Positions 1 through 51,773 of a stretch of DNA of 51,773 nt are shown piece after piece. Within the stretch, counting starts at the first letter, position 1. Each line of letters starts with the position of its first letter. The notes below the pieces were generated by a model. That model was not told the origin of the DNA. It saw only the letters and a program-made list of their open reading frames with translations, and did not search any database. The stretch is from contig QZKS01000042.1 in NCBI GenBank assembly GCA_003599865.1, positions 1 to 51,773 of the forward strand. Reading direction: 5' to 3'. The stretch comes from Desulfobacteraceae bacterium (GTDB taxonomy: Bacteria; Desulfobacterota; Desulfobacteria; Desulfobacterales; SURF-7). Position numbers and translations under genes: made by a program.

Positions 1-1
1 A

Positions 2-394
2 GGCACCGGAAAACCGGATTATGCAGCATGCGTTGATATCGTGACCAGTTTTGCTCTGCGTGAAATGGTTGTTCCGGCTCTTCTGCCTGTTGTTGCTCCG
101 ATTCTGGTTGGCCTTATTCTTGGAAAGGTTGCCCTTGGCGGTCTTCTGATCGGAAGTATCGTTACCGGTCTGTTCGTCGCAATTTCCATGACCACCGGTG
201 GCGCTGCATGGGATAATGCCAAAAAATACATTGAAGACGGCAATCTGGGCGGAAAGGGCAGCGATGCCCATAAAGCTGCTGTTACCGGTGATACTGTCGG
301 CGATCCTTACAAAGACACCGCAGGCCCGGCCGTTAACCCGATGATTAAAATTCTGAACGTTGTTGCTCTGCTGATGGTTCCTTTCCTGTTGTAA
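2..394 (+). CDS. hppA: Membrane-bound ion-translocating pyrophosphatase, C-terminal part (partial)
   Basis: This is the last 130 codons of a gene that begins before the window; the frame is open from base 2 and stops with TAA at 392-394. Membrane pyrophosphatases couple hydrolysis of cytoplasmic PPi to H+ or Na+ pumping. The fragment holds two hydrophobic helices, [19 protein letters not shown] and [20 protein letters not shown], then the cytoplasmic loop with [33 protein letters not shown] and [10 protein letters not shown], and a final hydrophobic helix. The Asp- and Lys-rich DNAKKYIE and [11 protein letters not shown] motifs are family hallmarks that bind Mg-PPi. The residues that decide potassium dependence and ion choice lie upstream of the window, so H+ versus Na+ cannot be called. 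The gene is followed directly by a strong terminator, so it is probably the last gene of its transcript. In sulfate reducers this enzyme recovers energy from the PPi released during sulfate activation (family knowledge). Confidence 0.95.
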
Positions 395-423
395 TCCAGC
401 AGTTTTCAGATCATAAAACAGAA

Positions 424-454
424 GGGATCGGCACTTTGCCGGTCCCTTTTTTTG
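424..454 (+). terminator. Intrinsic terminator after hppA
   Basis: A 10-bp stem (GGGATCGGCA at 424-433 pairing with TGCCGGTCCC at 437-446, one G-T pair) with a 3-base loop is followed by a run of seven T. It lies 30 bases after the pyrophosphatase stop codon and separates it from the CarD-like gene. Confidence 0.9.
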
Positions 455-570
455 TTGTTGATTCGTGACAATAAATGTGGTATATTACTGACGTTTTACA
501 TACGATATATAGTTACAACTGGCAAAGTCGGCTACGATATAATGTGTTTTTAACAGAATGTGGGGAAAAA

Positions 571-1098
571 ATGGCGGAAAACGCAGTGAAGCAAGAGCAA
601 ATTTGTCAGGCGTTCAGCCCGGGAGACCTTGCTGTCTATCCGGCCCATGGTGTCGGTCGCATCGAAGCAATCGAGAGTCGGGAAATCGGTGGCAACAGAC
701 AAGATTTTTATATCATGAAAATTTTAGAAAATGGAATGGTCATCATGATTCCGACAAAAAACGTGATGTCTGTAGGTCTACGAAGCGTCATTCATAAAAA
801 TGACGTCAATAAGGTCTATGAGATCATTACCTCCAAAAGAGAGAACGCTGTCGACAACCAGACCTGGAACAGAAGATACCGTGAGTATATGGATAAAATC
901 AAGACCGGTTCTTTGTATGATGTCGCAGAGGTGTTTCGGGATCTTTTTATGCTGAAACTCACAAAAGATCTATCGTTTGGAGAACGAAAGCTCCTGGATA
1001 CGGCTCAGGGGTTACTGCTCAAAGAACTTTGCACGGCCAAGGATAAAGATGAGAAATCCGTAATGGCAGAGATTGAGTCTCTATTCGCTTCCAATTGA
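571..1098 (+). CDS. CarD/CdnL-family transcriptional regulator
   Basis: The product is about 175 residues. The N-terminal part, from FSPGDLAVYPAHGVGRIE to about MIPTKNVMSVGLRSVI, is a CarD_CdnL_TRCF RNA-polymerase-interacting domain with the typical VYPAHGVGRI signature. It is followed by a helical domain (NRRYREYMDKIKTGS, VAEVFRDLF, LSFGERKLLDTAQGLL) that matches the DNA-binding half of CdnL. Members bind the RNA polymerase beta subunit and stabilise open complexes at rRNA and housekeeping promoters (family knowledge). I chose ATG 571 because it has a GGGGA five bases upstream and begins just before the conserved domain; an in-frame ATG at 475 would add 32 residues unlike the family. The gene sits 18 bases before an RluD-type gene and may be co-transcribed with it. 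Family is sure; the exact orthologue (CdnL versus another CarD-like paralogue) is not. Confidence 0.9.
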   Translation: MAENAVKQEQICQAFSPGDLAVYPAHGVGRIEAIESREIGGNRQDFYIMKILENGMVIMIPTKNVMSVGLRSVIHKNDVNKVYEIITSKRENAVDNQTWNRRYREYMDKIKTGSLYDVAEVFRDLFMLKLTKDLSFGERKLLDTAQGLLLKELCTAKDKDEKSVMAEIESLFASN

Positions 1099-1116
1099 TA
1101 TCCGGTAATCCCGCTC

Positions 1117-2073
1117 ATGTCTGATAATGACGGTTTTACTTTTGTTGCTGCTGACGCTGATTCTGATAAACGTCTCGACTCTTTCATTGCTGAAAAAATA
1201 CCTCATTGTTCCAGAAAGCTTGCTGCATCTTTAATTCGTAACGGATCGATCCGGGTGTCCGGATCTGCCAAAAAGCCCGGTTATCGAATCCGACCGGGCG
1301 AAGTGATTCAGGGCGCTATTCCCAAATCTGAACCGGTTTCCTTTCAACCCGAGCCGGTTCAGATTGATATTCTGTTTGAAGACTCTCATCTGATTGTCCT
1401 GAATAAGGCTCCTGGAATCGTTGTACATCCTGCTCCCGGGAATTATACCGGTACACTCGTAAACGGACTTCTTTATCATTGTCCAGGGATAGAAGGAATT
1501 GGCGGCGAAATACGCCCTGGAATTGTACATCGACTGGACAAGGATACCTCCGGCGTTCTGCTGGTTGCCAAAAATCATATCGCGCACGCAGAAATGTCTC
1601 ATCAATTTCAATCCAGAACAGTGGAAAAAAAATATCTTGCGCTGGTATATGGACATCTGAAACAGAAAAACGGTACCATTCACCTGCCGATCGGTCGCCA
1701 TCCAACCCAACGGAAAAAAATGTCCACAATCAGCAAGAAACCGCGAGAGGCTTTGACAGCATGGCGTGTAAAAGAACAATATCACGGGTTGTCACTTCTG
1801 GAGATTACGTTATACACCGGCAGGACACATCAGATACGAGTTCATTGCCATGCGATCCATCATCCTGTTGTCGGTGATCCGGTTTACGGTATTCGTAATG
1901 CAGGGCGTCGGATCAGTCAGTTAAAAGAAAACGGTGATCGAGTTATGGCAATATCGCGTCAGATGCTGCATAGCCGGCAACTTACAATCCATCATCCGGT
2001 TACCAGGGAAAAAATGGTCTTTGAAGCACCAATACCGAAAGATATGCACTCATTGCTTGCTGAGCTGAGGTAA
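1117..2073 (+). CDS. rluD: RluA-family 23S rRNA pseudouridine synthase, RluD-like
   Basis: The 318-residue protein has an N-terminal S4 RNA-binding domain (about residues 17-65) and a pseudouridine synthase domain. The catalytic motif HRLDKDTSG places the catalytic aspartate at residue 141. The later motifs KKYLALVYG and TGRTHQIRVHCHAIHHPVVGDPVYG are standard for the RluA/C/D family. The length fits RluD, which modifies helix 69 of 23S rRNA, but RluA and RluC share the same fold and the target cannot be proved from sequence. The gene starts 18 bases after the CarD-like stop, without a clear Shine-Dalgarno sequence, which suggests translation coupled to the upstream gene. It converges on a small minus-strand gene 22 bases downstream. 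Confidence 0.9.
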   Translation: MSDNDGFTFVAADADSDKRLDSFIAEKIPHCSRKLAASLIRNGSIRVSGSAKKPGYRIRPGEVIQGAIPKSEPVSFQPEPVQIDILFEDSHLIVLNKAPGIVVHPAPGNYTGTLVNGLLYHCPGIEGIGGEIRPGIVHRLDKDTSGVLLVAKNHIAHAEMSHQFQSRTVEKKYLALVYGHLKQKNGTIHLPIGRHPTQRKKMSTISKKPREALTAWRVKEQYHGLSLLEITLYTGRTHQIRVHCHAIHHPVVGDPVYGIRNAGRRISQLKENGDRVMAISRQMLHSRQLTIHHPVTREKMVFEAPIPKDMHSLLAELR

Positions 2074-2095
2074 AGTCCATCTTCAAGTTGTAAAG

Positions 2096-2293
2096 TCAAG
2101 GTTTCTTTTTTTCGGAACCCTTATCATCATCTGACTCTTGTTTAATTAATTCAGCAATCTCTTTTGCAATCTGTACATCTTTGGATGCTTTAGCCAGTTT
2201 TTTGAGATCAATGGAGGTAAGAGGACCCGTTGATGGTTTGATTGATTTTCGCATGGTTTTCAAAATATCATTTATATGTTCATCTGTTGTCAT
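2096..2293 (-). CDS. Small hypothetical protein, 65 residues
   Basis: I do not recognise this gene. From ATG 2293 it encodes 65 residues: MTTDEHINDILKTMRKSIKP, a predicted helical middle (SIDLKKLAKASKDVQIAKEI) and a very charged tail (QESDDDKGSEKKKP). It has no membrane segment and no cysteines. The frame stays open for 25 more codons upstream (to 2368), but the shorter start has GGA about 11 bases upstream and gives a typical small acidic/basic cytoplasmic protein. It is convergent with the rluD-like gene, which helps explain why the frame is not a shadow of another gene. It may be a lineage-specific protein. Confidence 0.5.
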   Translation of the reverse strand: MTTDEHINDILKTMRKSIKPSTGPLTSIDLKKLAKASKDVQIAKEIAELIKQESDDDKGSEKKKP

Positions 2294-2448
2294 AACAAGA
2301 TCATTCCTTTGGGTTTCGGATGTGTCTTTTATTACTCCTATAATAAAACAGACCGTAGAATTTGGCAATAGGCCAACCGATCCGTGCAGTACATGAATCG
2401 CTTTTTCAAGTTGGACATCTATAGAATAACGAACTGTTTTCCATTAGA

Positions 2449-2482
2449 AAAGCCCACACTGAATGAAATCAGTGTGGGCTTT
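2449..2482 (-). terminator. Terminator of the rnf operon
   Basis: A perfect 14-bp stem (AAAGCCCACACTGA at 2449-2462 with TCAGTGTGGGCTTT at 2469-2482) around a 6-base loop lies 35 bases beyond the rnfB stop codon. On the minus strand it ends in GCTTTTC. The plus-strand side also has an A/T-rich tail, so it could work in both directions. Confidence 0.85.
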
Positions 2483-2516
2483 GGAATAAAAAAATAAGGG
2501 TGAACTCTTTGATGCG

Positions 2517-4604
2517 TCAAGCCGCATGCCGGTCTTTATTGTAACAGAGACGGCAACAGTTAAGACAGCGATTGGATTCGCGAATAGCTTCATCTTCAGG
2601 AAGCACCAGATCCGCTTCATCGAAAGTTTTAATCCGAACATCCACAGGAAGCTCCGGCATTTCGGCACGTTTTTGCTTAATGACGCCGGGTACGGAGTCA
2701 AATATGGTTCCATCGATGTTCTTTTTAAAGAGGCTGTTTCTAACCGGTTCCACCGGTTGCCCGGAAAGATATTGATGAATCGATCTGGCGGCTCTTCTTC
2801 CACCGCCGATACCTTCCACGACAAGAGAAGCTCCGGTCGCAGAATCCCCGCCGGTGAATATGTAAGGTATATTGGTCTGGAGGGTTTCAGGATTTACGGA
2901 ATCAATGGTATCCCAGCGTGTTGTTGCAAGCTCCGCAATTCGTTTTCCATTTTCCTTAAAGGATACATCCGGTCCCTGACCAATAGCGGTGACAAGCATA
3001 TCAACATCCAGAACCGTTTCAGACCCTTCAACCGGAACCGGTCGTCTTCTGCCGCTGGCATCCGGTTCGCCCAGCTCCATTTTTAAATATTCAAGGCCGA
3101 CGACCCTTCCTTCTTCGTTTCCAATAACCCGGTTTGGTGCAGCAAGAAAATGGAATTTGACGCCCTCATGCTCGGCAGCCTCGATTTCAACCATATTGGC
3201 CGGCATTTCATTTCTGGTTCTGCGATACACAATGGATACCTCTTCAGCGCCAAGCCGGATAAGTGTCCGCACACAATCAATAGCGGTATTCCCACCGCCG
3301 ACAACGGCACATTTTTTCCCAATGGGTATCTGAAGCCTGCTGTCCCCCTGTTGTGTTCTTGCAAATTTTGTCAGGAAATCAATCCCGGTGTAACAGTTTT
3401 GGAGATTTTCTCCTTCAATTTTCATGCTGTAATCTTTCCATGCACCGACTCCCATGAAAATGGCGTCATAGCCGGCCGCTATCAATGATCCAAGGTCGAA
3501 ATCATATCCGAATTTGACGTTTGTTTTGGCCTCGATACCCAGGTTCAGAATTCCATCGATTTCCCATTGAAGCACTTTTTTGGGAAGTCGATATTCCGGT
3601 ATGCCGTACCGGATCATGCCGCCGAGTTTAGGCATCATATCAAAAATGGTTACAGCATGTCCGAGACGCCGGAGAAAATAAGCACAGGTAAGACCCGCCG
3701 GCCCGCCGCCGATTACAGCGACCTTCCTACCCGTATCCGGAGCACAGGGAATGGGCAGCCGTTTCCCGGAATTCATTTCATAATCTGCTGCAAATCGTTT
3801 TAACTGATTGATGGAAACCGGTTCATCCTCAATGCCTCGTCTGCACTTGTCTTCACAGGGATGCGGGCATACACGGCCACAGGAAAGGAGGAGGGGATTT
3901 CTTTCGCGAATGGTATTGACAGCTCCCTCATAATCGCCTTGTTTAATTTGCTGAATATATTTGGGGATATTAATTTCGGCAGGGCAGGTCTGCTGACAGG
4001 GAGCAAGGGCGGCATCGTCCTGGTTGAAGCTCAGCAGCCTATCCGACATGGTCCGGATTTTGATGATATTTTTGGGGCAGACTTGCCGACATGCGCCACA
4101 GCCGACACATTTGGATTCATCGACGACCGGGTAACCGTTTTCACCAAGAACCAGTGCATCAAACTTGCAGGCCTTAACGCAATCCCCAAGACCGATGCAT
4201 CCGATGCTGCATACCCGTTTTCCGCCGTAAAAAGCGGCCATTGCCCGGCAGGAGGAAACTCCTGAATAGTCATATTTATCATCCGCCCGATTCCCACCCA
4301 GGCATTCATTCTGGGAAAGGATGGGTTCTGCCGTGCCGGGGTCCATCCCCATAACCGCAGCGACCGCTGCAGCAGATTCCGGTCCGGCAACAATGCAGAC
4401 GCTGGGGCCGGCATGGCCTTTCACAACCGCATCCGCAGCGGCTGAACATCCGGCAAAACCGCATCCGCCGCAGTTTGCACCGGCCATCAGATTTTCAATG
4501 GCGGCGATTCTTGGATCTTCATACACATAAAAAACCTTGGATGCGATGCTTAAAACCGCTCCACAAATAATTCCAAGAAACAGCATAAAAAGGAGAGCTG
4601 TCAC
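2517..4604 (-). CDS. rnfB: RnfB fused to a GltD/NfnB-like NAD(P)H:flavin oxidoreductase
   Basis: The 695-residue product is more than three times the usual RnfB length. Residues 1-25 are the membrane anchor. C45, C48, C53 and C70 form the N-terminal [4Fe-4S] site, and two ferredoxin clusters follow (C132/C136/C142/C146 and C166/C169/C172/C176). This RnfB part normally takes electrons from reduced ferredoxin. From about residue 195 a second module begins: Fer4_20-type cysteines C203, C207, C242, C246, C250 and C254; an FAD motif VIGGGPAGLTCAYFL (297-311); an NAD(P) motif VVGGGNTAIDCVRTLIRLG (434-452) followed by VYRRTRNEMPA; and the FAD-closing IFTGGDSATGA (582-592). The C-terminus carries RCLNCCRLC. 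This is the complete architecture of glutamate-synthase small-subunit/NfnB-type flavoproteins. The start is GTG, preceded by a strong AGGAGG. It is the last gene of the rnf operon, 127 bases after rnfA, with a terminator-like hairpin between them. The frame is continuous, so the fusion is real. Confidence 0.95.
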   Translation of the reverse strand: MTALLFMLFLGIICGAVLSIASKVFYVYEDPRIAAIENLMAGANCGGCGFAGCSAAADAVVKGHAGPSVCIVAGPESAAAVAAVMGMDPGTAEPILSQNECLGGNRADDKYDYSGVSSCRAMAAFYGGKRVCSIGCIGLGDCVKACKFDALVLGENGYPVVDESKCVGCGACRQVCPKNIIKIRTMSDRLLSFNQDDAALAPCQQTCPAEINIPKYIQQIKQGDYEGAVNTIRERNPLLLSCGRVCPHPCEDKCRRGIEDEPVSINQLKRFAADYEMNSGKRLPIPCAPDTGRKVAVIGGGPAGLTCAYFLRRLGHAVTIFDMMPKLGGMIRYGIPEYRLPKKVLQWEIDGILNLGIEAKTNVKFGYDFDLGSLIAAGYDAIFMGVGAWKDYSMKIEGENLQNCYTGIDFLTKFARTQQGDSRLQIPIGKKCAVVGGGNTAIDCVRTLIRLGAEEVSIVYRRTRNEMPANMVEIEAAEHEGVKFHFLAAPNRVIGNEEGRVVGLEYLKMELGEPDASGRRRPVPVEGSETVLDVDMLVTAIGQGPDVSFKENGKRIAELATTRWDTIDSVNPETLQTNIPYIFTGGDSATGASLVVEGIGGGRRAARSIHQYLSGQPVEPVRNSLFKKNIDGTIFDSVPGVIKQKRAEMPELPVDVRIKTFDEADLVLPEDEAIRESNRCLNCCRLCYNKDRHAA

Positions 4605-4640
4605 AATATCCTCCTGAATGGTTAAATAAAACTATTTTCC

Positions 4641-4693
4641 AAAAAAAAAGGGATATACATTGGAATGATCGAACCTGAATGAATGCATATCCC
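4641..4693 (-). terminator. Terminator-like hairpin between rnfA and rnfB
   Basis: On the minus strand GGGATATGCAT (4693-4683) pairs with ATGTATATCCC (4660-4650) with one wobble pair and a 22-base loop, and is followed at once by nine T (4649-4641). It has the form of an intrinsic terminator but lies inside the operon, between rnfA and rnfB. It may be a partial terminator that lowers expression of the fused RnfB, or a riboregulated attenuator. Confidence 0.7.
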
Positions 4694-4731
4694 GTGAAAT
4701 CGTGTTCCTGTTACACAGTCCTCAATCTGAT

Positions 4732-5304
4732 TTAAACCATGCCTTTAAATGCATAGAACGCAAGTGCGATCATTCCGGCGGTCACCAGTCCGATAGAGGT
4801 GTCCTGAAGCGGCTTCGGAACCCTTGCCAGAAGAATTTTTTCCCGTACGCCTGCAAACAGGATCAGTGCCAGACCAAAACCGGCTGCGTAGGCAAAAGAG
4901 GCGACAAGCGACTGCATAAAGGTAAACTCTTTATCAATATTCAGCACACAAACACCTAAAACAGCACAGTTTGTCGTAATCAGCGGAAGAAAGATACCAA
5001 GACCGGCATACAACGCCGGGATGGATTTTTTCAGAAACATCTCGACAAACTGTACCAGAGAAGCGATGACAACAATGAAAGCGATGGTTCGCAGGTATAC
5101 CAGGTCATATTTTACCAGAATAAATATGTGAACAATCCAAGTGATGGTTCCCGCAAGCACCAGAACAAAAATGACAGCCATAGCCATGCCGATCGCTGTT
5201 TCCATTTTTTTGGATGTCCCGAGGAAAGGGCAGTTTCCTAAGAACTGGGCAAGAAGGATGTTATTTACGAAAATACAAGCAATGATTAATTCAAAATATC
5301 CCAT
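4732..5304 (-). CDS. rnfA: Rnf complex membrane subunit RnfA
   Basis: The 190-residue protein has six hydrophobic segments, beginning MGYFELIIACIFVNNILLAQ. It shows the family motifs FLGNCPFLGTSKK and LPLITTNCAVLGVCV. Each contains the cysteine that, with its RnfE partners, holds the membrane-embedded iron-sulfur cluster seen in Rnf/Nqr structures (family knowledge). RnfA and RnfE are homologous inverted-topology partners. The start ATG has AGGAGA eight bases upstream, and the gene follows rnfE by 14 bases. Length and motifs are normal. Confidence 0.97.
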   Translation of the reverse strand: MGYFELIIACIFVNNILLAQFLGNCPFLGTSKKMETAIGMAMAVIFVLVLAGTITWIVHIFILVKYDLVYLRTIAFIVVIASLVQFVEMFLKKSIPALYAGLGIFLPLITTNCAVLGVCVLNIDKEFTFMQSLVASFAYAAGFGLALILFAGVREKILLARVPKPLQDTSIGLVTAGMIALAFYAFKGMV

Positions 5305-5318
5305 TATAAGTTCTCCTG

Positions 5319-5930
5319 TTAGTCACCAATCGCATTGATGGCGCAAAGCATGAGTCCCAATCCGATAAAGGCACCAGGCGCCTGAACCATAAAAGTAAAA
5401 GGCTGAAAAGAAGGGAAAACTGAGGCCAGGTTAAAACCAAGATCACCCCAGATTGTCAGCGTCCCATTTCCCAGTATTTCTCGCACCGCCCCAAGAGCCC
5501 CCAGTGAAAGAGTGTATCCAACTCCGATACCGAGTCCATCTGCTGTGGAAGGAAGTATACCATTTTTAGAGGCAAAGGCTTCGGCACGCCCGAGAACAAT
5601 ACAGTTCACTACGATCAGAGGAATAAAAACGCCTAGTGTTTGAAAGAGTTGATAGGTATATGCCTGCATCAGGTGTTCGACGATAATAACAAAGGTTGCG
5701 ATAATGATGATAAAACAGGCAATTCGAACCTTGGCCGGTATAATATTACGCAACAGGGATATCAGGATATTGGATCCTGCAAGAACAAAGGTCGTTGCCA
5801 ATCCCATCCCCAGACCATTTTCCACAGAAGTCGTTACACCCAGTGTCGGGCAAAGACCGAGCACTAGTCTGAAGGGTGGGATCTCTTGCCATAATCCTTT
5901 TGTGAATTCCTGTACAATAGACTTCGCCAT
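5319..5930 (-). CDS. rnfE: Rnf complex membrane subunit RnfE
   Basis: The 203-residue integral membrane protein begins with the amphipathic MAKSIVQEFTKGLWQEIPPF typical of RnfE. It carries VLGLCPTLGVTTSVENGLGM and IPLIVVNCIVLGRAEAFASK, whose cysteines match the cluster ligands expected opposite those of RnfA. Together RnfA and RnfE carry electrons across the membrane between the cytoplasmic and periplasmic redox centres. AGGGAGA lies six bases before the start, and rnfG ends 18 bases upstream. Nothing is unusual in this subunit. Confidence 0.97.
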   Translation of the reverse strand: MAKSIVQEFTKGLWQEIPPFRLVLGLCPTLGVTTSVENGLGMGLATTFVLAGSNILISLLRNIIPAKVRIACFIIIIATFVIIVEHLMQAYTYQLFQTLGVFIPLIVVNCIVLGRAEAFASKNGILPSTADGLGIGVGYTLSLGALGAVREILGNGTLTIWGDLGFNLASVFPSFQPFTFMVQAPGAFIGLGLMLCAINAIGD

Positions 5931-5948
5931 AGTATTCTCCCTACCAAA

Positions 5949-6536
5949 TTAGAACGCTTTTATCTGTTCCGCAAGCTGAGGTTTGATTTTTTTATAGGTT
6001 TCCAAAGACTTCCCAACAGTATCGCAGACTGCCCGGGAGGTGATGGTCGCACCGCTGATGGCATTGATACTTCCTCCGTCATTGGTAACCTTGATGCTGT
6101 CGTTTGTGGAAAGGCTTTTGAACTGAGCTGAAAAACTCGGATCTTCTTTTGCTTTTGCTCCCAGTCCCGGTGTTTCACTATGGGTGGTAACGGAAACACC
6201 AACCAGTTTGTCCTCGTCCAGGTTCACACCGATCATGACGCCGATATCACCGCCAAAACCTTTTCCAAAACTCTCAAAGGCAATCGTGTTGGCCTTGCCA
6301 TCAATTTTACCGACAAAAAAGCTTCTTTCCACATCGCCGTCCTGGATTTTAAACCGGTCGGTAATGGGATCGTTGGTGGAGCCTTTCAAGATGGTTTTGA
6401 TTGCCGGTCCTTTGACAAATTTGAGTTGCTGGTTTTCAATCTGAGCTTTGGTTCCGTCATGTACGGATGCAAGCAACCCTCCGGATACAGAGCTTAGGAT
6501 TGTCAGAACAACAACCATTTTGATCATATCATTCAT
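5949..6536 (-). CDS. rnfG: Rnf complex FMN-binding subunit RnfG
   Basis: The 195-residue protein has one N-terminal transmembrane helix (residues 4-24) and a periplasmic FMN-binding domain. The covalent flavinylation motif SGATITS is intact at residues 161-167, with T164 the expected FMN attachment site modified by ApbE. ETPGLGAKA at 121-129 is the other conserved element. Its ATG overlaps the rnfD stop as ATGA, so the two are translationally coupled. In cytochrome-linked Rnf complexes this periplasmic flavin is the likely contact point for a cytochrome c (inference from position). Confidence 0.96.
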   Translation of the reverse strand: MNDMIKMVVVLTILSSVSGGLLASVHDGTKAQIENQQLKFVKGPAIKTILKGSTNDPITDRFKIQDGDVERSFFVGKIDGKANTIAFESFGKGFGGDIGVMIGVNLDEDKLVGVSVTTHSETPGLGAKAKEDPSFSAQFKSLSTNDSIKVTNDGGSINAISGATITSRAVCDTVGKSLETYKKIKPQLAEQIKAF

Positions 6537-7501
6537 TTTTCTACAACCTTTCCGAGCGCTTTGGGTCTGATTTTATCAATAAGAGGATTGGCAAGGTTCA
6601 TCAATAAAATGGACAGAACCACGCCGTCCACATATGCACCAATGTTTCGAATCAGGATTGTCATGATACCGCAGCCGGCACCATAAATCAGCATGGGTAT
6701 AAAATTAACCGGGGAGGAGGCGTCTTCGGTTGCGAGATAAAAGGCACCAATCAGTGTATATCCCGTAAAAAGGTGGAAGATCGGTCCGGCATATTTGCCT
6801 TCTTCACCGAACATGGCAAAGAGAAGAGCGGTAACAAAAACACCTCCCAGAAAGGAAACCGAGATTTCCCATCGAATAAATCCCCGTGCAATCAGATATA
6901 GTCCTCCGATAATGATGGCAATTCCGCAGGTAGACCCGATACCGCCGGTCTGTCTGCCCATGAGAAGGTCAGTCATGGAAAAGGAAGAGATCGCGTCCGG
7001 TCCAAAGGCCTTGAGGGATGATAGGGGATATGCCATTGTAAAATCGAAATCATAGGATAACAGGGCTTCGTTAAAATCGAATATCCCTTTCCAGGAAAGG
7101 GAAAGAATGGCCATGGCAACCATAACCGGATTGAAAGGATTGGCTCCCAGCCCTCCGAAAATCTGTTTTCCAATCACAACCGCAATCAGGGTTCCCACAA
7201 GAACCGTCCACCAGGGTGTGGTTGCCGGGATCATCATGGCCAGTAGCAGTCCGATCAAGGCGGCATTGCCATCTCCAATGGAAACCGGCAGTTTTGCAAT
7301 CTTATTGACAACCATTTCCCAGATCATGGCAGTTGCAATCGAGAAGCAGACAACCGCAACCGCGCGTCCGCCATATTGGATAAAACCGGGTATCACGGCC
7401 GGTATGGCTGCCAGCATGATATGGTAGTGCCTGGTAGAGAGTGAACTCCCGTCATGCCAGAAGGGCGCATGTGAAACAACAAATTTTTTCTGGTTAAACA
7501 T
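6533..7501 (-). CDS. rnfD: Rnf complex membrane subunit RnfD
   Basis: From ATG 7501 the product is 322 residues with about nine or ten hydrophobic helices. It matches RnfD/NqrB through SPHAPFWHDG-like VVSHAPFWHDG near the N-terminus, FGGLGANPFNPVMVAMA and IGGLYLIARGFIRWEISVSF. I chose this start because a perfect GGAGG lies six bases upstream and the ATG overlaps the rnfC stop as ATGTTTAA. An upstream in-frame start at 7546 would add 15 residues inside rnfC. The segment that should contain the FMN threonine (consensus DAxSGAT) reads DAISSFS at residues 169-175, so the usual flavinylation threonine is serine 175 here. Confidence 0.95.
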   Translation of the reverse strand: MFNQKKFVVSHAPFWHDGSSLSTRHYHIMLAAIPAVIPGFIQYGGRAVAVVCFSIATAMIWEMVVNKIAKLPVSIGDGNAALIGLLLAMMIPATTPWWTVLVGTLIAVVIGKQIFGGLGANPFNPVMVAMAILSLSWKGIFDFNEALLSYDFDFTMAYPLSSLKAFGPDAISSFSMTDLLMGRQTGGIGSTCGIAIIIGGLYLIARGFIRWEISVSFLGGVFVTALLFAMFGEEGKYAGPIFHLFTGYTLIGAFYLATEDASSPVNFIPMLIYGAGCGIMTILIRNIGAYVDGVVLSILLMNLANPLIDKIRPKALGKVVEK

Positions 7502-8777
7502 TCTCGGCCTCCGCGGATTGAATTCTGGCGAGCTCGAATTTCGCAAGCCTTATGTATTGGAAGATCGGTATTTTGGCGGTACAGACGTAACTGCATAAAC
7601 CGCATTCAATGCAGGAGAACAGATCGTAGTTATCAGCCGCATTATCATATTGGCCTGCCTCAAGAAAACGAACCAGCATGCTCACCTGAACTTTTGCCGG
7701 ACAGATTCGGATACATTCGCCGCAGTTAATGCAGGCGCTGTTTGAAACATAGGGTATCACGGAACGATCCTGGATAATCACGGCATCTGTATCCGGACAG
7801 ACCGGATGGTCTTCCGTATATGCGGACAGACCGGTCATGGGGCCACCGATAATGATCCGGTCACCATCTTCCGGCCGGATGTTCAGTGCGGAAAAAATAT
7901 CCTTGAAAGGTGTTCCGATCTGTGCAGAAATCAGTTTCTTGGTTCCGATTTTGTCGATGACGGTCAGGATTTTCCGGGTAGGGATTTCCTTCTTTTCATA
8001 GGCGTTTCCAAGAGCGGCCAAAGCTTCGGCACTCACTACCGCGATTCCATGCTTCTCAAATGGATCGCCTGCGGGAAGTTCTTTTCCAAGGATATCTTTT
8101 AATACCAGATGCGGTGATGCGGAAGGATAGGCCGGTGGAACGGTTTTGACGGTTGCGCCGGTCGAGATGGCGTCCTGGGACAAGGCTTCCGGAACAACTA
8201 TAATAAAGGTATCGAGATTGGTAATATCTTTCAGTATCCGGATACCTTTTTTGATCGATGAAGCAGACGTTTTTACAATCTGCTGCCGTGTCTGTACCAG
8301 CAGATCCGTATCCATACCGCTTATCACAAGCTTTGTTACTTTCGGATCTGTTTGGGAAAGGATGGATACCGGGAAGGCACCCGGCAAATGAGCCAGAAAG
8401 TCGGTTGTAACCTGGAAGGATGGTGTTTTTGCAGCCTCGGCAAACTGCGTATCCGATTCCTGCCGGTCATCCTTTTTGATGACAACAGAAGTCATCTGCA
8501 TCCCAAAATTCCCGGCATAGGGGGATATGGATGCAATTGTTCCGGAAACAGAGGAGATGATATAATCATCGCTTCCTTTCATGATGGATATTTTTTGCCC
8601 GGCTTTTACCTTGTCTCCAACCTGAAAAAGGATTTTATCTTTTTTGTCGAAAACAGTATGAGAAAATAGTTGAATGGTTTTGGATGCGGTTATTTCCCGG
8701 GGTGCCGGGGTTTTTGCATCGATAATATCGTATTCAAGCCTGGGTTTGAGCAAACCAAAGAATGATTTCTTAATCAT
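7494..8777 (-). CDS. rnfC: Rnf complex subunit RnfC, with degenerate NADH/FMN site
   Basis: The 427-residue protein has the RnfC plan: an N-terminal barrel-sandwich region (VGDKVKAGQKI, VSGTIASISPY), a Rossmann-like middle, a SLBB-like region around IGTPFKDIFSAL and IIIGGPMTGLSA, and two C-terminal [4Fe-4S] motifs (C349/C352/C355/C359 and C389/C392/C395/C399). In canonical RnfC the middle domain carries GLGGAGFPT followed by NAAECEP, which bind FMN and NADH. The equivalent stretches here are HLPGAFPVSI (130-139) and ISGMDTDLLV (152-161), so most of the glycines and the acidic motif are gone. This subunit probably does not oxidise or reduce NAD(H). It follows the cytochrome gene by 12 bases with a GGAAGG-like ribosome site. 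Confidence 0.95.
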   Translation of the reverse strand: MIKKSFFGLLKPRLEYDIIDAKTPAPREITASKTIQLFSHTVFDKKDKILFQVGDKVKAGQKISIMKGSDDYIISSVSGTIASISPYAGNFGMQMTSVVIKKDDRQESDTQFAEAAKTPSFQVTTDFLAHLPGAFPVSILSQTDPKVTKLVISGMDTDLLVQTRQQIVKTSASSIKKGIRILKDITNLDTFIIVVPEALSQDAISTGATVKTVPPAYPSASPHLVLKDILGKELPAGDPFEKHGIAVVSAEALAALGNAYEKKEIPTRKILTVIDKIGTKKLISAQIGTPFKDIFSALNIRPEDGDRIIIGGPMTGLSAYTEDHPVCPDTDAVIIQDRSVIPYVSNSACINCGECIRICPAKVQVSMLVRFLEAGQYDNAADNYDLFSCIECGLCSYVCTAKIPIFQYIRLAKFELARIQSAEAENV

Positions 8778-8789
8778 AATACCTTCCCT

Positions 8790-9359
8790 TTACATGACAT
8801 GGCAGGATGAACATTCAACCGGACCGGAACCGTATTCTTTATGGCAGTCAATGCACTGCGTATGGAATGCGTCGGATCTTTTTTGAAAATTCATAGTTTT
8901 TTGTTGGCCTTCAATCTCATCCGGTTCGTGGCATTCGTTGCAAGCCTCCGGAGTGGAACCATCTTCTGTTTTTTGATGGCAATCCGCACAGGCACGGAAA
9001 TCTTCTCCTTCAACGGTTTTCGGATGATGTTCCTCAATATTGCCGACGGAGTCATGGCACTCCTGGCAGTTTTGGGGGACTGTCTTGGGCGGTTCTGCTG
9101 TGTGGCAATCACCGCATGCTTTAAAATTATCCTCATCGTCTTCATGGTGATGGTGGCAGTCAATACAAGCGGCACCATAACCGGTCTCAGCCCGATGCAC
9201 CTTATGGGTAAACAGCACGTTTCCCGCAGATGTCTTAAACATCTTTCTGACAGGATCTTCCGGGGTTTCAACAGGAAAGGCAGCATAGCAGATTCCACCC
9301 ACAAGAAGCAAAATAACCGTCAGGCAGTAAGCCAGCTTCAGTTCGTTATTTGAAGTCAT
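8790..9359 (-). CDS. Exported heptahaem cytochrome c, first gene of the rnf operon
   Basis: From ATG 9359 the product is 189 residues. Residues 8-27 form a signal peptide or membrane anchor (LAYCLTVILLLVGGICYAAF). Seven CxxCH haem sites follow, with cysteine pairs at 65/68, 82/85, 98/101, 124/127, 140/143, 169/172 and 183/186. Extra histidines (CHHHHED, EEHHPK) can serve as distal ligands, in the style of class III and c7-like cytochromes. It lies 12 bases before rnfC, so it belongs to the operon. Rnf loci with an adjacent multihaem cytochrome are known in sulfate reducers and in Methanosarcina acetivorans (MmcA), where the cytochrome exchanges electrons with the complex outside the membrane. 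An upstream in-frame start at 9413 would place 18 residues before the signal peptide; AAGGAA precedes 9359. Confidence 0.93.
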   Translation of the reverse strand: MTSNNELKLAYCLTVILLLVGGICYAAFPVETPEDPVRKMFKTSAGNVLFTHKVHRAETGYGAACIDCHHHHEDDEDNFKACGDCHTAEPPKTVPQNCQECHDSVGNIEEHHPKTVEGEDFRACADCHQKTEDGSTPEACNECHEPDEIEGQQKTMNFQKRSDAFHTQCIDCHKEYGSGPVECSSCHVM

Positions 9360-9551
9360 GACGCATTCATTCCTTTCAACAAATGGATCCAAATAAAACA
9401 GCAAATCAAACATGACGGATTAACATACTGCTTATTTTCATGCAACCAATTTTTTAGATCAGTATCAAAAAAGGCTGGATTTTTCATTCCGGAATATAAA
9501 ATAACTATATGTGTATTAACGGTAAGATATCCTGCTGACGGAAGGGGAGTT

Positions 9552-11435
9552 TCAGTTTTGATACATGTTGTCAAGAATCAATCGGATGCTTTTTTCCCGA
9601 TCATCCCTGATGATTTGAAATTGCAGTGCGGTTCCTTTTTCTTGCCGGAGCAGATTTTTGATCGATATCAGGCTGGAAAGATTGTCAAATTTCAGGTGAT
9701 CGATTTTTTCTATCACATCTCCTTCCCGAAAACCGGCCTTTTCCCCTGGTGATCCGGGGGAAATAAACACAATGTATGGATTTCCATGCCCGGTTCTCCC
9801 GATCTGGATACCGCTGTTGTCATGGGGAAAAATCGTATGAAAATCATCTCCCGGTTCCAATATTACCTTTTGGTTTTCATAATCCATATAAAGAGTAAAA
9901 TGCCGAAGGACCGAATTCCCGATCGTTCCAACGCATTCGGCAGAGGATGTCGCACCGGTCCCCTGATCATCCGGGATGGATATCAGGGGATTTTGAAGGA
10001 TATGATTTCCAATGCGAAGGTGATCAAACCGGATTGTCTTTTCCATATATTCACCCCCAAGGCCTCTGCTGATATGAGAAACCCCTTTTTTTTGAAACAG
10101 GTTATTTGCCTTTGCAAACGGGAAATGAAAGGATGTGTTGAATGATCCGATATCCAGGGACCATTTTCCGGAATAGATGCCGTCCACCATCATGGGAAGG
10201 GTGAAGATTCCGTTTTTCAGAGGAGCATCGATGACAGTACCTTTTCCGGTATAGACAAAACCTTCCGGGTCATACAAGGATAGCCGTCTTGCTGTGTAAT
10301 CGATTTTCACGACAAACCGGGAAAGAAAATCATAGCCCAGAATACCATAACAGGTTGGTTCATTGGTTTTTTCTGCAAGGCCTTGAAAAGAGAAAATGGT
10401 TTGTTTTCCAAACGTGACGCCCGGCAGGCTGAATCCGGGCAGCCTGACAAATTCCAGGTCAAAGTTCGCTCCAAATCCATGACCCCTGATTTGGCCTTCC
10501 GGCCGGATTCCCATGTCCAATGCAAATTTCTGATCCATGAGCGACATGGAAGCCCCGCTGTCCAGAAGCCACATTCGGGTATGGTTTCCGGTTTTGACTT
10601 CCAGATAGATTAAGTTTTCAACCAGTTGAAAAGGGATATTTTCCGAGCGGTTCCCCTCCGTGAATTCATAATCACGGGATGAATCCGGAGGCACCGGAAA
10701 AAGGGCAGGATCAATGGGGGCATTGATGATTTGTTTTTCGATCCGGTTGATTTCCTTTTTCTCACGAGGAAAGATCCGGGATTCATCATAAAAAGGGAAC
10801 AGCAGGCCGTCTTCATTTCGATAGTCCGAATATAGGGTATGGGTCTCGATATCCGGAAGCCGGCTGACGGATTTCACCAGAAGAAAGGATTTCCGGTCAA
10901 TGAAATACCACATCACGTCCTCATTCAATCGATTCCTGATTTTTATGGCATGGCAAAGGTGCTCGTTGACCGGCTGGATGCCTTCGTATGATATGGTAAA
11001 TAAGGACGATTTCGGGTTGAGATGGTCGAAGTGTTCCATTTCGAGGGCAATTTTTCGACGTTTCAGGGTCTGTTCATCGCGTAAAATAACCACCTTGCCG
11101 TTCGGGTCTTTTTTCCATGATACCTGCCCGTCATCACCCTGAATCTGCTGAAGGATCGCAAAATCCTCTTCCAGCCGATATTGCAAAGGCTTCTTTTCCC
11201 ACGACCGGAAGGTTCCTTTCAGCCCGTCATACTCGGTGCTCCCCTCCGTATAAACGGTTGTAATGGCTTTCAACCTGTCAAGGCCTCCGATGGCTTCATA
11301 ATATTGATGAAGAATGGCGTATGGGTCGGGAGGAGTGGTCGTCGATTCACCATGAACCGGTAGAATGAAAAATAGAAAAATCACAGGCAGCAGGATCTGC
11401 TTCATCTGCAATCGGAACTGTTTACTCCGGATCAT
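9552..11435 (-). CDS. Exported retropepsin-like aspartic protease with C-terminal PDZ domain
   Basis: The product is 627 residues. It starts with a signal peptide (KQILLPVIFLFFILPVHGES). Residues 35-230 resemble outer-membrane-lipoprotein-sorting-like folds (YYEAIGGLDRLKAITTVYTEG). Two gag-aspartyl-protease units follow: WLLDSGASMSLMD gives the catalytic DSG, and KWSLDIGSFNTSF gives a D-I-G in the second unit. The C-terminus is a PDZ domain (VFISPGSPGEKAGFREGDVI) like those that bind peptide termini. The second unit's DIG departs from DTG/DSG, so activity may depend on one site or on dimerisation. ATG 11435 is chosen because AGGAC lies upstream and it overlaps the previous stop by 14 bases, giving translational coupling with the thioredoxin-HEAT gene. 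It probably acts in the periplasm; its substrate is unknown. Confidence 0.8.
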   Translation of the reverse strand: MIRSKQFRLQMKQILLPVIFLFFILPVHGESTTTPPDPYAILHQYYEAIGGLDRLKAITTVYTEGSTEYDGLKGTFRSWEKKPLQYRLEEDFAILQQIQGDDGQVSWKKDPNGKVVILRDEQTLKRRKIALEMEHFDHLNPKSSLFTISYEGIQPVNEHLCHAIKIRNRLNEDVMWYFIDRKSFLLVKSVSRLPDIETHTLYSDYRNEDGLLFPFYDESRIFPREKKEINRIEKQIINAPIDPALFPVPPDSSRDYEFTEGNRSENIPFQLVENLIYLEVKTGNHTRMWLLDSGASMSLMDQKFALDMGIRPEGQIRGHGFGANFDLEFVRLPGFSLPGVTFGKQTIFSFQGLAEKTNEPTCYGILGYDFLSRFVVKIDYTARRLSLYDPEGFVYTGKGTVIDAPLKNGIFTLPMMVDGIYSGKWSLDIGSFNTSFHFPFAKANNLFQKKGVSHISRGLGGEYMEKTIRFDHLRIGNHILQNPLISIPDDQGTGATSSAECVGTIGNSVLRHFTLYMDYENQKVILEPGDDFHTIFPHDNSGIQIGRTGHGNPYIVFISPGSPGEKAGFREGDVIEKIDHLKFDNLSSLISIKNLLRQEKGTALQFQIIRDDREKSIRLILDNMYQN

Positions 11436-12381
11436 GTCTTGTCCTGATGCTGTCGATCGCCTCTTGGGTGATCGTGCTGATTTCATTGTCGGAACTGTCT
11501 TCCAGCAGGCCTTCAAGTGTTGCAATGGTCCGGGAGTCTCCGGCCTCTCCCAGGAGATAAATCATATCGCCTTTTACGGAATTATCCATGAACGGGAAAC
11601 GATCCACAACCGGTTTGATCATGATTGCCGCCAGTTCCGGAGAAGCATCGATAATCCTTTCCATGACAACCATGGCGCCCAGTCGAACAGGCCATTTTTC
11701 GTGAACAAGAAGGTCGATAAAGGCGGGGAAAATCGTGTTGTGTTGAATCATCATATCGGCGACCTTGGCGGCATCTCCGGCATGGATGATGTTTTTCAAC
11801 GTATCCGTGCTGAGGTCGGAAGGATTCTGATCGGCGATGAGTTCGGCCACTTCTTTGATTTGAAAATTGCCGGTCCAGCGGAATGTATTGAAAAGAAGCG
11901 TCGGCGCCGACCGGATGCCGTCTTTTTTTGCCTGATCCGGAAAAAGAGTGCCATCGATAATGGTGATCCGAATCCGGTCACCGGCTTGCACAAACGGCAG
12001 AATCTTTTCAACCGCAGCCGGACAGAAGGGACATTGCGGAGTGATATACAGTGTCAGGGAGACGGGAACCGTTATCGATTTCATTTTTTCAAGGACGGGA
12101 TTCGTCGGGGCCTGGATGAAAGACAGCGCTTTTAAAAAGGGTTCCAGTTCCGGCCCGAGCGGAACCGCATGATAGGTGATCCGGTCATGGATGGTCATTC
12201 CCGGCAGTTCATTTTCTGGCTGTATATCTTGAATGGTTATGGAAAGGACGGAAGCGATGGTTTCGCAGAAATTCCTGATGTCAGGATTCAGATGGCTGTT
12301 GGAAACCACCATCCGGATGCTTTCGGGGTTTGGGATTCTTGTTTTCCACTGGGAAACGTGATTCAATTCATGTGGTGTCAT
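11422..12381 (-). CDS. Tandem thioredoxin-fold protein with C-terminal HEAT repeats
   Basis: The 319-residue protein lacks a signal peptide. Residues 20-170 look like the two-thioredoxin-fold unit of AhpF N-termini and protein disulfide oxidoreductases: the first fold has no CxxC, while the second has TPQCPFCPAAVEKILPFV with C117 and C120 as the redox pair and the cis-proline loop RSAPTLLF at 157-164. Residues 195-319 are helical HEAT-type repeats (WPVRLGAMVVMERII, NSVKGDMIYLLGEAGD, TIATLEGLLEDSSDNE), suited to protein binding. It lies between DAHP synthase (51 bases upstream) and the protease gene, which it overlaps. It probably reduces disulfides on a partner held by the HEAT part; the partner is unknown. 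Confidence 0.82.
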   Translation of the reverse strand: MTPHELNHVSQWKTRIPNPESIRMVVSNSHLNPDIRNFCETIASVLSITIQDIQPENELPGMTIHDRITYHAVPLGPELEPFLKALSFIQAPTNPVLEKMKSITVPVSLTLYITPQCPFCPAAVEKILPFVQAGDRIRITIIDGTLFPDQAKKDGIRSAPTLLFNTFRWTGNFQIKEVAELIADQNPSDLSTDTLKNIIHAGDAAKVADMMIQHNTIFPAFIDLLVHEKWPVRLGAMVVMERIIDASPELAAIMIKPVVDRFPFMDNSVKGDMIYLLGEAGDSRTIATLEGLLEDSSDNEISTITQEAIDSIRTRHDPE

Positions 12382-12432
12382 TTAACATCCATAAGCGGCT
12401 TCATCCACCCGGCTGATACCTTCCAGTGATGT

Positions 12433-13440
12433 TTATTTGTCAAACAGCGCATGCATGGCTCTTATTTTTTTGCACAGGATGTCGAACTGGTCAGGATAAA
12501 GAGATTGCGCACCATCGGACAGCGCTTCATCCGGGGCATGGTGTACCTCGATCATGAGACCATGGGCTTCTGCGGCAACCGACGCAAGGCTCAGGGGTTC
12601 GACCTGATCCCGGATTCCGGCAGCATGGCTCGGGTCGACAATGATCGGAAGATGACTTTCTTTTCTGACAACCGGGATTGCCGAAATATCCAGGGTGTTC
12701 CGGCTGTGGTTGACAAAGGTGCGAACACCTCTTTCACACAGGATCACCTGGGTATTTCCTTCTTCCAGGATATACTCGGCAGCCATGAGCCATTCCTGGA
12801 TGGTGGCGGCCATTCCTCTTTTCAGCAGAATCGGCTTTTTCGCTTTGCCCGCTCTTCGGAGCAGGCTGAAATTCTGCATATTCCGGGTCCCGATCTGAAC
12901 GATATCCGCATATTCCTCCACAAGATCGAAATTCTGAAAGTCCATCACTTCCGTAACCACGGGCATCCCGGTTTCCTTTCTCACCTTTGCCAGTATTTGC
13001 AGTCCTTTTTCTCCAAGCCCCTGGAAGGAATATGGTGATGTTCTCGGTTTGAATGCTCCGCCGCGGAAAATATGGGCCCCTGATGAGGCCACATGATTGG
13101 CGATCGTCATCGCCTGTTTTTCACTTTCAATGGCACAGGGTCCTGCCATGATGATCAGGTTTTTGCCGCCGATGGTCAGATTACCGATCCGGATAATGGT
13201 ATTGTCGGGTTTGAATTCCCGGCTTACCTGTTTATATGGCCGAGTTATGGGGATTACCTCTTTGACACCGGGAAGCGCCTGAAACAGTGACGCATCCACA
13301 GATCCCTTGTTGTATAGGATACCGATGGACACCCGTTCACCGCCGGGGATCGTACGGGCGGTGTATCCTCTTTTTTCGATCGATTCGACAACGTAGTTGA
13401 TCTGTTCCTGAGTTGCCAGGTGGTTCATGACGACCAGCAT
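12433..13440 (-). CDS. aroF: 3-deoxy-7-phosphoheptulonate (DAHP) synthase, type I-beta
   Basis: The 335-residue enzyme condenses phosphoenolpyruvate with erythrose 4-phosphate, the first step of the shikimate pathway. Residues 1-70 are the ferredoxin-like regulatory domain (LVVMNHLATQEQINYVVESI) of the Thermotoga-type class, which confers feedback inhibition by aromatic amino acids (family knowledge). The catalytic barrel shows IMAGPCAIES, GAFKPRTSPYSFQG, ILLKRGM, VILCERGVRTF and PIIVDPSHAAG, which carry the phosphate- and metal-binding residues. AGGAGG lies six bases before the ATG. It is the first gene of a minus-strand group that ends at 9552, though its product is unrelated to the two downstream genes. 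Confidence 0.95.
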   Translation of the reverse strand: MLVVMNHLATQEQINYVVESIEKRGYTARTIPGGERVSIGILYNKGSVDASLFQALPGVKEVIPITRPYKQVSREFKPDNTIIRIGNLTIGGKNLIIMAGPCAIESEKQAMTIANHVASSGAHIFRGGAFKPRTSPYSFQGLGEKGLQILAKVRKETGMPVVTEVMDFQNFDLVEEYADIVQIGTRNMQNFSLLRRAGKAKKPILLKRGMAATIQEWLMAAEYILEEGNTQVILCERGVRTFVNHSRNTLDISAIPVVRKESHLPIIVDPSHAAGIRDQVEPLSLASVAAEAHGLMIEVHHAPDEALSDGAQSLYPDQFDILCKKIRAMHALFDK

Positions 13441-13773
13441 ATTTTCCTCCTGCGATTCAAAAATCGGGATGTCCGGCAGTGCAGCCTGATCCGGTGTGTT
13501 GGGTATTGCTTACGAAGTTCGGTGAATTTCCCCAATCAGATTTTATCAGCATTTGCGTCACAATTTAATGTACTTTATGCTGGATTGTCAAGTGGATTCA
13601 ATTGGGTAGACCGGTTTGAAACACAGCGGGAACGGTATTGAAACGGAACGAATTCAGACCGTTAATATTTCATTTTTTTCTTGATAAAAGGTCTCTGGAT
13701 ATTATAACGTTAAATACAGGTTTGGGATGTGAACAGGGTTTCTGAAAAAGATGCGTGTTGATGGGGGGCGGTT
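13441..13773. other. Divergent intergenic region, 333 bases
   Basis: This gap separates aroF (minus) from the YVTN lipoprotein gene (plus). It holds a good plus-strand promoter at 13681-13708 and a GGGGGCGG ribosome site just before 13774. I see no open frame with a ribosome site, no RNA gene and no strong hairpin in the rest. Confidence 0.6.
13681..13708 (+). promoter_or_regulatory. Predicted sigma70-type promoter of the YVTN lipoprotein gene
   Basis: TTGATA (13681-13686) and TATAAC (13703-13708) are separated by 16 bases and lie about 65 bases before the start codon at 13774. Confidence 0.6.
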
Positions 13774-15948
13774 ATGCCGGATGAATCAAACTTAGAAATC
13801 GGCCATATGAATACAATGAATGAAAAGAAGAAATCAGGAATATTTTTTTCTGCTGTTTTTTTAGCAATGGCGGTTTCAATGGTCTGTCTTGGTTGTTCCT
13901 CCAGTGCGGATAACAATTATTACACCAGCGGGCAGACAAGCCGCTCTTTTACCGATTCGGCATTTGACTACGAACAGCTTAAAATTGAAAAAACATTTCA
14001 TGTGGTGAATGAGGAGTATCCTTCCTGTTCGTTGATGATTGATTTTTTAAGTGAAAACAAAATGATGATCCGGGGAAAAGAATACCGGTACAGGATCGAG
14101 GTGGGCAGGATTGTCATTCTGGACCCGGATGATCATGAAAGCATGATATCATATCTCGAAGTGGTTTCCGATAATGCAGATTCATCGGAATATATCGCCG
14201 TTGAACATATGTTTCCCAGCCGGCATGCTGCGGAGAAAAGCGGTTTATGGATCGGGACACTTCCTTCCTCCATGCCGTTTGCCTTTAAGGCAAAGTGGTA
14301 TCGAACATCCGCAATCGTCGGTCACAGTCCAACCGATATGGTCATGGCGAATACGGAAACAGGAAATTTCCTCTATGTGGCCAATTCTGCCGGGAATTCG
14401 GTGTCGGTCATTCAAACACCGGAGAACAAGGTTGTCGGTACCATTCCGGTGAATATTGATCCATATCGTCTGGCCGTATTGCAGGATGGAAGCCATGTGT
14501 ATGTCACCAATTCATGGGATAATACCGTTTCCGTAATCCGGACTTCTGATAATACGGTCGTGAAAACAATCCGGGTCGGCAGGGTTCCGAATGGAATTGC
14601 CGTTTCAGCCGATGGAGCATATGTCCTTGTCGCCAATACAAATGATGCATCTATTTCCGTGATTGAAACAACCAATCATACCCTGGTGGGAACCATGCCC
14701 ATGGGACCAAAGGCATTGTCTTATATCGAAGTGTTTTTCAGCGTTCCGCCGGATGGGAGGAAATATACGGTTCTGGCAGTTGAAAATGAATGCGGCGCAT
14801 TGGTGCAGGAGCCGGATATGAGCAGCCCGATCTGTCAGGCAAACCCGGTTTCCGGAGAGTGTCCGACCAAGTGTCCCTCATCAATGGGAAGAATTGAGAT
14901 GGCGTTTTCATCCGTGGTTCCGAATGCAGAAGGTTTTTGGAAATCCGAATTTCTGAACAGCAAATTCAAGACCAGGACTTACACGTTGCTGCTGGTAGAG
15001 AATTTTGCAGGGCAGGAAGGATTTGATCTGGATAGCGATGATAACGGGATTTTTGATTATCAGGAGGTATCCGGCATGGAACCGCCATGGGACCGCATTG
15101 TTGATGAGGTGGGGGTTCTTGATCCGGTTTCCCAGGGAGGATTGTATACCAATGTAGTGCTTCCGATCGTATTCCGGGAAGGTATTTCGGAATATGTGCC
15201 CGGAGGGTATTCCCGGATCCCCAATGGAGAAGACACGGATTCAGAGGACGACTGGGTGGCAAACAATCTCTTCAGCTGCTGGCTGTCCCCGGTGTATGAT
15301 GATCCGGCCGTTATTCATCTGTCGGATATTCCTTTGTCCGGCAGGGCATTCAATTCACCGGGAGAACCAAATGTTTGGAACAGTTCGTCCGAACCGCTGT
15401 CTAATCCGCCGGAGCATCCTGTCATCAATGAATTTATGATCAACAGGCAGGGTTATACACCCCTTGGTTTGGTTGCGCCCAAAACCCTTTCCCAGGATGA
15501 GGAAAGTTATTTTTATGTCAGCACGGAAGAAAATGCGCTACTCAAGATTCGGCTGTCCGATTATACCATTGTGGAAAAAGTCCCGTCAGGAGACGGCCGT
15601 ATAGATATGGCGCTGCTGCCCAATGGAGATTTATATACTGCCGGTCGTTTGGGAAGTTCCGTATCGGTTATCCGGAACGGCTCGGTTTTAACGGAAATCA
15701 CCATCGGGCTTGGAATCAAGGATATTGCCTCATCATCTGACGGAAGCTTTGTTTTTGTGACCAATTCCGTGGCGGACAACGTTGCCGTCATCCGGACATC
15801 CGATCAGACGGTTATCGATTTTATATCAAACGGAACAGATACTGTCGGCATTGCCGTTCCACCGGAAGGCAATTTTTTGTATATCTCGAACGAAGATGAG
15901 AATCGTGTCTCGGTTGTTACATACACAGATGCTTATGGTTGTGAATGA
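13774..15948 (+). CDS. YVTN beta-propeller lipoprotein with inserted lamin-tail-like domain
   Basis: The 724-residue protein has a lipoprotein signal with lipobox VCLGC, so C41 would be acylated. Residues about 177-310 contain YVTN-type propeller blades (FLYVANSAGNSVSVI, HVYVTNSWDNTVSVIRTSD, YVLVANTNDASISVIETT). Residues about 315-560 are different: YIEVFFSVPPDG, FDLDSDDNGIFDYQEV, VVLPIVFREG, SRIPNGEDTDSEDDW and NSPGEPN resemble the pattern of secreted lamin-tail-domain proteins. INEFMINRQG follows, then further blades to the C-terminus (FVFVTNSVADNVAVIRTSD, FLYISNEDENRVSVV). The middle looks like a domain inserted between two half-propellers. The DSDDNGIFD loop may bind calcium. The ATG at 13774 has a G-rich ribosome site; ATG 13807 or 13816 would shorten the signal peptide. 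Function unknown; probably an envelope or surface protein. Confidence 0.8.
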   Translation: MPDESNLEIGHMNTMNEKKKSGIFFSAVFLAMAVSMVCLGCSSSADNNYYTSGQTSRSFTDSAFDYEQLKIEKTFHVVNEEYPSCSLMIDFLSENKMMIRGKEYRYRIEVGRIVILDPDDHESMISYLEVVSDNADSSEYIAVEHMFPSRHAAEKSGLWIGTLPSSMPFAFKAKWYRTSAIVGHSPTDMVMANTETGNFLYVANSAGNSVSVIQTPENKVVGTIPVNIDPYRLAVLQDGSHVYVTNSWDNTVSVIRTSDNTVVKTIRVGRVPNGIAVSADGAYVLVANTNDASISVIETTNHTLVGTMPMGPKALSYIEVFFSVPPDGRKYTVLAVENECGALVQEPDMSSPICQANPVSGECPTKCPSSMGRIEMAFSSVVPNAEGFWKSEFLNSKFKTRTYTLLLVENFAGQEGFDLDSDDNGIFDYQEVSGMEPPWDRIVDEVGVLDPVSQGGLYTNVVLPIVFREGISEYVPGGYSRIPNGEDTDSEDDWVANNLFSCWLSPVYDDPAVIHLSDIPLSGRAFNSPGEPNVWNSSSEPLSNPPEHPVINEFMINRQGYTPLGLVAPKTLSQDEESYFYVSTEENALLKIRLSDYTIVEKVPSGDGRIDMALLPNGDLYTAGRLGSSVSVIRNGSVLTEITIGLGIKDIASSSDGSFVFVTNSVADNVAVIRTSDQTVIDFISNGTDTVGIAVPPEGNFLYISNEDENRVSVVTYTDAYGCE

Positions 15949-15979
15949 TTGTTCCCGCTGCCGGACCGGAATCAATGAC

Positions 15980-16007
15980 TTGACGAAACGAAAATCATAT
16001 TTATTCT
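15980..16007 (+). promoter_or_regulatory. Predicted promoter of the 28-residue membrane peptide gene
   Basis: TTGACG (15980-15985) and TATTCT (16002-16007) are 16 bases apart. They lie after the YVTN gene stop codon and about 55 bases before the peptide start codon, so the small gene likely has its own transcript. Confidence 0.55.
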
Positions 16008-16062
16008 AAGTTCATATCAAACCGGTTATTTCCTGAAACCAGACAGATAAAGGGGGTAGCTT

Positions 16063-16149
16063 ATGAACAAGGATACATATTTTATGATCGCATTCTATGG
16101 ACTGGTACTTCTGAATGCAGGCCTGATCGGATACGGCCTGATTCAATGA
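16063..16149 (+). CDS. Single-span membrane peptide, 28 residues
   Basis: ATG at 16063 is preceded by AGGGGG at good spacing. The product is 28 residues: a polar start MNKDTYF followed by a hydrophobic stretch MIAFYGLVLLNAGLIGYGLI and a final Q, long enough for one transmembrane helix. It has its own candidate promoter upstream and an almost ideal terminator 20 bases after its stop codon, so it appears to be a complete transcription unit of about 200 bases. Peptides of this size often act as small subunits of membrane enzymes (compare CydX, KdpF), but I see no partner here. I do not recognise the family. Confidence 0.6.
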   Translation: MNKDTYFMIAFYGLVLLNAGLIGYGLIQ

Positions 16150-16168
16150 CGGATATGACATAAAAGAT

Positions 16169-16213
16169 AAATCAAACAGGGCGATTCGAAGTATGAATCG
16201 CCCTGTTTGATTT
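16169..16213 (+). terminator. Strong hairpin terminator after the membrane peptide gene
   Basis: A perfect 19-bp inverted repeat (16169-16187 with 16195-16213) around a 7-base loop GAAGTAT, with A-rich flank before and T-rich last stem bases. It is likely to stop transcription in both directions. Confidence 0.8.
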
Positions 16214-16417
16214 GCAAAGGTAAAATCAGCCTATGGGATGGACATGAATAATCCGATATGGTAAGATCGTAAAAAATAATGGCACACCCTTTCAGAGCAG
16301 CTTTCCTTCTCGGCAATATCGGAAAATTCATTGTATTCAAAAATTTTCACACCGGTTTTCTGCGGAGATGATTTTGGGGCTGATCCATCTTTTTTCGTAT
16401 TCCATTCGGGAGATAAA

Positions 16418-17020
16418 ATGCCTGTTGAAATCCAGAGTGAGCTTTTTAAACAGAAAACAATAGAGCTGATTCATAAATTTAAAATTTTACGCGATCTTTC
16501 CATGGATGAACTGGCAATCATTATGGAGACAGCGAAAAACAAATATAAATCAAACATTGTAAAACTGATACAATATGAACCCGGAGAGGCGGTTATCCAT
16601 GAGGGGGAATATGACAGCTGGATATTCTGGGTTCTTCGGGGAACATATCTGGTGAAAAAAGGGGATGTCGTGATCACTGGATTTGACACGCCGGGAGATG
16701 TGTTTGGTGAGATGAGCGCACTTGAGGTGGATACGAGATCCGCCACAGTGATATCCGAGGGAGCCGGTGTGTGTTTCAGCATGGATCTGTCGATTTTGAA
16801 TAATTTAAAAAATGATACGATCCGATTGAAGATACAAAATGGAATACAGCGCTTGAAATCGGAACGGCTCACCCTGACAACGGAAAAACTGGTGGCTCAG
16901 AAACAGAAGATTGCCGAACAGCAAAAAGAGATACTTCAGGAAAAGAAATATCTGGAGGAAAAAAGACGGGAACTGGAAAAGCGTGAAAAAGCGCTTGCTG
17001 AAAAAGAGAAAAAGACATAA
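16418..17020 (+). CDS. Cyclic-nucleotide-binding domain protein with C-terminal coiled coil
   Basis: From ATG 16418 (GGGAG upstream) the product is 200 residues. Residues 22-140 are a cyclic-nucleotide-binding domain: FKILRDLSMDELAIIME is the entry helix, and the phosphate-binding cassette is GDVFGEMSALEVDTRSATV (93-111) with E98 and R107 as the ligand-contacting glutamate and arginine. There is no DNA-binding helix-turn-helix. Residues 145-198 form a charged coiled coil rich in E and K (EKKYLEEKRRELEKREKAL). It may transmit cAMP or cGMP binding to a partner. The next gene, 163 bases downstream, is a hybrid histidine kinase. An in-frame ATG at 16331 exists but lacks a ribosome site. Confidence 0.85.
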   Translation: MPVEIQSELFKQKTIELIHKFKILRDLSMDELAIIMETAKNKYKSNIVKLIQYEPGEAVIHEGEYDSWIFWVLRGTYLVKKGDVVITGFDTPGDVFGEMSALEVDTRSATVISEGAGVCFSMDLSILNNLKNDTIRLKIQNGIQRLKSERLTLTTEKLVAQKQKIAEQQKEILQEKKYLEEKRRELEKREKALAEKEKKT

Positions 17021-17183
17021 AACGATTACTATCCTGTTTCAAGACCCACACTCCCAAATACAGCATCTTTTAGAAAGCCATTGTTTACATTCCGAATTGG
17101 CTACAATCCTTTGAGAGACTTGCATTTTTCGGTAAATTGAAAAAATTTTCAACGCCTTTTGGCAAGTCGGTATTTTGAAAAAA

Positions 17184-19610
17184 ATGAAACACAGAAATAA
17201 AAAAATTAACCCGAAATACACAGGTTTTGATTCAAGTCTGACCAAACAGCATTTCAGTACCAAGATTTTCAAGGTCTATCTGAAATGTATCCGGCGTCAT
17301 TACCCGGAAATTTCTGTAGAAACAATTTGTGACCGTGCCGGTCTGTCCTGTGAATACCTTATGGATGAGACCAATTGGGCATCTGTCATATTTGACCGGA
17401 AGTTTACGGAAGAATGTATCAAGACGACAGGCGATTCTTTACTGCCGTATAAATCCGGCTTGATAAGCCTGACGCAGGATGGTATGGGGAGTCTCCTTTA
17501 TCACCTTCTCAAGTATACCCTTTCAACAACGCGCATATACCGGACAATTTCTTCTCAATCCCTGAATTTTTCAAAAGTAATGTCCATGGAGATCGTAGCG
17601 GAAGGGAAGGGATTCATCCATATAAAATATCACCCGATCAACCTGGAAACCCTGAACGATGAGGAGCAAAAAGCTCTTCTTGAAAATCTGGATAACATCT
17701 ATCAGAATGCTGTCGGCTATATTGCATCTGTGCCGACCATACACGGTCAGCAGAGAGCAGAGGTCAAACATTACAGGAAATCCAGTCCGGAAGGAGTTCC
17801 GGAATTGCATATGCGGGTGATGTATGGCGACAAAAAACCAATTCTCAGGATCGCTGTTTTACTTCTTGCCGCTGGGGCATTAACAGCAGGATTCGTAGGG
17901 CGTGTTTGGTCATATCCGCCAATCGAAATCATGATCTCTGAATTCGTCATGAAGTGCGTGATTTTAGGATCGCTATCCATCATTGCCCTCTTCGGTTTTT
18001 TGGGGATCAATTACCTTCGACAAAAAAAAATTCAGGAAGAAGCGCATAAGACCATCGATAAAATGGATCTGCAGTATCGGGAGATTCAAAAAGCAAAGGA
18101 GGCTTTACGAGAGAAGGAAGAGCTTTTACGAAAAATGGCAGAAAACTATCCCAATTCTTATGTGTCGATTATTGAAAAAGATTTTACTGTGGGTTTTACA
18201 TCCGGGCTTGAATTTAAAAAGCAGAATATGAATCCGGAACAATTTGTCGGGTTACCTCTGGAAGAGGTTTTTCCTGATTTTGCCGATATCACCCGGCCGC
18301 ATTATAAAGAGACTTTTAATGGTGAAGAGTGTTCTTTCGAATTTTCCGTAAAAAATCAGCATCAGTTGTGCCGTACTGTTCCCTTGTATGCCGAAGATGG
18401 TTCCATTCCCCGGATTCTTGTGGTTATTGAAAACATCACAGAACGCAAGCAGCTTGAATCCCGCATTCAACAATCCCAAAAGATGGAAGCCATAGGTACA
18501 CTTGCGGGCGGTATTGCACACGATTTCAACAATATTCTTTTCCCGATTATCGGGTATACGGAGATGGCACTGGACAATGCACCGGAAGGAAGTGATCTGC
18601 GGGAAAATCTCAATGAGGTTCTCGTGGCATCACTTCGCGCCAGTGATCTTGTAAAACAGATACTTGCTTTCAGCCGCCAGGAGGAAAAAGAGCTGAAACC
18701 GATTAAAGCCCAAATCGTTGTCAAGGAAGCCATAAAATTGATGAGAGCGTCCATTCCTACGACAATCGCTATCAAACAGGATATTGATAACAACTGCGGT
18801 TTGGTGCTTGCCGATCCGACCAATATCCATCAAGTCGTGATGAATCTCATGACAAATGCATACCATGCCATGGAAGCAGATGGCGGGACGCTGACGGTCA
18901 GGTTATCCCAAGTGAATATATCTGTAGAGGATGTAACCGCTTTTGACCTGAATCCCGGAACATTTGTATGTTTTTCGGTATCCGATACAGGCCATGGGAT
19001 TCAAAAACATGTTCTTGACCGGATATTTGAACCTTATTTTACAACCAAAACGAACGGTAAGGGAACCGGCCTGGGTCTTTCTGTTGTACATGGGATTGTG
19101 AAAAGTTATAAAGGGGATATCCGTGTGTACAGTGAGCCTGGGAAAGGATCCGTGTTCAATGTGTATCTTCCGGTCATCAATTCGAAACGGGAAACTGCAA
19201 TGATGTTGGATCAACGCTTTGTTCAAGGCGGGGACGAGCATATCCTGCTGGTGGATGATGAGGAGCCGATTCTTAAAATGGAACAACGGATGCTGGAGCG
19301 CCTTGGATACCAGGTGACGTCACGAACAAGCAGCCTGGAGGCATTGGAGGCGTTTCGCTCGTCTTCGAATAAATTTGATCTGGTCATTACCGATATGACA
19401 ATGCCCAATATGACCGGTGACAAGCTCGCATGTGAGCTGAAAAAGATCAGGAAAAAGATTCCGGTTATCGTCTGTACCGGCTTCAGTGAAAAACTGTCCG
19501 GGGAAAGGGCGAAAACTTTGGGTATTGACGGGTTCCTGATAAAACCCATTGTGAGAAGCGACCTGGCGCAAAAAATAAGAGCGGTAATGGACCGGAACAG
19601 GGAAAGCTAA
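17184..19610 (+). CDS. Membrane hybrid sensor histidine kinase with PAS and receiver domains
   Basis: The product is about 808 residues. Residues 20-210 form an N-terminal input domain that I recall, without certainty, as recurring in deltaproteobacterial kinases (KVYLKCIRRHYPEISVETIC, ASVIFDRKFTEEC). Two transmembrane helices follow (ILRIAVLLLAAGALTAGFVG and FVMKCVILGSLSIIALFGFL), then a coiled coil, a PAS domain, a HisKA motif TLAGGIAHDFNNILFPIIGY with the phosphoacceptor histidine, and an ATPase domain (N box MNLMTNAYHAM, G boxes SDTGHGI and GKGTGLGLSVV). The C-terminus is a receiver domain: ILLVDDEEPILKME holds the acidic pair and LVITDMTMPNMTG the phosphoacceptor aspartate. No output domain is attached, so phosphate probably moves on or the receiver is feedback. 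ATG 17184 is preferred over the in-frame TTG at 17175. Convergent with the radical SAM gene. Confidence 0.9.
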   Translation: MKHRNKKINPKYTGFDSSLTKQHFSTKIFKVYLKCIRRHYPEISVETICDRAGLSCEYLMDETNWASVIFDRKFTEECIKTTGDSLLPYKSGLISLTQDGMGSLLYHLLKYTLSTTRIYRTISSQSLNFSKVMSMEIVAEGKGFIHIKYHPINLETLNDEEQKALLENLDNIYQNAVGYIASVPTIHGQQRAEVKHYRKSSPEGVPELHMRVMYGDKKPILRIAVLLLAAGALTAGFVGRVWSYPPIEIMISEFVMKCVILGSLSIIALFGFLGINYLRQKKIQEEAHKTIDKMDLQYREIQKAKEALREKEELLRKMAENYPNSYVSIIEKDFTVGFTSGLEFKKQNMNPEQFVGLPLEEVFPDFADITRPHYKETFNGEECSFEFSVKNQHQLCRTVPLYAEDGSIPRILVVIENITERKQLESRIQQSQKMEAIGTLAGGIAHDFNNILFPIIGYTEMALDNAPEGSDLRENLNEVLVASLRASDLVKQILAFSRQEEKELKPIKAQIVVKEAIKLMRASIPTTIAIKQDIDNNCGLVLADPTNIHQVVMNLMTNAYHAMEADGGTLTVRLSQVNISVEDVTAFDLNPGTFVCFSVSDTGHGIQKHVLDRIFEPYFTTKTNGKGTGLGLSVVHGIVKSYKGDIRVYSEPGKGSVFNVYLPVINSKRETAMMLDQRFVQGGDEHILLVDDEEPILKMEQRMLERLGYQVTSRTSSLEALEAFRSSSNKFDLVITDMTMPNMTGDKLACELKKIRKKIPVIVCTGFSEKLSGERAKTLGIDGFLIKPIVRSDLAQKIRAVMDRNRES

Positions 19611-19629
19611 AGTCCGAATTTTTTTTCTG

Positions 19630-21285
19630 TTATTTTGTCATTTGAGCGCGGTTGAATTCCCTATTCCATGCCTCCAGCCGTTCGGCGTCACCACCAAAGA
19701 ATGCGATACTGGATTCCAGCGCGAATTCCTTATAATGCCTGTACCCGAGAACAGGGGCCATCATTACATTCGCTTCTACCAGGTATGGCAAAATACCGTG
19801 TGCCTTCAGCGCTTCAGCAAGTGTATTTGTTTCCATCAGCATTTCTTTAAAAGATTTTCCGTTCAGGGTGTATGGCAACTCTTTCCATAAATAACGGGGC
19901 AGAACAATATTATACCGATAGTCCAGCGTCTCTTCAATATAGGCCTCTTTTGAGGGGCACTCGATAGAGAAACCGAATGATTCCATATGGTCAAACCACT
20001 TTGTATAGGGATAAAGACCTGCGGGATATAAGGCAACCGAGCAGTTTTCATATCCTTTTAAACCATCCACTAAAAAATTTATATTTTCCTCCAGGATCTT
20101 CCGGTTTGAAAACGGGGCCGGATATATCATACTGGTGGAGATAAAAACACCAGACTGCCTGCAGGCTTCGAATACATCCTTCAGACCATCCAGAGACAGC
20201 TTTTTGCCCAAATGGTTTTTGCGCTGAAAATGGTTTGCAGATTCAATGCCCACAAAGATGGAATACAATCCGGCGGTCGCCAGTTTATGAACACTCTCGG
20301 CACTCAGGCCGGTTGCGGATGAGAAGACGGCAAACAGGATATCGAGTTTCTTCGCAATCAGTTTTTCTGCGACCTCATTCAGCAGTTTTGCGGAGGTGTT
20401 GGAACCGGAAAATCGAAAATACCGGACATCGTACTTTTCTTTCAGATAGGATAGTTCGGCGATACATCGATCTGACGATTTTTCAATTCTAGTGGTACCG
20501 AATTTGTTCGTTCCCGGACAGAAAGCACACCCCATGGGGCACCCCCGGCTGTCATCAAAGCAAAGGATTTTCATTTTCCGATCCCCTTCCATTGCCGGAT
20601 ATATGTCCGGGTCATAGATTGGAAAAGGCTGTTTATCCAAATTTTTAATTCTTTCGATCGGGTTACTTACGATATCCCTGCCATTGCTGTATAGGATATT
20701 GGGTATGGAGAACAGATCTCCTTTTCCCTCGGCCCATTCAATCAGCAATGGCAATGCCTTCTCTCCTTCGGCAAAAACAAGGGCGTCAATAAAAGGATAT
20801 TTTTTCAATATCGCATGCTGAAAAATATCAACACACGGACCCCCTCCGAAAATCTTCAATCCGGGGTTCTTTTTTTTTAACGCTGCCGCAATTTCCATGG
20901 ACTGCCGTATGCTTCCCATCCATAATTTGAACCCTGCCCAAATTACCTTGTTTTTGACAATATCGTTGTTCAGTTCATCAATGATGCGATGGATAAATGC
21001 ACTTTCACTAACCTGGATTTCCGAATCAATTTGCCGTAAATCCGCAATTTCCAGGTCATCCAGTCGTCCCCCGCCAAATATTTTGGGTGCCAATGACCTC
21101 AGTGCCTTCCGGATATCGCTACTGTAAACCTCATGAATGGTTTCGGTGGTTGAAAAATCCAGAATCCGGACCATCTGGTTTGCTTCCTGTAATACACCTG
21201 CCAGGGCTGCCAGACCATTGTCCGGAAACAAAGAGGACATTTCATGTGGTACACCGGCGTAATTAATCAGTAAACCGTTTGACAT
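19630..21285 (-). CDS. B12-binding-type radical SAM protein
   Basis: From ATG 21285 (AAAGGA upstream) the protein is 551 residues. The N-terminal 190 residues fit a cobalamin-binding-like Rossmann domain (GLAALAGVLQEANQMVRILDF, LKIFGGGPCVDIFQHAILKK), although the DxHxxG cobalamin motif is not visible. The radical SAM core has DDSRGCPMGCAFCPGTN with the CxxxCxxC cluster ligands, followed by SGSNTSAKLLNEVAEKL and GLYSIFVGIESANHFQRKN. The architecture is that of BchE-like enzymes, which act in methylations, cyclisations and lipid or natural-product modification. It starts 11 bases after the PilZ-acyltransferase gene stop, so the two form an operon and may share a pathway. The substrate cannot be assigned. 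Confidence 0.88.
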   Translation of the reverse strand: MSNGLLINYAGVPHEMSSLFPDNGLAALAGVLQEANQMVRILDFSTTETIHEVYSSDIRKALRSLAPKIFGGGRLDDLEIADLRQIDSEIQVSESAFIHRIIDELNNDIVKNKVIWAGFKLWMGSIRQSMEIAAALKKKNPGLKIFGGGPCVDIFQHAILKKYPFIDALVFAEGEKALPLLIEWAEGKGDLFSIPNILYSNGRDIVSNPIERIKNLDKQPFPIYDPDIYPAMEGDRKMKILCFDDSRGCPMGCAFCPGTNKFGTTRIEKSSDRCIAELSYLKEKYDVRYFRFSGSNTSAKLLNEVAEKLIAKKLDILFAVFSSATGLSAESVHKLATAGLYSIFVGIESANHFQRKNHLGKKLSLDGLKDVFEACRQSGVFISTSMIYPAPFSNRKILEENINFLVDGLKGYENCSVALYPAGLYPYTKWFDHMESFGFSIECPSKEAYIEETLDYRYNIVLPRYLWKELPYTLNGKSFKEMLMETNTLAEALKAHGILPYLVEANVMMAPVLGYRHYKEFALESSIAFFGGDAERLEAWNREFNRAQMTK

Positions 21286-21296
21286 AACGCATTCCT

Positions 21297-22832
21297 TTAT
21301 CGGCGGATCATTTTTTTCAATTTTAAAGAATAACAAAGAATCGCAAAGAGAAATTTATTCAGATTGATCCTTGCCCTCTGATAAACATTTAACCGGACAG
21401 CGCCTATGGCCATCAGGTACGCTGTCATATCCCTGTATAACTTGTTCCATACAAAAGGGGATATGCCTTCCCCGAAAAGTGCGCTGTTTTTATTCAGTAT
21501 CATAATATGGTGTTCAATACCTTTCAGAACAGGATGGTTGTATGAGATTCCCACTTTTTTAAACCCCATCTGTTTATACAGTGTCCACATATGATCGTCT
21601 GTGGAGGAGAGGACGTAATCACGACCGGAAGTGATTAAAATTCTGTAGATGTGCTCAAACATACCCCGCAGAATATCGGTTGCACGATAATCCGGTGTAA
21701 TGCACAGGCGTGCAATTTCAATCATTTTTGTTTTGGACGGCAGCTTTGCAGGATAACCGTTTTCAAACGTTCTTTCCGTATCCAGAATCATTTCCTCATG
21801 ATCCGGGAAGAGAAGTGAAACCGCCCCCACCAGCCTTGCGTGATGATAAGCAACCAGGATACGGCTTTTTCGGTCCAACTCCGACGCCAGATCCGTATCC
21901 GTGCTTTTCGGATCGATTTTATTGGCACTGACATATGCCTGCCGCCTCAATTTCAACACTTCCAAATATTCGTTATGGGTGCGAAGGGATCTGAATTTGA
22001 TCAGCGGCCGGTAGCCTTTGAATGCAAATCCCATGTCCCGGATTTCCTGGGGTTTCCAGTCATGAAGCTGAAACAGATGACGAACGATGGCCTCTTTTGT
22101 TTTATCCGGGATTTGCCCGATTTCCAAACCAAACCATGTTTTCCCGTGGTCCGGGGTTTCCACCCAGGTAACCTGTCCCTCTATCTTGTCATGCCTTTCA
22201 AGAGAAATATGAAGTGCCAATATGATTGGCATGGAAGGCAATACAAGAAACTCAGGGTCATCGCATTCCAGAACCCAATCTGTTTGGGAAATGCCGGTTA
22301 TACGTAATATGACGTCTTCATTATAATAATATGGATGATGAGTGGTTGCGGTAAGCGAAATTTTATCAAGCGAATGATGGAATCGCTGTTTTCCCCCGGA
22401 AGAACCGGTCCGCAACAGTCCCAGCCGGACGCTACCTTGTTCCAGCATGGTGATATGGCATATGGCACAAGTAAATCTGAAACTGTCATCCCGGCAGGAT
22501 AAGGTAAAATCGATTGCGTCACCTTTGGAAAACCGGTGGACAACCGGTCCTTCCGATTCAATGCAAAACCCCATGGAAGAGATATCCACTACGTTGAAAT
22601 GATAGGGCACAGAACCATCCGGGATCTGCAGGAACGCTCTCATGCCTTCATTTTGTCGGACAGGAATTCTGCGTAAACAACGCTGATCCGACATTACATC
22701 TTCGGGTTTGTATTTTGGATCCCGCAAATTTTGTTTTTTCTGCACGGTATTTTCGCTTCCGTAAGATAAGGGGGATAGGGATAAAGTCCATTCGATCGGT
22801 ATTGCCGCAACGGGCTCTTCGAATCGGCGCAT
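21297..22832 (-). CDS. PilZ-PilZ-FeeM-like N-acyltransferase (GNAT fold)
   Basis: The frame encodes 511 residues. Residues 55-150 are a PilZ domain with both c-di-GMP motifs, RRIPVR (RxxxR) and DISSMG (DxSxxG). Residues 165-265 form a second PilZ-like unit (VILRITGISQTDWVLECDD, IEGQVTWVETPDHGKTWFGL) without the arginine motif. Residues 280-480 resemble FeeM-type N-acyl amino acid synthases and LuxI relatives: YLEVLKLRRQAYV, RILVAYHHARLVGAVSLLF, IEIARLCITPDYR and LSSTDDHMWTLYKQMGFKKV. FeeM enzymes transfer acyl groups from acyl-ACP to amino acids. This suggests an acyltransferase gated by c-di-GMP (inference). No good ribosome site precedes ATG 22832; ATG 22694 (residue 47) just before the PilZ domain is an alternative start. 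Coupled to the radical SAM gene. Confidence 0.82.
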   Translation of the reverse strand: MRRFEEPVAAIPIEWTLSLSPLSYGSENTVQKKQNLRDPKYKPEDVMSDQRCLRRIPVRQNEGMRAFLQIPDGSVPYHFNVVDISSMGFCIESEGPVVHRFSKGDAIDFTLSCRDDSFRFTCAICHITMLEQGSVRLGLLRTGSSGGKQRFHHSLDKISLTATTHHPYYYNEDVILRITGISQTDWVLECDDPEFLVLPSMPIILALHISLERHDKIEGQVTWVETPDHGKTWFGLEIGQIPDKTKEAIVRHLFQLHDWKPQEIRDMGFAFKGYRPLIKFRSLRTHNEYLEVLKLRRQAYVSANKIDPKSTDTDLASELDRKSRILVAYHHARLVGAVSLLFPDHEEMILDTERTFENGYPAKLPSKTKMIEIARLCITPDYRATDILRGMFEHIYRILITSGRDYVLSSTDDHMWTLYKQMGFKKVGISYNHPVLKGIEHHIMILNKNSALFGEGISPFVWNKLYRDMTAYLMAIGAVRLNVYQRARINLNKFLFAILCYSLKLKKMIRR

Positions 22833-22952
22833 TTATACACGGACCAATGTGATACAAAGAGTTTTAGCTTTTTACTCGGATATTTTCAGTAACTTTCGGA
22901 TTGGCTGCCTGAACCTTGCTTGCCCGGTGGATGTTTACGCACCACGGAAAAT

Positions 22953-22968
22953 GCCAAGCGTGCTTGGC
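22953..22968. repeat. Perfect palindrome upstream of the PilZ-acyltransferase gene
   Basis: GCCAAGC (22953-22959) and GCTTGGC (22962-22968) are separated by GT. The site lies 121 bases upstream of the PilZ-acyltransferase start, in a 218-base gap that otherwise shows nothing I recognise. It could be an operator. Confidence 0.35.
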
Positions 22969-23050
22969 GCCCTAAGATCTTGCATTTATTGGATGAGATT
23001 ATACGTGGAAGTCAACCAGGTGTCAACAGAATTATGAATACCATAATTCA

Positions 23051-23662
23051 TCATGATCCAAACAATTTTTCAAAAAATCCGAATTGCACGGATTCATATC
23101 CGTTTGCCGGATAATCCCAATTTTCTCCATAGACATGTATTTGTTTTGTCTCGCCTGTTTTATTGTAAATCTTACCGCCTTCCAGCACCCAGGCCAATAT
23201 GCCGCCTGTAAGATTATATATTTGATTTTTTTTCTTGTTCATATCCTGCGTAAATTTTCCGCTTCGATAGCTGATGGTGCAATAGGCAATGACCGTCTTG
23301 TCTTTAAATTTTTCAGGATTTTTCAGAAAGGCGGATTGGGAAATTGCATCCGGCAGCATGGAAATGTCCATTTCAGGTTGGCTGCGGGTATCCACAAAAA
23401 TGACCTTCCCGGCTCTCAGCAGCTCCATGGCCTGTTCCGGATGGATGTCCGGCACATCCGGAAAATCATTTTTTTTGTAATTCTGATACATTGTATAGAC
23501 AAGTGTTTTTTTTTCTTCATCTGTCAGGGTGCTGTCTGCCATGCTATGGCCGGAAGCAATGAAAAAAATGATGATGGTCAGGATGATATGTCCTGCCGCA
23601 ATGGGCCACACTTGTTTCTCGAAACCGGATAACCGGTCATTTCGACTGGAAAAAATGGACAT
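23051..23662 (-). CDS. Exported rhodanese-domain protein
   Basis: The 203-residue protein has an N-terminal hydrophobic segment (AAGHIILTIIIFFIASGHSM, residues 22-41) that may be a signal peptide or anchor. Residues 75-165 are a rhodanese domain: VIFVDTRSQPEMDISMLPDA is the conserved early strand and loop, and IAYCTISYRSG holds the active-site cysteine C128 in a CTISYRS loop. A final motif NLTGGILAWVLEGG closes the domain. Members transfer sulfane sulfur or bind it; a periplasmic copy fits sulfur handling in a sulfur-metabolising anaerobe (inference). AGGAGA lies eight bases before the ATG. It is divergently placed from the crotonase gene. Confidence 0.88.
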   Translation of the reverse strand: MSIFSSRNDRLSGFEKQVWPIAAGHIILTIIIFFIASGHSMADSTLTDEEKKTLVYTMYQNYKKNDFPDVPDIHPEQAMELLRAGKVIFVDTRSQPEMDISMLPDAISQSAFLKNPEKFKDKTVIAYCTISYRSGKFTQDMNKKKNQIYNLTGGILAWVLEGGKIYNKTGETKQIHVYGENWDYPANGYESVQFGFFEKLFGS

Positions 23663-23944
23663 TATAACGCATCTCCTGTTTCATGAATATTTGGGTGCGA
23701 TCGGCTGCCGATTCTCAGAGATGGATTGTATCTGCACGAAAAAGGAAACAGACAGGACCGACTATGACAATTGCAATATACATTGCCGGACCGGATCAGG
23801 CAAGTGGATGGTTCTTTCCGGGATAATAGGCCCAAAATCTTTTGACTTTTCAGGAAAAGTTTGTTTGAACAAGAGACTTGGAAAAACATAGCGCTTCCTT
23901 GCTGGAAGTCGTCAGAAATTATTCAGAAAACAATTGGAGAAATC

Positions 23945-24712
23945 ATGATCAAAGAAAAAATGGAAGATAATATTGTCATCGCAACCCTTGCAAACGGAAA
24001 AACAAATCCCTTCACCGTGGAGACATTGAAACAGCTTGATGAAATCGTCAAAAGGGTGAACGAGGATGATTCCTTAAAGGGGATTGTCCTGACCGGAGCG
24101 GGGCGCTTTTTTTCAAGCGGATTTCACCTCCCCATGTTTCTGGGTTTTAAAAATCATGATGAGGCCGTTGATTTTTTCCTGATGGAGGAGGAAGTGCTGA
24201 TTCAATTTTTGACCTGCAGGAAGCCGGTCGTGTCGGCAATCAACGGCCATTGCGCAGCAGCCGGGCTGATCTTTTCCATGGCGGCGGATTATCGGATTGC
24301 GAAATTTCATGAAAAGATCAAGATTGGAATGTCGGAGATCAAAATCGGCCTTGCCCTTTCCATTGCCCAGAACGAGGTGATGCGGTTTGGTCTGGACACG
24401 GATAAAAAGTACCGTGATGTCATGTATTTCGGAGAGATGGTCGGGGTAAACAAGGCCAAGGAGATGGGGATTATTGATGAGGTGGTAGGCGATGATGCAG
24501 AGTTGATCAGAAGGGCAAAAGAGATTATCTGCCTCTGGATCGATACACCCAACAGGCCGTTTATCAACATGAAAGCTTTGTTAAAGAAAGATACGGTGGA
24601 GCGGATTCGGAAAAATCTTGCCGAGGGTGTCTGGAAAGACGCACTTCACTGCTTTTTCAAAGATGATGTCCGGGCGACACTGGAATTTGTGCAGGCGACC
24701 ATGGAAGGGTAG
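23945..24712 (+). CDS. Enoyl-CoA hydratase/isomerase (crotonase) family protein
   Basis: ATG 23945 follows GGAG, giving 255 residues. The crotonase oxyanion-hole elements are present: GAGRFFSSGFHLPMF near residues 51-65 and NGHCAAAGLIFSMAADYRIA near residues 100-119. The usual catalytic segment is SEIKIGLALSIAQNEVMRFG, with one glutamate where two-glutamate hydratases have another further on, so isomerase-type chemistry (delta3,delta2-enoyl-CoA isomerase) is as likely as hydration. No other beta-oxidation genes are adjacent. It converges on uvrA with an 83-base gap. Confidence 0.82.
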   Translation: MIKEKMEDNIVIATLANGKTNPFTVETLKQLDEIVKRVNEDDSLKGIVLTGAGRFFSSGFHLPMFLGFKNHDEAVDFFLMEEEVLIQFLTCRKPVVSAINGHCAAAGLIFSMAADYRIAKFHEKIKIGMSEIKIGLALSIAQNEVMRFGLDTDKKYRDVMYFGEMVGVNKAKEMGIIDEVVGDDAELIRRAKEIICLWIDTPNRPFINMKALLKKDTVERIRKNLAEGVWKDALHCFFKDDVRATLEFVQATMEG

Positions 24713-24795
24713 TAAGGGTGATGCATGACAACAACGTCATATCCGCAGGCTTGTCCGGCAAGGTGATGATTCCGGACGATGGAGAGGAGCTGGAT

Positions 24796-27711
24796 TTATA
24801 GCGCCAGTTCTTTCTGCAGATATTTGCCGGTATAGCTTTTCGGGGATTTGGCGATTTTTTCGGGTGATCCTTCAGCAATGATACGGCCGCCTTCATCTCC
24901 TCCTTCCGGGCCCATGTCAATGATCCAGTCGGCGGTCTTTACCACATCCAGGTTGTGCTCGATCACAACAACGGTATTGCCGGATGCAACAAGGCTTTTC
25001 AGCACACTCAGCAGCATCTTGATATCGTCAAAGTGAAGACCGGTGGTCGGTTCGTCCAGAATATATAAGGTTCGTCCGGTATCTCTTTTGGACAGTTCAC
25101 GTGCGAGCTTGATTCTCTGGGCTTCACCCCCCGAAAGTGTCGTTGCCGCCTGCCCCAGCTTGATATAGGAGAGTCCGACCTGCATCAGCGTGTTCAGGAT
25201 GGTGGTGATTCTGGGCTGGTTTTTAAACAGGTCCATTGCCTGGGCAACCGACGTATCCAGAACATCGGCAATGGAGTGGCCTTTATAGAGAATTTCCAAT
25301 GTCGAGGCATTGAACCGTTTCCCTTTGCAGGTCTCACAGGGAACGAAGACATCTGCCAGGAAATGCATTTCCACACGGATATATCCGTCTCCGCTGCAGG
25401 ATTCACAGCGGCCGCCTTTTACGTTGAAGGAGAATCGTCCTTTTTTATATCCCCTTGCCCGGGATTCGGGCAGCATGGCGAACAGATCCCGGATATTGCC
25501 GAACAGCTGGGTGTATGTGGCCGGGTTGCTCCTGGGTGTCCTGCCGATGGCTTTCTGATCGATATTGATGACCTTGTCAAGGTGGGAAAGTCCCTTGATT
25601 CTTCCATGCTTGCCGACCGGGTTTGTGGAGGCATGAAGCTTTTTGGCCAGGGCCGGGTAGAGTATCTGGTTGATCAGGGTCGACTTGCCGGCACCGGATA
25701 CGCCGGTTACCGCCACCATGAGCCCAAGAGGGATTTTTACGGTGATATCCGCCAGGTTGTTTTCAGACGCCTTTTCAATGACAATCCAGTGATCTCCCGC
25801 CTGTTTGGGTGTTATTCGGCGGGAAGGGGTCCGGATGGCTTCTTTTCCGCTCAGATAACGGCCGGTAATGGAACCGGGTGTGTTTTTAATCTGTTCCGGT
25901 GGACCTGCCGCCACAATCTGTCCCCCAAGATGTCCTGCTCCGGGTCCAATATCCAGAATCCAGTCGGCGGTTTCCATGGTTTCCCGGTCATGCTCGACCA
26001 CAATCAGTGTGTTCCCGATATCTCTCAGGTGACAAAGGGTTTTCAGCAGTTTGATGTTGTCTTTCTGGTGCAGGCCGATGGATGGTTCATCCAGGATATA
26101 CAGTACGCCGGTCAGTTCCGATCCCACCTGGGAAGCCAGGCGTATACGCTGGGATTCGCCGCCGGACAGAGTCGGTCCTTTTCTGTCCAGAGAGAGATAG
26201 TTCAGGCCGACATTGATCAGAAATTCCAGCCGGGAGACAATCTCTTTCAGAAGCTCGTCGGCAATCATTTTCCGGTTGCCGGTCAGTTTCAGGGATTTGA
26301 AAAAGCGGCCGGCCTCCTTAATGGTCATGGCGGTGATGTCGATGATGGAATGCTCTTCGATTCTTACGTTCAGGGCTTCGTCTTTCAGACGCTTACCATG
26401 GCATACGGAACAAGGGGTTTCGGAAAGAAATTTGGCATACCAGGATTTTGCGCTTTCCGACTGGGTCTGCATGTACCGTCTCATCATGCTGTTGAGCAGC
26501 CCTTCAAAATGGGTGGTGACTTCTCCTTTGATCTTGGCGGAATTCCAGTTGATGGTCATCTCCTCCCCTTGCGAACCGTACAGGCAGAGATCTCGATGCT
26601 GTCTGGAAAGATTTTTCCATGGGATGTGAAGATCGACACCATATGTTTTTTCCAGGGCTTTGATCTGCTGGAATCCCCAGCTGCCGTTCTGGTCTTCCTC
26701 TTTCATGAAGTAGTTTTTCCAGGGAATGACCGCCCCCTCCCGTATGGAAAGATGTTTATCCGGAATGATCTTATCTTCATTCATGGACAGAACCGTGCCG
26801 ATACCATTGCAGGCCGGACACATCCCTTTGGGGGAATTAAACGAGAACAGGGGCGGGTCCAGTTCCGGGAAAGCAATACCGCAGCAGGATCGGGCCTCGC
26901 TCATCCGGATGTCTTCCCGGTCGAGGATATGAACGATCAACTGGCCGCTCCCGAATTTCAGGGCGGTTTCCACCGAATCGGTCAGCCGTTTCCGGAAGGC
27001 CGTGTCGTTTTGAATCACCAGACGGTCGATGACAACCTCAATGTTGTGTTTTTTGTGCCGGGAAAGCGCCTGGACATCGGAAAGGTCATGAACAACCCCA
27101 TCGATTCTAACGCGGCCAAAGCCGTCTCTTCTCAAACCGTCAAAGAGTTCCCGGTGTTCCCCTTTCCGGTTTTCGATGATCGGGGCAAGGACCAGAATCT
27201 TTGTGGACTGGGGAATGGTCAGGATCTGATCCACCATACTCGTTGCATCCCCTCTGCCGACCTTTTTTCCGCACTTGTGGCAGTACTGAACACCCACCCT
27301 GGCAAACAGCACCCGCAAATAGTCATAGATTTCCGTAATGGTCCCGACCGTGGATCTCGGATTTTTGGAAGCCGCCTTTTGCTCAATGGAAATGGTAGGA
27401 GATAGTCCCCGTATGGTATCATATCGTGGTTTTTCCATCTGGCCGATAAATTGTCTCGCATAGGCGGAAAGGGACTCCACATATCGGCGCTGACCTTCTG
27501 CAAAAATGGTATCAAAGGCAAGGCTGGATTTCCCTGATCCGGAAACACCGGTAAACACAATCAGCTTTTTTTTAGGGAGTTCCACATGGATATTTTTCAG
27601 ATTGTGCTCTCTGGCACCCTTGATGACAATATGATCCAGTTCTTTGGTTTGACCTGCCGGGTGATGGTTTCCGGACTCGTCCGTTACGGAGAGTTGTTTT
27701 TTTTTACGCAT
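24796..27711 (-). CDS. uvrA: Excinuclease ABC subunit A
   Basis: The 971-residue protein is full length for UvrA, the damage-recognising ATPase of nucleotide excision repair. Both ABC units are intact: Walker A GVSGSGKSSLAFDTIFAEGQ and GVSGAGKSTLINQILYP; signatures LSGGESQRIRLASQ and LSGGEAQRIKLARE; Walker B YILDEPSIGLHQ and YILDEPTTGLHFDD. Zinc-binding cysteine modules appear at CHKCGKK, CSVCHGKRL and CESCSGDGYI with CETCKGKRF. The N-terminus has a charged extension of about 25 residues before the conserved DHIVIKGAREHNLKN. It follows the DEAD-box helicase gene by 29 bases and is probably co-transcribed. A long open frame on the opposite strand inside this gene is a compositional shadow. Confidence 0.98.
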   Translation of the reverse strand: MRKKKQLSVTDESGNHHPAGQTKELDHIVIKGAREHNLKNIHVELPKKKLIVFTGVSGSGKSSLAFDTIFAEGQRRYVESLSAYARQFIGQMEKPRYDTIRGLSPTISIEQKAASKNPRSTVGTITEIYDYLRVLFARVGVQYCHKCGKKVGRGDATSMVDQILTIPQSTKILVLAPIIENRKGEHRELFDGLRRDGFGRVRIDGVVHDLSDVQALSRHKKHNIEVVIDRLVIQNDTAFRKRLTDSVETALKFGSGQLIVHILDREDIRMSEARSCCGIAFPELDPPLFSFNSPKGMCPACNGIGTVLSMNEDKIIPDKHLSIREGAVIPWKNYFMKEEDQNGSWGFQQIKALEKTYGVDLHIPWKNLSRQHRDLCLYGSQGEEMTINWNSAKIKGEVTTHFEGLLNSMMRRYMQTQSESAKSWYAKFLSETPCSVCHGKRLKDEALNVRIEEHSIIDITAMTIKEAGRFFKSLKLTGNRKMIADELLKEIVSRLEFLINVGLNYLSLDRKGPTLSGGESQRIRLASQVGSELTGVLYILDEPSIGLHQKDNIKLLKTLCHLRDIGNTLIVVEHDRETMETADWILDIGPGAGHLGGQIVAAGPPEQIKNTPGSITGRYLSGKEAIRTPSRRITPKQAGDHWIVIEKASENNLADITVKIPLGLMVAVTGVSGAGKSTLINQILYPALAKKLHASTNPVGKHGRIKGLSHLDKVINIDQKAIGRTPRSNPATYTQLFGNIRDLFAMLPESRARGYKKGRFSFNVKGGRCESCSGDGYIRVEMHFLADVFVPCETCKGKRFNASTLEILYKGHSIADVLDTSVAQAMDLFKNQPRITTILNTLMQVGLSYIKLGQAATTLSGGEAQRIKLARELSKRDTGRTLYILDEPTTGLHFDDIKMLLSVLKSLVASGNTVVVIEHNLDVVKTADWIIDMGPEGGDEGGRIIAEGSPEKIAKSPKSYTGKYLQKELAL

Positions 27712-27740
27712 TGGAAAAAACCTGATGTTTCTGCCTTGGG

Positions 27741-29261
27741 TTATGAATGGTTGTCTTTCGGCTGGACGGGAGACTTTCGGCTTTTGGGACGATCTCCGGT
27801 CCGGTGTTTCCGGGGGCCGGAACCGGTCTTTTTCCGCACAGGTCCGGAACGGAATGATGAATTTTTTGTTTTTCCGGCAGGGCGGGGTTTCCCTTTATGC
27901 GGTGCGCCCTGTTTCCTGGGCGGAGGCGGCGGCACCGGCATCAGGAGTTCTTCAGCAGGGTATTTGCATTCCATTTTATGTCCCAGCAATGTTTCGATGC
28001 CGGGGATATAAAACGAATCATTCTCACTGGCAAAGCTGATGGAAATACCGGTTTCACCGGCTCTTCCGGTTCGGCCGATTCGATGGACGTAATCCTCGGA
28101 GTCCTGGGGAAGGGTATAGTTGATGACATGACTGATCGCATCAACATGGATGCCGCGTGCGGCGACATCGGTTGCGACCAGAACCCGGATGTTTCCTTTT
28201 TTGAAATTTTCAAGGGTCTGGACGCGCTTGATCTGTGCCACTTCTCCGGAAAGCAAAGAGGCGTTAATACCATATTGCTGAAGCTTTTTTTCCAGATTTC
28301 TGGTTTCTTCACGCGTGTTGGAAAAGACCAGAACCCGTTCCAGTTTTTGCTGGAGGATCAGATTATACAGCAGGGTGAATTTTTGATCATCCGTAACAAT
28401 ATATGTGATCTGGTCAATGGTTTTGGAGGCAATCTGATCCGGCTCGATTTCAACCTGGAACGGGTGTTTTGTCCACTGTGATGCCAGATGAATCACTTCC
28501 GGTGTCAACGTGGCACTGAAAAACATGGTCTGGCGGTTATTTTTATCCGGGGTGCTGTAGACGATTTTCCGGATATCCGGAATAAACCCCATATCCAGCA
28601 TTCGATCGGCTTCATCAATGACCAGGATTTCTACCTGATTGAGATTGATGATTCCCTGCTTTTTAAAATCAAGCAGGCGGCCCGGTGTGGCAACCATAAG
28701 ATCAAATATTTTGTCTTTCAGCATTTTTTTCTGTTTTTCATAATCCATTCCGCCGAATATGGAGATGATCCGGTTTTGGGTATATTTACCGATTTTTTCC
28801 GCATCATTATGGATTTGAAGAACCAGTTCTCTCGTGGGTGCCAGGATCAGGGCTCTGGGTGTTCCGGGGATTCTTTTTCCTTTGGGCGCCCTCTGCATCA
28901 GCCTTGTATAGATCGAGATCAGAAAGGCGGCGCTCTTGCCGGTTCCGGTTTGTGCCTTTCCCGTAACATCCGATCCCAGAAGCGCCTGCGGAAGGATTTC
29001 ACCCTGAATCGGCGTGCAGTACTCAAACTTGCAGTCCTGAATCCCATGCATGATCTGAACAGGCAGTTTCATATCATGGAAACGAATTTTTTCCGGATGT
29101 TCCGGGATTTGGAAACAGGAGAGTTCCCAGGATTTTTTCACGGGCTTATTTTCTGTTTCCGTATGGACGGATATTTCCGGCGGGCTTTCCGCTTGCTGTT
29201 CAACAGGACGGGGCGCTTTTTGGAAAAACGAACGAATTTTCTGCAAAAGTAATGGTATCAA
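27741..29261 (-). CDS. DEAD-box ATP-dependent RNA helicase, RhlB/RhlE type
   Basis: The 506-residue protein has all helicase motifs: CTPIQGEILP (Q motif), AQTGTGKSAAF (I), APTRELVLQI (Ia), VATPGRLLDF (Ib), VIDEADRMLDMGF (II, DEAD), FFSATLTPEV (III, SAT), VLVATDVAARGIHVDAISHV (V) and YVHRIGRTGRAGETG (VI). An N-terminal extension of about 60 residues precedes the core. The C-terminal 80 residues are rich in proline, lysine, arginine and serine (PPPPPRKQGAPHKGKPRP, TGSGPRKHRTGDRPKSRK), a typical disordered RNA-binding tail. It likely remodels mRNA or pre-ribosomes; the choice between RhlB- and RhlE-like is not firm. First gene of a pair with uvrA. Confidence 0.95.
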   Translation of the reverse strand: MIPLLLQKIRSFFQKAPRPVEQQAESPPEISVHTETENKPVKKSWELSCFQIPEHPEKIRFHDMKLPVQIMHGIQDCKFEYCTPIQGEILPQALLGSDVTGKAQTGTGKSAAFLISIYTRLMQRAPKGKRIPGTPRALILAPTRELVLQIHNDAEKIGKYTQNRIISIFGGMDYEKQKKMLKDKIFDLMVATPGRLLDFKKQGIINLNQVEILVIDEADRMLDMGFIPDIRKIVYSTPDKNNRQTMFFSATLTPEVIHLASQWTKHPFQVEIEPDQIASKTIDQITYIVTDDQKFTLLYNLILQQKLERVLVFSNTREETRNLEKKLQQYGINASLLSGEVAQIKRVQTLENFKKGNIRVLVATDVAARGIHVDAISHVINYTLPQDSEDYVHRIGRTGRAGETGISISFASENDSFYIPGIETLLGHKMECKYPAEELLMPVPPPPPRKQGAPHKGKPRPAGKTKNSSFRSGPVRKKTGSGPRKHRTGDRPKSRKSPVQPKDNHS

Positions 29262-29510
29262 AATATCTCTCTGTTAATAGGTTTAAAATATTTCAGCTTT
29301 TTTAGGGCCTGATGTATAACGACGGATCGTATCATTTTTTTTCCGGTAAATCCATGACAAATGATCAGATCGTGTATTCCCGGGACTTGTATTTATCGTG
29401 ATCCGGTGTATAAGAAAAAAAAACAAGTTGAAAGCATTTTCCTCCGGCAGGTGAATTGGTAAAAGACCGGCCTGGATGGGTTTGAGTAACACAAAACAGG
29501 AATCATAACG

Positions 29511-30005
29511 ATGACCAAAATACAGTATTGCCCCACATGCCGTACCGCTCTGGTGGAAAAGGGGTTCGAGGGAAAAATCAGGTTGGCCTGTCCTTCCGAC
29601 ACATGCGATTATGTTTACTGGGATTCTCCCATACCGGTCGTTGCGGGAATTGTGGAGTATGATGGGAAAATCATATTGGCACGGAACAGAAGCTGGCCGG
29701 GAAATATGTTCGGCCTGGTCACCGGGTTCCTGGAAAAAGACGAATTTCCCGAGACGGGTATTGTGCGCGAGGTTCAGGAGGAGCTTGGATTGACAGGCAA
29801 AGTTGTGGCCCTTGTCGGATTGTATCCGTTTGCCATGATGAATCAATTGATTATTGCCTATCATGTTACGGGAGAGGGAGAGATTCAGCTCGGGCATGAG
29901 CTTGCCGAAATCAAGCTGGTCGAGCCCAACCGTTTGAAGCCGTGGAATTTCGGTACCGGACTTGCCGTACGGGACTGGGTTTTATCTCTTGGGAATACAA
30001 CCTGA
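29511..30005 (+). CDS. Nudix hydrolase with N-terminal zinc ribbon
   Basis: The 164-residue protein begins with a zinc ribbon (YCPTCRTAL, then LACPSDTCDYVYW) and continues with a Nudix domain. The Nudix box is complete: G at the start of GFLEKDEFPETGIVREVQEE, then LGL, carrying the glutamates that bind Mg2+. This combination resembles NudC-type and other ribbon-Nudix proteins that act on nucleotide diphosphate derivatives such as NADH or sugar nucleotides; the NudC SQPWPFPxS signature is not visible, so the substrate is open. AGGA lies eight bases before the ATG. It is flanked by minus-strand genes on both sides and probably forms a single-gene unit. Confidence 0.9.
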   Translation: MTKIQYCPTCRTALVEKGFEGKIRLACPSDTCDYVYWDSPIPVVAGIVEYDGKIILARNRSWPGNMFGLVTGFLEKDEFPETGIVREVQEELGLTGKVVALVGLYPFAMMNQLIIAYHVTGEGEIQLGHELAEIKLVEPNRLKPWNFGTGLAVRDWVLSLGNTT

Positions 30006-30033
30006 GAAGAAAGGCATACTGTTTTGAAAAGGG

Positions 30034-30360
30034 TTATTTTTTGTCCACCAGGGGCCGGATAACCGATTCGTCAATTCCCATTTTGAATTTGATGCCGATT
30101 CCATTGATGGTTGCCCTCACCACCTCTCCGATGATCTTGATGCACGAGTTGCTGCCGATCTGCGCCGGAATGGTCATGGTGATATCTTCACCGACCGCCA
30201 CCGGTGTCTTGGTTCGGATAAAAACACCCCATGCACTGATATCTTGTATATATTCTATGCTTGACAGGTTTTGGGTGGCATAGGCAACGGCGGTGCTGCA
30301 GGGTTCTCTTTTTGCCATGCGCCTTTCTTTAAAGCCGCTTTTCTGTTTATTCGCTTTCAT
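30034..30360 (-). CDS. PilZ-domain protein, putative c-di-GMP receptor
   Basis: The 108-residue protein is essentially one PilZ domain. RRMAKR near residue 13 supplies an arginine motif, DISAWGVFIRT gives the DxSxxG motif, and IKIIGEVVRATINGIGIKFK is the closing strand pair. It begins with a lysine-rich MKANKQKSGFKE. AAGGA lies eight bases before the ATG. It is a stand-alone c-di-GMP binding module, so it probably works by contacting a partner. It lies downstream of the DUF4388 response regulator gene on the same strand, 244 bases away with a possible terminator between them. Confidence 0.88.
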   Translation of the reverse strand: MKANKQKSGFKERRMAKREPCSTAVAYATQNLSSIEYIQDISAWGVFIRTKTPVAVGEDITMTIPAQIGSNSCIKIIGEVVRATINGIGIKFKMGIDESVIRPLVDKK

Positions 30361-30491
30361 GCGGAGATCCTTAATTTAGAATATTATCATTTAATATGGG
30401 TGTTAACGTGCATCGGAAAACGAAGAGTTCGGGGCAATACCGGAATTACAAATGATTTGAGATAAATATTAAAAATGAAAACCAAAAATGG

Positions 30492-30522
30492 AATGCCGTA
30501 TGATTCTGACAAGAACGGCATT
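30492..30522 (-). terminator. Weak terminator candidate after the response regulator gene
   Basis: AATGCCGT (30492-30499) pairs with ACGGCATT (30515-30522); on the minus strand the stem is followed by CCATTTTTGGTTTT. The loop is 15 bases, so the hairpin is modest. Confidence 0.35.
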
Positions 30523-30604
30523 GTTCTTCATTTACTTGGGGAGCAGTATACCGGATCGTCTGTTTATTGTCAATCGGGTAGATACCACAGGCGTTTGGTG
30601 AGGC

Positions 30605-31330
30605 TCATTTGCTCAGAGATTTTAGAGGCTTAAGCGGAGTCTTTTTTTCTTTGTTTTTGTGTTCTCTCTCATCCTTGATCGCAAGGCCTTCCATCAGCAG
30701 ATTCATCAACGGTTGTTTGATTTCCTTGATTGTCTTTTTACAGAGGTTTTCGATTTCAATCACAATCTTATCCCAGCATAACATCTCATATACAGCCTCT
30801 TCGTTTTCAAGATTATGGCTGGACGCGGAAAGCAGATCTCCTTTTAGAAAATAAAGGATTCCGGATTGACTTTTGGATTTGACGGTAAGCGTGCAGGTTT
30901 TTTTTTCCATTTCAATCAGCTGTAAAAAAGAGGACAGGCTGATACCCTTCAGTGTTCCTTCTGCACCGGAATTCAGTTCATCCAGGATACATTCCGTAAT
31001 GATGTCAATGTTAAGCGGCTTTTCGAAATACCGGATGGAGCCAAAGGTATCCAGTCTTTTTTTGATATCCGAATCACCGAAGGCAGTCATGATAAAAACC
31101 GGGATTTCAGGATGATGTTCTGAAATATAGGCCAGCAGCTCAAATCCGTCCATGACGGGCATTTGCAGATCCGTAATGACCAGATTGATATTTTGTTCCC
31201 GGATGATAACCGTTGCCTCTTTGCCGTCTGCTGCCGTTGTCACCAGGAACTCTTCCGAGTGGGCCTTCAGCACTCTTGAAAGCAGCCCGCGTGTTACAGA
31301 ATCGTCATCTACGATCAGGACCTTTCTCAT
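30605..31330 (-). CDS. Response regulator with DUF4388 (PATAN-type) output domain
   Basis: The 241-residue protein starts with a receiver domain: KVLIVDDDSVTRG holds the acidic residues, NLVITDLQMPVMDGFELL the phosphoacceptor aspartate, FIMTAFGD the switch threonine and RYFEKPL the lysine. Residues 128-215 match the DUF4388 family (GTLKGISLSSFLQLIEMEKK, LYFLKGDLLSASSHN, EEAVYEMLCWD). DUF4388 is found in signalling proteins of motile and developmental deltaproteobacteria and is not a DNA-binding domain. The tail is lysine-rich and probably disordered. The phosphate donor could be one of the two histidine kinases in the window, though no operon link exists. Divergent from cysQ. Confidence 0.9.
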   Translation of the reverse strand: MRKVLIVDDDSVTRGLLSRVLKAHSEEFLVTTAADGKEATVIIREQNINLVITDLQMPVMDGFELLAYISEHHPEIPVFIMTAFGDSDIKKRLDTFGSIRYFEKPLNIDIITECILDELNSGAEGTLKGISLSSFLQLIEMEKKTCTLTVKSKSQSGILYFLKGDLLSASSHNLENEEAVYEMLCWDKIVIEIENLCKKTIKEIKQPLMNLLMEGLAIKDEREHKNKEKKTPLKPLKSLSK

Positions 31331-31517
31331 TTTGAAAAAATTCCCTGTATGTTTCCGGATTAAAATTGATACCCTGTTTCAAAACCATTGTATCTGCGCA
31401 TATCATAGCCATAAAATAATCTCAAGTAGACAACCGGATAGTATGGAATACGAAGTTTGACAAGTGGTTTTTATTTTTGTACTGTCACGGGAAAAAACAG
31501 GAAGCACGGGGACCAAT

Positions 31518-32360
31518 ATGAACTTGAAAAACCTATTACATCAATCGATAACAGCTGCCATAAAAGCAGGCAGCGCGATTCTGGATGTTTACCATTCCGG
31601 TTATGCTGTTGAATACAAGGCCGATGATTCACCCCTGACGATTGCAGACAAGAGAGCGCATAAAATTATCGTGGAAATCTTACAGAAGACCGGTATTCCG
31701 ATTCTGAGTGAGGAAGGAAAGGCCATCGATTATTCGGTTCGGGAAAAATGGGATACACTCTGGATCGTTGATCCCCTTGACGGAACCAAGGAATTCATCA
31801 AACGAAACGATGAATTTACGGTCAATATTGCGCTTGTGAAACATCATATCCCTGTTCTGGGTGTTATTTTTGTGCCGGTTTCTTCTGCCCTGTATTTCGC
31901 AGCGGAAGGACTTGGCGCATGGAAAACGGATGCTTCCGGCTGGATCCGTGAGATCGGGAAAAGGGATATGCCGGAAGCGGAATTTCTGGAAACGGTAATG
32001 GGCCGCTCTATCGCCCTTCCATTCAAAAGCAGGAAAGATGATGCGACATGCCGCATCGTCGGCAGCCGATCTCATGCAACTCCGGAACTCGACGCCTATG
32101 TTGATCAAAAGAGAAAAGAATACCGGGATGTGGCATTTCTGTCTGCGGGGAGTTCTCTGAAATTTTGTCTTGTGGCGGAAGGGGAGGCGGATCTATATCC
32201 CCGCCTGGGGCCGACTATGGAATGGGATACGGCAGCCGGTCAGGCAATTGCGGAGCAGTCGGGATGCCGGGTTTTGCGTTGGGATTCCGGGGCGCCCCTG
32301 GCCTACAATCGGAGAGATCTGTTGAACCCTTATTTTGTGGTTTCCCGGAAGCAGCAATAG
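31518..32360 (+). CDS. cysQ: 3'(2'),5'-bisphosphate nucleotidase CysQ
   Basis: ATG 31518 has GGGGA six bases upstream and gives 280 residues, close to the usual CysQ length. The inositol-monophosphatase-family motifs are present: SEEGKAIDYSVR with the first metal-binding glutamates, WIVDPLDGTKEFIKRNDEFT with DPLDGT, and PTMEWDTAAGQAIAEQSG with the WDTAAG motif. CysQ removes the 3'-phosphate from adenosine 3',5'-bisphosphate (PAP) formed in sulfur assimilation. An in-frame ATG at 31464 adds 18 residues unlike the family. manC follows 108 bases downstream on the same strand with its own strong ribosome site. Confidence 0.93.
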   Translation: MNLKNLLHQSITAAIKAGSAILDVYHSGYAVEYKADDSPLTIADKRAHKIIVEILQKTGIPILSEEGKAIDYSVREKWDTLWIVDPLDGTKEFIKRNDEFTVNIALVKHHIPVLGVIFVPVSSALYFAAEGLGAWKTDASGWIREIGKRDMPEAEFLETVMGRSIALPFKSRKDDATCRIVGSRSHATPELDAYVDQKRKEYRDVAFLSAGSSLKFCLVAEGEADLYPRLGPTMEWDTAAGQAIAEQSGCRVLRWDSGAPLAYNRRDLLNPYFVVSRKQQ

Positions 32361-32468
32361 GGAATGACTGCGGTTCACCGGAAGACATTCCCGGGTCATT
32401 CCGGTTATTGATTTTGTTAAACGGAAGCCATCACTGTGAATTGATTTCAAAGGGAAGACAGGAGGATT

Positions 32469-33890
32469 ATGATATTTCCGGTTGTTCTTGCAGGCGGGTC
32501 GGGTACCAGGCTCTGGCCTTTGTCCAGGCAGCTGTTTCCCAAACAGTTGATGAATCTTGTGAATGAAGACACCATGCTCCAGAACACCATCCTGCGCCTG
32601 CATGATTATCCGGATGTGCTTGATCCCATTGTCATCTGCAATGAGGCGCATCGATTCATGATTGCCGAACAGATTCGCCAGATGGGTATCAGAAAGGCGT
32701 CCATCATACTGGAACCCTTTGGACGCAATACGGCTCCTGCCGTGGCGATTGCCGCTTTGCAGGCGATGTCCATCCATGATGATCCGGTTCTGGTTGTACT
32801 TCCCGCGGACCATCATATTGATGATGTGCCGGTTTTTCAGCATGCAATCCGGATGGGCGAGAATCTGAGCCGGGAAGGAAAGCTGATCACCTTTGGAATT
32901 GTTCCCAATGCCCCGGAAACCGGTTATGGATATATCCGAAAAGGAGAACCGCTCAAACCGGAAACGGCCGGCATCGGCCCGGTCACCATCCGGGAATTTG
33001 TTGAAAAACCGGATCGGCAGACAGCCGAAGCGTATCTGGCTTCGGGCAATTATTGCTGGAACAGCGGTATCTTCATGTTTCAGGCATCGACGGTTCTTGC
33101 CGAACTGCAAAAACATGCTCCGGATATTGTAACGGCTTGTGAGAAGGCATTTCAAAAAGGGCGGAAGGATCTTGATTTTTTCAGGCTGGATGCAGATGAA
33201 TTTTTCGCCTGCCCTTCCGACTCTATTGATTATGCGGTGATGGAAAAAACAGAGCTGGGTGTGATGATCCCGTTTGATGCCGGATGGAACGATCTGGGTT
33301 CATGGGAGGCACTCTGGCAGACAGGACGGAAAGACGACTGCCGGAATGTCATCCATGGGGATGTCGTTACCCATGATGTCCATGAGTCTTACCTTCACGC
33401 CACCGGCCGGATGATCGCCGCAGTTGGTTTGAAAGACCATATCGTCGTGGAAACGGCGGACGCGGTTTTGATTTCTCCGATGAACCGGGTGCAGGATGTG
33501 AAGTGCATTGTTGACCAGCTCAAATCCCGTGGCCGGAAGGAGGCACTGGTCCATAAAAAAGATTACCGGCCCTGGGGGATATGTGAAAATATTGATATCG
33601 GAGACCGGTTTATCGTAAACCGGGTTACGGTCAAGCCCGGCGCCCATATGACGCTGCAGAAACATTTTCATCGCACGGAACATTGGATTGTCGTCAGGGG
33701 AACCGCTTTGCTGACGAGAGGGAAGGAGCAGATTGTCTTAAAAGAGGATGAGTCCGCTTACATCCCTGCCGGCGTGGATCATCGGCTGGAAAACCCCGGG
33801 AAGATCCCGCTGGAGATTATAGAGGTTCACTCCGGCACTTTTCTGGGAGAAGAGGATATCGTCCGGCTGGAAGGCCATGACGGCCGTTAG
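32469..33890 (+). CDS. manC: Mannose-1-phosphate guanylyltransferase / mannose-6-phosphate isomerase
   Basis: The 473-residue bifunctional-type enzyme makes GDP-mannose for surface polysaccharide. Residues 1-285 are the nucleotidyltransferase domain with VVLAGGSGTRLWPLSRQLFP, VLPADHHIDDVPVF, FVEKPDRQTAEAYL and NSGIFMF. Residues 310-465 are the cupin-fold isomerase domain: YRPWGICENIDIGDRFIVN, KPGAHMTLQKHFHRTEHWIV and YIPAGVDHRLENPGKIPLEI, with the metal-binding histidines. AGGAGG precedes the ATG. Its stop codon overlaps that of the convergent glycerate kinase gene, so the two transcripts run into each other. Confidence 0.96.
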   Translation: MIFPVVLAGGSGTRLWPLSRQLFPKQLMNLVNEDTMLQNTILRLHDYPDVLDPIVICNEAHRFMIAEQIRQMGIRKASIILEPFGRNTAPAVAIAALQAMSIHDDPVLVVLPADHHIDDVPVFQHAIRMGENLSREGKLITFGIVPNAPETGYGYIRKGEPLKPETAGIGPVTIREFVEKPDRQTAEAYLASGNYCWNSGIFMFQASTVLAELQKHAPDIVTACEKAFQKGRKDLDFFRLDADEFFACPSDSIDYAVMEKTELGVMIPFDAGWNDLGSWEALWQTGRKDDCRNVIHGDVVTHDVHESYLHATGRMIAAVGLKDHIVVETADAVLISPMNRVQDVKCIVDQLKSRGRKEALVHKKDYRPWGICENIDIGDRFIVNRVTVKPGAHMTLQKHFHRTEHWIVVRGTALLTRGKEQIVLKEDESAYIPAGVDHRLENPGKIPLEIIEVHSGTFLGEEDIVRLEGHDGR

Positions 33891-35230
33891 CCGACCAGCA
33901 TGATTCTCAGATCCATGACATTGGTATGGGTCGGTCCGGTAATAACAAGATCATGGATCGATTGAAAGAAGTGGTAGGCATCATTGTTGGACAGGTCATC
34001 CCGGGCGGTTCTTTTTTCTTTCAAAGCTCTATCCACGGTTGTCGTATCGGCAACCGCTCCGGCAGCATCGGTGGGACCGTCCGTCCCATCCGTTCCGGCA
34101 CTGAAGATGACGATATTTCCATAACCGGAAATATCCAGTGCCGCTGCAAGGGCAAATTCCTGATTTCTCCCTCCTTTGCCGTCTCCGGTAACGGTAACGG
34201 TTGTTTCGCCTCCGGACAGGATGCATGCCGGGGGAGGCAGGGGGTGGCCTGTTTTTCTGATTTCTTTGGCAATAGCTGAATGGAACCTGGCGGCTTCCCG
34301 TGTTTCCCCTTCCATCATGGATGATAAAATCAGGATGTTGTATCCAAGTTCCTGTGCTTTTCTTTTTGCGGAAAGGATGGCCTCCATATTGCTTCCGATA
34401 ATCAGATTTCCGGTGCGGCGAAAAACCGGAAGCCGCGGTTTCGGTGTTTCCGGTATCAATCCGGCGTTACCGTTCTGCAAATGCCGAAAAACCGCGGACG
34501 GCAGTTTTTCGGAAATGCCGTAGCGATCGATGATCTCCAGACAGTCTGAGTAGGTGCCGGCATCCGGAACCGTGGGGCCGGATGCAATCACATCCAGATC
34601 ATCACCGACGACATCCGACAGGATCAGAGAAAGGAATGTTGCCGGATAGGCCGCCTCGGCAAGCCGGCCTCCTTTGATTCCGGAGATGTGTTTCCGGATG
34701 GAATTGATCTCATGGATTGTCGCTCCGCAGCCAAGAAGAATTTTCACCGTTTCCTGTTTGTCCGGCAACGTGATGCCCGGTGCCGGAAGTGACAGAAGAG
34801 CGGAGCCCCCTCCGGAGAGCAGGCAGATCACCAGGTCGTTTTCTCCGGCCCGGCAGGCAATCTGCATGACGAGTTCCGCTCCTTTCAGCCCGTTTTCATC
34901 CGGAACAGGGTGGCCTGCTTCCATGATGGTAATCTTGCCGGGTTTGAGAATATGGCCATATTTGACAACCGCAACGCCGCCGGAAAGGTTTTCCCCCAGA
35001 AGATTCTCCATGGCGGATACCATGGGAGACGCAGCTTTTCCTGCTCCAATCAGATAGATGTGTTGATATGCGGAAAGGTCGTAAGACGTTTCTCCCATGA
35101 GCAGGCGCTTGCCTTCGCGTTTGGCGTATCGATAAACAGCCGCTTCTGGTTCTACCGCCGCAAGACCGGCTTGAAATATGGCAAAGGCATCTTTTTTCAG
35201 TTTGGAAAGGATATCGGATCGGTTATTCAT
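33887..35230 (-). CDS. Glycerate 2-kinase (GckA/TtuD-MOFRL family)
   Basis: The 447-residue protein has the DUF4147 N-terminal domain (YQHIYLIGAGKAASPMVSAM, LVICLLSGGGSALLSLPAPG, VVGDDLDVIASGPTVPDAGT) and the MOFRL C-terminal domain (ILSGGETTVTVTGDGKGGRN followed by QEFALAAAL, and SAGTDGTDGPTDAAGA). Members phosphorylate D-glycerate to 2-phosphoglycerate, linking glycerate or serine-cycle intermediates to glycolysis. Length is normal. The ribosome site is weak and far (AGGAT 14 bases upstream), so the start is the least certain part. It is convergent with manC. Confidence 0.93.
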   Translation of the reverse strand: MNNRSDILSKLKKDAFAIFQAGLAAVEPEAAVYRYAKREGKRLLMGETSYDLSAYQHIYLIGAGKAASPMVSAMENLLGENLSGGVAVVKYGHILKPGKITIMEAGHPVPDENGLKGAELVMQIACRAGENDLVICLLSGGGSALLSLPAPGITLPDKQETVKILLGCGATIHEINSIRKHISGIKGGRLAEAAYPATFLSLILSDVVGDDLDVIASGPTVPDAGTYSDCLEIIDRYGISEKLPSAVFRHLQNGNAGLIPETPKPRLPVFRRTGNLIIGSNMEAILSAKRKAQELGYNILILSSMMEGETREAARFHSAIAKEIRKTGHPLPPPACILSGGETTVTVTGDGKGGRNQEFALAAALDISGYGNIVIFSAGTDGTDGPTDAAGAVADTTTVDRALKEKRTARDDLSNNDAYHFFQSIHDLVITGPTHTNVMDLRIMLVG

Positions 35231-35367
35231 GATAATCGCATTCTATCCTGCGGATTTCAAAAATTCAATACCCATCAGGGTGATGCATGGTCGTACCGCT
35301 TCATTCCGATAGATTCCGACCGGAATCGGAGACATCCGGATATTCCGGAACAAAAGTTCATCCGCCC

Positions 35368-35396
35368 TTGACTTTGAGACGGGTAAAACATAATCT
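35368..35396 (+). promoter_or_regulatory. Predicted sigma70-type promoter of the YqgE/AlgH gene
   Basis: TTGACT (35368-35373) and TAATCT (35391-35396) with an ideal 17-base spacer lie 86 bases before the start codon at 35482. Confidence 0.6.
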
Positions 35397-35481
35397 GAAA
35401 CGGACGGGAAAGGAAACTTACTCCCGGTTTCACCGGCAGGTCAAAGGAGTAAAAACGGAAAATGAACAATAGGAAAAATTC

Positions 35482-36060
35482 ATGAGCATGGAAGCAAGCA
35501 CACCATCATATTTAAAGGGCCAAATGCTGATGGCCATGCCGAATCTGGCTGATCCGAATTTTTCAAAAACGGTAACCTGTATCTGTGAACATACGGATGC
35601 CGGAGCGCTTGGCATTGTCATTAATCGTATTCACCCCTTTATTTCCGCCAAGGAAATTTTCAAGGAACTGAAAATCGATTATACGGTCAAGGCGGAATCC
35701 ATTCATATTTTTGTCGGAGGACCGGTTCACGTGGGGGAATTGTTTATTCTGCACGGCCCTCCGTTTCACTGGAAAGGATGCGTCACTGTCACCCCTACGC
35801 TTGCGTTGAGCAATACAAGGGACATCCTTGAATCGATTGCCCGTGGAGAAGGAGTGGTCGGCTCATTCCTGATCGCCCTCGGGTGTGCCGGATGGGGCCG
35901 GCTGCAGCTGGAGTCGGAGATATCGGAAAATGCATGGCTGACCGGTCCGGTTTCGGATGAACTGCTTTTTGATGTTCCGGTGGAATCCAGGTGGGAACGG
36001 GCAATGGAGTTGATCGGCATTGACCCTATGAAACTTACGAATGCAACCGGCAGTGCCTGA
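35482..36060 (+). CDS. YqgE/AlgH family protein (DUF179)
   Basis: The 192-residue protein covers the whole YqgE/AlgH domain: LKGQMLMAMPNLADPNFSKT at the start, ALGIVINRI, FVGGPVHVGELFILH, ALSNTRDILESIARGEG, LIALGCAGWGRLQLESEI and NAWLTGPVSDELLFDVP. The family is widespread in proteobacteria and its molecular function is not settled. A good promoter lies upstream, and the stop codon is 40 bases from the end of the convergent small four-cysteine gene. Confidence 0.95.
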   Translation: MSMEASTPSYLKGQMLMAMPNLADPNFSKTVTCICEHTDAGALGIVINRIHPFISAKEIFKELKIDYTVKAESIHIFVGGPVHVGELFILHGPPFHWKGCVTVTPTLALSNTRDILESIARGEGVVGSFLIALGCAGWGRLQLESEISENAWLTGPVSDELLFDVPVESRWERAMELIGIDPMKLTNATGSA

Positions 36061-36100
36061 TTTGTTTTGGTGATGGAAGATATCGGGAACCGTATGGGCT

Positions 36101-36262
36101 TTACGGGGTGTCGGATTCATCAGTTTTATCGGATTGCGGTTTGGGCTTTTTTTTCTTTTGGCATTTTTTATCTTTTCTGACAAAAGCACACAATTTTGGA
36201 TTATAGTATTCTTTGCAGTTTAAGGGGTTATATAAGGGACATTCAGGATGCTTTTCCGACAT
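36101..36262 (-). CDS. Small four-cysteine protein, 53 residues
   Basis: A minus-strand frame from ATG 36262 to TAA 36101 encodes 53 residues. It begins MSEKHPECPLYNPLNCKEYY and contains NPKLCAFVRKDKKCQ, so cysteines fall at residues 8, 16, 25 and 34 with spacings of 7, 8 and 8. The remainder is a lysine-rich tail (KKKKPKPQSDKTDESDTP). The regular cysteine spacing suggests a zinc or iron-sulfur knot. GAGG lies about ten bases upstream of the start. I recall similar short CPLYN...NC...CAxVR proteins in Desulfobacterales but cannot name a family. It is convergent with the YqgE/AlgH gene. Codon bias and motif order support a real gene rather than chance. Confidence 0.65.
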   Translation of the reverse strand: MSEKHPECPLYNPLNCKEYYNPKLCAFVRKDKKCQKKKKPKPQSDKTDESDTP

Positions 36263-36474
36263 GAGTTTTTATCCTCTTTTTTCGAATCATGATAATTCGC
36301 GAACCTTATCATAAAGTCTTTAATTTTACAAGGAGTTATGTTTAAAGAGGTTGGATGGGGGAAAAAAGATCAGATAAATAAAGGGCGCGCGGAAATTATT
36401 ATGACAACTATTTGATAACATTTTGATAATCATCTCCTGTCGGGAATGGTTTTCCGGATTGAAATGTAAAAACT

Positions 36475-38730
36475 ATGGATAACTTCAATCATCTGAAAAA
36501 TGAAATCATAGAGATTTCTTCTCAAATTACGAATCTGCTGGAAGCTACAGAGGTTGCCACCGGTCTTTCCGAAAAGAATTTTGATGCCTGGAAAAAAACC
36601 TGCTTGAACATCCGGAAGCAGCTTCCGGATGAGATCATGAGGGTGGCTGCTGTCGGACCGATTAAATCCGGCAAGAGTACGTTTGTCAATGCACTTTTTC
36701 ATGGCGACTATCTGAAACGGGGGGCAGGAGTGGTTACCTCCATTGTTACCAGAATACGGAAAGGCGCCACCCTCAGCGCCGTTCTTTTTTTGAAATCATG
36801 GGATGAAGTAAACCAGGAAATTGAACAGGCACTTGCTTTTTTCCCGTCACTTCGCACCGGCGCCGGTAATGAAACATTTGATATCCGGAGGACCCCGGAT
36901 CGGGAGCATCTCACTGCTGCCCTTCAGTCTTTGCGTTCCGATCAATTGATTACGCAGGGTACACGGAATGTGAACAGCGTAATCCTATCATCGTATCTGA
37001 AAGGATATGACCGGGTAAAAAGTATTGTATCCTCCGACGGGGCAAAACAGGTGTATACCGGTGAACGGTTTTTCGAACATCGGGAGTTTTCCGGAGATGA
37101 AGTGCCGGCGGTTTATGTAAAAGATGTTCAATTGGAGATCAATTCCGGCATCATTGAGAACAATATCGAAATCGCGGATTGCCAGGGTAGTGATTCTTCC
37201 AATCCTCTCCACCTTGTCATGATACAGGATTATCTGCTGCTGGCCAATATGCTCGTGTATGTGATCAGCAGCCGTACCGGTTTGCGTCAGGCCGATATCC
37301 GCTTTTTATCCATGATTCAAAAGATGGGGATTATGGATAACATCATGTTTGTGATCAATTGTGATTTTTCCGAGCATGAAACGCTGGGAGGAATGAAACA
37401 GCTTGTTGACAGGATCCGCGATGAAATATCGATTTTTAAGCCGGATCCGGAACTGTTTGTGTTTTCATCCCTGTTCAATCTTTTTACGGTCCAGGAAGCA
37501 ACGGGCAGTCTGAGTGATAAGGACCAGCGGCGGTATCAACAGTGGATTGCCGAAAAGGATCTGATTGGGTTTTCCAACAGGGAAACGGAACGTTTCAACG
37601 AAGTATTTCAACAGAAGGTTACCAGTGAACGATACAGTCTCCTTCTGCGGAATCATCTGGAGCGGCTGCGCCTGATTTCAAAAGGAGTGCAGCAATGGGT
37701 GCAGTTGAATCAGGAGATTATGGAAGGAGACGGGGAAAGTGCGGGCCGGATGCTCAAGGACATCCGGAAAAATCAGGAAAAGATGAATCGTATCAAATCG
37801 ATGGTCGGGAGCACACTGGATGGCTGTATCCACCATACCAGGGGGGAGCTGAGAAAGGACATCGATGCTTTTTTCGAAAACAGGTCCGGCGAGGTGGTTC
37901 CTCCGGTCGTTGATTTTATCAACCAATATCAGGTGGATTTTCATCGGTATGAAGGGGTCCTGGATTCAAAGGGGTTTACAGAGACACTCCACGCCATTTA
38001 TCAGGAATTCAAACAAGACCTTGATCATGTGATGGCGGAAAAAATCAATCCCGCGATTATCGGTTTTATCAAAAGGGAGGAGCGGAAAATCATGAGCATC
38101 TTTGATTCCGTTGCCCAGCCATTCGATGGTATGGTGGCTGACGCCCTCGCCGGTTATGGAAAAACGCTTGGACGTTATGATATTCAAATGGAGCAGAATG
38201 CGGTTGAAGAAACGGAAAAGCCGGACATGGAATCCATCAAAAGGCTTTCCGGTCTGCAAATCCCGACCGTTTTTGCCGTCATGCGATATTCCGTAAGGGT
38301 GAAAACCGAAGCAGTGCTGTGGTTCGGTTTTTATAAAATGTTGAACGTTTTTAAAAAAATATTGAAAAGACCGGTCCGGGAAAAAGAAGATGATGTGTAT
38401 CAGGCGCTCAAAGACGGTATCCGTCGGATGAAACGGGAAACGGAGCAGTCCATTTTGTTTCATTTCAAGAATTACCGGGAGAATATCAAGTTTCAATATC
38501 TGTTTACATTAATTGAAAGCACGGCATCCCATTATGCGGAGATGCTCTTTAACCGCTTTCAGGCATATAATACCGATCTGGTTGAACTCACGCAATTGAT
38601 TGATGAAAAGCGGATTGACAAGGAGCGGGTCTTTGCGATACTGAAAGATACGGAAACCGCATCTCTTGAGGTTCATAAACGAATCAAGAAGGTTAATGAG
38701 AGTGTAACCGAAATTTCAGAACGTGTTTGA
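36475..38730 (+). CDS. Bacterial dynamin-like GTPase
   Basis: The 751-residue protein has a dynamin-type GTPase domain near the N-terminus: G1 GPIKSGKSTFVNAL (61-74), a G2-region threonine in GVVTSIVTRI, G3 ADCQGSDSS around residue 235, and a G4-position NCDF around residue 289, where canonical dynamins have (T/N)KxD. Long helical segments follow, consistent with middle and effector domains. A short hydrophobic patch near residues 615-635 (AVLWFGFYKMLNVFKKIL) may be a membrane-inserting paddle. Bacterial dynamin-like proteins remodel or protect membranes; many come in pairs, but here only one is visible. The ribosome site is weak. ParA follows 87 bases downstream on the same strand. Confidence 0.85.
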   Translation: MDNFNHLKNEIIEISSQITNLLEATEVATGLSEKNFDAWKKTCLNIRKQLPDEIMRVAAVGPIKSGKSTFVNALFHGDYLKRGAGVVTSIVTRIRKGATLSAVLFLKSWDEVNQEIEQALAFFPSLRTGAGNETFDIRRTPDREHLTAALQSLRSDQLITQGTRNVNSVILSSYLKGYDRVKSIVSSDGAKQVYTGERFFEHREFSGDEVPAVYVKDVQLEINSGIIENNIEIADCQGSDSSNPLHLVMIQDYLLLANMLVYVISSRTGLRQADIRFLSMIQKMGIMDNIMFVINCDFSEHETLGGMKQLVDRIRDEISIFKPDPELFVFSSLFNLFTVQEATGSLSDKDQRRYQQWIAEKDLIGFSNRETERFNEVFQQKVTSERYSLLLRNHLERLRLISKGVQQWVQLNQEIMEGDGESAGRMLKDIRKNQEKMNRIKSMVGSTLDGCIHHTRGELRKDIDAFFENRSGEVVPPVVDFINQYQVDFHRYEGVLDSKGFTETLHAIYQEFKQDLDHVMAEKINPAIIGFIKREERKIMSIFDSVAQPFDGMVADALAGYGKTLGRYDIQMEQNAVEETEKPDMESIKRLSGLQIPTVFAVMRYSVRVKTEAVLWFGFYKMLNVFKKILKRPVREKEDDVYQALKDGIRRMKRETEQSILFHFKNYRENIKFQYLFTLIESTASHYAEMLFNRFQAYNTDLVELTQLIDEKRIDKERVFAILKDTETASLEVHKRIKKVNESVTEISERV

Positions 38731-38817
38731 ATTTGGAGCGGCCGGATTTGCGAACAGGATTCATTCAGGAACAATCATGGCCTTTGTGATCATCCCATCC
38801 AATGACGGAGAAAGCAG

Positions 38818-39630
38818 ATGGCAGCAAAACAGGCAAGAGCTGTTGCAGTAGCAAACGAAAAGGGAGGGGTCGGCAAGACGGCGACCGTGGTAAACCTCGG
38901 TGCAGCCCTTTCCATGAAGGGTAAAAAGGTCCTTCTCGTGGATATGGACCCCCAAGGCAATACAACCAGCGGGCTGGGGGTTGATACCGGTCAAATTGAA
39001 AAAAGTTCCTATGACCTGCTTATGAATTCAAAAGAAATTTCTGCAAAAGAGGTCATTTTGCCCACAAAGTGGCCGGGGCTGGAATTGATACCCTCCCATA
39101 TCGATCTGGCCGGAGCGGAGATTGAGCTGATTAAAGAGATGGGAAGGGAGAACAAGCTGAAAAAGGCTCTTGCCGGTCTGCGATCCGAATATGATGTCAT
39201 CCTGCTGGATACACCGCCAAGCCTGTCGCTTCTCACCGTAAATGTCTTTGCATTTGCGACAGAGGTGCTGGTTCCCTGCCAGACACAGCCCTATGCGTTT
39301 GCGGCCCTGGATGACCTGTTCGATACGATTTCCGCAATTCAGGAGGATATTAATCCCCATATTTACATCAACGGAATTGTCGCCACTTTTTTTGATCAGA
39401 GAACCCGGGTCAGCCAGTCGATTATGGAAAAACTGAATACCGACAAACGATGCAGCAATCTTGTGTACAAGACCGTCATTCGAGGCAACACGACCATTGC
39501 AGCCAGCAATGAAGTCGGGCAGCCGGTAGTCTTTTATCAAAAGGGTTCTTCCGGTGCCATTGATTATATAAATCTGGCTGGGGAGTTTCTGAGCCGGAAC
39601 GGTTCGGAATTTACCCTGCCGGAATTTTGA
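38818..39630 (+). CDS. ParA/Soj-family ATPase
   Basis: The 270-residue protein is a standard ParA: AVANEKGGVGKTATVVNLGA has the deviant Walker A with its signature lysine, VLLVDMDPQGNTTSGLG follows, and YDVILLDTPPSLSLLTVNVF is Walker B and switch II. Soj-like lengths and the lack of an N-terminal helix-turn-helix fit chromosomal ParA or an orphan ParA that positions other cargo. No parB or parS cluster is seen in the window, and replication or gid genes are not adjacent. GGAG lies seven bases before the ATG. A strong terminator follows. Confidence 0.95.
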   Translation: MAAKQARAVAVANEKGGVGKTATVVNLGAALSMKGKKVLLVDMDPQGNTTSGLGVDTGQIEKSSYDLLMNSKEISAKEVILPTKWPGLELIPSHIDLAGAEIELIKEMGRENKLKKALAGLRSEYDVILLDTPPSLSLLTVNVFAFATEVLVPCQTQPYAFAALDDLFDTISAIQEDINPHIYINGIVATFFDQRTRVSQSIMEKLNTDKRCSNLVYKTVIRGNTTIAASNEVGQPVVFYQKGSSGAIDYINLAGEFLSRNGSEFTLPEF

Positions 39631-39684
39631 TATCCGTCCTACGGAGAACCCTTCCGGAGAGGGGCTGTTTGAAAAGGTCATACG

Positions 39685-39732
39685 AAAAAGGAACCCGGCC
39701 GGCAGGCATGTCTGCCGGCCGGGTTCCTTTTT
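39685..39732 (+). terminator. Strong bidirectional terminator after parA
   Basis: A perfect 21-bp stem (39685-39705 with 39712-39732) and a 6-base loop GCATGT. The stem starts with five A and ends with five T, so it can terminate in both directions. Confidence 0.92.
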
Positions 39733-39795
39733 GGATCCGATCCGATATCATACCATTCATACAATGCTCAGGCCGCCTATCAGTTTCAATACCTT

Positions 39796-39839
39796 GCACT
39801 ATATTGAGTCACGTTTTGTTTTAAATTGAAATAAAGTGC
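39796..39839. repeat. Imperfect inverted repeat upstream of the MarR gene
   Basis: GCACTATATT (39796-39805) and AATAAAGTGC (39830-39839) are inverted copies with one mismatch, 24 bases apart, 30 bases before the MarR start. It may be an autoregulatory operator that overlaps the promoter (a TTGAGT hexamer lies at 39804). Confidence 0.3.
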
Positions 39840-39868
39840 GGGAAATATTATAGGCAGGCAGCATAACA

Positions 39869-40408
39869 ATGGAGACGGAAAACATGACGGAAGATGAAAA
39901 TACAATGATGAAGAAAATGATCTGCAATGATGTATTGATTGCGATTCGCCGCATTATTCAATCCGTAGACCTGCATTCGCGGTATCTGGTTCGCCATTTC
40001 GGGTTGACCGGCCCTCAGCTGATTATTCTTCAGGAGATATCCAAACGAAAAGAAGTCTCTATCAGTGAGATTGCCAAAGCGGTGAGTCTGGGACAGCCGA
40101 CCGTGACGGGAATATTGGAGCGTCTTGAGGGCAGGGGGCTGACTACCCGCAGGCGAAGCGAACAGGATAAACGGAAAGTGTTTATTTCCATCACAGAGGA
40201 ATGCCGGAAATTGATGGAAAAAACACCTCCGCCCATGCAGGAGCATTTTACCAACGCCTTTAATTGCCTTCAGGATTGGGAACAGTCAATGATTCTGGCT
40301 TCCCTGCAACGGATTGTCAAGCTCATGGGTGTAAGGCCAATTGCGGTTGAGCCGATTCTGACAGGAGCCGATCCCATTTCCGAAGAGTCTGAAAAGCTTT
40401 TCTTTTGA
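39869..40408 (+). CDS. MarR-family transcriptional regulator
   Basis: The 179-residue protein has the MarR winged helix: HSRYLVRHFGLTGPQLIILQ, VSISEIAKAVSLGQPTVTGI with the recognition helix, LERLEGRGLTTRRRSEQDKR with the wing arginines, and KVFISITEECRKLM. It carries N- and C-terminal extensions; the C-terminal 30 residues (PIAVEPILTGADPISEESEK) are unusual. MarR proteins dimerise and respond to small ligands or oxidants; the only cysteines are C19 in MICND, C111 in ECRKL and C131 in NCLQ. It is convergent with the YcaO-TPR gene, ten bases apart. AGGCAGG precedes the ATG. Confidence 0.92.
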   Translation: METENMTEDENTMMKKMICNDVLIAIRRIIQSVDLHSRYLVRHFGLTGPQLIILQEISKRKEVSISEIAKAVSLGQPTVTGILERLEGRGLTTRRRSEQDKRKVFISITEECRKLMEKTPPPMQEHFTNAFNCLQDWEQSMILASLQRIVKLMGVRPIAVEPILTGADPISEESEKLFF

Positions 40409-40417
40409 CAATAATTT

Positions 40418-42148
40418 TTACGAGCCTTTCAGCTTTTTAAGGTTTTCCGCTGCAAATTCAATGGATGGGTCCAGTTCCAGAGCCATGGCGTAATACCGGA
40501 TCGCTTTTTGGGGATTTCCCATATCCCGGTAATTGGAAGCGATGTTGGCATAATCAATTGCGGAACCCGGGTCCAGCTTCAGCACTTTTTGAAAACAGGC
40601 AATAGCCTCTTCATGCCGCTTCAGTTTGAAGTTGCAGAACCCCATCAGATTATGGATATCGGTTCTTTCCGGGTCCAGTTTTTCCCCCTTTGCCAGGACA
40701 TGAAGAGCCGGTTCATATTTTTCCATATCCTTTAAACAGATTCCCATATAGGAATAGATACTGGGGATATCCTGCCGAGTCGGGTTGAGGTCCAGGGCCT
40801 GCTGAAAAAAGTCGAGGGCTTGTTCCGGCTTTCCTGTGGCAAGCATGGAAGTCCCCATATAGAATTTCAGGTAGTAGCGGTTGGGCAGGTGGGATTCAAA
40901 CTTCCGCAGTTCCCGGATCGCTGTTTCCGGAGAAACCGTTTCCGTGAGGATTTTTGCAGCAAACATTCCCACACTGGTTCCATGAGCCCTTTCCCGGAAA
41001 TGGGCACCCGGAATAATGGTATAAAAGGCCGGTATTCCGAGCCCGGGGTGGGTGGTGTTGATGCAGATGGTTTCCATATGGTTCCGGGCAATCGCCTGGA
41101 TACAGCTTTCCACCTCGATCCGGATATTGTTGTTGGAAAGATCCGGCAGGCTGCCGATGTCGATCCTGTGTTGCGGAGAGATGATAAAGTCGGCCTGCTC
41201 CAGCCGGGTAAATTTCGGTAGCCCGCTGGCCACATAATTGGACCCGGTGTTAAAGTCCCCTGCCAGTTGAGCAACCTCCGTAAGCGCCCGGCTCAAGGCC
41301 TTCTGGGGATCCGGTGTAGTGCCGGCAGTCCAGATGATTTCGCTCTTTTGCGGAAAGGTGGCGGGGTCATAAGCCAGAACGCCTACCGTCGGAATGCCGG
41401 TATTCAGGGAAAAATCGGAAAGAAACAATTTGATTCCGGCTTTCCGGTACTTGTTCAGCATCTCGACCACCATAGGATCGGTTGCGGATTCCGGGTTGAT
41501 GGCCGGCACGTTGATTCTCTCACGGCTGATAATGGAGGAGACATGCCGCTCCATGATTTCGCAGATGCCTTGTGACAGGGCTTCTTCCCGGCAATTGCCG
41601 GCAGATGGACCGTTAAATTCATTGATGGCGTAAAACCAGGTAAAGGGCACAAAAACTTCTTCCTGTCTGGTCAGGTTGTAACCGCGTGTCCACTTCAGCG
41701 GCAGATTCTGAAATACTGCAAGGGAGGCCTGATAATCATCTGAATCATCATGAACCGATTTGGCAATCAGCTCAAACGGCAGGGCGCGGTCTTTCATGTT
41801 CTGATACGTATCGGTGATAAAATGATCCGGGTTGTTACAAAACGAGAAGAAGCTGAATCGCTCTGCCAGTTCCATGACAGCGCTGGCTTCCGCCTGCGCC
41901 GGCGTGGCGCCTTTTCCCATCTGTTTATTGGTGCCGGTCATCTGCCGGGCATCTTCACCGCAAATACTGAAAAAAACAGGGATGTCCAGCCTGCCGTTAT
42001 CAATACGAACGGTTTGTTTCAGGATATCCATATTCAGGGTTTCTATTTTTTCCCTGAATTGCTGAACCGTTTCCTCGGGGGTGCGTATTTTATCCTGATC
42101 CAAAGTAAATTTTTTATACGCGTCCTGCAGTATGATTGCGTTTTTCAT
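40418..42148 (-). CDS. YcaO-domain protein fused to C-terminal TPR repeats
   Basis: From ATG 42148 (CGGAGAAAAA upstream) the protein is 576 residues. Residues 65-385 are a YcaO ATP-binding domain: KGATPAQAEASAVMELAERF, LSQGICEIMERHVSSII, LSRALTEVAQLAGD and AIARNHMETICINTTHPGLG carry the glutamate and arginine residues that hold ATP-Mg. Residues 420-575 are TPR units (MLATGKPEQALDFFQQALDL, LMGFCNFKLKRHEEAIACFQ, NIASNYRDMGNPQKAIRYYA). YcaO enzymes activate backbone amides with ATP to form azolines, thioamides or similar. No precursor-peptide or dehydrogenase gene is adjacent, so a housekeeping role on a protein, held by the TPR, is as plausible as peptide biosynthesis. An in-frame start at 42292 would add 48 residues without a ribosome site. 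Confidence 0.9.
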   Translation of the reverse strand: MKNAIILQDAYKKFTLDQDKIRTPEETVQQFREKIETLNMDILKQTVRIDNGRLDIPVFFSICGEDARQMTGTNKQMGKGATPAQAEASAVMELAERFSFFSFCNNPDHFITDTYQNMKDRALPFELIAKSVHDDSDDYQASLAVFQNLPLKWTRGYNLTRQEEVFVPFTWFYAINEFNGPSAGNCREEALSQGICEIMERHVSSIISRERINVPAINPESATDPMVVEMLNKYRKAGIKLFLSDFSLNTGIPTVGVLAYDPATFPQKSEIIWTAGTTPDPQKALSRALTEVAQLAGDFNTGSNYVASGLPKFTRLEQADFIISPQHRIDIGSLPDLSNNNIRIEVESCIQAIARNHMETICINTTHPGLGIPAFYTIIPGAHFRERAHGTSVGMFAAKILTETVSPETAIRELRKFESHLPNRYYLKFYMGTSMLATGKPEQALDFFQQALDLNPTRQDIPSIYSYMGICLKDMEKYEPALHVLAKGEKLDPERTDIHNLMGFCNFKLKRHEEAIACFQKVLKLDPGSAIDYANIASNYRDMGNPQKAIRYYAMALELDPSIEFAAENLKKLKGS

Positions 42149-42347
42149 TTTTTCTCCGTATGTTTCAAACGCGGGACAGATATTGATGCAGACAATCCCG
42201 CAAAATGGACTGAATACGACAAGGCGGCATTCCATTGCAAGCCTGAAATGAAAGATCAGCGGAACGATTGATCCCTTATCTTTTTTTTTCATCGGATTGT
42301 AAGTGCCTTATTATTGATTTTCAAGAGTATTGTGTTAAAAAAAAAGA

Positions 42348-44258
42348 ATGAATGATCCTGACGTCCACATTTTTGTATATGCCGCGGATGAAGAATATGA
42401 TGCCATCCAGTCCTGTTTCGCAAACCATGGAAAGGTGACACGGTTATCCGGGTCTTCTGAAAATGATACTGTTTTATTTCAGCAGGATTCGGTTTTGTTT
42501 ATTGATCCGACCACGCAGGAAGGAATGCGCCTCTATTCCTCCGCTATGAGGCGGGAATCCTCGCCGGGCATGGTGATCGGGATTGCCGGTCCGGAAAGCA
42601 TGGAAGAAATCATGGTGCGGACCCATGGAAACATGATCGATTATTTGCCCAAACCCATCACGCCGATGTCCATGAAAATGGTTCGCCGCCGTATCGGTTA
42701 TCTTCTTGATCTTCACCGCCGCATCAGGAAACTGGAAAGCGGAAAAAACAGCGGCAACCAAAAGCGGACAATGGAGCAGGTTGAAACCGAGCGTTTCATT
42801 GCAGTGCGGCAGATCGTAGAAAGGATATCCGTATTTATCAACCAGATCGCATCAACCGTTCAGGGCGGCATCCAATATTTTAACGAGCTTCAATATTTTG
42901 TTTCCATCCATGATATCCATTGCCGGGTGATTGCGGCAAACCCGACATACCACAAGTATCTGGGCAACCGGATCAATCAGGATTCGTGGGGGATTTATAC
43001 CGGTCACCACGGTCAAAAGGAAAACAGTCCGGTTTATCATTGCATTGAAACCGGCGATGTTCTCGACAGCAGGGCAACCGTTCAATACCAGAGCGGTGCC
43101 AAGGTTCCCGTAATCGTTCATACCGCGCCCATTTACAATAATGACGGCGAGGTTGATCTGGTGCTGGAAGTGTTTGCCGGAACCAAAGAGATTGAACGTC
43201 TCAGCCAGGAGATCCGGACCACCCAGCAGCGTTATGAGCAATTATTTGATGCGGTTCCGTCAAAGGTCGTCGTATTGGACAGGCGCTTCCGGATCACCGC
43301 GGAAAACCGGCAGTTTCGAAAGGATTTCGGAAAACACCTGGGGGATCATTTTTTTGATATTCTGCGACCCGGGAATTTTCCGGCGTATCAGGACCCCATT
43401 ACCCTGACGATGAAATACGGGCTTCCGCAGCAGGGGGAAATGGTTTTATCCGATTCAGACGGTGCCCAATACAATATGATGACCTGGACATCCCCCATCA
43501 AAACACCCACCGGAAAGTTGGTCCAGGTGATTGCCATTTTAGGGGACGTAACGGAACTGAGGCGTCTTCAGACGGATCTTTCCCGGCTCGGGCTGATGAT
43601 CAGTACCATTTCTCATGACCTGAAAGGGAGTCTGACCGGTCTGGACGCCGGGCTGTATCTGATCGACAAGGGGTTTTACCGTAACCGGCCTGCCCAGATT
43701 GAAGAAGGGCTGGATGTGGCCCAGCTCATGGTCGACCGGATCCGGAAAATGGTGTTTGATATCCTGTATTCATCCAAGGAGAGGGAGCTGGAGTTGGAGG
43801 TCGTCGATGTTCACGATTTTGCCGAAGATATTGCGGCCAATGTGGAGAATCGAATTCGGGCGGCCATGATAGAATTTCATTGCGTTTTTGAGGAAAATCC
43901 AGGGGAGATTCATGCGGATGTCGGGCTGTTGCGGTCTTCTCTGATGAATATTCTGGATAATGCCATTGAGGCCTGTATTGAAGATACTGAAGGAAAAAAA
44001 TCCACAATCGATTTTCGGGTAAAAAGAGAAGACCATATGGTCTTGTTTGAGATCCGGGATAATGGCAGCGGCATGAACGTGGAAGAAAAAGGCCGGATAT
44101 TTGACCTTTTTTATTCTTCAAAAGGCAGAAAGGGAACTGGTTTGGGATTGTATATCACCCGCAAGGCAATCCAGAAACATGGAGGGACGATTGCTGTTTT
44201 TTCCCAGCCCGGCCAGGGGACAAAATTTGAAGTTCGTCTCCCACTTCCAAAGGGATAG
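42348..44258 (+). CDS. Soluble PAS sensor histidine kinase with receiver-like N-terminus
   Basis: The 636-residue protein has no membrane segment. Residues 1-125 resemble a receiver fold: HIFVYAADEEYDA at the acidic strand, SVLFIDPTTQEG at the phosphoacceptor strand and IDYLPKPITPMSMK at the lysine loop. The acidic pair is weak, so it may be a pseudo-receiver. A coiled coil and two PAS regions follow (FVSIHDIHCRVIAANPTYHK and VVVLDRRFRITAENRQFRK). The kinase core has MISTISHDLKGSLTGLDAGL with the phosphoacceptor histidine near residue 423, MNILDNAIEACIED (N box), IRDNGSGM (G1) and GRKGTGLGLYITRKAI (G2). It is divergent from the YcaO-TPR gene with a 199-base gap. The ribosome site is weak. Confidence 0.9.
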   Translation: MNDPDVHIFVYAADEEYDAIQSCFANHGKVTRLSGSSENDTVLFQQDSVLFIDPTTQEGMRLYSSAMRRESSPGMVIGIAGPESMEEIMVRTHGNMIDYLPKPITPMSMKMVRRRIGYLLDLHRRIRKLESGKNSGNQKRTMEQVETERFIAVRQIVERISVFINQIASTVQGGIQYFNELQYFVSIHDIHCRVIAANPTYHKYLGNRINQDSWGIYTGHHGQKENSPVYHCIETGDVLDSRATVQYQSGAKVPVIVHTAPIYNNDGEVDLVLEVFAGTKEIERLSQEIRTTQQRYEQLFDAVPSKVVVLDRRFRITAENRQFRKDFGKHLGDHFFDILRPGNFPAYQDPITLTMKYGLPQQGEMVLSDSDGAQYNMMTWTSPIKTPTGKLVQVIAILGDVTELRRLQTDLSRLGLMISTISHDLKGSLTGLDAGLYLIDKGFYRNRPAQIEEGLDVAQLMVDRIRKMVFDILYSSKERELELEVVDVHDFAEDIAANVENRIRAAMIEFHCVFEENPGEIHADVGLLRSSLMNILDNAIEACIEDTEGKKSTIDFRVKREDHMVLFEIRDNGSGMNVEEKGRIFDLFYSSKGRKGTGLGLYITRKAIQKHGGTIAVFSQPGQGTKFEVRLPLPKG

Positions 44259-44444
44259 GGAGAAGGGATAAGACCTTGCTTTTTTTGTCCGGAATATGCG
44301 TGGTCAGCTGGGCTGGCCGGTCGAGTGCATGAAACGTTTGGGATGTTTTTGGGGTCTTTTGATTGATAGACAACTTAATCACCAAAGGTCTGGATGGCAA
44401 TCACGGCACCCGGACCGGTATTGTTGCCACTATTGGGCCGGCGA

Positions 44445-44831
44445 TCACTTGACTGCATGTCCTTCCGCTTCGCGCAGAGATTGCCGGCCATCGCCCGGCA
44501 GCTTCAGCAGAATGTGCCTGATCCTCCACCCTGGACCTTCACTCACTGCCTCAATACTGGCTCTGGCTTCCCCTTTGGGGCCATTGACATTGAATGTAAT
44601 GTCCGCACCCATATGTGATGAACGCCCACTGATCCAGAGACCGGGCTCGATGGGCTGACCGAGCAGACCTTGAGCGCTGGGACTCGTTTGGATGATCAAC
44701 AGCCCTTCCTTGTAGACCGGGTGGACGTGGAAGACCCATTGGAAAATGATCATGGCGGGAACGACCAGTATCCCCAAACCCAAAACAACGGCGCGAAAAA
44801 GTCTGCCTTTTGTCAACGGCTTCTCACCCAT
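44445..44831 (-). CDS. Coa1-family (cytochrome oxidase assembly factor-like) membrane protein
   Basis: From ATG 44831 the product is 128 residues with one N-terminal transmembrane helix (FRAVVLGLGILVVPAMIIFQ). The rest matches bacterial Coa1-like proteins: HPVYKEGLLIIQTSPSAQGL, LGQPIEPGLWISGRSS, FNVNGPKGEARASIEAV and GPGWRIRHILLKLPG, especially the LGxPIEPG and VxGPKGEA motifs. The family is named after a mitochondrial cytochrome oxidase assembly factor, but bacterial copies occur without oxidase and their role is unknown. An in-frame ATG at 44858 adds nine residues but has no ribosome site. The gene and its flanks are richer in G+C and differ in codon use from neighbours, which may mean recent transfer. 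No oxidase gene is in the window. Confidence 0.8.
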   Translation of the reverse strand: MGEKPLTKGRLFRAVVLGLGILVVPAMIIFQWVFHVHPVYKEGLLIIQTSPSAQGLLGQPIEPGLWISGRSSHMGADITFNVNGPKGEARASIEAVSEGPGWRIRHILLKLPGDGRQSLREAEGHAVK

Positions 44832-45086
44832 TCCTATTCCGTCCTTCCTTCTCGGCATGATTTGTTTCGAAAGTCAACTCGGAGCATCCAACAATAATCA
44901 CAAAGCAAAGTCAATAGATTCCCCTCGAGGGCATCGGCTGTAATCTCCATCTTTCTTCAAGTCGCCCAGGAAATATGAAAGAGGAGCCGCCCGAAAGACA
45001 CGAAGAAAGTTCCTCATGAAGAACCGGATCAAAAAAGTCTTCCATGGAGCAGGCTGTCAGGGATGGGTATCAGCAGTAAACCGGCC

Positions 45087-46370
45087 TTATAACCCTTCCA
45101 CAATCCTAATCAATCGATAATACTCGGCAAACACTTCGCTTCTGGAATGGATGGCATTGAACTTGGCGCGGGACAGATTCAGGACGGCATCCAGCACATC
45201 GGTTGCGGTCTCAACCCCTTCTTTGAAAGCGGCATCGGTAATCCGAAGGTTCTCTTCCGCCTGGGCAACACTGCTTTCCGCAACCTCCAGGTTATTGCGT
45301 GCCACATCGAAATCCATGTAGGTATTTTTCAATTCGGTTTCCAATATTTTTTTCAGTTCATGAATATTGTCTGCGATCTGCTTTTCTTCCAGTTTTGCCC
45401 TGCTGATCTGTGCATCATGTCTGAAGCCGGCAAACAGGTTCATGGTGACATCCAGGGTCAGCCGGATTTCATCCTCTTCCTCCTCCTCAAGGCCGAACAC
45501 AAAATCATCACCATATCTCGAGTAATTGGCAGATACATCGACGGAAGGATAATAAGCGGATCGGAGAGAGCTGGTCTGATAGGACTGGGAGGACTGGAGG
45601 GATTCCAGCGCCTTGATTTCGCTTCGGTTGGTTTTCAGCAAAGCGTGATAGTGTTTCAGATCCTGCACCTCGGGCAGGGTTGAGAACTCATGGAACAGCA
45701 GGCTGTTTTCTTGGATTCCGGATTCCGTCTCAAATTCCAGGAAATGAATGCTTTTTTGCAGGTCTGCTTCCGCAGTCTTCATCTTCTGGATGGAGTCGTC
45801 CATCTGCACCCGGAGTTTCAGGAGTTCGTTTCTGCGAATCAGGCCCACATCAAATCGGTTCTCGGCATCCCGGTATCTTTTCCGCAGCAGGGCGACCTCG
45901 TCACGGGAAACGATCAGCCTGTTTTTGGCTCTGAAAACATCTATATAACGAATGGATATTTTATATTTGATCTCCTGCATGATGTTCTGGAGTTCAAATT
46001 CTCTGGAGAGTTTGAGCTGATCAAATGCATGGGTTTGATATCGGTCTTTGAATCCGGAAAAGAGATTGTAGGACAGGCTTCCTACCAGTTCGCTGTTTTT
46101 GGAATTTTCCAGTGCCGAGTCTTCGTCCAGCGCATTTGCACTGTAACGGATATCCATACTGGGCCATAACGGACTTCGGCTGATGGTGCGGCTTTCTTCG
46201 GCCTGCTGAACAGCCGATCGATATCGTTCAATGATTTTCCGGCTGGTTATGCCTTTTTCCTGCAGATCGGCAAGTGTTACAACAGCCCATGCATGATTGG
46301 ATGCAAAGAGGACGATTACCGGAATGAGCCAGAGATTGCGCCATATCAAACTGTTTTTCATGCTATGCAT
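45087..46370 (-). CDS. TolC-family outer membrane efflux protein
   Basis: From ATG 46370 the product is about 427 residues with a signal peptide (SLIWRNLWLIPVIVLFASNH, then AWA). Two outer-membrane-efflux domains follow with long helical hairpins: IIERYRSAVQQAEESRTISR, ELVGSLSYNLFSGFKDRYQT, FAGFRHDAQISRAKLEEKQI and RNNLEVAESSVAQAEENLRI. The trimer would form the outer channel of the tripartite pump. Its start overlaps the RND gene stop (ATGCATAG), giving translational coupling. ATG 46361 is an alternative. It is the last gene of the efflux operon. Confidence 0.92.
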   Translation of the reverse strand: MHSMKNSLIWRNLWLIPVIVLFASNHAWAVVTLADLQEKGITSRKIIERYRSAVQQAEESRTISRSPLWPSMDIRYSANALDEDSALENSKNSELVGSLSYNLFSGFKDRYQTHAFDQLKLSREFELQNIMQEIKYKISIRYIDVFRAKNRLIVSRDEVALLRKRYRDAENRFDVGLIRRNELLKLRVQMDDSIQKMKTAEADLQKSIHFLEFETESGIQENSLLFHEFSTLPEVQDLKHYHALLKTNRSEIKALESLQSSQSYQTSSLRSAYYPSVDVSANYSRYGDDFVFGLEEEEEDEIRLTLDVTMNLFAGFRHDAQISRAKLEEKQIADNIHELKKILETELKNTYMDFDVARNNLEVAESSVAQAEENLRITDAAFKEGVETATDVLDAVLNLSRAKFNAIHSRSEVFAEYYRLIRIVEGL

Positions 46371-49300
46371 CTTGGTTTCTGCTCCGTTCAAAAACAATGA
46401 AAAAAGATAAGAGAGCCGGGATCAGGAAGATTGTAAAAAGGGTGGAGATAGCCAACCCGCCCAGAATAACGCTTCCCAACCCTCGATAGAGTTCACTTCC
46501 CGCTCCGGTTGACAAAACCAGGGGAAGCATGCCGAACAGACTGGTTGTTGTGCTCATGAAAATCGGCCTGATCCGGGTTTTTACAGACTCGACAACCGCA
46601 TCGACACCTTGCATGTTTTCATACCGGACATTATTGAGTGACTGGTGCACAATCAGAATGGCATTGTTGACGACCGTTCCCACCAGAATGATAAACCCGA
46701 GCATGGTGACGATATCAAAGGACTGGGGGGCGATAAAGGTATCGACGAGGCGCAGGCCGATAAATCCTCCGGCAGCGGCCAGAGGAACGGAAAACATGAT
46801 AAACAGCGGATAAAAGAAATTTTCAAACAGGGCAGACATCAGAAGATATACAATGGCGGCAGCCATGACCAGATTCCAGACGGAAGATGAGATGGCAGCG
46901 GACAACTTGTCCGCATTTCCGCCGACGGTCACGTAAACATCTTTCAATTTGCCTTCGTCCGACAGGGGTTTGATGATGTCATTCTGGATGGTCTCCATGG
47001 CCTGCTGAAGCGGCATGTCTATGGATGGTGTGACTTCCAGTTTGATATTTCGTTTTCTTTCCAGATGATTGATTTGCATCATGCCCTGGTCATACTGAAG
47101 ATCCGCCACATCTTTGATTCGAATCAGGTTGCCGAAAGGGTTTGCGATCATGCTTTCGGCTATGTCTTCGGGTATTTGGATCCGGTTTTCATCGCTGCGG
47201 AGAACCAGATCGATCTTTTTGGCCTGTTCGGGTTTGTACTCTCCTGCTTTTCGTCCGTCCATGACCACATCAATCAGTATCCCGAGATCCTCTTCCGTGA
47301 TCTGGTTGGCCAGAAGTTTTGATCGATTCGGGGCAAAGTTTGCTTCCGGATAGGAGTTTTCCAATGAAGGAACCGGCCTGACCTGGACATCGCCGAGTTT
47401 CTGTTTGACGGTTCCAAACAGCATTCTGGCGACATCAATCAGGCGGTTGATGTCATCCCCTGATATATTGACATCAACAGTCCGGCCCCGGCCGATATTG
47501 TTCTGAAAAATACCGGCCTGCATGCTGACGCCGAATATCCCCGGAATGGAATTGATGATGCGGGTAAACAGGGGAATCATTTCCCTGGCTCTGGTTTCAT
47601 GGGAGCTGATGGCGCCAAACAGGGTGATCTGGTCTGCGGAAACAAAGAACATGTTTTTAATTTGGGGGATTCCTTCCTTATTGTCTTCTTCAAAATGGGG
47701 TTTGGTGCTCTTGAAAATGAACTCGCCGATACTTTTGCGTTTTTCCAGGGAATATCCGGGCGGCGGGATCATGATGTTCAGGATCAGGTTCCGGTTTCCC
47801 TGTGGCAGATATTCTGCCTTGGGAATCAACAGGATCGTAACAAAAATGGAAGTACCGGTCAGGATGATGATCGTTGCCAGTTTCGTGGCGGTACTTTTCA
47901 AGGTAAACCGGGAAATGGCCATGATGATATCAGAAAGGGTATTTCCCAATTTCCCGATGGATTCTACCGGTTTTTTCTTTTTTTGAGCCAGTTTGTAGAG
48001 CTGGTTGGCCAGGGTGGGAATAACCGATATGGAAACCAGCAGACTGATCAGGATGGCAAAGGAAATGGCAATGGCAATATCCTTGAACAATTGTCCGGAT
48101 TCTTCCTGCATGAAGATGATCGGAAGAAAGACGGCAACCGTGGTGGATGTGGATGCCAGAACGGCGCCCCAGACTTCTTTGGTTCCATCATAGGCGCATT
48201 GAAACGGGCCCTTGCCCATGTTTCGATGGCGGTCGATGTTTTCCAGAACCACAATGGCATTGTCCACCAGCATCCCCACGGCAAAAGAAATGCCGGCCAG
48301 GCTGACGACGTTCAGACTCCGCTGGAAAATCCACATGAAAATAAAGGTGCCGATTACGGAGATGGGGATGGCAATGGTCGTGGTAAGCGTTGAGCTGATG
48401 CTTCGAAGAAAAATCAGCAATACGGCAATGGCGAGAATGCTTCCGATGATCACGTTGTTTTTGACAAGGCTAATGGCAGTATTGATGTAGGGGGTTTGTT
48501 CATAAACGATTTCAAAATACAGATTGTTGTCTTTCAGGAGGGTGCTGTTCAGCTGTTCGACAACCGCCCGCATGTTTCCGGTCAGGTCGATTACATTGGC
48601 GCCCTTTTCCTTGCGGATACCGCACACGATCACGGATGTTCCATTGTGCATAACCGAGACATCCTTAGGCGCATATCCAAGACGGGATACGGCAACATCC
48701 CCCAAGGTGATTCTGCGGACTCCGTCATCTTTCAGCACCACATCCATGGGGTCGTCGATATTCTGGTATTGGCTGACGGTACGGATCCGGTAGTTCTTTT
48801 TTTCCAGCCCCATAACACCGGCGGAAACATTGGTGTTTGAGGTTTCCAGCCGCTCCATCACCGCCGCAAAAGTCAGATTATATTTGGCCAGTTCTTCCGG
48901 GGAAACCACAATTTCAAGCTGTTTTTCCGAGCCGCCAAACACGAAAAGGGAGCCCACCCCCTGGACTCTTTCCAGATATTGCCGGATATCGTTTTCAAAC
49001 AGGGTGCGATAGGTATCAATCAGATCCGGGTCACCTTTTTTTGTTTTCAACACCATCCAGATCACCGGAGAGCTCTGCGCACCGGAAGCATCGATAACCG
49101 GTTTTTCGACATTGTCCGGGTATCGGCGTACTTCATTCAGTTTATTGGAAACCCTCAGCAGCGCCCCGTCGATTTCGGTATCGGTTTCAAAGGTCAGCGT
49201 AATTTCCGCCCGGCTGTTGAAACTGGAACTTTCCATCAGTACAAGTTTCTGAATCCCTTTTAATACAGCTTCCTGTTCCTCGATGATATCCTTTTCAATT

Positions 49301-49473
49301 TCATAAGGAGTGGCGCCCGGCCACATGGTCGTGACGGTGATCTGGGGCTGTTCCACATCCGGTGTCAGTTGAACCGGAAGACGGTTGACGCCGATCAGAC
49401 CGAACAGAACAATCAGAATGACTCCGACGGCCACGGAAACCGGTTTGGAGATGGAAAATTTTATAAAATCCAT
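46363..49473 (-). CDS. RND-family efflux transporter, inner membrane permease
   Basis: The 1036-residue protein is full length for an RND pump (AcrB/MexB/MdtB type) with twelve transmembrane helices and two large periplasmic loops. Typical motifs are FIKFSISKPVSVAVGVILIV at the N-terminus, LTPDVEQPQITVTTMWPGAT, GMLVDNAIVVLENIDRHRNM, AVFLPIIFMQEESGQLFKDI and PIFMSTTTSLFGMLPLVLST. In the proton-relay helix the sequence is LVDNAIVV, so only one of the two aspartates of AcrB is present, as in several RND subfamilies. Substrates cannot be read from sequence. It starts 12 bases after the adaptor gene and overlaps the TolC gene. Confidence 0.96.
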   Translation of the reverse strand: MDFIKFSISKPVSVAVGVILIVLFGLIGVNRLPVQLTPDVEQPQITVTTMWPGATPYEIEKDIIEEQEAVLKGIQKLVLMESSSFNSRAEITLTFETDTEIDGALLRVSNKLNEVRRYPDNVEKPVIDASGAQSSPVIWMVLKTKKGDPDLIDTYRTLFENDIRQYLERVQGVGSLFVFGGSEKQLEIVVSPEELAKYNLTFAAVMERLETSNTNVSAGVMGLEKKNYRIRTVSQYQNIDDPMDVVLKDDGVRRITLGDVAVSRLGYAPKDVSVMHNGTSVIVCGIRKEKGANVIDLTGNMRAVVEQLNSTLLKDNNLYFEIVYEQTPYINTAISLVKNNVIIGSILAIAVLLIFLRSISSTLTTTIAIPISVIGTFIFMWIFQRSLNVVSLAGISFAVGMLVDNAIVVLENIDRHRNMGKGPFQCAYDGTKEVWGAVLASTSTTVAVFLPIIFMQEESGQLFKDIAIAISFAILISLLVSISVIPTLANQLYKLAQKKKKPVESIGKLGNTLSDIIMAISRFTLKSTATKLATIIILTGTSIFVTILLIPKAEYLPQGNRNLILNIMIPPPGYSLEKRKSIGEFIFKSTKPHFEEDNKEGIPQIKNMFFVSADQITLFGAISSHETRAREMIPLFTRIINSIPGIFGVSMQAGIFQNNIGRGRTVDVNISGDDINRLIDVARMLFGTVKQKLGDVQVRPVPSLENSYPEANFAPNRSKLLANQITEEDLGILIDVVMDGRKAGEYKPEQAKKIDLVLRSDENRIQIPEDIAESMIANPFGNLIRIKDVADLQYDQGMMQINHLERKRNIKLEVTPSIDMPLQQAMETIQNDIIKPLSDEGKLKDVYVTVGGNADKLSAAISSSVWNLVMAAAIVYLLMSALFENFFYPLFIMFSVPLAAAGGFIGLRLVDTFIAPQSFDIVTMLGFIILVGTVVNNAILIVHQSLNNVRYENMQGVDAVVESVKTRIRPIFMSTTTSLFGMLPLVLSTGAGSELYRGLGSVILGGLAISTLFTIFLIPALLSFFIVFERSRNQDA

Positions 49474-49485
49474 GAGAAATCGCTC

Positions 49486-50529
49486 TTATCCTTTCGTAAT
49501 GATTTCAACTTCCTGTTCCGGTTTCAAACGATCATTTCCATCCACCACTACCGGCATCCCCGGAACGATATACGGGTTGTCAACCCCGACATATTCTCCC
49601 GAATACACGACAATATTCACCGGCAGAATCGCGGCTTTGCCCTCTTTCACGGTATACACAAAATCTTTGCCCTGAAACTTGATCAGCGCATCCCGCTTGA
49701 TCATTCTCAGTTTTACCTTATCACTTACCGGCACATGAGCCGTTGCCGACATATTTTGAATGGCGGATGGAAAAAAAGGAATGCTGATTTTTACTTGAAA
49801 GGTTTTGGTGGCCAGGTCGGCCAGCGGAACGATTCGCCGGACAGTCCCCTTGAACTCCTGATCTATGGCATGGATACGCAGAAAAATCGGGCTCCCCATG
49901 TGGATAAATTTGACCAGGTCTTCTGCAACGGCAATTTTTACAACAACATCTTTTGTCGAGCCGAGAAGACAGATGGCGCTTCCCGGTGATATCCATTCAC
50001 CCTCATTTTTATATTTTTCCAGAATCAGGCCGTCAAACGGTGCGCGTATTCTGGATTTTTCCAGTTCCAGTTCCAGTTTTTCAATATTCAGCTGAATCAC
50101 TTCATACTGTTTCCGGAACTCCTTGAGTTGATCGGCCAGATCATCGTAGGATTTTTCCGATGCAGCCGCTTCCTTGAACAGTTTTTCATAGCGGGACAGA
50201 TTTTTTTCCGCATTCTGAATCCGGATCAGGATTTCTTCGGCTTCCTTGGTTCGGATGGCGATGGCCTTTTGGATGAAATCGGTATTCAGACTCACCAGCA
50301 CATCGCCTTTTTTGACCTGCACCCCTTCGGTATAGGAAACGTCATGGATCAAACCTCCGACTTCAGGCGATAGGCCGGAACGTTTGTCAAATTCAAGAAT
50401 ACCCAGCATCTGATTGGTTTTGGCAATCTCATCTTCCGTAACATTTTCAACAATGATTTTTGCCGGCGGCTGGGCATAAGCGGAAAGGACAGATATTTGA
50501 AAGATCATTATTGCCAGGATCATTTTCAT
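49486..50529 (-). CDS. RND efflux periplasmic adaptor (membrane fusion protein)
   Basis: The 347-residue protein has a cleavable signal peptide (MKMILAIMIFQISVLSAYAQ). The adaptor layout follows: a lipoyl half-motif PEVGGLIHDVSYTEGVQVKK, a coiled-coil hairpin (residues 90-160, ERYEKLF-like SRYEKLFKEAAASEKSYDD), the second lipoyl half SRIRAPFDGLILEKYKNEGE and a beta-barrel domain (VVVKIAVAEDLVKFIHMGSP). It links the RND pump to TolC. GAGGTGA lies just before the ATG. It is the first gene of the three-gene operon. Confidence 0.95.
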   Translation of the reverse strand: MKMILAIMIFQISVLSAYAQPPAKIIVENVTEDEIAKTNQMLGILEFDKRSGLSPEVGGLIHDVSYTEGVQVKKGDVLVSLNTDFIQKAIAIRTKEAEEILIRIQNAEKNLSRYEKLFKEAAASEKSYDDLADQLKEFRKQYEVIQLNIEKLELELEKSRIRAPFDGLILEKYKNEGEWISPGSAICLLGSTKDVVVKIAVAEDLVKFIHMGSPIFLRIHAIDQEFKGTVRRIVPLADLATKTFQVKISIPFFPSAIQNMSATAHVPVSDKVKLRMIKRDALIKFQGKDFVYTVKEGKAAILPVNIVVYSGEYVGVDNPYIVPGMPVVVDGNDRLKPEQEVEIITKG

Positions 50530-50855
50530 CGTTCACCTCGTCCTGATGTTTTTACTGCATGTGATGATTGAAGGTCGATTCAGCCGTCAAAAAAACGGTC
50601 AATTAAGCATTTTTTTTGATAGTTGCTGATTTTTGATGGCATCTTCAAATCCGGCCGATTGCATTCCGGAAGAAGACAATTGCCGTTTGCTATAGCATAA
50701 GTATGTATCAGGTACAATTAACTTTTTGTATTTCAGTAGAATGGCTTGACTTTCGGTACCGGGTCGTTATACGAGAACATAATACATTCCGGTCAGGCCA
50801 ATGGAAATAGCATCTTGCATATAATAACAGAATCTTACATAAGGATGACGTGTGG
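50530..50855. other. Divergent intergenic region between the efflux operon and hisB
   Basis: About 326 bases without a gene. It holds the predicted hisB promoter at 50746-50773 and a small inverted repeat CCGT-N7-ACGG near 50584-50598 on the efflux side. I see no convincing promoter for the efflux operon, no open frame with a ribosome site and no RNA gene. Confidence 0.55.
50746..50773 (+). promoter_or_regulatory. Predicted sigma70-type promoter of hisB
   Basis: TTGACT (50746-50751) and TATACG (50768-50773) with a 16-base spacer lie about 80 bases before the hisB start. Confidence 0.6.
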
Positions 50856-51443
50856 ATGAAACGCAAACATTCAATCACAAGAGAAACCAGAGAAACCAGT
50901 ATCCGGATGGAACTCGATCTGGATGGGACCGGCTCCGGGAATATTGCAACAGGGATTCCGTTTTTTGATCACATGCTGACCTTGTTTTCGGTTCACGGTT
51001 TTTTCGATCTCACGGTCAAAGCAAAAGGCGACCTTGATGTGGATTTCCATCATACGGTTGAGGATACCGGTCTGGTTCTGGGGGAACTGTTGAACCAGGC
51101 CCTGGGTGATCGAAAAGGAATCAAACGATATGGACATGCCATAACCCCCATGGATGAAACGCTGGCGGATGTTTCTCTGGATCTGTCCAACCGCCCTTTT
51201 CTGGTTTATCATGTTCCTGTTATCAGCCGCACCGGCAGCGGATTTGACATGCAGCTGGCCGGTGAATTCTTTCGGGCTTTTGCCGTCAAAGGCGGTATTA
51301 CGCTTCATATTAATGTTCCCTACGGAGAAAATGAACATCATATCATCGAGGCGGTTTTTAAATCCCTGGGTCGTGCGCTGGATGAGGCGGTTTCTCTGGA
51401 CAAACGGATTCCGGATGTAAGATCGAGCAAGGGATGCATTTAA
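50856..51443 (+). CDS. hisB: Imidazoleglycerol-phosphate dehydratase
   Basis: The 195-residue single-function enzyme removes water from imidazole glycerol phosphate in histidine synthesis. The two manganese-binding repeats are present: [20 protein letters not shown] with [19 protein letters not shown], and [15 protein letters not shown] with [39 protein letters not shown] is also typical. AAGGA upstream could serve either GTG 50850 (four bases) or ATG 50856 (ten bases); I report the ATG because family members begin near RxxxIxRxTxET. No other his gene is in the window, so hisB stands apart from the usual operon here. Confidence 0.95.
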
Positions 51444-51450
51444 AAAAGTA

Positions 51451-51479
51451 TTGACATGTCGGAGGAAAAAAAATAAAAC
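51451..51479 (+). promoter_or_regulatory. Predicted promoter upstream of dnaG
   Basis: TTGACA (51451-51456, perfect) and TAAAAC (51474-51479) with a 17-base spacer begin eight bases after the hisB stop codon. A long A/T-rich stretch follows, to about 51545. Confidence 0.6.
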
Positions 51480-51655
51480 TAGATACTTTTTTATCGTGAA
51501 TCATTATATGATGCATAATTATATGATTTGTAATATATTTATATACAGGAGTATGGCCGAATCAAGCCCGTGAAGTTTGACGGAATTTTTTTACCGGATG
51601 CCGACGTGGCGGTAATTTCAGTCATTCTTATTCCAAATCATGGAGGCTTTGCTCC

Positions 51656-51773
51656 TTGGCGTTTTATATTCCTGAAGAAAAAATTTCAGAAATTCAAAAT
51701 GTTGCCGATATTATTGATATCGTATCCGAGTCGGTACTGTTAAAGAAAGCAGGTAAGAATCACATCGGCCTCT
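51656..51773 (+). CDS. dnaG: DNA primase DnaG, N-terminal start (partial)
   Basis: The last 118 bases encode the first 39 residues of DNA primase, cut by the window end. The reading is MAFYIPEEKISEIQNVADII and then DIVSESVLLKKAGKNHIGL, the helix that leads into the CHC2 zinc-binding domain (its CPFHxEKTPSF motif would follow). The start is TTG at 51656, with GGAGG nine bases upstream; no ATG or GTG lies near the family start. DnaG makes RNA primers for replication. In proteobacteria it is often followed by rpoD, which would lie outside the window. Confidence 0.9.
   Translation, partial: MAFYIPEEKISEIQNVADIIDIVSESVLLKKAGKNHIGL

What the first reader, a model, noticed from the sequence alone, without database searches (positions are those of the whole stretch)
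2517..9359. A re-wired Rnf complex: NAD(P)H port apparently moved from RnfC to an RnfB fusion, with a heptahaem cytochrome
Seen directly: one operon encodes a seven-haem cytochrome c, RnfC without the usual glycine-rich FMN/NADH motifs, RnfD with an altered flavinylation site, normal RnfG/E/A, and RnfB fused to a complete GltD/NfnB-like FAD and NAD(P) module. Known: canonical Rnf passes electrons from ferredoxin (RnfB) across the membrane to NADH bound at RnfC, and a cytochrome-linked Rnf in Methanosarcina works without NAD. Inference: here ferredoxin and pyridine nucleotide may both meet RnfB, perhaps with flavin-based bifurcation or confurcation in the fused module, while the cytochrome gives a periplasmic outlet. 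I know of cytochrome-linked rnf loci in sulfate reducers, but not of a described mechanism for this combination.
Basis: partly seen in the sequence, partly recalled or inferred. Interest (0 to 1): 0.85.

Follow-up and report, generated by a model that had tools for sequence, protein, structure and literature searches.

The report
Sulfate reducers' rewired Rnf ion pump
A membrane ion pump of a sulfate-reducing bacterium has lost the parts that normally return electrons to NAD+ inside the cell and carries a built-in NADPH-type module and a partner cytochrome, so it probably sends electrons outward instead; this gene layout was already described, but how it works was not.

Summary
The operon cytochrome-rnfCDGEAB encodes a seven-haem cytochrome, an RnfC without the FMN/NADH site and a 695-aa RnfB fused to a GltD-like FAD/NAD(P) module. 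The arrangement is not new: it is the "Tol2-type"/"Rnf2" complex of Desulfobacteraceae (PMC5109826, PMC11887813; passages read), whose mechanism the former leaves open.

Across 177 complete operons: (1) all 88 fused operons lack the RnfC FMN/NADH blocks, but so do 18 unfused ones, so loss does not require the fusion. (2) RnfD has lost its FMN pocket: Thr153, Arg130 and Glu185 (C. tetanomorphum numbers) are all present in 77 of 77 operons without this rewiring, while Arg130 is absent in 100 of 100 others. My ten paper searches showed no report of this. (3) The module matches the NADPH modules of StnABC/NfnABC; Lys269 (107 of 107) replaces the Glu of bifurcating NfnB, which speaks against bifurcation. 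In 15 of 107 the NADP site is degenerate.

Best reading (inferred): NADPH and/or ferredoxin feed RnfB, electrons cross once through RnfA/E to RnfG and leave to periplasmic cytochromes, coupled to ion export; the return leg is disabled.

The parts
8793..9359 (-). heptahaem c-type cytochrome (7 CxxCH) with N-terminal hydrophobic export segment; class III / c7 related
   Evidence: 7 CxxCH counted and Met start at 9359; Cytochrom_CIII 1.3e-12
7494..8777 (-). RnfC homologue: barrel-sandwich domain and two 4Fe-4S motifs kept, FMN/NADH site lost
   Evidence: model pLDDT 89.3, Z 34.7 to RnfC 8rbm, Z 27.4 to NqrA 8acy
8358..8393 (-). RnfC residues 129-140 where canonical RnfC has the glycine-rich loop GGAxFPTHVK; the loop is shortened and altered
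   Evidence: alignment; columns counted; coordinates
7581..7733 (-). two 4Fe-4S cluster motifs of RnfC (CINCGECIRICP, CIECGLCSYVC)
   Evidence: all eight ligand Cys invariant in 34 fused-type RnfC; coordinates
6533..7501 (-). RnfD (Met at 7501 preferred to the TTG at 7546)
   Evidence: NQR2_RnfD_RnfE 1.5e-91; GGAGG before 7501
7016..7036 (-). RnfD MAYPLSS: Tyr173 in place of the flavinylated Thr153
7112..7141 (-). RnfD NPFNPVMVAM: Asn124 equivalent kept, Met145 in place of Arg130
6926..6943 (-). RnfD GIGSTC: Ser205 in place of Glu185 (third FMN-pocket residue)
5949..6536 (-). RnfG with flavinylation motif SGATITS at 6036-6056; RnfG_DVU2794 family
   Evidence: NF045876 253 bits against cut-off 205
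5319..5930 (-). RnfE, cluster Cys motifs LGLCPT and NCIVLG present
   Evidence: TIGR01948 over cut-off
4732..5304 (-). RnfA, cluster Cys motifs LGNCPF and NCAVLG present
   Evidence: TIGR01943 over cut-off
2517..4604 (-). RnfB-GltD fusion, 695 aa, GTG start after CAGGAGG
4035..4604 (-). RnfB part (residues 1-190): membrane helix, ANCGGCGFAGC cluster domain, two 4Fe-4S ferredoxin motifs
   Evidence: matches RnfB 7zc6_B and 9eri_B; Cys 45, 48, 53, 70, 132-176 in 107 of 107
2520..4019 (-). GltD-like module (residues 196-695): two 4Fe-4S sites, FAD site, NADP-type site
3789..3803 (-). LKRFA with Lys269, aligned with StnC Lys170 (Glu in NfnB)
   Evidence: K in 107 of 107; alignment; role in StnC from PMC10482914 section 9
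3690..3710 (-). FAD dinucleotide motif GGGPAGL
3198..3299 (-). NAD(P) motif GGGNTAIDC and VYRRTRNEMPA; the YRR pair suggests NADPH
   Evidence: the link of YRR to NADPH is recalled knowledge of this fold
2544..2570 (-). C-terminal RCLNCCRLC: Cys680, 683, 687 complete the module's Fe-S sites
   Evidence: 106 of 107 each; aligned within the fold of 9bov_A and 8oh5_C

Best explanation
The operon encodes an Rnf-type ion pump turned from a ferredoxin:NAD+ loop into an outward, one-crossing electron path. Electrons enter at RnfB, from NADPH at the fused FAD module and probably from ferredoxin at the RnfB clusters, run down the Fe-S chain to RnfA/E (where Na+ or H+ is moved) and reach the covalent FMN of RnfG in the periplasm. 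From there they leave to the operon's heptahaem cytochrome and the periplasmic cytochrome pool instead of returning through RnfD and RnfC to NAD+. Shown by sequence: the fusion with intact FAD, NADP-type and Fe-S residues in the window; RnfG and RnfA/E cofactor residues kept; RnfC FMN/NADH site lost; RnfD FMN pocket lost. Inferred: NADPH as donor, cytochrome as acceptor, direction, ion and coupling. The path may run in reverse (periplasmic electrons plus ion inflow making NADPH or reduced ferredoxin).
For: RnfD FMN-pocket residues Thr153, Arg130, Glu185 are all present in 71 of 71 canonical and 6 of 6 G-E-A-B-C-D operons; Arg130 in 0 of the other 100, Thr153 in 4 of 100, Glu185 in 4 of 100; of 88 operons with a cytochrome of 3 or more haems near rnfC, 0 keep Thr153 or Arg130; no canonical operon (0 of 71) has such a cytochrome (numbering fixed on 7zc6_D). 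RnfC blocks lost in 106 of 106 non-canonical operons. RnfG flavin motif kept in 84 of 88 fused operons. Module Cys 203, 207, 246, 250, 254 in 107 of 107 and 242, 680, 683, 687 in 106 of 107; NADP motif intact in 92 of 107, window included. Structural matches to the NADPH modules of NfnABC and StnABC. M. acetivorans Rnf, cytochrome-linked, is reported not to use NAD(P). Nqr is a precedent for a nucleotide port on the RnfB side. RnfD-like subunits of Nqr/Rnf-like complexes proposed to send electrons one way outward also lack the Thr. The same genome keeps a canonical Rnf on contig C78, so the two need not be redundant.
Against: RnfC keeps all eight cluster Cys, which a dead return leg would not need. 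Riboflavin-site residues of RnfD are largely kept (Asn124 in 73 of 88 fused, Asp/Glu248 in 88 of 88). Ten fused operons have no cytochrome within 3.5 kb, yet lack Arg130 and Glu185. In D. alaskensis rnf mutants fail on several donors while dhcA, the cytochrome gene, mattered in only one pyruvate fermentation experiment. 15 of 107 fused RnfB have a degenerate NADP site, ten of them with a 4-haem and one with an 8-haem cytochrome. Losing Thr153 rules out the covalent link there, not a loosely bound flavin. Fusion, RnfC loss and RnfD loss are inherited together in few events, so their association is weak evidence of function.
Confidence: 0.5

Rival explanations
1. The U-shaped path still works: electrons return from RnfG through RnfD riboflavin to the RnfC clusters and reduce an unidentified cytoplasmic one-electron acceptor or a membrane quinone; the cytochrome is accessory.
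For: RnfC cluster Cys invariant; riboflavin-site residues of RnfD largely kept; ten fused operons without nearby cytochrome; dhcA nearly dispensable in D. alaskensis; authors of PMC5109826 already asked for an unknown RnfC partner.
Against: All three FMN-D pocket residues gone in 84 of 88 fused operons and two of three in the other four, so the relay between RnfG and riboflavin is missing or weakened; no partner gene is conserved in the operon.
Confidence: 0.22
2. One reading: the fused module bifurcates or confurcates electrons between ferredoxin and pyridine nucleotide, as NfnB does.
For: NfnB-type fold with Z about 30 to 5jfc_L, FAD and NADP motifs, both carriers could meet on one protein.
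Against: Lys269 in 107 of 107 in place of the NfnB Glu, as in StnC whose FAD is reported as non-bifurcating; nearest structures are the NADPH modules of StnABC/NfnABC; no NfnA gene in the operon; NADP site degenerate in 15 of 107. Lys alone does not prove the absence of bifurcation.
Confidence: 0.1
3. The module only makes RnfB a ferredoxin:NADP+ reductase or a Fe-S scaffold at the membrane, uncoupled from pumping, while ferredoxin alone drives the pump.
For: Unfused members of the same clade (12 operons) do without the module; 15 of 107 modules lost the NADP motif but kept Fe-S Cys and Lys269; an orphan fused RnfB stands outside any rnf operon in this genome.
Against: NADP and FAD motifs intact in 92 of 107, which implies selection; a direct ferredoxin-NADPH short circuit would waste ion-motive force.
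Confidence: 0.13

Closest known systems
Rnf2 / Tol2-type Rnf of Desulfobacteraceae (Desulfobacula toluolica, Desulfococcus multivorans, Desulfobacterium autotrophicum)
   Same: Large RnfB of about 700 aa with nucleotide-binding domain, RnfC without NADH-oxidoreductase and SLBB domains, cytochrome in the cluster, a separate canonical Rnf in the same genome
   Different: Nothing tested sets the window apart. The RnfD pocket loss and the Stn-like Lys are not mentioned in the passages I read
Canonical Rnf (Acetobacterium woodii, Clostridium tetanomorphum, Azotobacter vinelandii)
   Same: Six subunits, RnfA/E cluster Cys, RnfG FMN motif, RnfB N-terminal clusters, RnfC fold and its two 4Fe-4S motifs
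   Different: RnfC FMN/NADH site and RnfD FMN pocket absent; RnfB carries a 500-residue NAD(P)/FAD module; operon cytochrome
Cytochrome-linked Rnf of Methanosarcina acetivorans
   Same: Operon cytochrome c with Rnf and, as reported, no use of NAD(P); works-like comparison only
   Different: Its sequences were not compared here; no RnfB nucleotide module is described in the passages read
Na+-NQR (NqrA-F)
   Same: RnfC homologue (NqrA) lost its nucleotide port and a flavoprotein port sits on the RnfB side
   Different: NqrF is FNR-like with 2Fe-2S, not GltD-like; NqrA lost its clusters, here RnfC keeps them; NqrB keeps covalent FMN
StnC and NfnA of StnABC/NfnABC transhydrogenases
   Same: GltD-like NADPH module with Lys near the FAD-proximal cluster and the RCLxC segment at its C-terminal end
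   Different: Soluble enzymes with a HydB-like bifurcating partner; here the module is joined to membrane-bound RnfB

Membership tests
Rnf2 / Tol2-type Rnf (PMC5109826) | RnfB of about 700 aa with NAD-binding sites besides the RnfB Fe-S domains | tested here: met
   695 aa
Rnf2 / Tol2-type Rnf (PMC5109826) | RnfC lacking NADH-oxidoreductase (Complex1_51K) and SLBB domains | tested here: met
   Complex1_51K below cut-off, SLBB absent; motifs gone
Rnf2 / Tol2-type Rnf (PMC5109826) | cytochrome gene in the cluster | tested here: met
   7 CxxCH
Canonical ferredoxin:NAD+ Rnf | six subunits A, B, C, D, E, G | tested here: met
Canonical ferredoxin:NAD+ Rnf | RnfC FMN/NADH site | tested here: not met
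Canonical ferredoxin:NAD+ Rnf | RnfD covalent FMN (Thr153 of 7zc6_D) | tested here: not met
   Tyr173
Canonical ferredoxin:NAD+ Rnf | ferredoxin:NAD+ activity coupled to ion transport | not testable with these tools
   needs biochemistry
Bifurcating Nfn (NfnAB) | Glu at the FAD-proximal cluster of NfnB | tested here: not met
   Lys269
Bifurcating Nfn (NfnAB) | NfnA partner with 2Fe-2S and FAD encoded in the operon | tested here: not met
   no such gene among the ORFs around the operon; presence elsewhere in the genome not tested
StnC/NfnA-type NADPH module | GltD fold with FAD and NADP motifs, two Fe-S sites, conserved Lys | tested here: met
StnC/NfnA-type NADPH module | NADPH oxidation | not testable with these tools
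   needs an assay
Na+-NQR | NqrF subunit (FNR-like, 2Fe-2S) in the operon | tested here: not met
   absent; a separate nqr cluster lies on contig C8
Methanosarcina-type cytochrome-linked Rnf | homology of cytochrome, RnfC and RnfD to the archaeal subunits | not tested
   no named Methanosarcina sequence was fetched; NCBIfam Methano models score below their cut-offs

The most novel reading that the evidence does not exclude
A whole clade of sulfate reducers' Rnf complexes, fused and unfused and probably including the Desulfovibrio complex generally drawn as ferredoxin:NAD+ oxidoreductase, does not return electrons to the cytoplasm at all: with the RnfD FMN relay and the RnfC FMN/NADH site both dismantled, it is a half-loop pump that exports electrons to periplasmic cytochromes, and in Desulfobacterales NADPH and ferredoxin share one entry port on RnfB.
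Probability: 0.4. Interest if true: 0.8.

Novelty: new member of a known kind. Interest (0 to 1): 0.6.

Why it matters
PMC11887813 places Rnf2 in the core genome of Desulfobacteraceae, the main complete oxidisers of marine sediments, and reports it as abundant and constitutive, yet no reaction has been shown. If the outward path is right, the cell's NADPH and ferredoxin would be linked by an ion pump straight to the periplasmic cytochrome pool, which would change energy budgets for sulfate reducers and their syntrophic partners. The RnfD pocket gives a simple cofactor test: count flavins in purified RnfD and RnfC. It would also show that nucleotide ports have been moved at least twice on the same pump (Nqr and Rnf2), and it warns that the label 'ferredoxin:NAD+ oxidoreductase' should not be given from rnf genes alone.

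Tried and rejected
Rejected: (a) a strict port swap, because 12 unfused operons of the same clade and 6 of another lineage also lack the RnfC site; (b) a swapped polarity with NADPH at RnfB and ferredoxin at RnfC, because downhill electron flow from ferredoxin to NADP+ would then go with ion inflow and waste energy (reasoning, no call); (c) two apparent fused-plus-canonical cases (L109, L114), which are 600-aa neighbouring proteins with 66 and 83 bits; (d) L115 as unfused: its rnfB frame is broken in the assembly with a module fragment next to it, counted as fused; (e) L217 as FMN-less: GGAMFPT missed by my pattern, counted as canonical. Dropped before counting: L238 and L239 (repeat fetches of L140 and L112), operons cut by contig ends, and RnfC-like hits of 200 bits or less.

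Led nowhere: viral contigs gave no relative; plasmids gave no record covering 80% of RnfB (0 of 137); a 90-aa ORF downstream of rnfB has no Pfam match and no relative among the loci. Coordinates of the models were not available, so cluster geometry was not measured. No named Desulfovibrio or Methanosarcina sequence was compared. The Desulfobacula toluolica Tol2 paper, Pereira 2011 and Biegel 2011 were not read (the last two are not held), so the RnfD point may be in print there or in supplements, which I could not open.
Full report
What is there. On the minus strand, 9359 to 2517, lie seven genes: a cytochrome with seven CxxCH motifs, rnfC, rnfD, rnfG, rnfE, rnfA and rnfB. RnfG, A, E and D reach the cut-offs of their NCBIfam models; RnfC does not (197.3 against 245.95 bits), and RnfB passes only the general rnfB model. 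RnfB is 695 aa: residues 1-190 match RnfB of C. tetanomorphum and A. woodii, residues 184-695 match the NADPH subunits of NfnABC and StnABC, then NfnB and GltD. The closest named relatives of the fusion are Desulfobacterales, with Desulfosudis oleivorans at 90%, so the window is probably from that group (inference).

It is already described. PMC5109826 (passages) reports a 'Tol2-type' Rnf with an RnfB of about 700 aa holding NAD+-binding sites and an RnfC without NADH-oxidoreductase and ligand-binding domains, says a different mode of action was suggested and awaits verification, and notes that D. multivorans carries it as rnf2 beside a canonical rnf1, similar to D. autotrophicum. PMC11887813 (passages) calls it Rnf2, puts it in the Desulfobacteraceae core genome and reports constitutive formation.

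Survey. From named genomes I took 80 loci found with the fused RnfB as query (fused by construction). From a sample of 394 Desulfobacterota genomes I fetched 158 stretches around RnfG hits and selected RnfC hits. Of these, with the window, 177 complete operons remain after dropping two repeat fetches, cut operons and weak RnfC-like hits: 88 fused (58 from named genomes, 29 from the sample, 1 window), 71 canonical, and 18 unfused without the RnfC site: 4 with a 10-haem cytochrome (all one unnamed genus), 8 from two families (6 with a 4-haem cytochrome), and 6 with the order G-E-A-B-C-D from three families. Merging operons 97% or more alike leaves 171. In the sample, 111 genomes hold complete operons: 63 canonical only, 22 fused only, 8 both (the window's genome among them), 18 the other kinds.

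RnfC. Five blocks near-invariant in canonical RnfC (GGAxFPTHVK, ECEPYLT, ENK, YPQGxEKQL, LPxxxG...N.GT) are kept in full in 67 to 71 of 71 canonical and in 0 of 106 other operons; the first 4Fe-4S motif is kept in 106 of 106, and all eight cluster Cys are invariant in 34 fused-type RnfC. The model (pLDDT 89.3) is still an RnfC fold (Z 34.7 to 8rbm, 34.5 to NADH-bound 9eri, 27.4 to NqrA 8acy).

RnfD. PMC9588780 (passages) names Thr153 (covalent FMN), Arg130 and Glu185 (beside its ring), and Asn124 and Asp248 (riboflavin and Na+). Alignment with 7zc6_D fixes these positions. Thr153, Arg130 and Glu185 are all present in 71 of 71 canonical and 6 of 6 G-E-A-B-C-D operons. In the other 100 operons Arg130 occurs in 0, Thr153 in 4 (all fused, none with a cytochrome nearby), Glu185 in 4 (all in the two-family unfused group). 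Asn124 is kept in 73 of 88 fused operons and Asp or Glu 248 in 88 of 88. Of 88 operons with a cytochrome of at least 3 haems within 3.5 kb of rnfC, none keeps Thr153 or Arg130; of 71 canonical ones none has such a cytochrome. RnfG keeps its flavin motif in 84 of 88 fused operons. My searches for a report of this RnfD loss showed none in listings or passages; subscription papers and supplements were out of reach.

The RnfB module. In 107 full-length fusions Cys203, 207, 246, 250 and 254 are invariant and Cys242, 680, 683 and 687 occur in 106, so its two Fe-S sites are under constraint. Lys269 occurs in 107 and aligns with Lys170 of StnC, which sits at the cluster next to a FAD reported as non-bifurcating; NfnB has Glu there (PMC10482914, section 9 read in full). 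The NADP motif with YRR[TS] is intact in 92 of 107; in 15, all in complete operons, it is degenerate. Thus the window's module is a likely one-way NADPH dehydrogenase, but some relatives keep the module without a nucleotide site.

Evolution. A FastTree of joined RnfD, E, A and G unites 90 operons (78 fused with cytochrome, the 4 ten-haem and the 8 two-family unfused ones) with support 1.0; the ten fused operons without cytochrome join them with support of only 0.24. The ten-haem group nests among fused operons (0.81 with one fused operon), so the module was probably lost there, or gained more than once. The G-E-A-B-C-D group stands among canonical operons and lost the RnfC site on its own while keeping the RnfD pocket. 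Hence the traits are few events, not many independent ones, and the link between cytochrome and RnfD loss is suggestive only.

Mechanism. Structures of canonical Rnf give the path ferredoxin, RnfB, RnfA/E, RnfG, RnfD, RnfC, NAD+. Here the first half is intact and two stations of the second half are gone, while a cytochrome is added. The simplest reading is exit at RnfG to the periplasm, as proposed for M. acetivorans, with an added NADPH entrance on RnfB, much as NqrF gave Nqr a port on that side. Against it stand the intact RnfC clusters, the largely kept riboflavin site, ten operons without cytochrome nearby, and the near-absence of a dhcA phenotype in D. alaskensis. In favour, that complex was tried for ferredoxin:NAD+ activity in vesicles without success, and PMC10920352 already lists ferredoxin:cytochrome c3 as one option for D. 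vulgaris.

Setting. The same genome holds a canonical rnf cluster with GGAAFPT on contig C78, an nqr cluster on C8, one ApbE and further class III cytochromes (13 matched stretches).

Noticed in passing
L254:7842-9977 (+), same genome, contig C10: An orphan RnfB-GltD fusion (711 aa, 39% identical to the operon RnfB) lies outside any rnf operon, next to an RseC gene (L254:10006-10458); its NADP motif is degenerate by eye. Full-length paralogues of 37-41% identity occur in 12 of 21 near genomes.
   Followed up: partly
L256:3194-8951 (+), same genome, contig C8: An nqr cluster whose NqrA carries a C-terminal pair of 4Fe-4S motifs like RnfC, an Rnf/Nqr intermediate in looks.
   Followed up: partly
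L153, L156, L159, L163, L169, L170: Six operons in the order G-E-A-B-C-D lost the RnfC FMN/NADH blocks independently but keep the RnfD FMN pocket, have an unfused RnfB and no cytochrome nearby; their acceptor is unknown.
   Followed up: partly
L103, L105, L106, L108, L109, L111-L114, L117, L125, L126, L128, L129, L139: Fifteen fused RnfB whose NADP-binding motif is degenerate although the Fe-S Cys and Lys269 remain; perhaps another donor docks there.
   Followed up: no
window 2096-2368 (-): A 90-aa charged ORF just downstream of rnfB without Pfam match or relatives among the fetched loci.
   Followed up: partly
window 9552-11525 (-): A 657-aa retropepsin-like aspartyl protease with a PDZ domain directly upstream of the operon.
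   Followed up: no
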